Of a stretch of 44,651 nt of DNA, positions 1 to 44,651 are shown one piece after another (position 1 is the first letter of the stretch; each line of letters begins with the position of its first letter). Both the position numbers and the translations under genes were made by a program. The notes below the pieces were generated by a model, which saw only the letters and a program-made list of their open reading frames with translations, was not told the DNA's origin and searched no databases. Source of the stretch: Lactobacillus acetotolerans DSM 20749 = JCM 3825 (lineage in GTDB: Bacteria; Bacillota; Bacilli; Lactobacillales; Lactobacillaceae); contig NZ_AYZC01000009.1 in assembly GCF_001436775.1 (NCBI RefSeq), positions 1 to 44,651 on the forward strand, written 5' to 3'.

Positions 1-27
1 AAGTCTAACTTTGTTGGGCTTTTTTTA
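1..27 (+). terminator. Rho-independent terminator of an upstream gene
   Basis: A 9-bp stem with a TTT loop (arms 1-9 and 13-21, including G-T pairs) runs straight into a T tract. It would end transcription of a + strand gene lying left of the window and so separates that gene from the exopolysaccharide cluster. Confidence 0.7.
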
Positions 28-57
28 TAAATAATTTATTTAACTAGCACCACACGT

Positions 58-77
58 TATGGATGTATTTATCCATA
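58..77. repeat. Short inverted repeat upstream of the exopolysaccharide cluster
   Basis: TATGGAT and ATCCATA form a perfect 7-bp inverted repeat around a 6-base spacer, about 25 bases ahead of the ribosome binding site of the first gene. Its position suits an operator or a 5' leader hairpin. I see no clear -35/-10 pair to decide between them. Confidence 0.35.
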
Positions 78-102
78 CCTTCGAAATATAGCAAAGGAGA
101 TT

Positions 103-979
103 TTGAAATTGATACGACGACATATAGTTGAATTCGGCCTGACTACCCTTTTCCTGAGGGGGGGCCCTAATTGCAGTTTTAATGTGGTGGGCAGGAAATT
201 ACTCAACCACCGTGGCGACAGCTATGCTGATCCTGGTTCTTTTGGGAAGCGCAGCTGGGACGCTGATTTCCAACATCTTATTGAGTTGGCTGATTATCGG
301 CCTGTCAACCATCGGGATTGCAATCCTGATGATGGGTTACGTTGTGATGACGATTCCAATCAAGATCGGTCTGCTGTTGGCCTTCCCAGTCTGTGCCAGC
401 CTGACTACGCTCAGCCGGTCAATCCTTTCTGCTTGGGTAGGGATTGATCGTAATTGCTCTGAGATCAATAGTTATGTGGAACACTATGACCAGATCACTA
501 AATTGCATACAAAGTACAACGCTCAGAAGATTTACAAAAAGGCTCTGCGGTTTGTCATGGAGGATCAGTGTGATAGTCAGTGGCTTAATATCACCGCAAT
601 CCATTGGTCACACAATCGACAGATCCGGCAGTTTCATAAGCGTGCATATAACGAGATGCTGCGGAAAATTGCTAAGGTCCTGAAGGATGACCGGCTTCCC
701 TCCGAAGCGCTTTACTATATTGGCCACGGAACATTTCTGATTATCTCGTTCAACCTGACCAAGCAGACCTATGATCACCGGAATGCTCTGACGCGTCAAA
801 GTCTGCAGAAACTAAAGATCGGTCAGGCAACACCGCAGTTTAAGTGGGGTACCAAGTACATTAATAAAGACAATGCTGCAAAGTTTCCGGAGCTTAAGGA
901 GATCATACGCCATCTCAACCGCGATATGGAAGCGGACCTGATAGTGGAATATATGAAGGAGGATAATGCAAATGGTTAA
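103..979 (+). pseudogene. Membrane protein with degenerate GGDEF domain, frameshifted in a G7 tract
   Basis: A good ribosome binding site (AAAGGAGA, 93-100) precedes TTG codons at 103 and 109. That frame runs for 18 codons and then fails in a run of seven G (158-164). With six G it would join the long frame that is otherwise open only from ATG 182, which has no ribosome binding site. The joined protein would have about four membrane helices in the first 120 residues and a C-terminal domain that follows the GGDEF fold, with GHGTF where active cyclases have GG(D/E)EF. Catalysis is therefore not expected; a c-di-GMP receptor or a structural role is the inference, as for receptor proteins of Pel- or Pss-type polysaccharide systems. 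The I-site RxxD is not clearly kept (RLPSE). It leads an operon with the synthase at 1130. The extra G may be a phase-variable switch, a fixed mutation or a sequencing error. Confidence 0.6.
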
Positions 980-1130
980 TTGGTTTTTCTGGTTGGCAAT
1001 GGAGATTACCCTTATTTTCTTCATCCTTGTCATGATTCTCTTCGTTCTCCAGTGGATAATTTACTCGCGGGTTGAGAAAACAATGCTTCACTACGACAAA
1101 CAGCACTACGCAAAAGGGGATGATGACTAG
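972..1130 (+). CDS. Small single-pass membrane protein of the exopolysaccharide cluster
   Basis: This 52-residue frame overlaps the end of the GGDEF-like gene by 8 bases, and its TAG stop overlaps the GTG start of the glycosyltransferase by one base (TAGTG), so the genes are translationally coupled. Residues 3-31 are one long hydrophobic helix, followed by a short charged tail ending in GDDD. I do not recognise a family. Its place between a putative receptor and the synthase suggests a small accessory subunit that bridges them in the membrane; this is inference only. Confidence 0.65.
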   Translation: MVNWFFWLAMEITLIFFILVMILFVLQWIIYSRVEKTMLHYDKQHYAKGDDD

Positions 1131-2440
1131 TGGTTCAAGAGATACTGATGATTATCACTTTGGCCTCCATCTGGATTTGCCTCGTCATGCAGATCTTTAC
1201 CCTGAGCGGGGCTATTGATTTCTGGCTCAAACACAGTACCAAGGTGATTAAAATTACCCCACTGCCGCGCTACCCGATGATCACGATCGTCGTCCCCGCC
1301 CATAACGAGGAGGTCGTGATCGCCCAAACTACGCGGGCAATCCTTGATATGAACTACCCGGCAGACCGGGTGGAACTGCTCCTCTATGCGGATAACTGTG
1401 CGGATAAGACGGTTGATGAGATGCGGCGGGTGCTTGCTGATCCGCGCTATCGCAGCCGCAATGTTAAAATTATTGAACGGACCGGATCCGGCGCCAAGGC
1501 TGGGGTTCTTAACGATGCCCTTAAAATAGCTCATGGCGACTACATTGGGGTCTACGATGCCGATGCAATGCCAGAAACCAATGCCCTCTATTTCCTGGTG
1601 CGGAAGGCACTGGAAAATCCGGAACGCTACGTTGCCGTCTTTGGGCGGAACAAGACCCGCAATGCGCAACAGAATTTCCTGACTAAGTGCATTAACCAAG
1701 AGATTGTCGTTACCCAGCGGATCCAGCACTGTGGTATCTGGCACCTGTTCCGGATTGGCCGCATCCCCGGCACGAACTTCATCATTCAGCGCCAGTTTGT
1801 CCAGGAGATTGGCGGCTGGCGCAATGGAGCCTTGACCGAGGATACCGACATTTCGTTCAAGATCATGCAGACTGGGAAACTGATCGCCCTCGCCTACAAT
1901 TCCGAGGCCTTTCAGCAGGAGCCGGAACGGCTGCATGACTATTACGTCCAACGGTTGCGATGGGCGAAGGGCAACTACCAAGTGGTCATTCATAACTTCC
2001 GCCACCTGTTCGATCACAGCAACTGGCGGGTTAAGCTCGAAACCTTCTACTACTCCTGCACCTTCTTCTGGTTTAACGCTGCCATTGTCCTATCTGATAT
2101 TATCTTTCTCGCCAACGTCGGCTTTATTATTGCCCGGTTCTTCAACCCGTACCTAGTAATTCCGTTTACCTTTGGCGAGAGTAATATTTTAATTATGCAG
2201 GTATTATTACTGAACTGGCTTCTGATGATTATCCTGTATATTCTTCAGATATCAGTCGCAATGGCCACCCAATTTGGTCAGGCCACGACTCGCCAGATCT
2301 GGCTGGCACTGGCCTCGTATTTTACCTATTCGCAGCTCTTTATTGTGATCTCCATCCATGCCGTGACTTCGGTCTGCCTGGATGCCCTGCTGGGACGCAA
2401 TGGTAACGTTTGGATTAAGACCAAGCGCTTTAATAACTAG
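1130..2440 (+). CDS. Processive family 2 glycosyltransferase (cellulose/PNAG synthase type)
   Basis: The 436-residue protein has one N-terminal membrane helix, a cytosolic GT2 domain and three to four C-terminal membrane helices, the layout of IcaA/PgaC and BcsA-like polymer synthases. Key motifs are in place: VVPAHNE near 54-60, DAD at 143-145, TED at 236-238 with the catalytic Asp, and QRLRW at 274-278, the QxxRW-type signature of processive enzymes. It should polymerise a beta-linked sugar from a UDP donor and export the chain through its own membrane channel. The GTG start overlaps the stop of the small membrane protein. The downstream GH8 hydrolase and the 2-epimerase remnant suggest a beta-1,4 glycan, perhaps containing ManNAc, but the sugar cannot be read from the sequence. 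Confidence 0.85.
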   Translation: MVQEILMIITLASIWICLVMQIFTLSGAIDFWLKHSTKVIKITPLPRYPMITIVVPAHNEEVVIAQTTRAILDMNYPADRVELLLYADNCADKTVDEMRRVLADPRYRSRNVKIIERTGSGAKAGVLNDALKIAHGDYIGVYDADAMPETNALYFLVRKALENPERYVAVFGRNKTRNAQQNFLTKCINQEIVVTQRIQHCGIWHLFRIGRIPGTNFIIQRQFVQEIGGWRNGALTEDTDISFKIMQTGKLIALAYNSEAFQQEPERLHDYYVQRLRWAKGNYQVVIHNFRHLFDHSNWRVKLETFYYSCTFFWFNAAIVLSDIIFLANVGFIIARFFNPYLVIPFTFGESNILIMQVLLLNWLLMIILYILQISVAMATQFGQATTRQIWLALASYFTYSQLFIVISIHAVTSVCLDALLGRNGNVWIKTKRFNN

Positions 2441-2455
2441 TGGAAAGAAAAAGTT

Positions 2456-3601
2456 ATGCGATTATCTAAATTTACATGGTTTCTGACGGCGCTGATAGCA
2501 ATTATCTATACCGCCACCCTCATTGTTATTCAAATTGAGAGCCCTTATCATATTCAGGCTGAGAGTTACCGGCGTTGGCGAGAAACATACATCATCAAGC
2601 AATCCGCTAACCGGGCCTTTGTTAATACCAGCAACAATCGTGCCAAACCCGTTACCCTTTCCGAGGGGCAGGGATATGGGCTCTACATTACTGCCGCGGC
2701 TGGTCAACATGGTTGGGCAAAATCACGTGACTTCGACCAGTTGCTGAACTATTACCTTGCCCACCGGGATTATGTCGGCAATCACCACCAGACGCCAACC
2801 TACCTGATGCAATGGCGCCAGTACCAAAAGAATGGTCACTGGGCTAGTGATATCAACAGTGCGACCGACGGGGACCTCTTCATCGCCATGGCCCTCCACC
2901 AGGCAGCTCGGGTTTGGCCAAAGCGGGCTGGCTACTACCGGAATTTAGAACGGCACCTGACGAACGATATTCTGGCCTATGAGTATAACCCGCATACCAG
3001 ATCGCTGACGGTGGGTGATTGGGCGACGAGCAAGTCAAAGTACTACCGCTTGATGCGGACGTCAGACGTGGCCCCGACCTTTTTTGACACTTTCTATCAG
3101 TCCAGCCACGACCAACGGTGGCGAATTGTAAAGGATGGGATGCTCGATCACCTTGCGGACCTCAGTGCTCAGCACCGCACCGGACTAGTTCCCGACTTTG
3201 CTTGGGTAACTGCGGACAGTGCCAAGCCCGTCAAATCGTGGACAATGGCCAGCAAGAACGATGGCAACTATTTCGCCAACGCCTGCCGGGTACCGATGAT
3301 GCTTGCGAACAGCAAAGATCCCCGGGCACAGAAGACATTGACCCGCATGATGAAGTTCTTCAGCCGACGCTCATACGTATCATACGTAACAGCAGGCTAC
3401 ACACTGACCGGGAAAAAGCTGAATCATCACCAATCAGCCAGCTTTAGTGCCCCGATCTTTTTAGCAGTGAGTCGCAACCGAAACCACGGGTATGACAACC
3501 TATTTTCAAGTCAGAAATTTATCTTTAGCAAGCCATTGCCAAAGGATAATTACTATGACGCCACGCTAACCACGATTGCGGCAATGGAAGGGATGAATTA
3601 A
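2456..3601 (+). CDS. Membrane-anchored glycoside hydrolase family 8 protein
   Basis: The 381-residue protein starts with an uncleaved-looking membrane helix (about 7-27) and is otherwise extracellular. GH8 hallmarks are visible: SEGQGYG around Glu70, the expected proton donor, and a TDGDLFIA segment at 137-144 with candidate base aspartates. GH8 enzymes cut beta-1,4 glycans and are standard partners of cellulose-type synthases, where they trim or release the polymer. It lies 15 bases behind the synthase with GGAAAGAAAAAG as ribosome binding site, so it is in the same operon. Listeria PssZ is a comparable hydrolase paired with a c-di-GMP-driven exopolysaccharide. Substrate unknown. Confidence 0.82.
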   Translation: MRLSKFTWFLTALIAIIYTATLIVIQIESPYHIQAESYRRWRETYIIKQSANRAFVNTSNNRAKPVTLSEGQGYGLYITAAAGQHGWAKSRDFDQLLNYYLAHRDYVGNHHQTPTYLMQWRQYQKNGHWASDINSATDGDLFIAMALHQAARVWPKRAGYYRNLERHLTNDILAYEYNPHTRSLTVGDWATSKSKYYRLMRTSDVAPTFFDTFYQSSHDQRWRIVKDGMLDHLADLSAQHRTGLVPDFAWVTADSAKPVKSWTMASKNDGNYFANACRVPMMLANSKDPRAQKTLTRMMKFFSRRSYVSYVTAGYTLTGKKLNHHQSASFSAPIFLAVSRNRNHGYDNLFSSQKFIFSKPLPKDNYYDATLTTIAAMEGMN

Positions 3602-3603
3602 TA

Positions 3604-3669
3604 ATGAAAAAGAAAATAATGACGGTCTTCGGCACCCGGCCCGAGGCAATCAAATGCACTAACTTATAA
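3604..3669 (+). pseudogene. UDP-N-acetylglucosamine 2-epimerase, first 17 codons only
   Basis: The frame begins MKKKIMTVFGTRPEAIK, the very conserved start of MnaA/WecB, 2 bases behind the GH8 gene. It then leaves the family after Lys17 and stops four codons later. The break at about 3656 joins unrelated DNA that carries a HEPN gene remnant. The enzyme makes UDP-ManNAc, so its original place at the end of this operon hints that the polymer contained ManNAc. The teichoic acid enzyme TagA at 35116 also needs UDP-ManNAc, so another working copy should exist elsewhere in the genome. Confidence 0.8.
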
Positions 3670-4046
3670 GGATTAGATACCGCCATATTTTCTCTATCTC
3701 CGTGTGTTAGGAAATACCCTTGTGCTTACAAGCTTTCCAATCCAATCATCTGTATTTCCAACGTGTTCAGATAATAGTTCTCTATAGGATTCAGGCAATT
3801 CCTCAATAAATTTGTTTATTTTATCCCTCAAAGTAAGACGTTCATTTCTAAAATACGATTCAATGCCTTGTGTATAATTGACAAGATCATTTTCAATTAC
3901 CGACCTGTAGTTAACCGTTAACAAATAGTCATCCACCAGTAACTGTAACTCTTTTGAGGAACTTACCCAATTATTTATCACACTGAGCAACTCCGATTGG
4001 ACATCATTATAGTCATATGAAAAACTGTGCGCTTGAATTATTTAGG
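3656..4046 (-). pseudogene. C-terminal remnant of an ApeA-like HEPN protein
   Basis: Reading the minus strand, an open stretch after a stop at about 4046 gives a FSYDYNDVQ segment, a helical domain and then LVSTR. The frame shifts there: the next frame reads YFLTHGDRENMAVSNPYK. Together these match the end of a HEPN domain in which R-N-Y-x-x-T-H is the RNase motif; a small indel at about 3718 destroyed the RN part. The sequence stops at the junction with the epimerase remnant at 3656. ApeA-type proteins are HEPN anti-phage factors. Family assignment rests on remembered motif patterns, so the exact family is uncertain. The likely N-terminal part is at 9597-9905. Confidence 0.5.
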
Positions 4047-4084
4047 GTTGCATACAGCGAATTAAAGTGTTAGAGTTAGTCAAA

Positions 4085-4113
4085 TTGACATATACGGAAG
4101 TTATAAGTATCAT
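4085..4113 (+). promoter_or_regulatory. Promoter of the cold-shock gene
   Basis: TTGACA (4085-4090) and TATCAT (4108-4113) are spaced by exactly 17 bases. This gives a leader of about 75 bases ahead of the gene, in keeping with the long leaders of csp mRNAs. Confidence 0.7.
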
Positions 4114-4193
4114 TCATCTTTGTTATCTATTATTTTCTTAGATGTTAATTCAATTTGGTTACTTTGGTTTGATTCCTAGGAGGATATATATAT

Positions 4194-4394
4194 ATGCAAA
4201 AAGGTACTGTAAAATGGTTTAATGCTGATAAGGGCTTTGGGTTTATCACTGGTTCAGATGGTAAAGATGTATTCGTACACGTTTCATCAATTAAAACTGA
4301 CGGTTTTAAGAGTCTTGAGGAAGGGCAAAAAGTTAGTTACGATGTTGAACAAGGCGATCGAGGACCTAAAGCGACTAATGTTGTTCCACAATAA
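4194..4394 (+). CDS. csp: Cold-shock protein, CspA family
   Basis: The 66-residue protein is a single OB-fold cold-shock domain with RNP1 (KGFGFI, 13-18) and RNP2 (VFVHVS, 26-31) intact. It binds single-stranded RNA and DNA and acts as an RNA chaperone at low temperature or in slow growth. A strong ribosome binding site AGGAGG lies at 4178-4183, with its own promoter upstream and its own terminator downstream, so it is a self-contained unit. It sits in an odd place, between two remnants of a HEPN gene and next to nested insertion sequences, so it may be an acquired extra copy rather than the main housekeeping csp. Confidence 0.95.
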
Positions 4395-4410
4395 TTTGTC
4401 TAATATTATG

Positions 4411-4442
4411 AAGAACTGCTTTTGATGGAGTAGTTCTTTTTT
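4411..4442 (+). terminator. Terminator of the cold-shock gene
   Basis: AAGAACT and AGTTCTT form the stem, extended by weaker inner pairs, followed by a run of T. The T tract plus AT (4437-4444) also forms the left copy of the possible ISL3 target duplication. Confidence 0.8.
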
Positions 4443-4693
4443 ATGGCTCTTCGTCAAGAAGTACTGATAGAAAAATTTGAATAACTTTTCAAACAGCTCG
4501 TGTCTGAGATTGGACGTAAGCACACCATAACGATACGGGATGACAATTAAAGGGATACCCTGAATTTCGGGTCTACACTTTCTGGTATTGATGAAAATCA
4601 ATGCCAGTTTTTTTGTACACAAAAAAGGACATCTGCTATGCCCTGTTGTACAATCAATTCACCACAAAAATCATGTTAAAGAAGGCTATGCAA

Positions 4694-5929
4694 ATGTCCC
4701 AAAATCATTTTATCTTAGATGTCCTTGGAATTAAAGACCCCAATATCAAAGTTCAAACTGTTGAGGAAGAGAAAATTGGTCCTGAAACCGCTAGAGAAAT
4801 TACAGCTAAATTAACGTATCCAATTACGCGTTGTCGTAATTGTGGCTTTACTAAAGTCGTTAGAAATGGTTACCGCAAAACCCATATTCGCTTAGCTAGT
4901 TTAGACGGGGTTCGCTATGAATTAATTCTCTGGAAACAACGGTACTACTGTAAATGCTGTAATAGCACCTTTGGTGCTATTACCAGCCTAACCAAAGAAA
5001 ATCACACCCTATCTAAAAAGCTTAAAAGCCAGGTTATGCAATTAGTTAAGCAGGGCCTTAATGGTGAATTGATTGCCAAAATATGTCACTGCTCCCCTAG
5101 TAGCGTTCGACGAACTATCATTGAACGGGTTCAACCACATTATCGCATGGCTAAGCTTCCTAAACATCTTTGCTTTGATGAGTTTCGTTCCACTAAGTCA
5201 ACGATGTCCTTTATTTGTTGTGATAGCGAAACCCATCAATTAGTCGTTAAGCTTTATGATCGACTATCTTCCTCGATTATCAATTACTTTGAAAATCGTT
5301 ATTCTAAGCAGGAACGTGCCCAAGTCCAATCAGTAGTCATTGATCTTAATGCTCAGTATCAAAGCCTTATCTATCGCCTTTTCCCTAACGCTAAGGTTAT
5401 TATTGATCGTTTCCACATCGTCCAACTAGCCGGTCGTGCTCTTGACAATAGCCGTATTAGTCTACTTAAGACGCTAGACAAACACAGTCGTGAATACCGC
5501 ATTCTTAAGTCACAATGGCGCCTATTTCATCAAAAGGTAACTACTTTGAGACCTGAAAAACCTGTTTATCTGCTCGGCATCAATGAGTATATGACTCGTC
5601 AAAATGCCGTTGATCTAATTACTAATAAGTTTCCCAGATTCAAAGCAGTTTATGACACTTATCAAGATATCACCCTGGCAATCGCTGGTCGCGATAGCGA
5701 GCTATTAATGTCAGCTATTCGTGACTACCAAACCACTAAAACCGAGATGGACACAACTATCTCTACTCTGCGTAAGAATCTCAAAGCAGTTATCAATAGT
5801 GTTAAGTATGAATTTTCCAATGGTCCTCTTGAAGGAATTAACCGAAAGATCAAAGTCTTAAAACGCTCTTGTTATGGGTTTGCCAATCAAGAATTCTTCT
5901 TTTTAAGAATTGATTGTCTGTTTGCGTAA
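4694..5929 (+). CDS. ISL3-family transposase (inner element)
   Basis: The 411-residue DDE transposase begins MSQNHFILDVLGIKD, the usual ISL3 start, with AGAAGG about 8 bases upstream; in-frame ATGs at 4601, 4673 and 4688 are less likely. It has an N-terminal zinc ribbon (CRNCG ... CKCC), a helix-turn-helix region and catalytic candidates in FDEF, VVIDLN and IIDRFH, with the Glu in GPLEGIN near the C-terminus. Length and motifs are complete, so it is probably active. It differs clearly from the second ISL3 transposase at 8259. Confidence 0.9.
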   Translation: MSQNHFILDVLGIKDPNIKVQTVEEEKIGPETAREITAKLTYPITRCRNCGFTKVVRNGYRKTHIRLASLDGVRYELILWKQRYYCKCCNSTFGAITSLTKENHTLSKKLKSQVMQLVKQGLNGELIAKICHCSPSSVRRTIIERVQPHYRMAKLPKHLCFDEFRSTKSTMSFICCDSETHQLVVKLYDRLSSSIINYFENRYSKQERAQVQSVVIDLNAQYQSLIYRLFPNAKVIIDRFHIVQLAGRALDNSRISLLKTLDKHSREYRILKSQWRLFHQKVTTLRPEKPVYLLGINEYMTRQNAVDLITNKFPRFKAVYDTYQDITLAIAGRDSELLMSAIRDYQTTKTEMDTTISTLRKNLKAVINSVKYEFSNGPLEGINRKIKVLKRSCYGFANQEFFFLRIDCLFA

Positions 5930-5933
5930 AAAA

Positions 5934-5962
5934 ACACCTCTCACATTTAAGTAAGAGGTGTC
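5934..5962 (-). terminator. Inward hairpin at the 3' end of the inner ISL3 gene
   Basis: ACACCTCT and AGAGGTGT form a perfect 8-bp stem with a 12-base loop. On the minus strand it is followed by a T tract, so it would stop transcription entering from the IS66 side. Confidence 0.5.
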
Positions 5963-6032
5963 GGCATCCATCAATACCAGTTGACAGATACCCTGAATTT
6001 CCAAAATGGATTTTCAGAGTATCCCTTTTTCG

Positions 6033-7556
6033 TTATACATGAAACTTGGTTTGAATTTCTTGATTCCATGGTAAAAGGTCTTCGACCTTTACCGCAACAC
6101 GCTTTGTGTATTGATCAAATACGTATTTCAAGTAATCGAAGATTCTCAAGTTATTTAACTTAGCCGTTTGGATAATGGTATAAATCATCGCATTGGTTTT
6201 GGCGCCATTTTTGGAAGTGGCGAATAAGCTGTTCTTGCGAACTAGCGTTGTTGGACGAATGCTTTGCTCGACCGGATTATTATCCAATGGTAACTGCGCA
6301 TTATCAAAAATCTTGTACAACCGGTCTTTAAGCCGTAAAGCATTGTTAATTGCTCGCTTTAGTTTGCCCATTGGATTCTCAATCTTGGTAATGAAATCAT
6401 AAACCATATCAAGTTTGGGCTTAACCAGTTGATTACGGAGCGCTAACTTCTCAGCTTCGGAATCATACTTTAAGTTCTTCTCTGTATGGAATACCCCACA
6501 CATCAATTTAAGAACTTGCTTAGCCTTTGAGGTTCCGAACTCACTGGCAATCTTGGCCAATTCCGCAAACTCACGGCGAATATGGACAAGACAAGTCCCA
6601 AAACTAAGTTTTGGAAACCGATTATTACTGTATCCACCATATCCATCGCAGATGATGGTGCCTTTGTAATCGTCACCAATGATCTCACCAATCACTTTTC
6701 CAGATCGAGTATCAGAATAATGGAAGAGGGCAATGTCGTGTTGATTAAACCCCTTCGTCGTTCTAAGCGCCCAAAAGTAGCTGTTAGATCCATTGTCTTC
6801 CAATACCTTAAATGGTGTTTCATCCATGTGAACAACGATTTCTTGGTTTAATTCCGCTTTTAGACGATCGTAGATCGAACTCAGGAATTGGAAACAACCG
6901 TTAATAACAGTTCTGGCCATTGATTTAGTCGTTAATGGTAAACCTAACCGTTGCCAGCTGCGTTGTTGCCGATGTAACGGCACCGCTAGTTCATATTTAT
7001 TAGAGATAATCGCCGCTAAAACACTACTTGAATAGTAGCTATGTGGGAACAGTGGTTGTGGCGAACCAGCACTTACCAATTTATCTCCACCGTTGGGGTG
7101 ACAATGATGACACTTAGCCGTCCCAACGAGATGGTTGACGCAGTGAACCTTCGCCGGTTCCAGTTCAACTTCTCGACTAGCCACCCGAGTACCGATCTTC
7201 TCCATTTCTTGATGACAATCAGGACAGATTAAATCTTGTTGACTTAATGCGTGAACCTGATCAACTTGTTCTAATTTATCCAAATATTTCTTCCGTTTGC
7301 CGACTTTGGCCTTTTTGGAATGATGACGAACCACGGTCTTAGTAGTCTTTTCAACGACTTCGTCGTATTCTACTTCTTCAGCCATCTCATCTAATTCTTC
7401 ATCATCAAATAGCGATGTCTGGTTTTCGTTAACGGGTATTTTTTCCGTTTTTTTCCCGTACAGTAACTGTTTTAACTGCTCAATGATTTCCTTTTGCTCT
7501 TTAATTATCTGTTTAAGGTCATCATTTTCCTGAAGTAATTTTTCTTCGTTTGCCAT
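6033..7556 (-). CDS. tnpC: IS66 transposase TnpC
   Basis: The 507-residue protein has the full IS66 layout: a coiled-coil/leucine-zipper N-terminus (about 1-40), a zinc-ribbon segment (CPDCHQE and further CxxC pairs near 115-155) and the DDE core with HMDETPFKV. The C-terminal part carries NPVEQSIRP and the family tail. It cuts and joins DNA for IS66 transposition. The strong ribosome binding site AAAGGAGGTGA supports the ATG at 7556. The stop is only 8 bases from the tip of the inner ISL3 element, but the reading frame is complete. Confidence 0.93.
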   Translation of the reverse strand: MANEEKLLQENDDLKQIIKEQKEIIEQLKQLLYGKKTEKIPVNENQTSLFDDEELDEMAEEVEYDEVVEKTTKTVVRHHSKKAKVGKRKKYLDKLEQVDQVHALSQQDLICPDCHQEMEKIGTRVASREVELEPAKVHCVNHLVGTAKCHHCHPNGGDKLVSAGSPQPLFPHSYYSSSVLAAIISNKYELAVPLHRQQRSWQRLGLPLTTKSMARTVINGCFQFLSSIYDRLKAELNQEIVVHMDETPFKVLEDNGSNSYFWALRTTKGFNQHDIALFHYSDTRSGKVIGEIIGDDYKGTIICDGYGGYSNNRFPKLSFGTCLVHIRREFAELAKIASEFGTSKAKQVLKLMCGVFHTEKNLKYDSEAEKLALRNQLVKPKLDMVYDFITKIENPMGKLKRAINNALRLKDRLYKIFDNAQLPLDNNPVEQSIRPTTLVRKNSLFATSKNGAKTNAMIYTIIQTAKLNNLRIFDYLKYVFDQYTKRVAVKVEDLLPWNQEIQTKFHV

Positions 7557-7623
7557 GATTCGTCACCTCCTTTCCGATATATATTATTATACCGAAAACA
7601 GAGGACCATTAACAGCCAAAAAC

Positions 7624-7980
7624 TCAATAAAAAGGCCCATGTGACGCGGGTTTAACCCGTCTCGGAGGTAACGGATTGATACCTTCCAATAATTGCCTAA
7701 TTTGTTGCTTGGTTAACTGATGAGCATCGTTTCGATAACGTGGCCAACGAAGGCCACCATTCTCAAACCGTTTATACAACAGGATGAAACCTTCACCATC
7801 CCAATATAAACCTTTAAAACGGTCATTGCGATTGCCACAAAACAAGAACAATGAATCATCAAATAGTCCCAAACCGTAATTCTCTTGCACGACGATGGCT
7901 AAGCCATCGATCCCTTTACGAAGGTCTGTTTTCCCGCAAACAATGTAAACATGTTTTGGATCTTGCCAGTTAACCAACAT
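7624..7980 (-). CDS. tnpB: IS66 accessory protein TnpB
   Basis: The 118-residue protein is a typical IS66 Orf2/TnpB: it starts MLVNWQDPKHVYIVCGKTDLRKGIDGLA and holds the conserved LFLFCGNRNDRFKGLYWDGEGF core. TnpB is needed for IS66 transposition, though its biochemical role is not settled. The start overlaps the end of tnpA by 11 bases, as is common in the family. Confidence 0.92.
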   Translation of the reverse strand: MLVNWQDPKHVYIVCGKTDLRKGIDGLAIVVQENYGLGLFDDSLFLFCGNRNDRFKGLYWDGEGFILLYKRFENGGLRWPRYRNDAHQLTKQQIRQLLEGINPLPPRRVKPASHGPFY

Positions 7981-8146
7981 GATTCAAAATCACTTCCATT
8001 AATTCACTCATTTGGTCTTTGCTAATCGTGTCAAAAATGGTGACGTTGACTCGTTTGACTGATAGTTTTGCTACCATTTGTGGCTTGGTTGGTTTGAAAT
8101 CCTTTGGATTTCGTTCATGTAAATTCACCGGAATAATATCTTGCAA
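7970..8146 (-). CDS. tnpA: IS66 accessory protein TnpA
   Basis: This short first gene of the IS66 operon encodes about 58 residues beginning with TTG at 8146, placed 9 bases behind the ribosome binding site GGAGGTG (8156-8162). A longer reading from TTG 8164 would start inside that site and is less likely. The middle contains KPQMVAKLSVKRVNVTIF, and the end is amphipathic. It is short for IS66 TnpA, which normally carries a helix-turn-helix, so it may be a reduced form. Its ribosome binding site lies in a strong hairpin (8153-8192). Confidence 0.7.
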   Translation of the reverse strand: MQDIIPVNLHERNPKDFKPTKPQMVAKLSVKRVNVTIFDTISKDQMSELMEVILNHVG

Positions 8147-8152
8147 TTGAAA

Positions 8153-8192
8153 AGGCACCTCCAACTGTTTTCTTCCAGTTTAGGAGGTGCCT
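8153..8192 (-). promoter_or_regulatory. Hairpin that buries the tnpA ribosome binding site
   Basis: Arms AGGCACCTCC and GGAGGTGCCT form a perfect 10-bp stem, extended by AACTG/CAGTT past a 2-base bulge. On the minus-strand mRNA the 3' arm contains the GGAGGTG ribosome binding site of tnpA. An mRNA that includes the whole hairpin would be poorly translated. Confidence 0.65.
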
Positions 8193-8258
8193 ACTGATTT
8201 TCATATACGTCTTGTTATGGAGTGCTTACGATTGGACATGAGCTGTTCTTTTATTCTT

Positions 8259-9542
8259 CTAGTTGATGGCAAAGTATGAGTTAGGAAGGGCAAGCAGGAT
8301 TCGAGCTCGAAAATTAAAGAAGTTACGAAAGCCATAAGCAGTTCGTTTAATAACTTTGATCTTATTGTTAGTTCCTTCGACTGGACCATTCGTGTAGTCA
8401 CCATATTTAAAGCTGGTGATAATCTCTTTACGATGCCTCCGGAGAGTCCGTTGAACTTTTTGAAGTGATTGGGGAAGCTGGGTCCATTTAATCGCGAGTA
8501 AATGATTGAGTTCATCCTTACTACGATGATTGATCGCGAGAATAAGGTCCTGATAATAACGATAAGCTTGTTTAAGATCATCATTGAAAGCCAGTAAGCG
8601 TTGAATAACTTCAACGTCGGTCAACTGAGTATAGCCAAAATTACGACGTGACCAATAGTTATCATATTTGAGTAACCCCGCTGGGGTTAGGATTAATTTC
8701 CAGAAATGCTTGAGTGCCCGCCATTGATGGCTCCCATTGCCAGCTTGGTTCATAGCTTTAACCCGAATTTTATTCAAAGCCCGGTAAGCTTGAGCGACCA
8801 CATGAAAGTGGTCGGCAATAATTATGGCATGGGAAAATAGTTCATGAATAAGATGACGATAAGGCGTATACAGGTCAACCGTAACCGTGCGCACTGCCAG
8901 ACGAGCCGCACGATCGTAGCGCAGAAAGTAATTACGCAAGTAGCGATTACGTCGTGACAGAATAATATCAATGGTATGATGATTTTCAATGTTCATCAGG
9001 ATCATACTCATTCCACTGGGTGCAAAGCGACCAGATTTAAAATCATCAAAGGCAATATGGCGAGGTAACCAATGATAGTTTGGTTTGAAAAATTGATCCA
9101 GGTTAAAGATAACCCGTCTAACAGTCCAGTCAGAGATTCCCAGTTCCTTGGCGATATCAATTTGGGACTCATTGGTAGTTAGTTGTATCATCACCTGTTG
9201 TTTAATTGCTTGGCTGATGTGATGACGATATTTAATGTCCTTGACCTTAGCCAACTCCGTAATCGTTGATGGACAAGCTGATGAAGGTTTACAAAGATAC
9301 TTTTGATTACGAATCGGCCAAATAGTTGGTTGGTAATGTAGACTTGGTCCCAGTACGTTAACTATTTTGAAGCCATTTTTAAGCATTAATTGGCCGCAAC
9401 GCGGGCAGCGTAAAGGATAAGACTGAATGAGATGAACAACCACTTGGTTATCATGGCTTTCAATCACATTTTTGAAATGGGCAGTATCTAATTCTAAGTG
9501 GGAATCTTTAATCCCAAGGGCAGTTCTGGTAGAATAATCCAT
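8259..9542 (-). CDS. ISL3-family transposase (outer element)
   Basis: The 427-residue protein has the ISL3 domain order: N-terminal zinc ribbon (CPRCGQ ... CKPSSACP), helix-turn-helix (IAKELGISDWTVRRV) and a DDE core with AFDDFKS, VTVDLYTPY and IIADHFHVV, ending with the Glu of GPVEGTNNKIK. Full length, so probably functional. GAAAGGACCATCTTTC lies directly upstream with AAAGGA as ribosome binding site. IS66 has separated the coding region from the element's 4445 tip by 3.7 kb. Confidence 0.92.
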   Translation of the reverse strand: MDYSTRTALGIKDSHLELDTAHFKNVIESHDNQVVVHLIQSYPLRCPRCGQLMLKNGFKIVNVLGPSLHYQPTIWPIRNQKYLCKPSSACPSTITELAKVKDIKYRHHISQAIKQQVMIQLTTNESQIDIAKELGISDWTVRRVIFNLDQFFKPNYHWLPRHIAFDDFKSGRFAPSGMSMILMNIENHHTIDIILSRRNRYLRNYFLRYDRAARLAVRTVTVDLYTPYRHLIHELFSHAIIIADHFHVVAQAYRALNKIRVKAMNQAGNGSHQWRALKHFWKLILTPAGLLKYDNYWSRRNFGYTQLTDVEVIQRLLAFNDDLKQAYRYYQDLILAINHRSKDELNHLLAIKWTQLPQSLQKVQRTLRRHRKEIITSFKYGDYTNGPVEGTNNKIKVIKRTAYGFRNFFNFRARILLALPNSYFAIN

Positions 9543-9596
9543 GAAAGATGGTCCTTTCTTTAAACGAAGACGGGGGTTCGAGCCATCTTTCGTTTT

Positions 9597-9905
9597 TTAT
9601 TTTAAATCAAAGAATTGAATCTTTTCAATGCTTAATCCCGGATGATTAAAGGAACTACCTACTCTGTATCCAATTCCGCGGATAATTTCCCCATATTCAG
9701 AAATCCCACAAATATCATATGGTGATGGACTATTAAATTGTTCAGTTTCATCACAAAAAGCAGGTGATATCTCGAACACAGAATCCTGACCAGCATTATA
9801 TTTTAAAAAACCGTAAGAGCCGGAATTTTGATTGTCATTAAGAAACCAGTAGGCCTTTACCTCAAAATTCTGAAACATATTCTTATCACTTATTTTATTT
9901 TTCAT
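9597..9905 (-). pseudogene. N-terminal remnant of an ApeA-like protein
   Basis: The ATG at 9905 has a GAAGGTG ribosome binding site 7 bases upstream and opens a 102-residue frame. The pattern YWFLNDN ... GSYGFLKYN ... FEISPAF ... YDICGISEYGEIIRGIGYR recalls the beta-rich N-terminal domain of ApeA-type HEPN proteins (W-F-L-P-D-N ... G-x-L ... I-x-G-x-T ... G). The frame ends with TAA in an A/T run at the outer ISL3 edge, so the rest of the domain is missing. The HEPN-like C-terminal remnant lies on the same strand at 3656-4046. A small intact protein with this domain alone is possible but less likely. Confidence 0.45.
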
Positions 9906-9932
9906 GAAAGCACCTTCATTCGTAATCATCAT

Positions 9933-10307
9933 GTTTATTCTATATGTATTTAAAAAGAATAATTTTTGTCATATACGTCGAGTATACTACCGCCCTGCAG
10001 ATTTTCTATTTTTTAATCGAAACAGTCAAAATTCAATAGCATACTCGTTAACTCAACTCTCAACACTAAATTGACTGATTTTTGCACACTCTGTAAATAC
10101 TGTCACATAAACCTTTATCCCAGTTTTCATCACCTTAATAAACACAATCTGCCAAACTGGACATTCGCACACTCAACTAGCGAAATAGGACATTGAACAC
10201 TCTACCCGCCAGCTCCAAATAGAAAAAGTGTACTAATTCCAATCATCAAAATCAGAATTTGTACACTTTCAATCATCGATGAATACCGTTATACCGGCGA
10301 TTATCGG
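9933..10307. other. Gene-free stretch with short repeats, possible IS21-type end relic
   Basis: No credible gene is visible. The right part holds an inverted pair, AAAGTGTAC (about 10225) and GTACACTTT (about 10263), plus scattered copies of CACACTC, GAACACTCT and GGACATT. Repeated TGTRCA-like motifs near an edge are a feature of IS21-family termini, but there is no transposase gene, so this is at most a relic. Confidence 0.3.
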
Positions 10308-11660
10308 CTATTTTCCTGTCCGTTCCAGGACTGTAACACTCTCAACATGCGGAGTCTGTGGAAACATATCCACAGGATCAATCCGGTTAAATGTGTAATC
10401 TTTTGTTTGGAACAATTGCAAATCACGAACCAAAGTAGCTGGGTTACATGAGATATAAACGATCTTCTTTGGTTTAGTCTTTACAGCTGCATCGATAAAT
10501 TCAGGTGTCAAACCTTTTCTTGGCGGATCGACAAAGATTACGTCAGTCTTCATCCCTTCACTAGCCCAACGCGGCATAATTTTTTCTGCCTTGCCAGTCG
10601 TATACTTAGCATTATTAATGCCATTTAATTTGGCATTTGCATTTGCATCCTTAACAGCATCCCTAACAACTTCAATTCCGCGAACTGACTTTACATGCTT
10701 AGCGACAGACAACCCAATCGTACCGATACCTGAATAAGCATCAACAACAACATCAGTTGGTTTTAAATTAGCCTGTTTAATTGCTAAATTATACAAACGT
10801 GGTGTCTGCAAAGAATTAATCTGGAAGAAACTTTCAGGTGAAATCTTGAATTTAAGGTCACCAATCTTATCAGTAATTTGTGGTTCACCAAATACAAGGT
10901 AATCCGTCTTACCTAAGATGACATTAGTTTTCTTAGGGTTATAGTTTAAAATTAAACTCGTTACCCCTTTAATCTTTTCAATATCCTTTGCTAGGTCAGG
11001 CAATTGTGGAAAATCCTTGTACAAACATACCAGGATTACCATAATTTCACCCGTTGCCTTGCTGCGGCGAACATCAATGTAGCGAACCTCACCCTTATTA
11101 TTGATTTCATCATAAGCTGGGATTTGGTATTTACGTAACAAATCGCGAACCGCAACTAAAACACGGTCAATTTCCGGATCCGTTGTAAAGAAGTTAGTAA
11201 GTGGAACCAAGTCATGAGAATGACGCCTAAAGAAGCCAATTTCTAATTGTCCCTTAACTTCTCTTACAGGAACCTGCGCCTTGTTACGATAACCTGTTTG
11301 TTCTGGACTAGGTAAGGTTTCTCCTACTTCAACGTTTTCCATATGAGCTTTTTTAAGTAAGTTAACGACCTGATTACGTTTAAACTCAAGTTGCTTATCA
11401 TACTTAATATGTGCGAGCGATGCTAAACCTGTTTGCACCCACTGATTGAGTTTAACAGTTACTCGGTCAGGGCTCTCTTTCTTAATTTTTTCAATCTTAG
11501 CAAAAGCGTAACGCTTCTTTACCTTCAAGATTTTTGCGGTAACAACTTCACCTGGTAAGGCATTATTAACAAAAACGGTCATCCCTTCATAATGAGCAAC
11601 TCCCATTGCTTGATAAGATAAATCCGTAATTTTTAAATCGACAATTTGATTTTTCTTCAT
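10308..11660 (-). CDS. rlmCD: 23S rRNA (uracil-5-)-methyltransferase, RlmCD/RumA type
   Basis: The 450-residue protein starts at ATG 11660 behind AGGAC; a longer frame from 11786 would begin inside the divergent T-box promoter and lacks the family. Order: TRAM RNA-binding domain (about 1-60), linker, then a Rossmann methyltransferase domain with VDAYSGIGTIG (SAM motif I), FVDPPRKG (motif IV) and the nucleophile Cys405 in SCNPATL. It forms 5-methyluridine in 23S rRNA with S-adenosylmethionine. Like RlmCD and B. subtilis proteins, it lacks the Cys cluster of E. coli RumA in its N-terminal part. Its position next to dagK and gatCAB is conserved in lactobacilli. Confidence 0.88.
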   Translation of the reverse strand: MKKNQIVDLKITDLSYQAMGVAHYEGMTVFVNNALPGEVVTAKILKVKKRYAFAKIEKIKKESPDRVTVKLNQWVQTGLASLAHIKYDKQLEFKRNQVVNLLKKAHMENVEVGETLPSPEQTGYRNKAQVPVREVKGQLEIGFFRRHSHDLVPLTNFFTTDPEIDRVLVAVRDLLRKYQIPAYDEINNKGEVRYIDVRRSKATGEIMVILVCLYKDFPQLPDLAKDIEKIKGVTSLILNYNPKKTNVILGKTDYLVFGEPQITDKIGDLKFKISPESFFQINSLQTPRLYNLAIKQANLKPTDVVVDAYSGIGTIGLSVAKHVKSVRGIEVVRDAVKDANANAKLNGINNAKYTTGKAEKIMPRWASEGMKTDVIFVDPPRKGLTPEFIDAAVKTKPKKIVYISCNPATLVRDLQLFQTKDYTFNRIDPVDMFPQTPHVESVTVLERTGK

Positions 11661-11748
11661 ATTTTGTCCTTTTTTACAAACACTTAGTAATACTCTTATT
11701 TTACTAGAAAACAAAAATAAAAGTAATAATTCTGTCCAATTAAAAATA

Positions 11749-11777
11749 TTGACAGTCTTTTTAAATCTTGCTAAGAT
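11749..11777 (+). promoter_or_regulatory. Promoter of the T-box leader
   Basis: TTGACA (11749-11754) and TAAGAT (11772-11777), with a 17-base spacer, lie directly upstream of the T-box leader. They are inside the 5' side of the divergent methyltransferase unit. Confidence 0.65.
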
Positions 11778-11784
11778 GGTTTTC

Positions 11785-12006
11785 AATCAATCAACACAAA
11801 CAGTAATTGCTTCGTTAAGCGTCAGAGAGCTGGTGGTCATGTGCAAGCCAGTCAGGCGGAGTCAATGAATTACAGTGTTAATAATAATTGTTCGGTAATA
11901 TTCAGACCCGTTATCATCTAATAGAGATCAAGTTTTACACTTGAAAATTAGGTGGTACCACGGTTATTGATCGTCCTGTTGACAATTTTGTCAGCAGGAC
12001 TTTTTT
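11785..12006 (+). ncRNA. T-box riboswitch leader, probable tyrosine specifier
   Basis: The leader has the T-box signature GGTGGTACCACGG (11951-11963) and the distal stem I motif AGAGAGCTGGTGG (11824-11836). Its terminator hairpin GTCCTG ... CAGGAC is followed by T6 (11973-12006). On the 3' side of stem I, GAATTACAGTG offers TAC (11871-11873) followed by a purine, so the likely specifier is UAC, tyrosine; AGTA on the opposite strand (11802-11805) fits the specifier loop. The TGGT in the T-box pairs with an A discriminator base, as in tRNA-Tyr. Uncharged tRNA should stabilise the antiterminator and turn on the transporter. Confidence 0.88.
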
Positions 12007-12020
12007 ATTGGAGAAAATAA

Positions 12021-13400
12021 ATGAAAAAGAAAGTATCCTTCACAGAATCTATCGTTATTCTTGCAATTCTTTTAGTCATTTTAGGAATTTCAGTAATTAA
12101 ATTTCGACTTTCACCAGAAGTTCCCGTCCTTTTTACGGTTATCCTCCTCACTTTTTGGGCAAAAATTCGCGGCTTTTCTTGGCAGGACATTCAAAACGGA
12201 ATTAAAGAAGGAATCGGTGTTGCCATTATTCCCATCTTTATCTTTCTATTAATTGGTGCTCTGATCGGTAGCTGGATCAAGGCAGGCATCATCCCATCAA
12301 TCATGGTACTTGGCTTTAAGCTAATCAACGGTAATTTCTTCGTCCCATCCGTGTTTCTCGTTTGCTCCGTTATTGGTATCGCAATCGGTAGTGGTTTTAC
12401 CACTATCTCGACTGTAGGAATTGCTTTATTTGGTATTGGCATCAGCATGAAGGCTAATCCTGCCTTAGTGGCTGGTGCAATTGTTTCAGGCGCTGTATTC
12501 GGTGATAAAATGTCACCTCTTTCTGATTCAACTAACCTTTCGGCAGCGGTTGCAGAAAGCGAATTGTTCGCTCATATTAAAAATATGATGTGGTCAACCA
12601 TTCCCTCATTCATTATTTCATTTATTCTCTTCTGGATCCTTGGAAATAGTGGGCAAATGGATGTCAGCAAAATTACCCAGACTTCCAATGTTTTACAAAG
12701 TCACTTCTTCATTTCCTGGTGGGTACTATTACCAATTGCCCTAATGCTTTTCTGTGCGTGGCGGAAGATCCCAGCTATTCCTACCTTATTCATTAATATC
12801 ACTGCGACAGTCATTATGATTTTAATTGAAAATCCACACGAATCTGTTACCTCATTAAATAATTTAATCATGAACGGATTTGTAGCTAAAACCAGCAGTG
12901 CAACAGTTAACACTTTACTCAGCCGTGGTGGTATTTCTAGTATGATGGGTACCGTTTCATTGATCATTACCACCCTTTCACTAGGTGGTTTACTCATGAA
13001 ATTTAATATTATTCAAAGTGCAATGGAACCATTAATCAAACATTTAAAAAAGCCTGCTTCTTTGATCACCGTTACTATTCTATCAGGCATTAGCATTAAC
13101 CTCTTCGTTGGCGAACAATACTTGTCAGTTATTTTACCCGGCCGTGCCTTTAAACCTGCTTATACAAAAATGGGATTGTCACCACTAGCACTTAGCCGGG
13201 TATTAGAAGATGGAGGAAGCGTCATTAACTACCTCATCCCTTGGGGTGTTGCCGGTTCATTTGCTGCCTCAACTTTAGGAGTTCCAGTACTGGCATTTTT
13301 ACCTTTTACTTTCTTCAGCCTCCTATCTCCGCTATTTTCAATCTTAAGTGGAGTCACAGGAATTGGCTTAAAATGGGCAGAAAAACCTAAGCAAAAATAA
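12021..13400 (+). CDS. NhaC-family transporter under T-box control
   Basis: The 459-residue protein has about 11 membrane helices and the NhaC features: a GSGFTTISTVGIAL segment, GDKMSPLSDSTNL in the middle and FVGEQYLSVILPGR plus LEDGGSVINYLIPWGVAG toward the end. NhaC proteins exchange Na+ for H+, sometimes coupled to another solute. Because a tyrosine-type T-box controls it, the probable role here is amino acid uptake, most likely tyrosine, rather than plain Na+ export; T-box-linked NhaC proteins with Tyr specifiers are known in Bacillales. The gene has a TTGGAGA ribosome binding site and stands alone in its transcript. Confidence 0.85.
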   Translation: MKKKVSFTESIVILAILLVILGISVIKFRLSPEVPVLFTVILLTFWAKIRGFSWQDIQNGIKEGIGVAIIPIFIFLLIGALIGSWIKAGIIPSIMVLGFKLINGNFFVPSVFLVCSVIGIAIGSGFTTISTVGIALFGIGISMKANPALVAGAIVSGAVFGDKMSPLSDSTNLSAAVAESELFAHIKNMMWSTIPSFIISFILFWILGNSGQMDVSKITQTSNVLQSHFFISWWVLLPIALMLFCAWRKIPAIPTLFINITATVIMILIENPHESVTSLNNLIMNGFVAKTSSATVNTLLSRGGISSMMGTVSLIITTLSLGGLLMKFNIIQSAMEPLIKHLKKPASLITVTILSGISINLFVGEQYLSVILPGRAFKPAYTKMGLSPLALSRVLEDGGSVINYLIPWGVAGSFAASTLGVPVLAFLPFTFFSLLSPLFSILSGVTGIGLKWAEKPKQK

Positions 13401-13446
13401 TAAACTATCCCCTTTAGTCTTCACCTATTTTGTGATAGTTTATTAT
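13397..13446. repeat. 13-bp perfect inverted repeat between two genes
   Basis: ATAATAAACTATC (13397-13409) and GATAGTTTATTAT (13434-13446) are perfect inverted arms around a 24-base spacer, starting at the stop codon of the transporter. There is no T tract, so it is a weak terminator or mRNA end-stabilising hairpin. Confidence 0.5.
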
Positions 13447-13476
13447 AAGTATCTATATGACAGAAAGGATGTTTTT

Positions 13477-14187
13477 ATGGATAACTTCTCTACTGAGCCT
13501 CAACGTCGGCAAGTACATGACGTTACAGAGGTCAATCGTTTTTTAACAAAATTATATAGTGTTATGGGATTAGCAGTTTTAGTATCTGCTTTGACCGCAT
13601 ATTTAACAATGACCGTTTTCAGAAGCGCTGTCATGAAAATGCCAGTGGCAATGATGTGGATCATTTTGCTGGTACCATTTGGATTAGCAATTGGCATTAG
13701 TTTTAAAGCTGACCGTAACCCAGCTGCAAGTTTTATCATGTTAATGATATTATCTATCATTTATGGCTTTGAATTTTCACTACTTGCTGGTTACTACACT
13801 GGTACTCAAATAACCACTGCATTTGTTTCTTCAGCAGCTGTCTTTATTGCAATGGCATGCTTTGGTAGCTTCACACATAAAGATTTAGCCAACTGGGAAT
13901 CATATTTAAGCGCAGCTTTAATTGGACTTTTAGTTGCATTAATAGTTAATATGTTCTTGAAAAATCCTATGGTTGATTACATTTTTTCAATTATTGGGGT
14001 AATCATTTTTACTGGCCTAACCGCTAGCGATGCACAAAGAATGAAGGATATTTATAATAACTTCGGTGATCAAGTTTCCACTAATGGTTTAGCCATTCTT
14101 GGGGCATTACAGTTATACTTAGACTTCATTAACATCTTTATGTTCTTACTTGAAATTTTCGGTATGGGCGGTAATGATCGTCGTTAA
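13477..14187 (+). CDS. BAX inhibitor-1 family membrane protein
   Basis: The 236-residue protein has seven predicted membrane helices and belongs to the BI-1/YetJ (UPF0005) family. The start at 13477 is chosen because AAAGGATG lies just upstream; a longer frame from 13432 has none. The family's closing signature is present: GLTASDAQRMKDIY followed by LGALQLYLDFINIFMFLLEIFG, including the aspartates of the proposed di-aspartyl pH sensor. Bacterial members such as YetJ are pH-sensitive calcium leak channels; the physiological role in lactobacilli is unknown. Single-gene unit ended by a strong terminator. Confidence 0.9.
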   Translation: MDNFSTEPQRRQVHDVTEVNRFLTKLYSVMGLAVLVSALTAYLTMTVFRSAVMKMPVAMMWIILLVPFGLAIGISFKADRNPAASFIMLMILSIIYGFEFSLLAGYYTGTQITTAFVSSAAVFIAMACFGSFTHKDLANWESYLSAALIGLLVALIVNMFLKNPMVDYIFSIIGVIIFTGLTASDAQRMKDIYNNFGDQVSTNGLAILGALQLYLDFINIFMFLLEIFGMGGNDRR

Positions 14188-14208
14188 AAATCACTTTAAT
14201 AATAAATA

Positions 14209-14243
14209 AAATCCTGCTACTAAATTTAGTAACAGGATTTTTT
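14209..14243 (+). terminator. Terminator of the BI-1 family gene
   Basis: AAATCCTG and CAGGATTT flank an inner TACTAAATTTAGTA palindrome, making a long near-perfect hairpin followed by T residues. Confidence 0.85.
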
Positions 14244-14262
14244 ATGTACTCATCATTATATA

Positions 14263-14300
14263 AAAAAGCTTGTTATTATTTTTGTAGTAACAAGCTTTTT
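14263..14300 (-). terminator. Terminator of the gat-dagK operon
   Basis: AAAAAGCTTGTTA and TAACAAGCTTTTT form a perfect 13-bp stem. On the minus strand it ends the operon 7 bases after the dagK stop; it can also work in the opposite direction. Confidence 0.85.
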
Positions 14301-14306
14301 CATATT

Positions 14307-15230
14307 TTAACCACCAACGTAAAATTCAATCCGTTGTTTTAAATTTTCAAAATTTACGGGGCAATAATCACCAATCTCACCATCAAGGTTAACCGGTAAC
14401 TTCTTACCTTTACTCTTACCAATAAGCTCAGCTTTCAAAGTCCTTGTCTTCGTATAAATGATGTCTGGATCATCCATATGATTGCCATTTAAAGCTAGAG
14501 CCATTAATTTAAGTACCTTAACCGGATCAGATGGTTTAACTACGATTAATTGAAATAAGCCATCACTTAATTGTGCATCTGGCATAATTTGCTCAAAGCC
14601 ACCAATTGTGTTAGTCATCCCAAGCAAAAACATAGAGAGTTTACCTTCATAAACCCCGCCGTCGTAAGTTAACCGCATTTCATTCTCAGTCAAATGAGGC
14701 AACATTTCTGCACCTTTAATTAAATATGCAGCATAACCTAATGCAGACTTAACTTCTGAAGGGACACCATATGTAAGCTCCGTTAAGGAGCCACAAGCAG
14801 CGATGTTAACAAAATATTGGTCATCACCGCCTTTGAAATTAGCTTTCCCAATATCCATCTTACGAGTCTTATTTTTCAATATAACTTTGGCTGCTGCCGC
14901 AATATTATCACGTGGTATATTCAATGCACGTGCATAATCATTTGTCGTTCCAGCAGGAATGATTGCCATTTTAGGTCTTTTATCTAGAAACGCAATTCCA
15001 TTTACAACTTCATTGATTGTACCGTCACCGCCTGCAGCAACGATCAAATCAAAACCTTCCTTTGCTGCACGCGTAGCCTCATTTTGCGCACTCTTTTTCT
15101 TACGAGTCGTTCTATAAGCACTGGCTTCATACCCGGCTCTTTCTAGAACATCCAGAATGGTAGCTACATTTTTCGGCATTTGTTCGTGACCGGATACAGG
15201 ATTATATATTAATCTTGCTTTACTAATCAT
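14307..15230 (-). CDS. dagK: Diacylglycerol kinase, DagK/YegS type
   Basis: The 307-residue cytosolic lipid kinase has the DAGK catalytic fold: NPVSG near 10-14, the nucleotide loop GGDGTINEVVNG (67-78) and PAGTTNDYARAL. A beta-sandwich C-terminal half carries PVNLDGE. It phosphorylates diacylglycerol to phosphatidic acid, recycling the lipid left after lipoteichoic acid synthesis. In Firmicutes dagK (formerly yerQ) follows gatCAB, as here; it is the last gene of the operon, with a perfect terminator behind it. Confidence 0.92.
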   Translation of the reverse strand: MISKARLIYNPVSGHEQMPKNVATILDVLERAGYEASAYRTTRKKKSAQNEATRAAKEGFDLIVAAGGDGTINEVVNGIAFLDKRPKMAIIPAGTTNDYARALNIPRDNIAAAAKVILKNKTRKMDIGKANFKGGDDQYFVNIAACGSLTELTYGVPSEVKSALGYAAYLIKGAEMLPHLTENEMRLTYDGGVYEGKLSMFLLGMTNTIGGFEQIMPDAQLSDGLFQLIVVKPSDPVKVLKLMALALNGNHMDDPDIIYTKTRTLKAELIGKSKGKKLPVNLDGEIGDYCPVNFENLKQRIEFYVGG

Positions 15231-15259
15231 AATTACCCTTAATATTTTAAAAATTCAAA

Positions 15260-16690
15260 TTAACGACTTTGCAATTCTTGGTTGAGCAGTTTATTAACAA
15301 CCTTAGGATTGGCTTTACCACGAGTCTGTTTCATGATTTGACCAACTAAATAGCCAATCGCACGATCTTTACCGTTCTTAAAGTCCTCAACCGATTGTGG
15401 ATTAGCATCAACAACCTTTGTAACCATTGGTTGCAAAACACTGGTATCTGATAACTGAACCATTCCCTTATCTTCAACGTATTTCTTAGGGTCAGTACCC
15501 TTAGTAATAGTTTCAGCAAAGACTTTCTTAGCAATCTTAGATGAAATAGTGCCATCCTTAATTAATTTAATCATAGCAGCCAAATGTTCTGGAGTAAGTT
15601 TAATATCAGATAAGGAAACGCGATTATCATTTAAGTAACCATTTACTTGTGTATTCATCCAGTTAGCAGCTAAACGTGGATCGGCTCCCGCTGCAACTGC
15701 TTTATCAAAGAAGTCAGAGCTTTCTTTGGTCTGCAACAATACATTTGCATCGTAAGGCTTCAGACCAAACTTATTAACATATTCATCATAACGATCTTCT
15801 GCAGAAGTTGGCATTTCTTTAGCAATCTTATCAACCCAGTCTTGGCTAATATGATATGGTGCTAAATCTGGTTCTGGGAAGTAACGGTAATCGGCGTCAC
15901 CTTCCTTAACACGTTCCAAAACAGTCTTCCCTGACGCCTCATCAAACCGACGGGTCGAAGATTGTACCCGTCCACCTGATAAAAGTACTTGTTGCTGGCG
16001 TTTTTCTTCATAAGCTAATGATTTACGAACGTGTTCGAAGGAGTTTAAATTCTTCATTTCAACTTTAGTACCTAACTTCTTTTGTCCGGCTGGACGAATA
16101 GAAATGTTGGTATCAACACGCATTGATCCTTCTTCCATCTTAACGTCAGAAGCACCAGTAAACTGAACAACTTTTCTTAACTTTTCAAGGTATGCATAAC
16201 CTTCATCTGGATCGGTAATATCTGGCTCAGAAACGACTTCGATCAACGGAACACCTTGACGGTTTAAGTCAACATAAGAATAACCGTTGGTACCATGAGC
16301 ATTCTTACCAGCATCTTCCTCAATATGCATTTCATGGATACCGATACGCTTCTTTTTACCGTGAACCTCGATATCAACATAACCATCACGAGCAAGTGGT
16401 TGGAAAAATTGGGTAATCTGATAAGCTTTGGGGCTGTCAGGATAGTAATAGTTCTTACGATCAAAATGTGTATTTGGCAGAATATGAGCATGTGTTGCCA
16501 AAGCTACCATGATACCTAAACGATACACATTTTTATTGACGTAAGGCAATACACCTGGCATAGCCCAATCAATCACGTTAGTTGCCGTATTAGGTTTTGC
16601 TCCATAAGTTACCGGTGAAGGAGAGAAGATTTTACTCTTAGTCTTTAATTCGAAGTGGACTTCGAATCCAATAGTCGATTTAAAATTCAT
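15260..16690 (-). CDS. gatB: Asp-tRNA(Asn)/Glu-tRNA(Gln) amidotransferase subunit B
   Basis: The 476-residue protein opens with FKSTIGFEVHFELKTKSKIFS and has the cradle domain with HIEEDAGK and the DLNRQGVPLIEVVSEPD stretch. A helical tail and YqeY-like C-terminal domain end with GYLVGQIMKQTRGKANP. GatB phosphorylates the glutamate on mischarged Glu-tRNA(Gln) and takes ammonia from GatA. The ribosome binding site GGAGG lies inside the end of gatA, whose stop is 4 bases upstream. With two tRNA-Gln genes in the window this gives the indirect route to Gln-tRNA. Confidence 0.97.
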   Translation of the reverse strand: MNFKSTIGFEVHFELKTKSKIFSPSPVTYGAKPNTATNVIDWAMPGVLPYVNKNVYRLGIMVALATHAHILPNTHFDRKNYYYPDSPKAYQITQFFQPLARDGYVDIEVHGKKKRIGIHEMHIEEDAGKNAHGTNGYSYVDLNRQGVPLIEVVSEPDITDPDEGYAYLEKLRKVVQFTGASDVKMEEGSMRVDTNISIRPAGQKKLGTKVEMKNLNSFEHVRKSLAYEEKRQQQVLLSGGRVQSSTRRFDEASGKTVLERVKEGDADYRYFPEPDLAPYHISQDWVDKIAKEMPTSAEDRYDEYVNKFGLKPYDANVLLQTKESSDFFDKAVAAGADPRLAANWMNTQVNGYLNDNRVSLSDIKLTPEHLAAMIKLIKDGTISSKIAKKVFAETITKGTDPKKYVEDKGMVQLSDTSVLQPMVTKVVDANPQSVEDFKNGKDRAIGYLVGQIMKQTRGKANPKVVNKLLNQELQSR

Positions 16691-16694
16691 TCAG

Positions 16695-18137
16695 TTAATC
16701 CTCCATTCCAGATGGTGTTTTTTCATAAAATTTATTATTACGTTCAATAAAGTCAGCTACCCTAAAGATATTTCCCTCATCAAAACGTTTAGCCATAATT
16801 TGGAAACCAACGGGCATCCCATCTGCCAAACCAGCTGGTACACTAGCTGCAGGAATACCTGCCAAATTAGCTGAAATAGTCAAAATATCATTATTATACA
16901 TTTTGATTGGATCAGAAATTTCACTGCCAATATCAAATGCTGGGGTAGTCGTGGTAGGACCCACAATAATATCGTTATCAGCAAAAATTTTATCAAACTC
17001 ATTACAAATTAAAGTTCTAACCTTTGCTGCTTGTTTAAAGAATTTATCATAGGAACCAGCTGAAAGAGCAAATGAACCTAACATAATTCTCCGTTTAACT
17101 TCTGGGCCAAATCCTTCAGAACGAGACTTAACGTAAACGTCAACTAAGCTCTTAGTGTCCTTAGCACGGTAGCCATAACGAATACCATCATACCTTTGTA
17201 AGTTTGAAGAAGCTTCACTTGAGGCAATGATGTAATAAGTTGGAACAACGTATTTAGTCAATGGAAGTGATACTTTATTAATAATTGCGCCATTAGCTTT
17301 CAAAAAGTCAATTTGCTTTTGAACAGCAGCACGTACCTTTTCATCAACCGCATCACTCATGTATTCCTTAGGAACACCGATCCGCAAGCCTTTAACACCT
17401 TGACCGATGAAGCTTGTGAAATCAGGAACCTCTTTTTCTGAAACAGTTGAATCACGGTCATCGCTTCCGGCAATAACATTCAAAATTTCAGCTGAATCTT
17501 TGGCGCGCTTGGTCAATACACCAATTTGATCTAGTGACGAGCTAAAGGCAATTAACCCCCAACGTGATACACGGCCATAAGTAGGTTTAATTCCAAAAAT
17601 ACCGTTGAATGCTGCTGGTTGCCGAATCGAACCACCAGTATCTGAACCAAGTGCAGCAACAACTTGACCTGATGCAACTGCGGCTGCAGAGCCACCAGAT
17701 GAGCCACCTGGAACTTTATCTAAATTCCACGGATTATGAGTTGGGCCATAATATGAATGTTCGGTGGAAGAGCCCATCGCAAACTCATCCATATTAGTCT
17801 TGCCAACAAAAGTCGCTTGGGCTTTCTTTAACTTGCTAATAACTGTTGCATCAAACACTGGAACATAATTGTACAGCATGTGACTAGCAGCAGTGGTTTT
17901 TACGCCTTTAGTAGTGATGTTGTCTTTAATGCCAATTGGAATACCAGCTAATTTATTCTTGGAAAAATCAAGATTTTCAGCTGGCTTCGCATCATCGGCA
18001 ACAGTTATCCAAGCATTTAATTTTTTATTTTCATCTTTGATGTTTGCTACAGTATCTTTGGTTAACTTATCAGCCGATAAAGAACCGTTAGCAAGTTTTT
18101 TATTTAATGAGTCAATATTTTCATTTAAGTAATTCAT
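16695..18137 (-). CDS. gatA: Asp-tRNA(Asn)/Glu-tRNA(Gln) amidotransferase subunit A
   Basis: The 480-residue amidase-signature enzyme hydrolyses glutamine and passes ammonia to GatB. The catalytic triad is visible: Lys71 in GIKDN, the cis-Ser in PGGSSGGS (143-150) and the nucleophile Ser170 in [10 protein letters not shown]. Its ATG overlaps the stop codon of gatC by one base (TAATG), so translation is coupled and the subunits are made in equal amounts. Length and motifs are normal. Confidence 0.97.
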
Positions 18138-18439
18138 TATTGGTCGTCATCCTTATTAATAATTACAGGAACCTTAATAAAGCCGTTAGCCTTTGCAGGT
18201 GCATTCTTCATTAAATCTTCCCTATCTTGCCAATGTTCAGGTTTATCATCCCTAAATACAGTGTCACGATCAACAACTTGGACTGTCTCTGGAACACCTT
18301 TGGTGTCAACTTCTGAAAGCTGATCAGCCATATTAATGATTGAACCCATTTGTTTAGTCATCTTACCTAATTCTTTATCATCAAACTCAAGTCGCGATAA
18401 AATTGCAACGTGTTTAATGGTGTCTTCTGTAATCTTCAC
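18137..18439 (-). CDS. gatC: Asp-tRNA(Asn)/Glu-tRNA(Gln) amidotransferase subunit C
   Basis: The 100-residue GatC wraps around GatA and GatB and stabilises the complex. It begins with GTG, supported by GGAGG 7 bases upstream, and has the family pattern [22 protein letters not shown] and a later [23 protein letters not shown]-type tail. It lies 11 bases behind camS and overlaps gatA by one base. Confidence 0.94.
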
Positions 18440-18450
18440 TCAAATACCTC

Positions 18451-19590
18451 CTATTCGCCGCCATAAATATGGACTTGGTAATCACCATCTGCTGTTTCTT
18501 TAGCAATTAATGCCTGTATATCGTTAACAGAGCCAATTTTAATTTCAATTGGAACATCATTTGGCAAATACTTTTTCGCCGTCGATAAAACTAAGCGGGT
18601 AAAGCTTTGGATCTGTTCATAACCATAAAATTGGGTAGTCACAGAAATGTTTTCTTGTGCCAATTTTCCGTTATCATAGCGTAAGTTAGCTGTTACGCCA
18701 CTGATATTAGGAAAATAGTTTTGAATCGATGCCTTAAAACTGCTAAAGCTTGAGGCATCACTACTATTAATTGCCTTGGTGTTGCCAATTGTCGGTAATA
18801 CTTCAGATTCCTCCGACACAGTTTTCCATTTAGTTATTTTACTACTATTAGCAGCTGCTGTCCCGTAAGCAAAGTAAGTTCCACCGACGAGGGAATCTTT
18901 GCTAGTTTTAGAAAAAAGACCAACGGTAATTGGGACGTGCTTTAATCCCTTTTTGGCACGCAAACGACTCACAACTTGTCCAGCCATTTGTTGACCATAA
19001 TTTTTTTGGTCCGTTCGTGAAATTTTCTTTTGGTATTCTGGACCGCCACTAGACTTCTGGTAGTAGTCAACAGAATTCATTGCAAGCCCAATACTCATAC
19101 CACCTATATGGTAACTGGAACCGGAACCCGACAAATAATCTTGTTCAAGAATCTCTTCTAAATAATATGGATTATAATTTTTCTTTGAACCTGAAGCCGG
19201 ATTTAATCCCCTAGGATTAGACTTGGATTTTCTTGCCAACCAATTATTTACAGTTGTAGAATCCAAATATTGACCCTCTTGAAAAACGTATGAATTAGGA
19301 GAATATTGACCCTTAGAAATTTGCACCAGGCCACGTTCTAATTCACGTGTATCAACTGAATTGTCATTATTAGTGGCGGTTAGCCCATCAATAGGACTAA
19401 CAACGTAATGGCCGTTCTTCATTAAAACGGTATAGCCACCATTACCTGTATTGGTAGTCTGGTAACTTTTAGTCTTTGTAGTAGAAGGTGTTTTTGCATT
19501 ATTAGCTAAATTAGAATTCTTTAAGTTACCACAGGCACTTAAACTGATGGCCACGCCAATCAATGCCATAACTTGCAAATATTTTTTCAC
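18451..19590 (-). CDS. camS: CamS-family lipoprotein
   Basis: The predicted 379-residue protein starts at GTG 19590, placed 9 bases behind AAAGGA; an upstream in-frame TTG at 19620 lies inside ligA and has no such site. It has a lipoprotein signal peptide with the lipobox LSAC, lipidated at Cys20, so it sits on the outside of the membrane. The remainder matches the CamS (sex pheromone cAM373 precursor, YerH) family, whose signal peptides in enterococci yield a peptide pheromone; the function of the mature protein is unknown. The conserved order ligA-camS-gatC supports the assignment. Confidence 0.9.
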   Translation of the reverse strand: MKKYLQVMALIGVAISLSACGNLKNSNLANNAKTPSTTKTKSYQTTNTGNGGYTVLMKNGHYVVSPIDGLTATNNDNSVDTRELERGLVQISKGQYSPNSYVFQEGQYLDSTTVNNWLARKSKSNPRGLNPASGSKKNYNPYYLEEILEQDYLSGSGSSYHIGGMSIGLAMNSVDYYQKSSGGPEYQKKISRTDQKNYGQQMAGQVVSRLRAKKGLKHVPITVGLFSKTSKDSLVGGTYFAYGTAAANSSKITKWKTVSEESEVLPTIGNTKAINSSDASSFSSFKASIQNYFPNISGVTANLRYDNGKLAQENISVTTQFYGYEQIQSFTRLVLSTAKKYLPNDVPIEIKIGSVNDIQALIAKETADGDYQVHIYGGE

Positions 19591-19603
19591 TTTAATTATT
19601 CCT

Positions 19604-21631
<2,028 letters not shown>

Positions 21632-21650
21632 CTATCACAACTCAAGTTTA

Positions 21651-23906
21651 TTATAACTTCTTAATAGGAGCAAAGGCGGCTAAAAGGCGCTTAATTCCTT
21701 TACCGTTAAAGGCAATATCAAGTTCCATATCTTCACCGGTACCATTAACTTTAGTAACAACGCCACGGCCCCATGATTTATGTTCAACCTGATCACCAAC
21801 ACTCCAACCCTTCTTCTCGGCACCTACAGCACCGGAAGCTTTTTTGGCTTTAGGAGAGGTATAAACTTGCGCACGAGCACGTTCATCCTTGTTAGCAAAT
21901 GGTGCTGCTTGAGATTTGTAATTGTTATTCCCAATAAAGCTGTTCCCCGCATTGGGATTTTCAACTTCTATATCCTTGTCATCAATTTCCTCTAAAAATC
22001 TTGATGGCGGGTTATTTTGAATTCTGCCATACATCATTCTTGAATATGCATTTGTTAAGTATAGCTCTTGCTTAGCACGGGTGATACCCACATATGCCAA
22101 ACGGCGTTCTTCCTCTAACTCTTTTTCATCCATTAATGAACGAGATAATGGGAACAATCCATCTTCCATACCAATTAAGAAGACAACTGGAAATTCCAAC
22201 CCTTTGGCAGCATGGAGCGTCATTAATTCTACCTGATCATCATTTTCCTCTAAGTCATCCTGATCGCTTAACAACGATATTTCGGCTAAGAAATCACTGA
22301 GGGCATCAGAATCTTCCTCATCTTCATCATAATGATCATCAAACCGTTTAGTTACGGATAAGAATTCATCCAAGTTTTCTAAACGTGTATCGGCTTCAAT
22401 CGTGTGTGCGGCTTTAAGCGTACTGGTATAATTAAAATCCTCAAGAATTTTTTCAGTTAAACCAGTAACGGTGTGGTCTTTAGAGAACTTAATCGCATCG
22501 CGTAATTTACTACCAAAGTCACTGAGTTTAGATGCAGGTCTAGTAGAAATAGTTGACGCACCTATATTATCCATCGCTTCCAAAACGTTATAATGATTAG
22601 CATTTGCAAAGGATAAAAATTTATTAACGGTTACCGCACCAATGCCACGCTTCGGAGAATTAACTACCCTATTTAAACTCAACATATCGGCCGGGTTAGC
22701 CACAAGTTTAAGGTAGCCCATGATATCCATAATTTCTTTTCGGTCATAGAATTTATGGCCACCAACAATTTGGTAAGGAATATTTGATTTAACAAAAGCT
22801 TCCTCGACTGTTCTTGATTGTGCATTTGTCCTATATAAAACGGCAAAGTCTTTGTAAGAACGTTTTTTGTCCTTAACCTCTTCTTGAACTTTAGAAATAA
22901 TAAAGTGTGCCTCATCGTCACCGCTTTGAGCCTGATAATAAGTTACCTTTTTACCTGCTCCCTGGTCTGTCCAAAGGTTCTTATCTTTTCTATTTTGATT
23001 ATTTTTAATTACGGAATTAGCAGCTGACAGAATATGACCAGTTGAACGATAATTTTGCTCTAACTTAACGGTCTTGACGCCGGCCTTCTTATAGTCATGC
23101 TCAAAGTTAACGATGTTTTCCATATTAGCTCCACGCCAACCATAAATCGACTGGTCTGCATCCCCAACGACACAAATATTTTTATATTGAGCAGCTAGTT
23201 CGTGGCAAAGTTCATATTGCGCCTGGTTCGTATCCTGGTATTCGTCAACCAAAATATAATGAAATTTGTTCTGATAAAAATGTAAGGTTGCAGGATCTTT
23301 TTTAAACAATACCAAAGTCTGCATGATCAGGTCATCAAAATCCATAATCTGCCCCTGCTTTAAGCGGTGTTGGTACTCCTTATAAACTTTAGCCGCAACC
23401 TTGTCAAAGGGTGAAGAGGCACTACTTGCAAAAGCATCAGGTGTCATCAAATTGTTTTTTCCATTGGAAATTGCTGATAAGATGCCACGCGGATCGTACA
23501 TTTTAGGATTGATATTTAAGTCTTTTTCAATGTGCTTGACCAAAGTCAATTGTTCTGATGAATCCGCAATCGAGAAGTTATGGCTATAACCAATTTTATC
23601 TGCGTCTCGCCGCAAAATCCGTACACAAAGGGCATGGAAAGTTGACATCCAAATACTATTAGCGACCGGTCCCAAAAGTTTTTGCTCACGGTCACGCATT
23701 TCTGTTGCAGCCTTATTAGTGAAGGTAATCGCTAAAATATTCCAAGGCGTAACATTGTTTTCTTCTACCAAATAAGCAATCCGCCTTGTTAAGACGGAAG
23801 TTTTACCTGATCCCGCTCCAGCAACTACCAGAAGTGGACCTTCAGTAGCCTGAACGGCTTTTTTCTGTTGGGGATTTAACCCAGCTAAAATTGATTTTTC
23901 GCTCAT
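21651..23906 (-). CDS. pcrA: ATP-dependent DNA helicase PcrA
   Basis: The 751-residue UvrD/Rep-type superfamily 1 helicase starts at ATG 23906 behind AAGGGAAT; a longer frame from 23978 would run through the promoter. Motif I is GAGSGKT (30-36), motif II VDEYQDTN, motif III GDADQSIYGWRGA, and motifs V-VI include TLHAAKGLEFPVVFL and AYVGITRAKQEL. The C-terminal tail ends in a Tudor-like fold that contacts RNA polymerase in relatives. It unwinds DNA 3' to 5' in repair and clears replication obstacles. Confidence 0.97.
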   Translation of the reverse strand: MSEKSILAGLNPQQKKAVQATEGPLLVVAGAGSGKTSVLTRRIAYLVEENNVTPWNILAITFTNKAATEMRDREQKLLGPVANSIWMSTFHALCVRILRRDADKIGYSHNFSIADSSEQLTLVKHIEKDLNINPKMYDPRGILSAISNGKNNLMTPDAFASSASSPFDKVAAKVYKEYQHRLKQGQIMDFDDLIMQTLVLFKKDPATLHFYQNKFHYILVDEYQDTNQAQYELCHELAAQYKNICVVGDADQSIYGWRGANMENIVNFEHDYKKAGVKTVKLEQNYRSTGHILSAANSVIKNNQNRKDKNLWTDQGAGKKVTYYQAQSGDDEAHFIISKVQEEVKDKKRSYKDFAVLYRTNAQSRTVEEAFVKSNIPYQIVGGHKFYDRKEIMDIMGYLKLVANPADMLSLNRVVNSPKRGIGAVTVNKFLSFANANHYNVLEAMDNIGASTISTRPASKLSDFGSKLRDAIKFSKDHTVTGLTEKILEDFNYTSTLKAAHTIEADTRLENLDEFLSVTKRFDDHYDEDEEDSDALSDFLAEISLLSDQDDLEENDDQVELMTLHAAKGLEFPVVFLIGMEDGLFPLSRSLMDEKELEEERRLAYVGITRAKQELYLTNAYSRMMYGRIQNNPPSRFLEEIDDKDIEVENPNAGNSFIGNNNYKSQAAPFANKDERARAQVYTSPKAKKASGAVGAEKKGWSVGDQVEHKSWGRGVVTKVNGTGEDMELDIAFNGKGIKRLLAAFAPIKKL

Positions 23907-23962
23907 TCTAATTCCCTTCACAAAATTCCAACTGTTAATAACAATAGCTTTCTCATTATAAC

Positions 23963-23997
23963 AAAAAAGTAACGTCACTTTTTAGCCGTTACTTTTT
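23963..23997 (-). terminator. Terminator of the GH73 gene
   Basis: AAAAAGTAACG and CGTTACTTTTTT form an 11-bp stem that starts at the GH73 stop codon and ends in a T run. A TATAAT box (23955-23960) for pcrA follows at once. Confidence 0.75.
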
Positions 23998-24643
23998 ACT
24001 TATCATATTTTTCAAGGTCAAATTGCTTGATTAAATTAATTAATTTATCCGCATAATTTGGATCAGTTGCGTAGCCATCTTGTACTAAAGCACGAGCTTG
24101 ATTTTGGTAATTCTTAGCTGTCACAACATGTCTGTATTGCTTACCATTCCAGCTAGTTCCCTTTTGAAAGAGTTCTGCATGTGCGCGAATGGAAGCTTCA
24201 TAAGAATCATAAATTTGGAAACGAGCTTTAACATTGATTCTCTTACCCTTTACATATTCTTGGGTAGATAAAATCGCGGAAGTATTTGGATTAGTTCCCT
24301 TTACACCAAATAAATTATTATATTTTTGTGCTAAGGCACTTTGACCGTAATTACTTTCAAGGCATGCCTGGGCCACAGTGATACTAGGCAAAAGATCATA
24401 TGATTTATCCACACTTTTTGCAATTGGACCAATCTTATTAATAAATGCTTTATGTTGCCTCAGAATCTTTTCCCGTTGTTCTTGACGTTGCAATTGTTCT
24501 TGCCTGATCTGCTCTGACTGGATCGCTTGTCTTCTATAATATCTAAAACCGACAAAAGCAATAATTAGCACAAATAAAATGATAAAAACACGAATTATGA
24601 TTCGTGAACTTTTTTGAACTTTACGTGTACGACGTTTAGCCAT
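23996..24643 (-). CDS. Membrane-anchored N-acetylglucosaminidase, GH73
   Basis: The 215-residue protein has a basic N-terminus, one membrane anchor (about 13-34), a Gln/Arg-rich coiled linker (40-65) and a GH73 (LytG/FlgJ-type) domain. The catalytic Glu96 lies in AQACLESNYGQSALA, and NNLFGVKG follows as expected. It cuts glucosaminyl bonds in peptidoglycan at the cell surface, probably for growth or cell separation. It is shorter than secreted autolysins, with no SH3 or LysM repeats, so it is held to the cell only by its anchor. Confidence 0.9.
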   Translation of the reverse strand: MAKRRTRKVQKSSRIIIRVFIILFVLIIAFVGFRYYRRQAIQSEQIRQEQLQRQEQREKILRQHKAFINKIGPIAKSVDKSYDLLPSITVAQACLESNYGQSALAQKYNNLFGVKGTNPNTSAILSTQEYVKGKRINVKARFQIYDSYEASIRAHAELFQKGTSWNGKQYRHVVTAKNYQNQARALVQDGYATDPNYADKLINLIKQFDLEKYDK

Positions 24644-24726
24644 GAAATTTTCCTTACCTTTAAAATTGATACATCAATTATAACCCGACTTAATCAATTT
24701 CTTCATAACGTAATTAATTTTTAAGA

Positions 24727-24754
24727 TAAAAAAAGATGGAACCAAAGTTCCATC
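24727..24754 (-). terminator. Terminator of tRNA-Leu
   Basis: GATGGAAC and GTTCCATC form a perfect 8-bp hairpin with a 4-base loop, followed on the minus strand by seven T, 10 bases behind the tRNA. Confidence 0.85.
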
Positions 24755-24763
24755 CCTAATTAG

Positions 24764-24849
24764 TGCGGGCGAGAAGGCTCGAACTTCCATGATCTAAAAT
24801 CGATCACAAGATCCTTAGTCTTGCGCGTCTACCATTCCGCCACGCCCGC
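24764..24849 (-). tRNA. tRNA-Leu(AAG)
   Basis: The minus strand folds as a class II tRNA: acceptor GCGGGCG/CGCCCGC, anticodon stem CAAGA/TCTTG with loop CTAAGGA (anticodon AAG), a long variable arm, T-arm GTTCGAGCC and discriminator A. CCA is not encoded. The alternative anticodon TAA would need a shifted stem and is less likely. Confidence 0.88.
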
Positions 24850-24914
24850 AAGCACATCAACTATTATAAACAAAAAATTGATATCATACAAGCCTCTGAC
24901 AAATATTTTCATAT

Positions 24915-25376
24915 TTATTTTTTATAATTATAAAGTAAACGCAATTTACCCTTACACTTACCACAGCGGTAACGGCGAACGTTGATTTTACGGATTCGCG
25001 GATAGTGCATTCCGCACTTTTCACAAACATAAAGATAATTTACCTTGCGTTTTCGGCGCAAACCAATATCAGGAGCATAGCGACTCCCACCTACCTGTCG
25101 CAATAAATTTTTAAAATCCCGGTTACGGTGTTCATAACCCATACCTAACAAATGTAAATGATAGTGTGTTAACTCATGTTTAATAACCCCTACCAAATCA
25201 TCATGATATTGCGGTGCCAGAAAATGGGCATTTATTTCAATATGGTGATCATTTATGTGGTAACGGCCCCCAGTTGTGGTCATTCTTTTATTGATTTTAA
25301 CCTTATGAACGAACGGGCGTCCAAAATACTTTAAAGAAATTTGTTCAACTAATTTTTGTAGTTCTTCCTCAGTCAT
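24915..25376 (-). CDS. SprT-like zinc metalloprotein
   Basis: The 153-residue protein has the zinc-metallopeptidase motif HELTH (67-71) and a C-terminal zinc ribbon with two CxxC pairs (CEKCG and CGKCK), the SprT/YdcK layout. ATG 25376 is chosen because AGGTGA lies about 10 bases upstream; a GTG at 25391 would overlap the stop of the GT32 gene by 4 bases but has no ribosome binding site. Eukaryotic relatives (Spartan) cut DNA-protein crosslinks; the bacterial role is unproven. It is the last gene of a glycan group. Confidence 0.88.
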   Translation of the reverse strand: MTEEELQKLVEQISLKYFGRPFVHKVKINKRMTTTGGRYHINDHHIEINAHFLAPQYHDDLVGVIKHELTHYHLHLLGMGYEHRNRDFKNLLRQVGGSRYAPDIGLRRKRKVNYLYVCEKCGMHYPRIRKINVRRYRCGKCKGKLRLLYNYKK

Positions 25377-25387
25377 TCTTACAGAAA

Positions 25388-26086
25388 TCACCTAAATATT
25401 TTTGCATACAAACCAGCTTCTTTAGGAGTTTGAATGTGCCGCTTCAAGTAAGTAACGATTTTTTCTTTTAAAGAATGCTGACCATTCATCCAAGTACCAG
25501 TAAACAAGTGTATTGTCCTTGAATCTTTGCTTGGGTTACATAAAATACCATCAGGATAAACGTGAATATCATCCTTTAAATTTTGGTCAAAATTGCCTAT
25601 TTTCAGGCCAAATTGCTTCTTTAAAATATTCGTCACTGACAAACTATTTACCCCAGCCATTTGATTATCATCATCAAATTTAAAATCAAGGTTTTGGTAA
25701 TAATCAAGGATACTTTTCATAAATGGATGCCCAGCTTCTGCACCAAAAATTGCAGCAGACAGATAATTTTTATTTTCAAAACCGATAAAAGCTCTGTGTT
25801 GTAAAATTGGCGTAAGTGGTGCAATTACCCGAACGTCGGTATCTAAGTAAATGCCTCCTTGCTCATAAATTACCCGTGCACGAATATAGTCAGAAACGAA
25901 TGCCCATTTTTTAGCTTCATATGCTTCTTCAATATAACGATTTTCATGCATATCGAAGTTATTTTCATTCCACTCAATAATTTTATAGTCAGGCAGATTT
26001 TTATGCCAAGTTGCAATACATTCTTGAATGAGCTGCGATTTAGGATTACCTCCTACCCAAATATAATGAATAATTTTAGGAATCAT
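25388..26086 (-). CDS. Family 32 glycosyltransferase
   Basis: The 232-residue protein opens with MIPKIIHYIWVGG and has the sugar-binding motif with DxD as LDTDV (81-85) after YEQGGIY, the hallmark of GT32 enzymes (Och1/capsular type). It is cytosolic or membrane-associated and transfers a sugar, probably onto a surface polysaccharide repeat. It lies 13 bases behind a flippase and directly before the SprT-like gene, in a small surface-glycan group with the CDP-glycerol transferase at 27537. Donor and acceptor cannot be read from the sequence. Confidence 0.88.
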   Translation of the reverse strand: MIPKIIHYIWVGGNPKSQLIQECIATWHKNLPDYKIIEWNENNFDMHENRYIEEAYEAKKWAFVSDYIRARVIYEQGGIYLDTDVRVIAPLTPILQHRAFIGFENKNYLSAAIFGAEAGHPFMKSILDYYQNLDFKFDDDNQMAGVNSLSVTNILKKQFGLKIGNFDQNLKDDIHVYPDGILCNPSKDSRTIHLFTGTWMNGQHSLKEKIVTYLKRHIQTPKEAGLYAKIFR

Positions 26087-26099
26087 AACTGCCTCTCCT

Positions 26100-27527
26100 T
26101 TATCTTCTGAAGAAATTCTTGACTAAGTTAACAATATCCTCGTTAAGATCCAATTTCATGATAAACATCAATCCAAGATAAATGATTAACATCAAAACAG
26201 ACTTAAAGGCCATGTTAAAGAAAACTGAGTGAAGTAGGTTAGGTACAAACATCCCTACTGCTAGAGTAATAATTGCAATTAAGAAGTATTTCGGCACATC
26301 TTTAAATGAATACTTAAAATCATAGCCATCACGCACAATCCAAAGTCGCAGAATTAGCACTACAACTTCTGTGGTTAAAATTGCTACCATCGCGCCAAAG
26401 GCACCATACGGACGATCTAAGAAATAACTCAAAACAATTTCTAAAATTGCACCAATCACAACTGGAAAAGCATAATCTTTATCACGCTTATTAGCTAACG
26501 CAAACTGGTTGGCAAAAACACCACCTGTTGGAATCATAATAATAGTAAGGGTAAACCAAAACATCAATGGGACCATCGGAATATATTTATGGCCAAAGAA
26601 GAACGGCACAAACTGTTTAGTATTAGCCATAATAATCACTGCAAACAGAGTCCCTAGCATAATCGTTGCTTCAAGTGATTTTTTTAAAACAACTTTCTGA
26701 GTTTTTTTAGCTTCACTCGCCATCTTAGGCATAATTACCAGAGAAATACTGGTGATCACTCCAAGTACCATATTTGAAATTCTCTGCGAATTATCATAAA
26801 AAGATACCTCGGTTGAGCTTTGAAAAATACCCAGAATTGGCTTATCTAATGAAGTATAAATTTGAGTCGCAATTTGGGGAATCATCAAAGTTGCAATGGC
26901 TTTAGAAGTTGTTGAAAATTTATAAAAGTGGGCAGCAGGTTTATCCACATAACGATGAATATCAAACCAAAAGACAACTGAACCAAGCATTGTCGTCACC
27001 GACATGATCAGCAAATATTTCCACAGGTCACTGGGTGCTTTTACCCATAATAAAATCAAAACCACGCTGGCTAATTTTACAGCCGTATTTTTTAAAACAA
27101 CCCGACCAAATTCTGCCAATCCTTGGAAAAACCAAGAAATATCGATTTGCGCCGAAACAAGGTATGGAACCATTAACAGTAAATAATTCCAATATTGAAT
27201 ATGAAAGGCACTGGTAATAAACACCGTAATCATTATGGTAATGATACCGGCTATGCCTTGAAAATACCATAAGCCCCAAAAAGCATCGGTTAAGTCCTGC
27301 CGGTTTCCAAACCTTCTGGTACGTGCAATGGTTCGCATACCCACGTAAGATACAGAAAGTGTACAAAAGATCATTAGGAATTGAACTGTATTGTTAACAC
27401 TACTATATATTCCATAGGTCTTAGGACCTAAAACACGTGAAAGATAAGGGACAGTAATCAAGGGTACTAAAACAAGAAAAACTTGGTAGACTGCATTATA
27501 AAATATATTTAAAAATGTCTTCTTCAT
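26100..27527 (-). CDS. Polysaccharide flippase, Wzx/MATE-like
   Basis: The 475-residue protein has about 12-14 membrane helices and the polysaccharide-biosynthesis (RfbX/Wzx) N-terminal pattern: NIFYNAVYQVFLVLVPLITV with YLSRVLGPKTYGIYS. It should move undecaprenyl-linked oligosaccharides across the membrane. Flanked by a GT32 enzyme and a CDP-glycerol transferase, it would export a phosphoglycerol-decorated surface glycan. No polymerase or priming enzyme is seen nearby, so the set is incomplete or works with genes elsewhere. Confidence 0.88.
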   Translation of the reverse strand: MKKTFLNIFYNAVYQVFLVLVPLITVPYLSRVLGPKTYGIYSSVNNTVQFLMIFCTLSVSYVGMRTIARTRRFGNRQDLTDAFWGLWYFQGIAGIITIMITVFITSAFHIQYWNYLLLMVPYLVSAQIDISWFFQGLAEFGRVVLKNTAVKLASVVLILLWVKAPSDLWKYLLIMSVTTMLGSVVFWFDIHRYVDKPAAHFYKFSTTSKAIATLMIPQIATQIYTSLDKPILGIFQSSTEVSFYDNSQRISNMVLGVITSISLVIMPKMASEAKKTQKVVLKKSLEATIMLGTLFAVIIMANTKQFVPFFFGHKYIPMVPLMFWFTLTIIMIPTGGVFANQFALANKRDKDYAFPVVIGAILEIVLSYFLDRPYGAFGAMVAILTTEVVVLILRLWIVRDGYDFKYSFKDVPKYFLIAIITLAVGMFVPNLLHSVFFNMAFKSVLMLIIYLGLMFIMKLDLNEDIVNLVKNFFRR

Positions 27528-27536
27528 TTCTTCTCC

Positions 27537-28688
27537 CTAGTAACCTTTGGTCATAAAATCAAAAATTTTATCACAATATGAATCAGCATTTACCTGATCG
27601 GTCAAGTTTAACCAATACAAGCGTAAATTACGCAATTGCCGGTTATCCAAGTGATCCAAATTACTAATCAAATCCCTTTGGGAATTTACATTAATTCCTG
27701 GAATAATATCTTCATATGGACCTATCAGCAAACCACGTGTCTTTTCATATTGTTTTAAATAGTTAGTGACAAACACAATTGGCTTATTTAAATGAAGGTA
27801 ATCAAAGTAAATTGATGAAAAATCAGTTATTAAGAAATCAGTATCACCGAGTAGTTCGTACAAGTCACAGTCATGGTCAAACAGATAATCATTATTCAAA
27901 AAAGCAATATTAGAATACTTGCTCTTAAAATTAGAAAACATGCGCATTTCATAGGGATGTAATTTGACGATCAAATATTGCTGCCGCTCTTTTAAAGCAG
28001 AATTTAACTTTTCAATATCAAAATCATCAAAGGCAAAGAAGTTTCCGCTTTTAATTCTTTCCATAATTTTAGGATCATTTAATTCATAACGAAAAGTTGG
28101 CATATAAATGCCAATTTGTGCGTCTTTATCTTCTACTTTGAATAGATCCTTTAGCAATTGTTCCTTAGAAATTACCGGATTTTTTAACGCGTCTAATCTA
28201 GGAAAGCCAACTTTATGGTATTTCGTAGTTTCAATTGCCATACAAGCACTCATCAAGGTTTCATAGAGGTCTGAGCTTGAACATACAATGTCCGCATATT
28301 TGTGCCATAATTTTTCGTTACGACGATTATCCCGGCGCTTGGTGTTGTTAGCCATAATCCCCATTCGCTTCAATGGAACACCATGCCAAAATTGAACATT
28401 AATTTGGTGTTTGCGTACCTTAAAAGGTTGGTGTGTGGTGATAGTATATCGAGCTGCACCAATCTTCTGCCAAACTTTCCAGCCAAAATGTGATGACGGC
28501 CATGGCTCGATTAAGGTCACGTTATACTCAGGATGGTTTAATTGCAAATATTTATAAAATAAGTACCCATTGGACCCTGATCTGCCTGAACCATTAAGAA
28601 TAACTATCTCATTATCCTCCATCGTGGTAAAACGAGCTAAAAATTTCATTAGGGTCATGTAACAACGGAATAAAAAACTTTTCATCAA
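27537..28688 (-). CDS. CDP-glycerol glycerophosphotransferase family protein
   Basis: The 383-residue protein belongs to the TagB/TagF family: NGSGRSGSNGYLFYKYL near 32-48, FWHGVPLKRMG around 97, and a C-terminal half with LITDFSSIYFDYLHLNKPIVF. These enzymes transfer glycerol phosphate from CDP-glycerol to wall teichoic acid or other surface glycans at the inner membrane face. It begins the gene group that continues with the flippase 9 bases downstream. The TagD at 35971 can supply its CDP-glycerol. At this length it is a single-domain TagB-like enzyme rather than a long TagF polymerase. Confidence 0.88.
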   Translation of the reverse strand: MMKSFLFRCYMTLMKFLARFTTMEDNEIVILNGSGRSGSNGYLFYKYLQLNHPEYNVTLIEPWPSSHFGWKVWQKIGAARYTITTHQPFKVRKHQINVQFWHGVPLKRMGIMANNTKRRDNRRNEKLWHKYADIVCSSSDLYETLMSACMAIETTKYHKVGFPRLDALKNPVISKEQLLKDLFKVEDKDAQIGIYMPTFRYELNDPKIMERIKSGNFFAFDDFDIEKLNSALKERQQYLIVKLHPYEMRMFSNFKSKYSNIAFLNNDYLFDHDCDLYELLGDTDFLITDFSSIYFDYLHLNKPIVFVTNYLKQYEKTRGLLIGPYEDIIPGINVNSQRDLISNLDHLDNRQLRNLRLYWLNLTDQVNADSYCDKIFDFMTKGY

Positions 28689-28725
28689 ATAACTTCCTAG
28701 AAAAAACTTCTTACTCTTAAGAGTA

Positions 28726-28755
28726 CAAAAAAAGCTTGAATAAACTCAAGCTTTT
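28726..28755 (-). terminator. Terminator of the cation ATPase gene
   Basis: AAGCTTGA and TCAAGCTT form a clear stem followed on the minus strand by a long T tract, 20 bases behind the ATPase stop. Confidence 0.85.
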
Positions 28756-28775
28756 CTTGACTATTTTTTAAAATT

Positions 28776-31445
28776 TTATTCTTTTCCTACTTTTCTTTCA
28801 AAGAATTTGACTATTTCAACAATAATAATCATACAGACGCCGGCGCCTAAAACAACGCTCCATTGCTGACCATTAAGTTCAGTGACATCAAAGAATCTTG
28901 TCATGAATGGTAATTCAACGCATGCCATAACTAATGCAGAAATCAAAATGGCCCAATTAAACCATTTATTAGCAAAAGTTTCTTTTCTAAAAATAGATTG
29001 GTGGATATACTTCGAATTAAATGCATGGAATAACTGAATCAAACCCAAAGTTAAGAATGCCATGGTTAAGCCATCGCCATGTTGCATAACTGGATTATTC
29101 ACGTGTGGCCCAATCTTTAATCCAATAAGGTAAGCACCCAGTACTAGAGCACTTTCCAATATACCCTGATAAATAATCGAGCTGGCAACACCACCGCTGA
29201 AGAAGTTGGATTTCTTACCACGAGGCTTACGTTTCATAATACCATCTTCAACTGGTTCAACCCCTAAGGCAATAGCCGGAAGGGTATCGGTTACAAGGTT
29301 AATCCAAAGCAATTGAACCGGAGCTAAAATGTCCCAGCCCAGCATAGTCATCATGAAGACCGTCAGAACTTCACCAACATTACAACTCATTAGGTAAAGA
29401 ATCGATTTCTGAATGTTGCTAAAGACTTTTCGTCCTTGTTTAACGGCCTCGACAATCGTGGCAAAGTTATCATCAGCCAGAACCATGTCACTGGCACCTT
29501 TAGATACTTCGGTACCTGTAATACCCATGCCAATACCAATATCGGCTTGCTTTAAACTTGGAGCATCGTTTACTCCGTCACCGGTCATGGCAACGATTTT
29601 ATCATTTGCCTGCCAAGCCTTAACAATCCTAACCTTGTGTTCAGGAGAAACTCGTGCGTAAACACTGTAATCACTGACATGTTTCTTAAAGTAATCGTCA
29701 CTAAGTTCATCAAGTTGCGCACCAGTAATTACCCGCTTATCTTGACCAGGCTTAAGTATCCCTAACCTTTCAGCAATTGCTTGAGCTGTAACTTGAAAGT
29801 CACCTGTAATCATAACGGTTCTAATACCAGCACTATGAGCTTCTTTAATAGCTTCTTTTGCTTCCGGACGTTCCGGATCAATCATTCCTACTAGCCCAGC
29901 AAAAATCAAATCTTGCTCGACGTTGTCAGTTTTAGGATCATTATAAGTTTTATCAACAATTTTATAAGCTAAACCAAGGACACGTAATGCTTTTTTAGCC
30001 ATATTTTGATTAGCAACTAAAATATCTTGTTTTTGCTCATCACTAATCGGAGAAACCTGTCCGTTAATCGAAACAGACGTTACCCGTTTTAATAACTGAT
30101 CTGGTGCACCTTTAACGGCAATATAATACTTATCACCATACTTATTGATAGTACTCATCAATTTACGTTCAGAATCAAATGGTACCTCTTGAATACGCGG
30201 ATGGCTCTGTAAAAGATTTTGGACATCAATATTTTGGTCAAAAGCATACTGAATTAAAGAAGTTTCCGTCGGATCACCAAGTAAATTTCCTCCGTTTTCA
30301 ATTTTGGTATCATTTGCCAAAATCATAGAAAGAATAGCTGGATTATCCGCATGAACTTCATGATCCGTTCCATGAGTCCGGCCACGGTAGTAAATTTTTT
30401 CAACGGTCATCTTATTTTGGGTTAAAGTACCGGTTTTATCCGAACAGATAATATCGGTGGCTCCCAAAGTTTCAACCGCAGGCAGTTTTCTAACAATTGC
30501 CTTATGTGTAGCCATTGTTTGGGTTCCTAATGCCAAAATAATTGTAACAATTGCAGGCAATCCTTCAGGAATAGCTGCAACAGCCAGAGAAACGGCAACT
30601 AGGAACATATCGATTACTAATTTATCAGTTGGTTCCGTGCCACGCTTAGTAATTAAACCAACAACGAAGACAATTGCACAAATTGCCAAGATCATAATAG
30701 TTAAAATCTTGCCAAGCTGGTTTAAATTTTGCTTTAGAGGGGTATCAGTTTCATCGGTATTATTAAGCATGGTGGCAATTTTACCAACTTCAGTATGCAT
30801 CCCTGTGCCAACAACAATACCTTCACCACGACCATAAGTTACGTTAGTGCTTGAGAAGGCCATATTAATCTGATCGGCAAGCGCAACCTTTTTATCCTGC
30901 AAAGTTTCATTACTCTTGTCTACCGGAACTGATTCACCCGTTAAAGCTGATTCCTCAATCTTTAAGCTCTTGGCAACGGTTAACCGCAAATCAGCGGGAA
31001 CAACATCCCCTGCTTCAAGTAAAACAATGTCCCCCGGAACAACCTCTGTACTTGGAATTTCAAGCACGGTGCCATTACGCCGAACGTGAGCATTGGGTGT
31101 AGACATTTTCTTTAAAGCGTCAATTGCTTCTTCTGAACGTGTTTCTTGGAAAACTCCCAACACAGCGTTCAAAATAACAACAATCATAATGATTGCGGCG
31201 TCTGTCCATTCATGGGCAACAACCCCAGAAAGAAGTGCGGCTATAATCAAAACGATGATCATGAAGTCTTTGAATTGATCAACGAAGCGCATGAACATAC
31301 TGGTTTTCTTCTTAGAAGCTATGGCATTATTACCATACTTTTCCCGTCTTTTCTTAACCTGGTCATCATTTAAACCTTGCGTAAGAGAAGTATGTAAACT
31401 TTTCTCCACGTCCGGAATTATTTGGTTAAAATAATTTTGGGCCAC
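28776..31445 (-). CDS. Cation-exporting P-type ATPase (P2A), probable Mn2+/Ca2+ exporter
   Basis: The 889-residue pump has the P2A layout: actuator motif TGES (169-172), PEGLPA in M4 (293-298), phosphorylated Asp336 in SDKTGTLTQNKM, TGDGVNDAPSLK in the hinge, and NVGEV in M5 with NLVTDTLPAIALG in M6. These metal-site residues match SERCA/PMR1-type Ca2+/Mn2+ pumps. A yybP-ykoY manganese riboswitch directly upstream indicates that Mn2+ induces it, so Mn2+ efflux is the likely main job, as for L. lactis YoaB. GTG start with AAGGAGG 8 bases upstream. Confidence 0.93.
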   Translation of the reverse strand: MAQNYFNQIIPDVEKSLHTSLTQGLNDDQVKKRREKYGNNAIASKKKTSMFMRFVDQFKDFMIIVLIIAALLSGVVAHEWTDAAIIMIVVILNAVLGVFQETRSEEAIDALKKMSTPNAHVRRNGTVLEIPSTEVVPGDIVLLEAGDVVPADLRLTVAKSLKIEESALTGESVPVDKSNETLQDKKVALADQINMAFSSTNVTYGRGEGIVVGTGMHTEVGKIATMLNNTDETDTPLKQNLNQLGKILTIMILAICAIVFVVGLITKRGTEPTDKLVIDMFLVAVSLAVAAIPEGLPAIVTIILALGTQTMATHKAIVRKLPAVETLGATDIICSDKTGTLTQNKMTVEKIYYRGRTHGTDHEVHADNPAILSMILANDTKIENGGNLLGDPTETSLIQYAFDQNIDVQNLLQSHPRIQEVPFDSERKLMSTINKYGDKYYIAVKGAPDQLLKRVTSVSINGQVSPISDEQKQDILVANQNMAKKALRVLGLAYKIVDKTYNDPKTDNVEQDLIFAGLVGMIDPERPEAKEAIKEAHSAGIRTVMITGDFQVTAQAIAERLGILKPGQDKRVITGAQLDELSDDYFKKHVSDYSVYARVSPEHKVRIVKAWQANDKIVAMTGDGVNDAPSLKQADIGIGMGITGTEVSKGASDMVLADDNFATIVEAVKQGRKVFSNIQKSILYLMSCNVGEVLTVFMMTMLGWDILAPVQLLWINLVTDTLPAIALGVEPVEDGIMKRKPRGKKSNFFSGGVASSIIYQGILESALVLGAYLIGLKIGPHVNNPVMQHGDGLTMAFLTLGLIQLFHAFNSKYIHQSIFRKETFANKWFNWAILISALVMACVELPFMTRFFDVTELNGQQWSVVLGAGVCMIIIVEIVKFFERKVGKE

Positions 31446-31461
31446 TTATTTTCCTCCTTAT

Positions 31462-31576
31462 AAAAAAAGAGACTTACATGCTTAACGCACATAAGTCTCA
31501 CTATTTAAGGTAAGTCCAGAAGATACTATTCTTCGGTTGTTGGACTTACCACAAGTAATTGTTGTTACTCCCTTAT
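31462..31576 (-). ncRNA. yybP-ykoY manganese riboswitch with terminator
   Basis: On the minus strand ATAAGGGAGTA starts the aptamer and GTGAGACTTAT closes it: P1 is ATAAG (31576-31572) with CTTAT (31495-31491), the GGAGTA loop being the conserved L1. A long P3 stem, GGTAAGTCC with GGACTTACC, encloses the AACAACCGAAGA loop region. The closing strand also pairs in a terminator (GAGACTTA with TAAGTCTC, 31469-31499, then T7), so Mn2+-stabilised P1 excludes termination. This is an ON switch for the downstream ATPase. Confidence 0.85.
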
Positions 31577-31587
31577 GATTATCTATA

Positions 31588-31616
31588 ATTATAAAGAAAA
31601 TTATTTATTTTAACAA
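31588..31616 (-). promoter_or_regulatory. Promoter of the manganese riboswitch-ATPase unit
   Basis: On the minus strand TTGTTA (31616-31611) and TATAAT (31593-31588) are spaced by 17 bases. Transcription would start just ahead of the riboswitch. Confidence 0.75.
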
Positions 31617-31631
31617 GTTTTATTTCTGCTT

Positions 31632-32462
31632 TTACTTTTTATAAAAATCATCAAATACGGTCACCGGCAAATGCCGCTTATGCTTACTTTTATTCCATAA
31701 AGCTTCGATTGTCTCCGCATCCTTTTCAGGAACTTCTCGTCCCTCAAGGTAATCATCAACTTTATCATAAGTTACACCCAGTGCCGTCTCATCAGGCAAA
31801 TCAGGTTTATTTTCTTCCAAATCAGCTGTAGGGGCCTTCAAATATAAATGCTCTGGACACCCTAATTCCTTCAATAATTGCTTACCTTGACGCTTATCCA
31901 AACGAAACAATGGCGTTATATCAGCTGCACCATCACCATATTTAGTGTAAAAACCAGAAAAATTCTCCGCTGCATGATCGGTACCAACGACCGCACCCTT
32001 ATTTGCACCAGCAATGGCATATTGAACGATCATTCGTTCACGAGCCTTGATATTACCTTTATTAAAATCCGTAATTTTCTGACCCGCTTTTTCGAGACTT
32101 GCAACCATCGCATCGGTTGCAGCTTTAATGTTAACAATTGGATCCTGATCTGGCTTTTGAAAGGCAATTGCATCGGCTGCGTCTTGCGCATCAGCCTGAA
32201 CATCGTAAGGTAAACGAACAGCAATAAATTGGTAAGAATCATCGCCCGTTTCTTTGCGCATTTCAGAAATAGCCATTTGCGTTAACTTACCGGCTAAGGT
32301 CGAATCCTGTCCGCCAGAAATTCCTAAAACATAAGATTTTAAAAATGGATTGGCTTTTAAATAGCCTTTCAGAAAATCAACTGAACGTCTAATTTCTTTT
32401 TTGGGATCAATTTCTGGTAGAACGTGTTCATAAGCAATAATTTCTTTTTGTAATTTTCTCAT
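31632..32462 (-). CDS. nadE: NH3-dependent NAD synthetase
   Basis: The 276-residue enzyme makes NAD from deamido-NAD, ATP and ammonia. The ATP-pyrophosphatase P-loop SGGQDS lies at 49-54, and [24 protein letters not shown] is the deamido-NAD site. The length is that of ammonia-dependent NadE without a glutaminase domain. Its ATG overlaps the TGA stop of pncB (ATGA), so the two salvage enzymes are co-translated. NAD made here also feeds the ligase LigA. Confidence 0.95.
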
Positions 32463-33937
32463 CTACTAATACTTCTTTCCCTAATCTTGCGCCGAATATC
32501 TTGAATAAGATGCATTTTACTTTCATACAAATTTTGTGACAAGTCAACTGGATATTCTTGAGGGTTTAAGCTGCGCTTGTATTCATCCCATAACCCATCG
32601 AGGTTATCCGCACAGAACTTTTTAATATCTGCTAACTTAGGTTGCTTATAAACTAACTTCCCATTCTTAAAAATATCATGTAAAAGTGGAACAGCAGTAT
32701 AATTTGTTACTACTTTATTGATATAGGTGTACTGCGGGTGGAACATGAAGAGTGCATCAAACTTACGCGGATCTTCATCATACCTTGCTACCCAGTCACC
32801 TTCGTTTTTCTTAGCTGTATTAGCTGAAATACGCCATACCTGTTTTTTACCTGGAGTTGAAACCTTAACAGCATTTGAAGAGATCTTCAACGTATCGCGC
32901 ATTGCATGGGTTTCGTCTTCAATTGAAACCAACTTATACACAGCACCTAATGCAGGTTGATCAAAAGCGGTAATGTACTTGGTTCCAATACCCCAAACAT
33001 CAATCTTGGCACCCTGCATCTTCAGGTTGGTAATGGTATTTTCATCCAAATCATTCGAAGCGAAAATCTTAGCATTTGGATAGCCAGCATCATCAAGCTC
33101 TTTACGAACCTGTTTAGACATATAAGCCATATCGCCAGAATCAATCCGAACCCCTTGAAAATTAATCTTATCGCCCATTTCGTTGGCTACCTTAATTGCA
33201 TTTGGTACCCCACTGCGAACGGTATCGTAAGTATCAACCAAAAAGACACAATTTTTATGCGTTTCAGCATAAGCTTTAAAGGCCGCATACTCACTACCAA
33301 AAGCTTCAACTAAGGAGTGGGCGTGGGTACCAGAAATTGGAATGCCAAATAATTTACCGGCACGCACATTACTGGTTGAATCAAACCCACCAATATAAGC
33401 AGCACGTGCTCCCCAGATTGCAGCATCTGTCTCCTGTGCACGACGGGTTCCAAATTCCATTAACCCATCATCCTGAACGGCTTGTTTAATTCTTGCTGCT
33501 TTAGTAGCAAGCAAGGTTTGGAAGTTAATAATATTTAAAATAGCCGTTTCGACTAACTGACATTGAGCAAGAGGACCTTCAACCTGAAGTATAGGCTCGT
33601 TAGCAAAGACTAACTCCCCTTCTTTCATTGAACGAACAGTAATTTTTAACTTTAAATTACGAAGGTAGTCAATAAAGTCATCATCATAACCTTCTTGCTC
33701 TTTTAAGTATTGCAGATCACTTTCTTTAAATTTTAAGTTCTTTAGATATAAAATGACGTGTTCAAGACCTGCATAGACAGCATAGCCACTACCAAACGGT
33801 TCCGTTCGGTAAAAAGCCTCAAAAACGGCATTGCGGTTAGCCATGCCTTTTTTGAAGTAAGTATACATCATATTAATTTCATAGAGATCGGTATGCAAAG
33901 CCAAAGAATCATCTTTGTCTAATTCTGGATAAAACAT
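32459..33937 (-). CDS. pncB: Nicotinate phosphoribosyltransferase
   Basis: The 492-residue enzyme converts nicotinate and PRPP to nicotinate mononucleotide, the first step of the Preiss-Handler salvage route. Family features: [15 protein letters not shown] at the N-terminus, [19 protein letters not shown] and RIDSGDM for PRPP and substrate binding. It stands first in the pncB-nadE operon with its own promoter; nadD must lie elsewhere. Lactobacilli usually cannot make NAD de novo and depend on this pathway. Confidence 0.95.
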
Positions 33938-33978
33938 TGTTTCCTCTCAAATACTAATGTAAATAACATTTTGCCTTA

Positions 33979-34007
33979 ATTATAACCGTGCTGACCCATT
34001 ACAGCAA
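33979..34007 (-). promoter_or_regulatory. Promoter of pncB-nadE
   Basis: On the minus strand TTGCTG (34007-34002) and a perfect TATAAT (33984-33979) are spaced by 17 bases, about 45 bases ahead of the pncB start and its GAGAGGAAA ribosome binding site. Confidence 0.7.
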
Positions 34008-34017
34008 CGCGACCACA

Positions 34018-35112
34018 CTATTTAGTTAGCTGCTTGTATACCTTTTCAATTGAAGCTAATTGTTTTTTTACAGAAAAATGATCGGCAACATATTTTTTCT
34101 CACGCGTGGCCATAGCAGATAATTCTTTAGGATCCTTATTAACTGCTTCCCTTAATTCATTAACAATCGAATCAACGTTACCAGTTTTAGCAATAAATCC
34201 ATATTCAGGATTAGGAATCATTACCTTAATATCACCAATATCTGTTGACAAAATTGGGAGCAGATTATCACTAGCCTCGAGAAGAACCAATGGAAAACTT
34301 TCTGAATAAGAAGTTAAGACCGCCAAATCCATTCGCCTATATAAATTTTTAAGCTGTGCTTGAGTCATAAAACCGCTAAAAGTTACCTGTGGACCAAGAT
34401 CGAGTTGACGCGAAAGAGCCATCAAGTTACTCAATTCTGAGCCGCTACCAGCAATATAGAGGCGAACATGCGAATCATTCAATTTCTTAATGGCATGTAA
34501 AAGCAATGCTTGCCCTTTTACCTTTTCGGTTCGAGCAACATTAATAATATTAAAGTAAGTGTGTTCATACTTAGCCGGAATTTCACTATTATCATGAAAA
34601 AAGATACCGTTGTAGATGACATGGATCTTGTCCTTATCTACATGTGCTTTATCTACCACAAGCTTAGCGAAACGTTTAGTCACCACAAAAACACAATTGG
34701 CGTTTCGTAATGCATGTAAATTGAGCTTAGTAAAAACCTTGCCAAGAAAGCCCCGATCGGCAAAATCCAAATACGGATCCGAATGGACGGTAATACACCA
34801 AGTTGCAGTAATTTTTCTCCTAATTAATGATAAAAATAAGTTAGCACGTGCCCCGTGAGTATGCACGATATCGTAATGTCCATCATTAATAAAAGCCGTC
34901 AGTCGTTTTAAACTAGACAAATCATAGCGCCCTTTTGCCCCTAAAACATGGGTAGCAATGTTAGCAGCTCGTGCTGCCTTAGCCACTGGACCCTCTTCTA
35001 AGGTCAAAAGTTCAAAATCTTTTTCCTCTTTTTTTGCCTCGGTTAACAAATTAACAATATGTGACAAACCGCCGCCTTGTTCAAGACCAGCATTCACATG
35101 CAAAATCTTCAT
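34018..35112 (-). CDS. Family 4 glycosyltransferase
   Basis: The 364-residue GT-B enzyme starts MKILHVNAGLEQGGGLSHIVNLL and has HTHGARANL in the N-terminal domain. In the C-terminal nucleotide-sugar domain NVARTEKVKGQ and SYSESFPLVLLEAS contain the E-x7-E-like motif of GT4. It lies 3 bases behind tagA and probably acts after it, on a teichoic acid linkage unit or another cell-wall glycan. The sugar is unknown. Confidence 0.88.
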   Translation of the reverse strand: MKILHVNAGLEQGGGLSHIVNLLTEAKKEEKDFELLTLEEGPVAKAARAANIATHVLGAKGRYDLSSLKRLTAFINDGHYDIVHTHGARANLFLSLIRRKITATWCITVHSDPYLDFADRGFLGKVFTKLNLHALRNANCVFVVTKRFAKLVVDKAHVDKDKIHVIYNGIFFHDNSEIPAKYEHTYFNIINVARTEKVKGQALLLHAIKKLNDSHVRLYIAGSGSELSNLMALSRQLDLGPQVTFSGFMTQAQLKNLYRRMDLAVLTSYSESFPLVLLEASDNLLPILSTDIGDIKVMIPNPEYGFIAKTGNVDSIVNELREAVNKDPKELSAMATREKKYVADHFSVKKQLASIEKVYKQLTK

Positions 35113-35115
35113 GTA

Positions 35116-35847
35116 TTATTTCTTTCTCTTTTTTGATTTTTGAACATCCATAACGAATCTTGGCAAAACTGTCATTCTCTTAAATCGCGTTGGATTACTT
35201 ACCAAACGGTAAAACCACTCTAGGTGTGCTTTTTGGAAAATTTCTGGCGCCCTCTTAACAATTCCTGAAAAGACGTCAAAACTGCCCCCAACCCCCATCA
35301 TTAGCGCAGGCAATAAATTTTTACGCAAGATTGAAATTAATTTTTCCTGCCTTGGGGAGCCTAATGCAGCGAAGACTAAATCAGGCTGGGTTCTTTCAAT
35401 TCGGCAAGCTACTAAATCCAAATCTTCATCAAAGTAACCATCTTCTGCTCCAACCAATCGAATGCCAGAATAATCGCGACCGATTTTAGCTTGAACAGCA
35501 TGAATGACATTTGGCTTAGCACCAATTAAATAAACCCGTAAACTGCGCTCATCAGCAACTTTCATCAGCCATGTAAATAGGTCGTAGCCGGTTACTCGTT
35601 CTGGAAGCGGCGTTCCTAACATTTTGGCTGCTTTAATGATTCCTATGCCGTCAGCCGTAATATAATCAGCATCATCATTCAAAATCTTCATAAATTCAGG
35701 ATTTTCGTTTGCTGCCATCACAATTTCCGGGTTAGCAGTAACGATAAAAGTGGATTCATGTTCATTTAACCGACCAATAAATTCATTTTGAAATTGGTTA
35801 AAAGTTTTATTATCGAAATTAACACCTAAAACATTCACTTTATCCAT
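35116..35847 (-). CDS. tagA: N-acetylmannosaminyltransferase TagA (WecG/TagA/CpsF)
   Basis: The 243-residue enzyme adds ManNAc from UDP-ManNAc to GlcNAc-PP-undecaprenol, the first committed step of wall teichoic acid. Visible family motifs: VTANPEIVMAANENPEF, ADGIGIIKAAKMLGTPLPERVTGYD and ALGSPRQEKLI, with GVGGSFDVFSG downstream. ATG 35847 is preferred, with GAGGTG 7 bases upstream, over ATG 35865. It is transcribed away from tagD, and a GT4 gene follows 3 bases later. It depends on a 2-epimerase; the only copy in this window is truncated. Confidence 0.93.
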   Translation of the reverse strand: MDKVNVLGVNFDNKTFNQFQNEFIGRLNEHESTFIVTANPEIVMAANENPEFMKILNDDADYITADGIGIIKAAKMLGTPLPERVTGYDLFTWLMKVADERSLRVYLIGAKPNVIHAVQAKIGRDYSGIRLVGAEDGYFDEDLDLVACRIERTQPDLVFAALGSPRQEKLISILRKNLLPALMMGVGGSFDVFSGIVKRAPEIFQKAHLEWFYRLVSNPTRFKRMTVLPRFVMDVQKSKKRKK

Positions 35848-35970
35848 AGAAAACACCTCGTGCATCTTTTCTTACTATTCTATCAAAATATCTCAGTGAC
35901 CGCTGTAAGTTTTACCTTTTCTATAAATATGATACGATAAGTGCGTCTAATAAATAGGAGCACTAACAAA

Positions 35971-36357
35971 ATGAAAAAAGTTATAACTTACGGTACTTTT
36001 GATTTACTACATTACGGTCACGTTCGTTTGCTCAAAAGGGCAAAGGAATTGGGCGATTATTTAATCGTTGGTTTATCGACGGATGAATTTAATGAATTCA
36101 AAAAACACAAAGAAGCTTACAATAATTATGCGGAACGCAAATATATTTTAGAAGCAATCCGTTACGTCGACAAAGTCATCCCTGAAAAGGATTGGGACCA
36201 GAAGATCAGTGACGTAAAAAAGTACCATATCGATACTTTCGTTATGGGAAGTGACTGGAAAGGCAAATTTGACTTCTTAAAGCCATACTGCAAAGTCGTT
36301 TACTTACCCCGAACTCCAGGTGTCTCAACTAGTAAAATTAAAGAAGATTTAAAGTAA
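35971..36357 (+). CDS. tagD: Glycerol-3-phosphate cytidylyltransferase
   Basis: The 128-residue enzyme makes CDP-glycerol from CTP and glycerol 3-phosphate for teichoic acid synthesis. The nucleotidyltransferase motif HYGH (14-17) follows TYGTFDLL, and RTPGVSTSKI near the end is the RTxGISTT signature. Start at 35971 with ATAGGAG upstream; a longer frame from 35941 includes the ribosome binding site. It is divergent from tagA and serves the CDP-glycerol transferase at 27537. Confidence 0.95.
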   Translation: MKKVITYGTFDLLHYGHVRLLKRAKELGDYLIVGLSTDEFNEFKKHKEAYNNYAERKYILEAIRYVDKVIPEKDWDQKISDVKKYHIDTFVMGSDWKGKFDFLKPYCKVVYLPRTPGVSTSKIKEDLK

Positions 36358-36360
36358 ACA

Positions 36361-36406
36361 AAAACTCCAATTCAGCTTATATAGTAAGTTGAGTTGGAGT
36401 TTTTTC
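36361..36406. terminator. Bidirectional terminator between tagD and the GntR pseudogene
   Basis: AAAACTCCAA and TTGGAGTTTT form the base of a long hairpin with an inner CAGCTTAT/GTAAGTTG arm and T residues on both strands. It ends tagD and the converging regulator gene. Confidence 0.8.
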
Positions 36407-36415
36407 ATATTAAAA

Positions 36416-37114
36416 TCATTTTGAAAACGTAAATTCAAACCGTTCAGCAACATAGCTAGCCCGTGTGTATTCAAATGGCGTACCATCAGACAATTCGGTT
36501 ACCTGTAAACGGGTAATAAGCGCTTCGCCGCGCTTAGCATCAAGCAAACGAGCATCATTTTCATTGGCAACTTCAGCTGAAATATGTTCAGTTACCCGGC
36601 CAATCTTATAACCATGATTTTCTAACGTTTCGTACAAATGTGCCGAAATATCTGATTTAGAAAGATCTTTTATTAAGCGGTACGGAAGCGTAACCACCTC
36701 ATAACAAATTGGGACTTTATCGGCATAACGAATTCATTCCATTCGTAAAACATCGGCATCCGGTTGCAAATTCAAACGCTCTTTTTCTGATAGGGATGGT
36801 TTGCCAATCCGATAAGAAATTACTTTGCTCGATGGTGTTTGACCATTTGCATGGGTAATTTCCGTAAAGGACATGATACCCGACATTGTTTCTTGTACTT
36901 TTTGACTAGCAACATAAGTACCGCTGCCTAGCCGGCGTTCTAAAATGCCTTCATCTTCAAGCGTTTTAATTGCTTGACGCAGAGTCATGCGGGATACACC
37001 AAATTTCACAGCTAGTTGGCGTTCAGCAGGAATTCTGTCCCCTACTTTATAGACATGATTTTCAATATCACGTTTAATTTGATTATGAATTTTGATATAT
37101 ATTGGTTCTTCCAT
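36416..37114 (-). pseudogene. GntR/UTRA regulator with in-frame stop (NagR-like)
   Basis: From ATG 37114 (GGAGG 7 bases upstream) the frame encodes a GntR winged helix-turn-helix (PAERQLAVKFGVSRMTLRQAIKTLE, then RRLGSGTYV) and the start of a UTRA ligand domain. TGA at 36736-36734 interrupts it at codon 127; the same frame then continues to 36416 with the rest of the UTRA domain. TGA probably replaced CGA (Arg in LRMERIRYAD). HutC/NagR-type regulators of this kind respond to sugar phosphates. The first part alone would bind DNA but lack most of the sensor domain. Confidence 0.85.
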
Positions 37115-37195
37115 GGGGGTACCTCCAAATACATACCTCATTATAATCTAAATTGGTCTATATTGCATGAGTAAAAGCACTATAATTTTTGTTGC

Positions 37196-38308
37196 TTATT
37201 TTCTTTTAGCGGTCCACTTTAATCCCAAGATATGAACATTAGGCTTTTTATTACATTCAACCTTAAGCGAAGCATCCTCGCTCGCTAAAACGCTGGTGCT
37301 TAAATGCGCGTCATCCTGGACAGCCATATCTGCACCATTGGAATTTAAAATCAAATCGTGACCATCTAATTTAGCATTTCCACTAAGCGCTAAAAAGTAT
37401 TGATAATCTGAATCTCCGTTAAAAGTAACCCTGCGTGCAGTACAACTTACATTATCTTGAAAATCCGCATGTGCCAAAACTACAGTGTTACTTAAAGTTA
37501 TTTTGGCTTTATTAACGGCAATCATTCTGTTAAAACTACTATTTTGGATGAGCACGTGTGCCTTTTTATCGATGTAAATACCACCATTAAAGCTGCTGCT
37601 AACAACGTTAATCCAACAATCATCACTGATATACAAACATGTATCTTCTTTTGACAAGACCTCACTGTTAAGCATGTTCATCCAAGTTTGACCATGAAGA
37701 AGAAGATAATCAACAACTGAATTATTAATATCTAATTCCGCATTTGTTTGTGCAAAAGTATTAACACTGCCATGAATATGAGAATTGTTAATAATTGCGG
37801 TGCCTCTTCCTTCTAAAGCAAGGGCACAGTATTCATCTGAGTCATAATCAATATACGTATCATTCATTTCTAGTCGAAAATCAGCGTCCGCAAACATAGA
37901 TACAGAGCCATTAACAATTTTAGTTGAATAAAGTTCCAGCGTGATTTTTCCATTAGCAGCGATTGCTGCGGTATCACTATTGGTGCCTTTGATCACGCAA
38001 TTGCGCAAACTTAAGTAGGTATTAGCTTCAACTGGTACAAAGAGGCTGTTGCGATCCTTAATGGTATTAATACACAAATTTTCTAGCGTTACATAACAGC
38101 TATCAGGTGATACACTCACATAACCTAAAATAGTCGTATCTTCTGGTAAAGTACCGGTGCCTTTAATCGTAATATCAGCTAATGTTATCCCCTGGGGTAA
38201 ATTGTAAAAACCCGGTTCCAAAAGTAAAACATCATCAGCACGTAAATCTTTTAAAGCATCGTGCCAATCAATTTCTCCGCCACCGGCACCTACTTTAATT
38301 ACTCGCAT
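37196..38308 (-). CDS. Cytosolic right-handed beta-helix protein of unknown function
   Basis: The 370-residue protein starts MRVIKVGAGGGEIDWHDALKDLRADDVLLLEPGFY, close to the opening of pectate-lyase-like repeat proteins. It continues as many short strands of 20-25 residues rich in Asn, Asp, Val and Ile (for example ITLELYSTKIVNGS, LEMNDTYID, AIINNSHIHGS, LDINNSVVD). No signal peptide, membrane helix or wall anchor is present, so it should stay in the cell. I see no catalytic motif. Such helices can bind sugars or act as scaffolds. It lies behind a strong stop and ahead of a dead GntR regulator on the same strand. Confidence 0.75.
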   Translation of the reverse strand: MRVIKVGAGGGEIDWHDALKDLRADDVLLLEPGFYNLPQGITLADITIKGTGTLPEDTTILGYVSVSPDSCYVTLENLCINTIKDRNSLFVPVEANTYLSLRNCVIKGTNSDTAAIAANGKITLELYSTKIVNGSVSMFADADFRLEMNDTYIDYDSDEYCALALEGRGTAIINNSHIHGSVNTFAQTNAELDINNSVVDYLLLHGQTWMNMLNSEVLSKEDTCLYISDDCWINVVSSSFNGGIYIDKKAHVLIQNSSFNRMIAVNKAKITLSNTVVLAHADFQDNVSCTARRVTFNGDSDYQYFLALSGNAKLDGHDLILNSNGADMAVQDDAHLSTSVLASEDASLKVECNKKPNVHILGLKWTAKRK

Positions 38309-38395
38309 CTAAAAAATCCCTCTCTTAATTAAAATGCAAACCAGCTACTATTGTACTAGTTTTAACTTTTTATAGGTAAAAAATTGTTTATACAC

Positions 38396-38425
38396 AAAAA
38401 GGGTTCTATTCAAATAGAGCCCTTT
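38396..38425 (-). terminator. Terminator of the Xre-type regulator gene
   Basis: AAAGGGCTCTAT and ATAGAACCCTTT pair with one mismatch and are followed on the minus strand by T5. Confidence 0.7.
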
Positions 38426-38446
38426 GTTTGTTATATAAAATTAATT

Positions 38447-38917
38447 TTAATCTTTTCTACATAAAGTGATAATTGCATGACACAGTAAACCTAAAATTAA
38501 AAAAGTTAACAAGCCAATAGCACTATCAATTATAATATTTTCCCAGGTAAAACCTGTAACAACCATTAAAATCAATGCAACTAAAATACCAATAAAAAGA
38601 GCAACAGCATAAAATAAACCCATCGCAGTATCATACTTATTAACCTTATATCCACTTTGTTCAGTATTTTCTTTATCACTCATAGTATTTTCTCCACTCT
38701 GCTTTTTATTATTTTTACTAACAAAATTATCAATATTAGTTCCCAAATTTTCAGCTAAAACAGCGATCATTGAATCGTCAGGAACAGTTTTATTCCTTTC
38801 CCAATTAGAAACGGCCTGTCTTGTAACGTGAACTTTTTCAGCTAAATCCTCTTGAGTTAAAGATAATTCTTTTCTTTTATTGTGAATAACTTGTCCAACA
38901 TTTTTATCATCATTCAT
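38447..38917 (-). CDS. Xre-family regulator with two membrane helices
   Basis: The 156-residue protein starts at ATG 38917 near AAGGGA. Residues 6-60 form a Cro/C1-type helix-turn-helix (LTQEDLAEKVHVTRQAVSNWERNKTVPD). A polar linker (70-95) leads to two membrane helices (about 99-122 and 128-150). This DNA-binding domain fused to a membrane tail is a known LAB regulator type, in which the membrane part probably senses envelope or peptide signals. No target gene is apparent. Confidence 0.85.
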   Translation of the reverse strand: MNDDKNVGQVIHNKRKELSLTQEDLAEKVHVTRQAVSNWERNKTVPDDSMIAVLAENLGTNIDNFVSKNNKKQSGENTMSDKENTEQSGYKVNKYDTAMGLFYAVALFIGILVALILMVVTGFTWENIIIDSAIGLLTFLILGLLCHAIITLCRKD

Positions 38918-39021
38918 GTATCCCTTATTTCCTTTCAACACATAAATATATTCTATTGAAAATTCATAATTTTTAAAGCAATTGTGGAGAACAATTGCGC
39001 AACGAAGTTAATGCAAGAGAC

Positions 39022-39053
39022 AAAAAAAGCAGTTTCAAAAGAAACTGCTTTTT
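39022..39053 (-). terminator. Terminator of the tRNA-Tyr/tRNA-Gln pair
   Basis: AAAAAGCAGTTTC and GAAACTGCTTTTT form a perfect stem with a 4-base loop and T residues on the minus strand, 30 bases behind tRNA-Gln. Confidence 0.85.
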
Positions 39054-39082
39054 CCTGGGTTATATGTCCTAATTAAAGAACA

Positions 39083-39156
39083 ATTGGGTTAGCTGGATTC
39101 GAACCAGCGCATACTAGTACCAAAAACTAGTGCCTTACCGCTTGGCTATAACCCAA
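39083..39156 (-). tRNA. tRNA-Gln(TTG), copy 1
   Basis: Acceptor TTGGGTT/AACCCAA, D-arm AGCCAAGCGGTAAGGC, anticodon stem CTAGT/ACTAG with loop TTTTGGT (anticodon TTG), T-arm GCTGGTTCGAATCCAGC, discriminator T. Directly behind tRNA-Tyr on the same strand and identical to the copy at 43702. Confidence 0.93.
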
Positions 39157-39160
39157 TTAA

Positions 39161-39242
39161 TGGAGGAGGGTGGATTCGAACCGCCGAACTCAGAGAGAGC
39201 GGTTTTACAGACCGCCGCGTTTAGCCACTTCGCTACTCCTCC
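39161..39242 (-). tRNA. tRNA-Tyr(GTA)
   Basis: Class II tRNA: acceptor GGAGGAG/CTCCTCC, anticodon stem GCGGT/ACCGC with loop CTGTAAA (anticodon GTA), long variable arm, discriminator A. A TATAAT box with a surrounding inverted repeat (39245-39279) lies upstream. This is probably the tRNA read by the T-box at 11785. Confidence 0.93.
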
Positions 39243-39244
39243 GT

Positions 39245-39279
39245 AACGCACGTTAATTATATTAACGAAAAACGTGCGT
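39245..39279 (-). repeat. Inverted repeat around the tRNA promoter -10 box
   Basis: AACGCACGTT and AACGTGCGT are inverted arms that enclose TATAAT on the minus strand, just ahead of tRNA-Tyr. It could be the end hairpin of a preceding unit or a site that affects the promoter. Confidence 0.4.
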
Positions 39280-39302
39280 AAATGCAAGTCTAAATTAATA
39301 AA

Positions 39303-40481
39303 CTACTTATTTTTATTTTCTTCAATGTACTTTTTAATCCGCTTAAGCCCCTCTTTAATTTGGTCCATTGAAATGGCATAAGACAATCTGACATAACCTT
39401 GCCCACCTTGAGCAAAACATGAACCTGCAGTCACTGCAACGTGTGCTTTTTCAGCTAAATCATAGTTGAATTTAGTATCATCCTGCTCTAAACCATCTGG
39501 AATTTTAGCAAAGATATAAAAAGCACCTTGTGGTTTAACACATTTAAAGCCTAACTTAGTTAAACCATCATATAACAAGTCACGCCGCTTCTGAAATTCT
39601 TTTTTCATCGGAATAGCGTCATTCATACCATTCTTAAATGCTTCTTCAGCTGCATCCTGCATTGGCGTTGGCTCAGTTGTAGTAATAGACTGGTGTACCT
39701 TCGCAAGTTGCTCAGTAATCTTTTTAGGAGCACACATAATACCAATCCGATACCCCGTCATGGCCCATGCTTTCGAAACGCCATTCATCAAAACGACCTG
39801 GTCATGCAAACTATGTTCCATTGAGGCATGCGGCTGATCATAGTTTAATTCACTATAAATTTCATCACATAATGCAAAAATTGGCTTATCACGAATCACA
39901 TCTGCAATTGCATTCAATTCATCTTGGCTATGCATAACGCCAGTTGGATTAGTTGGGTAAGTCATAACTAATACCCGAACCCGGTCGCCATACTTATCTA
40001 TTACCCGCTGCAATTTTTCAGGTTTTAACTTAAATCCATCTTTAGAGGTATCAATTTCAACAACTTTCGCACCAATCGACTTTGCATCTCCAATGTACAC
40101 TGGAAAAATTGGCGTTGGGATTACCATAACGTCGCCGGGATTCAAAACTGCCGTCAACATATCATAAATTGATTCCGTCACACCATTAGTTGCTACAATT
40201 TCTGTTTCTGGATCATAATGCTGGTTATATTTCTTAGCCAGGAAATTACTAGCTGCTTTCCTTAACCCCAACGTACCATTGGATGGGGCATAATGAGAAT
40301 GATTATCTGCAATGCTCTTTTCGGCAGCTTTCTTAATATGTTCCGGAGTATTAAAATCAGGTTCCCCAACTGTGAATTTAATCATGTTAGGCATTTTACT
40401 GGTGTAATCAGCAAACGCCAAAATAGCACCTGTCGGCCTTTCAACCAACCCTTTTTTCATATGTTTCTCTAAATCAACCAT
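39303..40481 (-). CDS. Class I/II PLP-dependent aminotransferase
   Basis: The 392-residue enzyme is a fold-type I aminotransferase: NGVTES phosphate site at 99-104, YPTNPTG (175-181), CDEIYSELNY (205-214) and the PLP lysine Lys237 in GVSKAWAMTGYRIG. It transfers amino groups between amino acids and 2-oxo acids. Lactobacillus relatives are annotated as aromatic aminotransferase (AraT) or PatA. The substrate cannot be decided from sequence. It stands alone behind the tRNA pair. Confidence 0.9.
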   Translation of the reverse strand: MVDLEKHMKKGLVERPTGAILAFADYTSKMPNMIKFTVGEPDFNTPEHIKKAAEKSIADNHSHYAPSNGTLGLRKAASNFLAKKYNQHYDPETEIVATNGVTESIYDMLTAVLNPGDVMVIPTPIFPVYIGDAKSIGAKVVEIDTSKDGFKLKPEKLQRVIDKYGDRVRVLVMTYPTNPTGVMHSQDELNAIADVIRDKPIFALCDEIYSELNYDQPHASMEHSLHDQVVLMNGVSKAWAMTGYRIGIMCAPKKITEQLAKVHQSITTTEPTPMQDAAEEAFKNGMNDAIPMKKEFQKRRDLLYDGLTKLGFKCVKPQGAFYIFAKIPDGLEQDDTKFNYDLAEKAHVAVTAGSCFAQGGQGYVRLSYAISMDQIKEGLKRIKKYIEENKNK

Positions 40482-40508
40482 CGTGTTTAACCATAACTTT
40501 CTTTTTTA

Positions 40509-41420
40509 TTATAAAAATTTAATTGCGTTCTTATTTTTAAAGCCTAGCCTATGTGCCTCATTATCATCATTATCGATCAGACTCTGCAGGGCATAATAAA
40601 TATTATTAAAATTATATTTAGGATTAATTTTATTCAAGAAATATTTAACCAGCGTTATTACTAACGCTACCCTATTGGTGTAATTGCCATTAACCTTAAA
40701 CAAAACATTTTTATATTTATGTGGCATTGATGAACGTGTCCTAATCGAAATATCAATCAGATTAGAATTATGACAACACACGATTCTAATCATATTCAGG
40801 CACTTTAGGCATGAATATAATTCACGCGGAGTCAGGTCAAATACGTTAGAAATTTTTTCTTTATTCTTTTTAGACATAATAGAAAATAAAAAAATAGATT
40901 CACCAAAAGTAAGACAATCTACCATCGTCCAAACAGACGGAAAACCATCTTCATTTTGATTATTGGGAGCCTTAATATCTGGCAAATTTGATCGTTTCAT
41001 TTCTTTTAAAAGATTATTCTTAAAATAAAACTGCTTTTCTTCAATCTCAAATTTGGGAATACTACGATCACACCACTCTTTAAATTCTAGGTATCCAAAT
41101 GCACCGTATTTATCACCTAATAACGTTGCAATTAAGTTGTTCAGATAAACTTCAACATTTTCAATAGCATGAAGAAGATATATTCTTAAATTTTTATCTT
41201 GATAATATCTTTTTAGTAAATTGGCAAAAGTTAAGTTTTTATATCTAAGCCTTTTGCCTTTTTTAACAGAAAACGGAATTGCAAATTCCTTTAATTTATA
41301 ATATCCAATTTCTTGAATTTTTTCTGCGTCTTGTTTATGAGTATTTTTTGGAAAAATAATTCCTCTTTTTTCCATCAATTGTCTTTGCTTTTTTGGAGAC
41401 AATGAACGAGGTCTATTCAA
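40509..41420 (-). CDS. Abi_2/AbiD-AbiF family HEPN protein (abortive infection)
   Basis: The 303-residue protein carries the Abi_2 pattern: EKIQEIGYYKLKEFAIPF (near 34-51), LRIYLLHAIENVEVYLNN (near 78-95) and a C-terminal HEPN-type motif RIVCCHN with Arg212 and His217 (Rx4H), the predicted RNase centre. A second Rx4H-like set occurs at Arg79/His84. The TTG at 41420 is chosen because AGAAGGA lies about 9 bases upstream; a TTG at 41456 would lie within the upstream RNA terminator. AbiD/AbiF-like proteins stop phage growth by killing or arresting the infected cell. A small RNA with its own promoter lies directly upstream. Confidence 0.88.
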   Translation of the reverse strand: MNRPRSLSPKKQRQLMEKRGIIFPKNTHKQDAEKIQEIGYYKLKEFAIPFSVKKGKRLRYKNLTFANLLKRYYQDKNLRIYLLHAIENVEVYLNNLIATLLGDKYGAFGYLEFKEWCDRSIPKFEIEEKQFYFKNNLLKEMKRSNLPDIKAPNNQNEDGFPSVWTMVDCLTFGESIFLFSIMSKKNKEKISNVFDLTPRELYSCLKCLNMIRIVCCHNSNLIDISIRTRSSMPHKYKNVLFKVNGNYTNRVALVITLVKYFLNKINPKYNFNNIYYALQSLIDNDDNEAHRLGFKNKNAIKFL

Positions 41421-41454
41421 TATTTTATTCCTTCTATTTTTTAAATTTGATAAC

Positions 41455-41515
41455 AAAAAACCTCCGTCATCAGGACTTACCTGCGCAAAATGCGAAACGG
41501 AGGGATTGGCTTTGT
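41455..41515 (-). ncRNA. Small structured RNA upstream of the Abi gene
   Basis: On the minus strand the predicted transcript starts near 41515 and ends in T6 at 41455. CCTCCGT (41503-41497) pairs with ACGGAGG (41467-41461) as a 7-bp outer stem. Inside it lie two small hairpins, CGCA-TTT-TGCG and CAGG-TAAGT-CCTG, giving a compact three-way junction that also serves as an intrinsic terminator. The Abi start codon comes 35 bases later. I recall a conserved abiF RNA motif described near abiF genes; this may be a member, or a type III-like antitoxin RNA. Confidence 0.7.
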
Positions 41516-41521
41516 ACCTTT

Positions 41522-41550
41522 ATACTACAAACTATCGGCTACATTGTCAA
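41522..41550 (-). promoter_or_regulatory. Promoter of the small RNA and Abi gene
   Basis: On the minus strand TTGACA (41550-41545) and TAGTAT (41527-41522) are spaced by exactly 17 bases. The start point falls just ahead of the structured RNA, and readthrough of its terminator would give the Abi mRNA. Confidence 0.7.
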
Positions 41551-41707
41551 TTACAAATTAATTTCTTTTTTTAGATAAAAAAATAGCTAGGTTGTATTTG
41601 TTATACTCTAAAATATTCTTTTTATCCCTTATGATTATAATTTATGATTCATCAAGGTAAAAATAATAAGCCAAGTTACTGATATAGCTTGACTTATAGT
41701 AGAAAAG

Positions 41708-41733
41708 AAACATTATCAAAATAAATAATGTTT
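41708..41733 (-). terminator. Terminator of the glycerophosphodiesterase gene
   Basis: AAACATTAT and ATAATGTTT form a perfect 9-bp stem 15 bases behind the stop, followed by CTTTTCT on the minus strand. A second, weaker hairpin lies at about 41670-41697. Confidence 0.65.
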
Positions 41734-41748
41734 CTTAAGTAAATTTAA

Positions 41749-42474
41749 TTAGTTAACTTGCACTTTAGCTGGGCTTTGAATACTATCACGCAGTTTATTC
41801 ATAACCGGATAGTTATCAGTAAAAATACCTGAAACATGGGCTTTAAAGTACTTCTTAGCCTTCTGCGGATCATTAACAGTCCAAATTCTTTGAGTAATTG
41901 TTCCCTTAGAATTTTGGTAACTGCCTGGGTGAATCCCAGCAAAGTTATTATCCTTAATCAACTTATCAGAATTAGTTACATCCTGGTCAGTCAAATAACA
42001 ATATATTTGATGAGGATCAATCTCCTGACAATTCTTCAAAGTAACATAATCAAATGAAGAAAAGATAATAGGATGAATAAAGTGATATTGCTTAGTTAAG
42101 TCTAATACCTTCTTTTCAATTCCTGGATAATGAACCGTACTAGTTTTGAATTCCAAATTGATATAAAGATTACGATCCTGAAGGATTGCTAATACTTCTT
42201 TCAATTCTGGAACAGGTTCACCATTTGCTAAATGTAGCTTCCTAATTTCACTGAGGGTGAAATCTTTGACCCAACCGGTACCATCCGTCGTACGGTCAAC
42301 TTTTTCATCATGCATAACTATCGGAACCCCATCTTTGGTTAACTGCACATCAAACTCGATACCTTCTGCACCATGAGTTGCTGCGTAACGAAAACCTTCT
42401 AAGGAATTTTCAGCAAATTTCGCTGGGTATCCACGGTGACCAAAAACAATCGTTTTAGTATTTTTATTATCCAT
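41749..42474 (-). CDS. Glycerophosphodiester phosphodiesterase
   Basis: The 241-residue GDPD (TIM-barrel) enzyme has HRGYPAKFAENSLEGF (13-28) with the catalytic His, then EFDVQLTKDGVPIVMHDEKVDRTTDG with metal ligands and the second His. It hydrolyses glycerophosphodiesters to glycerol 3-phosphate and an alcohol. No signal peptide is present, so it is cytosolic (UgpQ-like). It can return glycerol 3-phosphate from lipid or teichoic acid turnover to TagD. Single-gene unit. Confidence 0.92.
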   Translation of the reverse strand: MDNKNTKTIVFGHRGYPAKFAENSLEGFRYAATHGAEGIEFDVQLTKDGVPIVMHDEKVDRTTDGTGWVKDFTLSEIRKLHLANGEPVPELKEVLAILQDRNLYINLEFKTSTVHYPGIEKKVLDLTKQYHFIHPIIFSSFDYVTLKNCQEIDPHQIYCYLTDQDVTNSDKLIKDNNFAGIHPGSYQNSKGTITQRIWTVNDPQKAKKYFKAHVSGIFTDNYPVMNKLRDSIQSPAKVQVN

Positions 42475-42666
42475 AATTTTTATAGTTTAATATCCTTTTC
42501 AAGTTGTAAAATTACTGTATCTTACTTCACAAATAATCTGATTCTCTTTCAGATACAAATGATATAATAGACTAATTTTTGATATTTTTAAACGTTTTGC
42601 AACCAATTTTACAAATTTTATTTTGGGCGTTTCCAAAGCTAGAAATTCATTTATTTTCTAACCGTT

Positions 42667-43611
42667 TTACTTAGACGTTAAATCAGTTATAACCTGCAAA
42701 AGATCATCAGAATTAACTACATTATAAAGATTGATTGCAAGTCCCAAATTATCCGCTATATCCTTTACAAATGTAGGAATAGTAACACCTGGGCCAATAC
42801 ATACTAAATTTGTTATTCCCATACTCAAAATCTTTTTTATACTATTAATAAAATGAGTACCAGAAACCAATTGCTTTAAGATTGCTTGTTTAACATTATT
42901 TTTATTAATAAAAATTGCATCAGTATCAGAAATCAATGGAATTTGATTGTTATGCCAATTTAAAGTATCTAAATAATTGGACATTCCGTTTGCTAAACTG
43001 TTAGCCATTTTAGTGTGAACCGGTGGAATATTGAGGATCTCTATAATTTCTGCGTAACCTAAACTATTTAATTTATTTTTTATCTGTTCAGAAATTTGCG
43101 CATCTCCACCATAAACCATTGAAGTAGTTGAGTTTTCGCTGATTAGGCTTGCCTTACCGTTACTTGCTTGCAACAATTTGTTCAATAACTTTAATGGGAC
43201 TTTTCTTGTGATGTAAATTCTTCCCTTTGATCTATTAAGAATAGTAGCTATGCTTTTACTGAAAAACATTACCAAATCCAAAATATCTTTAAGGTTCAAC
43301 ATTTTAGAAGCATATATCCCAGCAAACTGACCCAAACTCAAACCTGAAACAACTGTTGGTGTTAGGCCATTAGATTCTAACGTCTTAAAAATTGCTAAAT
43401 CAAACACAACAGATACAGTTTGAAAACTTTCAATTTTTTCTAATCCACCTTGATAATCAGAAAATGATATTTTCTTAGTATCAAACGGTGTAATTTCTTC
43501 AGCTTGATCGTAAATATCTTTAGCAGTACTAAATTTATTATAAATATCCCTGCCCATACCCTTTACTTGTACCCCAGAGCCTGGGAATAATATGGCAAAT
43601 TTTTTATTCAT
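42667..43611 (-). CDS. FabD-like acyltransferase with altered active site
   Basis: The 314-residue protein starts at ATG 43611 behind GAGG; ATG 43626 is less well placed. It follows the FabD (malonyl-CoA:ACP transacylase) fold with the nucleophile Ser92 in GLSLGQ and His199 in PPVHTKM. It departs from FabD at key sites: the N-terminal FPGQG reads FPGSG, GHSLGE reads GLSLGQ, and the malonate-binding Arg near 117 is absent (FFSKS). A non-malonyl acyl group or a lost activity is therefore likely. No ACP, ketosynthase or fatty-acid gene lies nearby, so it is not the housekeeping fabD. It stands alone behind tRNA-Gln. Confidence 0.75.
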   Translation of the reverse strand: MNKKFAILFPGSGVQVKGMGRDIYNKFSTAKDIYDQAEEITPFDTKKISFSDYQGGLEKIESFQTVSVVFDLAIFKTLESNGLTPTVVSGLSLGQFAGIYASKMLNLKDILDLVMFFSKSIATILNRSKGRIYITRKVPLKLLNKLLQASNGKASLISENSTTSMVYGGDAQISEQIKNKLNSLGYAEIIEILNIPPVHTKMANSLANGMSNYLDTLNWHNNQIPLISDTDAIFINKNNVKQAILKQLVSGTHFINSIKKILSMGITNLVCIGPGVTIPTFVKDIADNLGLAINLYNVVNSDDLLQVITDLTSK

Positions 43612-43649
43612 TTTGTTTTTCCTCAATAATTATATTTAAAGGTAACAAA

Positions 43650-43695
43650 AAAGCCTTAACATCAATGTCTACCAGCATTAACGCTAAAGCTAATT
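43650..43695 (-). terminator. Probable terminator of tRNA-Gln copy 2
   Basis: AGCTTTAGCGTTAATG and CATTGATGTTAAGGCT pair imperfectly (mismatches and G-T pairs) and are followed by T6 on the minus strand. Leaky termination here may drive the acyltransferase gene, for which I see no other promoter. Confidence 0.5.
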
Positions 43696-43701
43696 TATTT
43701 A

Positions 43702-43775
43702 ATTGGGTTAGCTGGATTCGAACCAGCGCATACTAGTACCAAAAACTAGTGCCTTACCGCTTGGCTATAACCCAA
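43702..43775 (-). tRNA. tRNA-Gln(TTG), copy 2
   Basis: The sequence is identical to copy 1 at 39083-39156, in the same orientation. It has its own promoter at 43813-43841. Confidence 0.93.
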
Positions 43776-43812
43776 TACCATCTGAGCTTTTACTTGTCGC
43801 TCAACAGTAATA

Positions 43813-43841
43813 AGTATAGGAGAAGTGAGCAATTGAGTCAA
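43813..43841 (-). promoter_or_regulatory. Promoter of tRNA-Gln copy 2
   Basis: On the minus strand TTGACT (43841-43836) and TATACT (43818-43813) are spaced by 17 bases, about 38 bases ahead of the tRNA. Confidence 0.75.
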
Positions 43842-43857
43842 GAAAAAGTTCTGACTT

Positions 43858-44517
43858 TTATTCCATTACAATTGGGCCTTGAACAGCCATTGTGTCGCGT
43901 ACAATGTCATGTAATTCTTTATTCTCAACGATATCCTTACTGTCATCAATATATTCACCAAACCATGGAGTATTAACGTGTTTGTTATACGCATCATTAT
44001 TTGCGTAAACTTCAAAGAACAGCCACTCATCTGGATTACCCACGTTGCTACCTGCAAACAAGATCTCAACACCAGGTTCTTTAGCCATCGAATTGCGCAT
44101 CTCTTTTTTAACAATTCGGGCAAACTTATCGTGTTTACCCTTCTTTAATTCAACTTTAGCAAAGCGAATGACAAAGTTATCCGCGTAACTATCCAATGCT
44201 TCTTTAGATTTGGTTGTCATCCATTCAGACTTTAAATCCCAGATTTTCTTTTCCTTAGCCATCTTTTCAACAGCATTGTCATAAGCATCAAAGTAATCAG
44301 ACATGCTATGAATATCAAAAGCTTTGCTGTTACGGTAAAGTTCAATATCATAGTTAGTTACGCCGCTGACACCTTCATGCCCGTTGGCTATCATTAATGT
44401 TCCCGGTTCAGCAGGAATTGAATTAGTTACGTGTGCTTCTTCAATCCTGTGAAAAGCTGAGAGATCATTTTCTGCAATCTTATACTTACTAATTTTAAAA
44501 ATTGGTTCTTCGTCCAT
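43858..44517 (-). CDS. Protein with two ABM (antibiotic biosynthesis monooxygenase-like) domains
   Basis: The 219-residue protein has two ferredoxin-like ABM domains, about 1-100 and 113-219. The repeated pattern is FKISKYKIAENDLSAFHRI ... EPGTLM ... YDIELYRN in the first and FVIRFAKVELKKGKHDKFARI ... EPGVEIL ... WLFFEVYANNDAYNKHVNTPWF in the second. ABM proteins act as quinol or haem-related monooxygenases or have only structural roles; the LNxxH-like end HVNTPWF is typical of small YgiN-like members. The function is not predictable. Single gene, no partner nearby. Confidence 0.8.
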   Translation of the reverse strand: MDEEPIFKISKYKIAENDLSAFHRIEEAHVTNSIPAEPGTLMIANGHEGVSGVTNYDIELYRNSKAFDIHSMSDYFDAYDNAVEKMAKEKKIWDLKSEWMTTKSKEALDSYADNFVIRFAKVELKKGKHDKFARIVKKEMRNSMAKEPGVEILFAGSNVGNPDEWLFFEVYANNDAYNKHVNTPWFGEYIDDSKDIVENKELHDIVRDTMAVQGPIVME

Positions 44518-44610
44518 TTTTATGCCTCTATTAATAAAAATTAACCTTATATTTTTTATTTTATATCTATTGAAACAAAATGACTCATGTTTTTTGGCTC
44601 TATAATTTTT

Positions 44611-44649
44611 CCTGTTGATGACTTATCAATATGATAAGCTGTTAACAGG
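44611..44649. repeat. Long perfect hairpin at the window edge
   Basis: CCTGTT and AACAGG enclose 5-base internal loops and an inner perfect stem CTTATCA-ATA-TGATAAG. GGCTCTATAATTTTT lies just to its left. It may be the left end of another insertion sequence whose body lies outside the window. Confidence 0.45.
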
Positions 44650-44651
44650 TT

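Follow-up and report, generated by a model that had tools for sequence, protein, structure and literature searches.

The Lactobacillus acetotolerans contig analyzed here, a stretch of 44,651 nucleotides referred to throughout as the window, includes an AbiF-type RNA/protein toxin-antitoxin module, a kind that has been characterized elsewhere, whose RNA belongs to a class that escapes the Rfam abiF model (RF03085). A promoter, an RNA of about 60 nucleotides that folds as a three-way junction and ends in T6, and an Abi_2/HEPN gene follow one another on the minus strand (Table 1). We propose, with a probability of roughly 80%, that this RNA acts as a terminator in cis and as an antitoxin in trans. 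The window system itself belongs to a kind already known, and the valuable point, still open, is that phages also carry the RNA without the toxin.

Organization of the locus

The succession of promoter, 61-base RNA, T6 and Abi gene described in an earlier sequence-only reading was confirmed, with 34 nt separating the T run from the TTG at 41420, the likely start of the Abi gene. The list of open reading frames places the start at the TTG at 41456, which gives 315 amino acids. The position of the -10 box served to locate the 5' end of the RNA near 41515. Taken alone, the promoter is not above chance, as eight promoter-like sites were found in the window and 7.7 are expected from shuffled sequences; it is credited because the relatives have a promoter at the same place, as judged by eye, and not because of the scan. 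A simple scan of the window for terminators found no match, which is probably explained by the branched shape of the element. The 70-nt stretch that includes the RNA folds with -20.7 kcal/mol as compared to -12.8 ± 2.55 kcal/mol for shuffled sequences (z -3.1; one of 200 shuffles equalled it). We regard the element as above chance because it is conserved, that is, because it is matched by the covariance model described below and because similar terminating RNAs precede many of the homologous genes.

Table 1. Features of the RNA/Abi locus in the window
Feature	Position	Strand	Basis
-35 box TTGACA	41545..41550	-	sequence, promoter scan
-10 box TAGTAT; spacer to -35 box 17 nt	41522..41527	-	sequence, promoter scan
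Antitoxin-like RNA, about 61 nt	41455..41515	-	R1 match 41513-41455; fold z -3.1
Leader of the RNA, AAAGCCAATC, 5' of the outer stem		-	sequence
Three-way junction	41461..41503	-	fold; covariation among relatives
Outer stem, CCTCCGTT with GACGGAGG, enclosing both hairpins	41503-41496 with 41468-41461	-	
Hairpin 1, CGCA-TTT-TGCG	41494-41484	-	
Hairpin 2, CAGG-TAAGT-CCTG	41483-41471	-	
T6 tract; intrinsic terminator together with the outer stem	41455..41460	-	sequence
Shine-Dalgarno-like AGAAGGA	41429..41435	-	sequence
Gene of Abi_2/AbiF-like HEPN protein, 303 aa from TTG 41420	40509..41420	-	ORF, Pfam, PADLOC, 8VZ6
HEPN motif R212-I-V-C-C-H217 (usual form RN...H)	40770..40787	-	alignments, sequence

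The window protein was identified as Abi_2 by Pfam (E 4.3e-35) and as AbiD by PADLOC (E 7.4e-38). A phmmer search matched it to 8VZ6, the structure of PbAbiF bound to its ncRNA (E 5.6e-17), and the R and H of the active site line up in this match; the other match had an E of 0.086. When an AlphaFold2 model of the protein (mean pLDDT 88.9) was submitted to Foldseek, 8VZ6 was the sole match below E 0.001, with a TM score of 0.77. The predicted protein is AbiF-like by sequence and by modelled fold, 8VZ6 being its only convincing relative of solved structure. This match, together with the precedent of C. difficile RCd22/AbiF discussed below, supports the candidate pairing of an RNA antitoxin with a HEPN RNase that the sequence-only reading put forward.

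Conservation of the RNA among Abi homologues

Abi homologues occur in 52 of the 397 Lactobacillaceae genomes searched, and the best 30 places, the window included, were taken for study. Further homologues came from nine Levilactobacillus, Companilactobacillus, Veillonella and Streptococcus loci, from three viral loci, and from twelve regions of plasmid and phage records, Fusobacterium, Aerococcus, Enterococcus and Lactococcus among them. A covariance model of the RNA, R1, was built using nine relatives as input, with the window left out. Inspection by eye located a self-terminating RNA directly 5' of the Abi gene in many homologues, and simpler hairpins 5' of the remoter ones (L024-L027, L030-L031). 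No such RNA was seen by eye, and no R1 match below E 0.1 was found, in the Companilactobacillus-group homologues (L009-L011 and L033-L036, representing five distinct loci), whose Abi proteins are 44.6-46% identical to the window protein. The hairpin that precedes the more remote Abi genes of L030 and L031 is a differing, self-terminating one that is nearly identical in both, and it perhaps represents a further RNA class. The DUF3800-I RNA (RF02969) was observed close to two Abi loci, at positions 3440-3558 of L005 and 1683-1793 of L041.

Over the 44.7 kb of the window R1 matches once, at 65.2 bits and with an E of 3.1e-14. The outer stem enclosing two hairpins drawn in the earlier reading is borne out, hairpin 1 being its weakly supported part. 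Matches with E<0.001 precede the Abi gene in 31 of the 53 sources searched, which include the nine used to build the model and some near-duplicates. The phylum-wide background is low, with matches in two of 398 Bacillota genomes, the window's own and one at 32.5 bits. Classical type III systems (ToxIN, TenpIN, CptIN) have tandem RNA repeats upstream; this arrangement was not found here, R1 matching once in the window and once in the genome.

From an alignment of 21 rows made with MAFFT (A1), RNAalifold recovered only the four pairs of hairpin 2 because the 3' stem is misaligned. Nine rows with consistent spacing were therefore selected for a second alignment (A3), not fitted to the structure. 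Covariation of the stems upstream of homologous genes, which the first reading had named as a check on its proposal, was found in A3: pairing held for 91.1% of the cells, both partners varied in 10 of 15 pairs, and the covariation score was 0.367 as compared to 0.194 for shuffles (0 of 500 reached it) and at most 0.185 when slid. The outer stem covaries among the relatives; hairpin 1, with 60% of its cells paired in A3, is missing by eye from short relatives such as L016 and L017. The CAA of the leader varies little or not at all, and the same holds in hairpin 2 for CAG, CTG and the loop's A and G.

RF03085 RNAs are located before abiF genes according to PMC12373285. No match to this family was found at E<=10 in positions 41200-41800 of the window or in the loci of 16 relatives, and at the gathering score Rfam found only tRNAs in the whole window. 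Membership of the window RNA in the Rfam abiF family is rejected on these absent matches, and the suspicion that this version is distinct from the known motif is supported. Among 395 Lactobacillaceae genomes RF03085 matched in one (L044), below the cut-off; this RNA precedes an Abi-like ORF and looks like a terminator by eye. The RNA class of the window system is new unless it is included in the covariance models of Zilberzwige-Tal et al. that PMC12804078 mentions, and the outcome is a covariance model, R1, for a class that Rfam's abiF model misses.

Stand-alone copies of the RNA

Of the 30 R1 matches found in 28 of 395 Lactobacillaceae genomes, 13 directly precede an Abi gene (interrupted by an internal stop in two cases), 16 are orphans with no Abi gene in the fetched flanks, and for the remaining one the contig ends 273 nt away, a stretch without Abi. 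A search with an Abi protein profile found no Abi in 19 orphan or doubtful loci and recovered all six control loci; L080 and L085 were checked for Abi remnants by tblastn alone. The 186 Streptococcaceae genomes yielded ten matches in seven genomes, six of them Abi-linked and four orphan. One of these genomes, G903, has four RNA copies (L126, L132, L133 and L134), two before Abi genes and two that are orphans by tRNA-like sequence. Another 33 viral loci had R1 matches. An Abi gene follows the RNA in 17 of them (two being matched only over a short part) and is missing from the other 16; these loci are no census, as 25 came from pattern scans of viral contigs and eight from blastn in phage records. 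L132 and L092 are probably one contig, and L064 and L090 probably one prophage. The weakest orphans, L083 (33.7 bits), L084 (30.4) and L088/L089 (35), are near the 32.5-bit background match; they were kept, as they resemble the short Abi-linked type (L016, L017) or retain leader, loop and stem.

Whole viral records were also searched, and 19 of the 20 that bear an orphan hold no Abi_2 anywhere (eight of the 20 are viral contigs and possibly fragments), while Abi_2 was found in all three controls. The exception is the prophage Javan149 (MK448683; positions 16670 and 37044; L119 and L049), which has an Abi-linked RNA as well as an orphan near tRNA genes. Orphan copies present the configuration of the Racr and pseudo-ToxI kind, that of an RNA in a phage without the cognate toxin. 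A blastn search that took as query the orphan RNA from phage A0 of S. thermophilus matched 137 of 50,697 phage records, 99 of them over >=80% of the query, as compared to 34 phage records with a homologue of the Abi protein. Counted in the 137 are duplicates between GenBank and RefSeq, phages with an Abi-linked copy and partial matches, and R1 confirmation covers only 23 records; a set of 358 phage records, found with a query that included a lysin terminator, was left out of the counts. In the literature searched, which consisted mainly of open-access journal articles, stand-alone antitoxin RNAs of the AbiF/AbiD type were not reported from phages, which is weak evidence of novelty.

The orphans occur in two main places. 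In the S. thermophilus phages A0 (Moineauvirus), P7571 (Brussowvirus), 9871 (Piorkowskivirus) and TP-J34 the RNA is located 3' of the endolysin gene with an extended -10 sequence, TGTTATAAT, just upstream, and it is also 3' of the endolysin in L070 (as annotated with PHROGs) and in S. aureus phage MetB16. In L121 (PP357935, an S. aureus phage) the orphan, at 1507-1561, is 3' of the amidase gene, and 12 Staphylococcus phage records are among the blastn matches of the A0 RNA. The second place is downstream of a late transcription regulator (phrog_248 or phrog_36), as seen in L064, L069, L072, L094, L095, L119, L120 and L124, with tRNA genes nearby in L069, L072, L094, L119 and L120; an annotated terminase small subunit follows further on in L095, L096 and L119. 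Near-identical flanks that read as the 3' end of a tRNA precede the orphan in five streptococcal loci (L092, L094, L102, L119 and L120). Just 5' of the orphan RNA, L094 (4806-4872) and L119 (1927-1993) have tRNA-like genes that score about 30 bits with the Rfam tRNA model and were missed by ARAGORN; such odd tRNA-like genes of streptococcal prophages are perhaps part of a phage RNA anti-defence cluster. Elsewhere, the L083 orphan is antisense beside a portal gene, and by eye those of L086 and L059 are near an integrase-like ORF and beside sugar-nucleotide genes, respectively, and those of L061 and L084 have surroundings that resemble defence genes.

Alignments A4, A5 and A6 were fitted to the model. 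As the rows of the alignments share ancestry, all p values and shuffle counts given here are indicative. A6 comprises 30 orphan loci, the near-duplicates L080, L085, L089, L090, L091 and L096 as well as L074 being left out; L128, L129, L132 and L134 were found after it was made. Pairing holds for 90.3% of the cells in these 30 rows. Both partners vary in 13 of 14 pairs, and the alignment reaches a covariation score of 0.537 as compared to 0.199 for shuffles. The unpaired CAA is retained in 28 of the 30 orphans and in 23 of 26 Abi-linked rows (taken from A4 after reduction from 41 rows by dropping near-duplicates, L014, and weak or secondary matches). A perfect T6 is rarer in the orphans, with 15 of 30 as compared to 23 of the 26 Abi-linked rows (Fisher p 0.0035), or 12 of 27 when three doubtful orphans are removed (p 0.0011). 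This decay of T6 with retention of CAA and fold is as expected if the fold matters and termination does not, in particular near tRNA genes (L072, L119, L120).

We give about even odds to the proposal that the orphans of S. thermophilus, other lactic acid bacterial and streptococcal phages are decoy antitoxin RNAs that would keep the host's AbiF/AbiD HEPN RNases off, i.e. an RNA anti-Abi. Such a decoy may exist in two settings, as a promoter-driven small RNA after the endolysin gene in dairy phages or near phage tRNA genes 3' of a late regulator. It is possible, though less likely, that the copies are instead relics or ordinary terminators left after loss of the Abi gene and have no anti-defence role. 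Several of them occupy the site, after the lysin gene, where related phages have the Abi gene; the TP-J34 copy is annotated as a terminator; L059 is followed by a ribosome binding site and an ATG with no Abi; L061 and L073 include faint Abi-like matches (tblastn E 0.02-0.04); the outer stem is spoiled in L091 and L117; half of the orphans retain T6; and part of their covariation may be inherited from different Abi-linked ancestors. A set of relics, however, agrees less well with the second site, adjoining late-regulator and tRNA genes, with the compensatory change seen at one such site with the same flanks (CCCCAU/AUGGGG in L094 and CCUCAU/AUGAGG in L092), with the persistence of fold, CAA and loop while T6 decays, or with the fact that at least 84 of the 137 phage records matching the A0 RNA list S. 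thermophilus as host. What likelihood is left by the decoy and relic readings goes to other roles, such as allowing a host to escape addiction to the Abi module that resides in it.

Among defences other than CRISPR and restriction-modification, AbiD is the most widespread in S. thermophilus (74 of 263 strains), with its mechanism listed as unknown. The phage RNA of about 58 nt, a copy of an Abi antitoxin, offers a concrete candidate that is an RNA rather than a protein. If the decoy reading is true, phages may disarm Abi defence by means of stand-alone copies of the antitoxin RNA.

Proposed mechanism and state of the window copy

The anatomy of the RNA, its covarying fold, its linkage to Abi_2 genes and the AbiF fold of the protein come from the present analysis; for the terminated RNA as main product, its binding to the protein and the neutralisation of the latter we rely on characterized relatives, by which the antitoxin reading appears well supported. 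The promoter would yield the RNA of about 61 nt, with the outer stem and T6 stopping most transcription and little readthrough into the Abi gene. Held by its outer stem, the RNA would leave the CAA of the leader unpaired and present the CAG-N-YANGY-N-CUG hairpin, and the same RNA would bind the Abi dimer and keep the HEPN RNase site off. Were the RNA lost or titrated upon phage attack, the RNase would be released and growth would stop. Speaking against this reading are the Companilactobacillus-group homologues that have no such RNA, the lack of an RF03085 match, the weak support for hairpin 1, the minor regulatory role reported for the AbiD1 terminator, and the Ile213 and TTG start of the window copy. 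The RNA has spread past its toxin to phages and prophages in which it stands by itself, the simplest reading being that of a decoy antitoxin.

The condition of the toxin in the window deserves separate consideration. The HEPN centre described from the sequence stands as far as its catalytic residues go, as R212 and H217 are present and invariant in alignments A7 and A8; the residue after the arginine is Ile213 and not the usual Asn, found in all 44 other motif-bearing rows, some of which are duplicates (eight broken or partial rows are without the motif). A polar residue (N, H or D) at this position is part of the definition of AbiF as given in PMC12373285, and the window protein falls outside it, an oddity of this copy and not of its relatives; the codon of Ile213, ATC, is one base away from an Asn codon. 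The RIVCCH motif and the TTG start suggest a weakened or drifting copy, and the toxin may be weak or dead. The stronger form of this idea, a decaying locus with an inactive toxin in which the RNA alone matters, has in its favour that all comparable rows have RN...H, but the reading frame is intact over 303 codons, as are the promoter and the RNA, and we consider it unlikely.

Less probable still is that the RNA is an attenuator only, a terminator in the leader that holds down Abi expression in cis and does not act as an antitoxin in trans. The perfect T6 of most Abi-linked rows gives the RNA the look of a terminator, and lactococcal AbiD1 is known for translational control (PMC2661086). A terminator, however, has no need of the conserved unpaired CAA and hairpin-2 loop, the stand-alone copies retain the fold although half of them lack a perfect T6, and RCd22 is reported to act in trans (PMC12373285). 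That the RNA is a guide directing the HEPN nuclease to target RNAs, as the sequence-only reading had also suggested, is very improbable: Cas13 is considered to descend from AbiF (PMC12165695, PMC12737573), but no evidence for targeting was found, each locus has a single RNA, no spacer-like variable part was seen in the alignments, and AbiF is described as having no RNA-targeting specificity in the review PMC12948488.

Comparison with known systems

The terminator and antitoxin reading of the window RNA has its closest precedent in C. difficile, where, as related in PMC12373285, AbiF is toxic and the RNA RCd22, transcribed from a SigA promoter, is mostly terminated before abiF with occasional readthrough; RCd22 is the main transcript, binds AbiF directly and neutralises it in trans. 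As in the window, an Abi_2 HEPN protein is preceded by a short terminated RNA. RCd22, with a full length of 132 nt, includes two RF03085 motifs and a separate terminator (PMC12373285), whereas the window RNA is one three-way junction of about 61 nt that combines motif and terminator and has no RF03085 match. The second characterized relative is PbAbiF with its RNA, AbiFr (8VZ6; Zilberzwige-Tal et al., as cited in PMC12737573 and PMC12373285), which is 23% identical to the window protein in the structural alignment; the window protein differs in having RIVCCH.

Lactococcal AbiD1 of pIL105 also has a short terminated RNA ahead of an Abi_2-type gene. Earlier work recounted in PMC2661086 saw only a 50-base transcript that stops at a terminator 5' of the gene, and the terminator is reported there to have no major role in regulation. 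The AbiD1 protein is 17% identical to that of the window, and the AbiD1 RNA is rejected as a member of the window RNA's family, since R1 with filters off found nothing at the right place and Rfam found nothing. By eye only, the 50-base RNA (L135) resembles that of L044, and it may be another antitoxin RNA class.

The stand-alone copies can be compared with two cases in which a phage carries a copy or mimic of a defence RNA, namely pseudo-ToxI of phage PhiTE, which uses the defence system's own RNA (PMC3475682), and the RNA anti-CRISPRs or Racr (PMC10651486). Inhibition is experimental for these two and inferred for the Abi-type RNAs. Given the proposed place of AbiF in the ancestry of Cas13, the decoy reading, if true, would imply an arms race based on RNA decoys at the level of that ancestor, and RNA anti-Abi would be the pre-CRISPR counterpart of RNA inhibitors of Cas13, one of which has been reported (PMC12948488).
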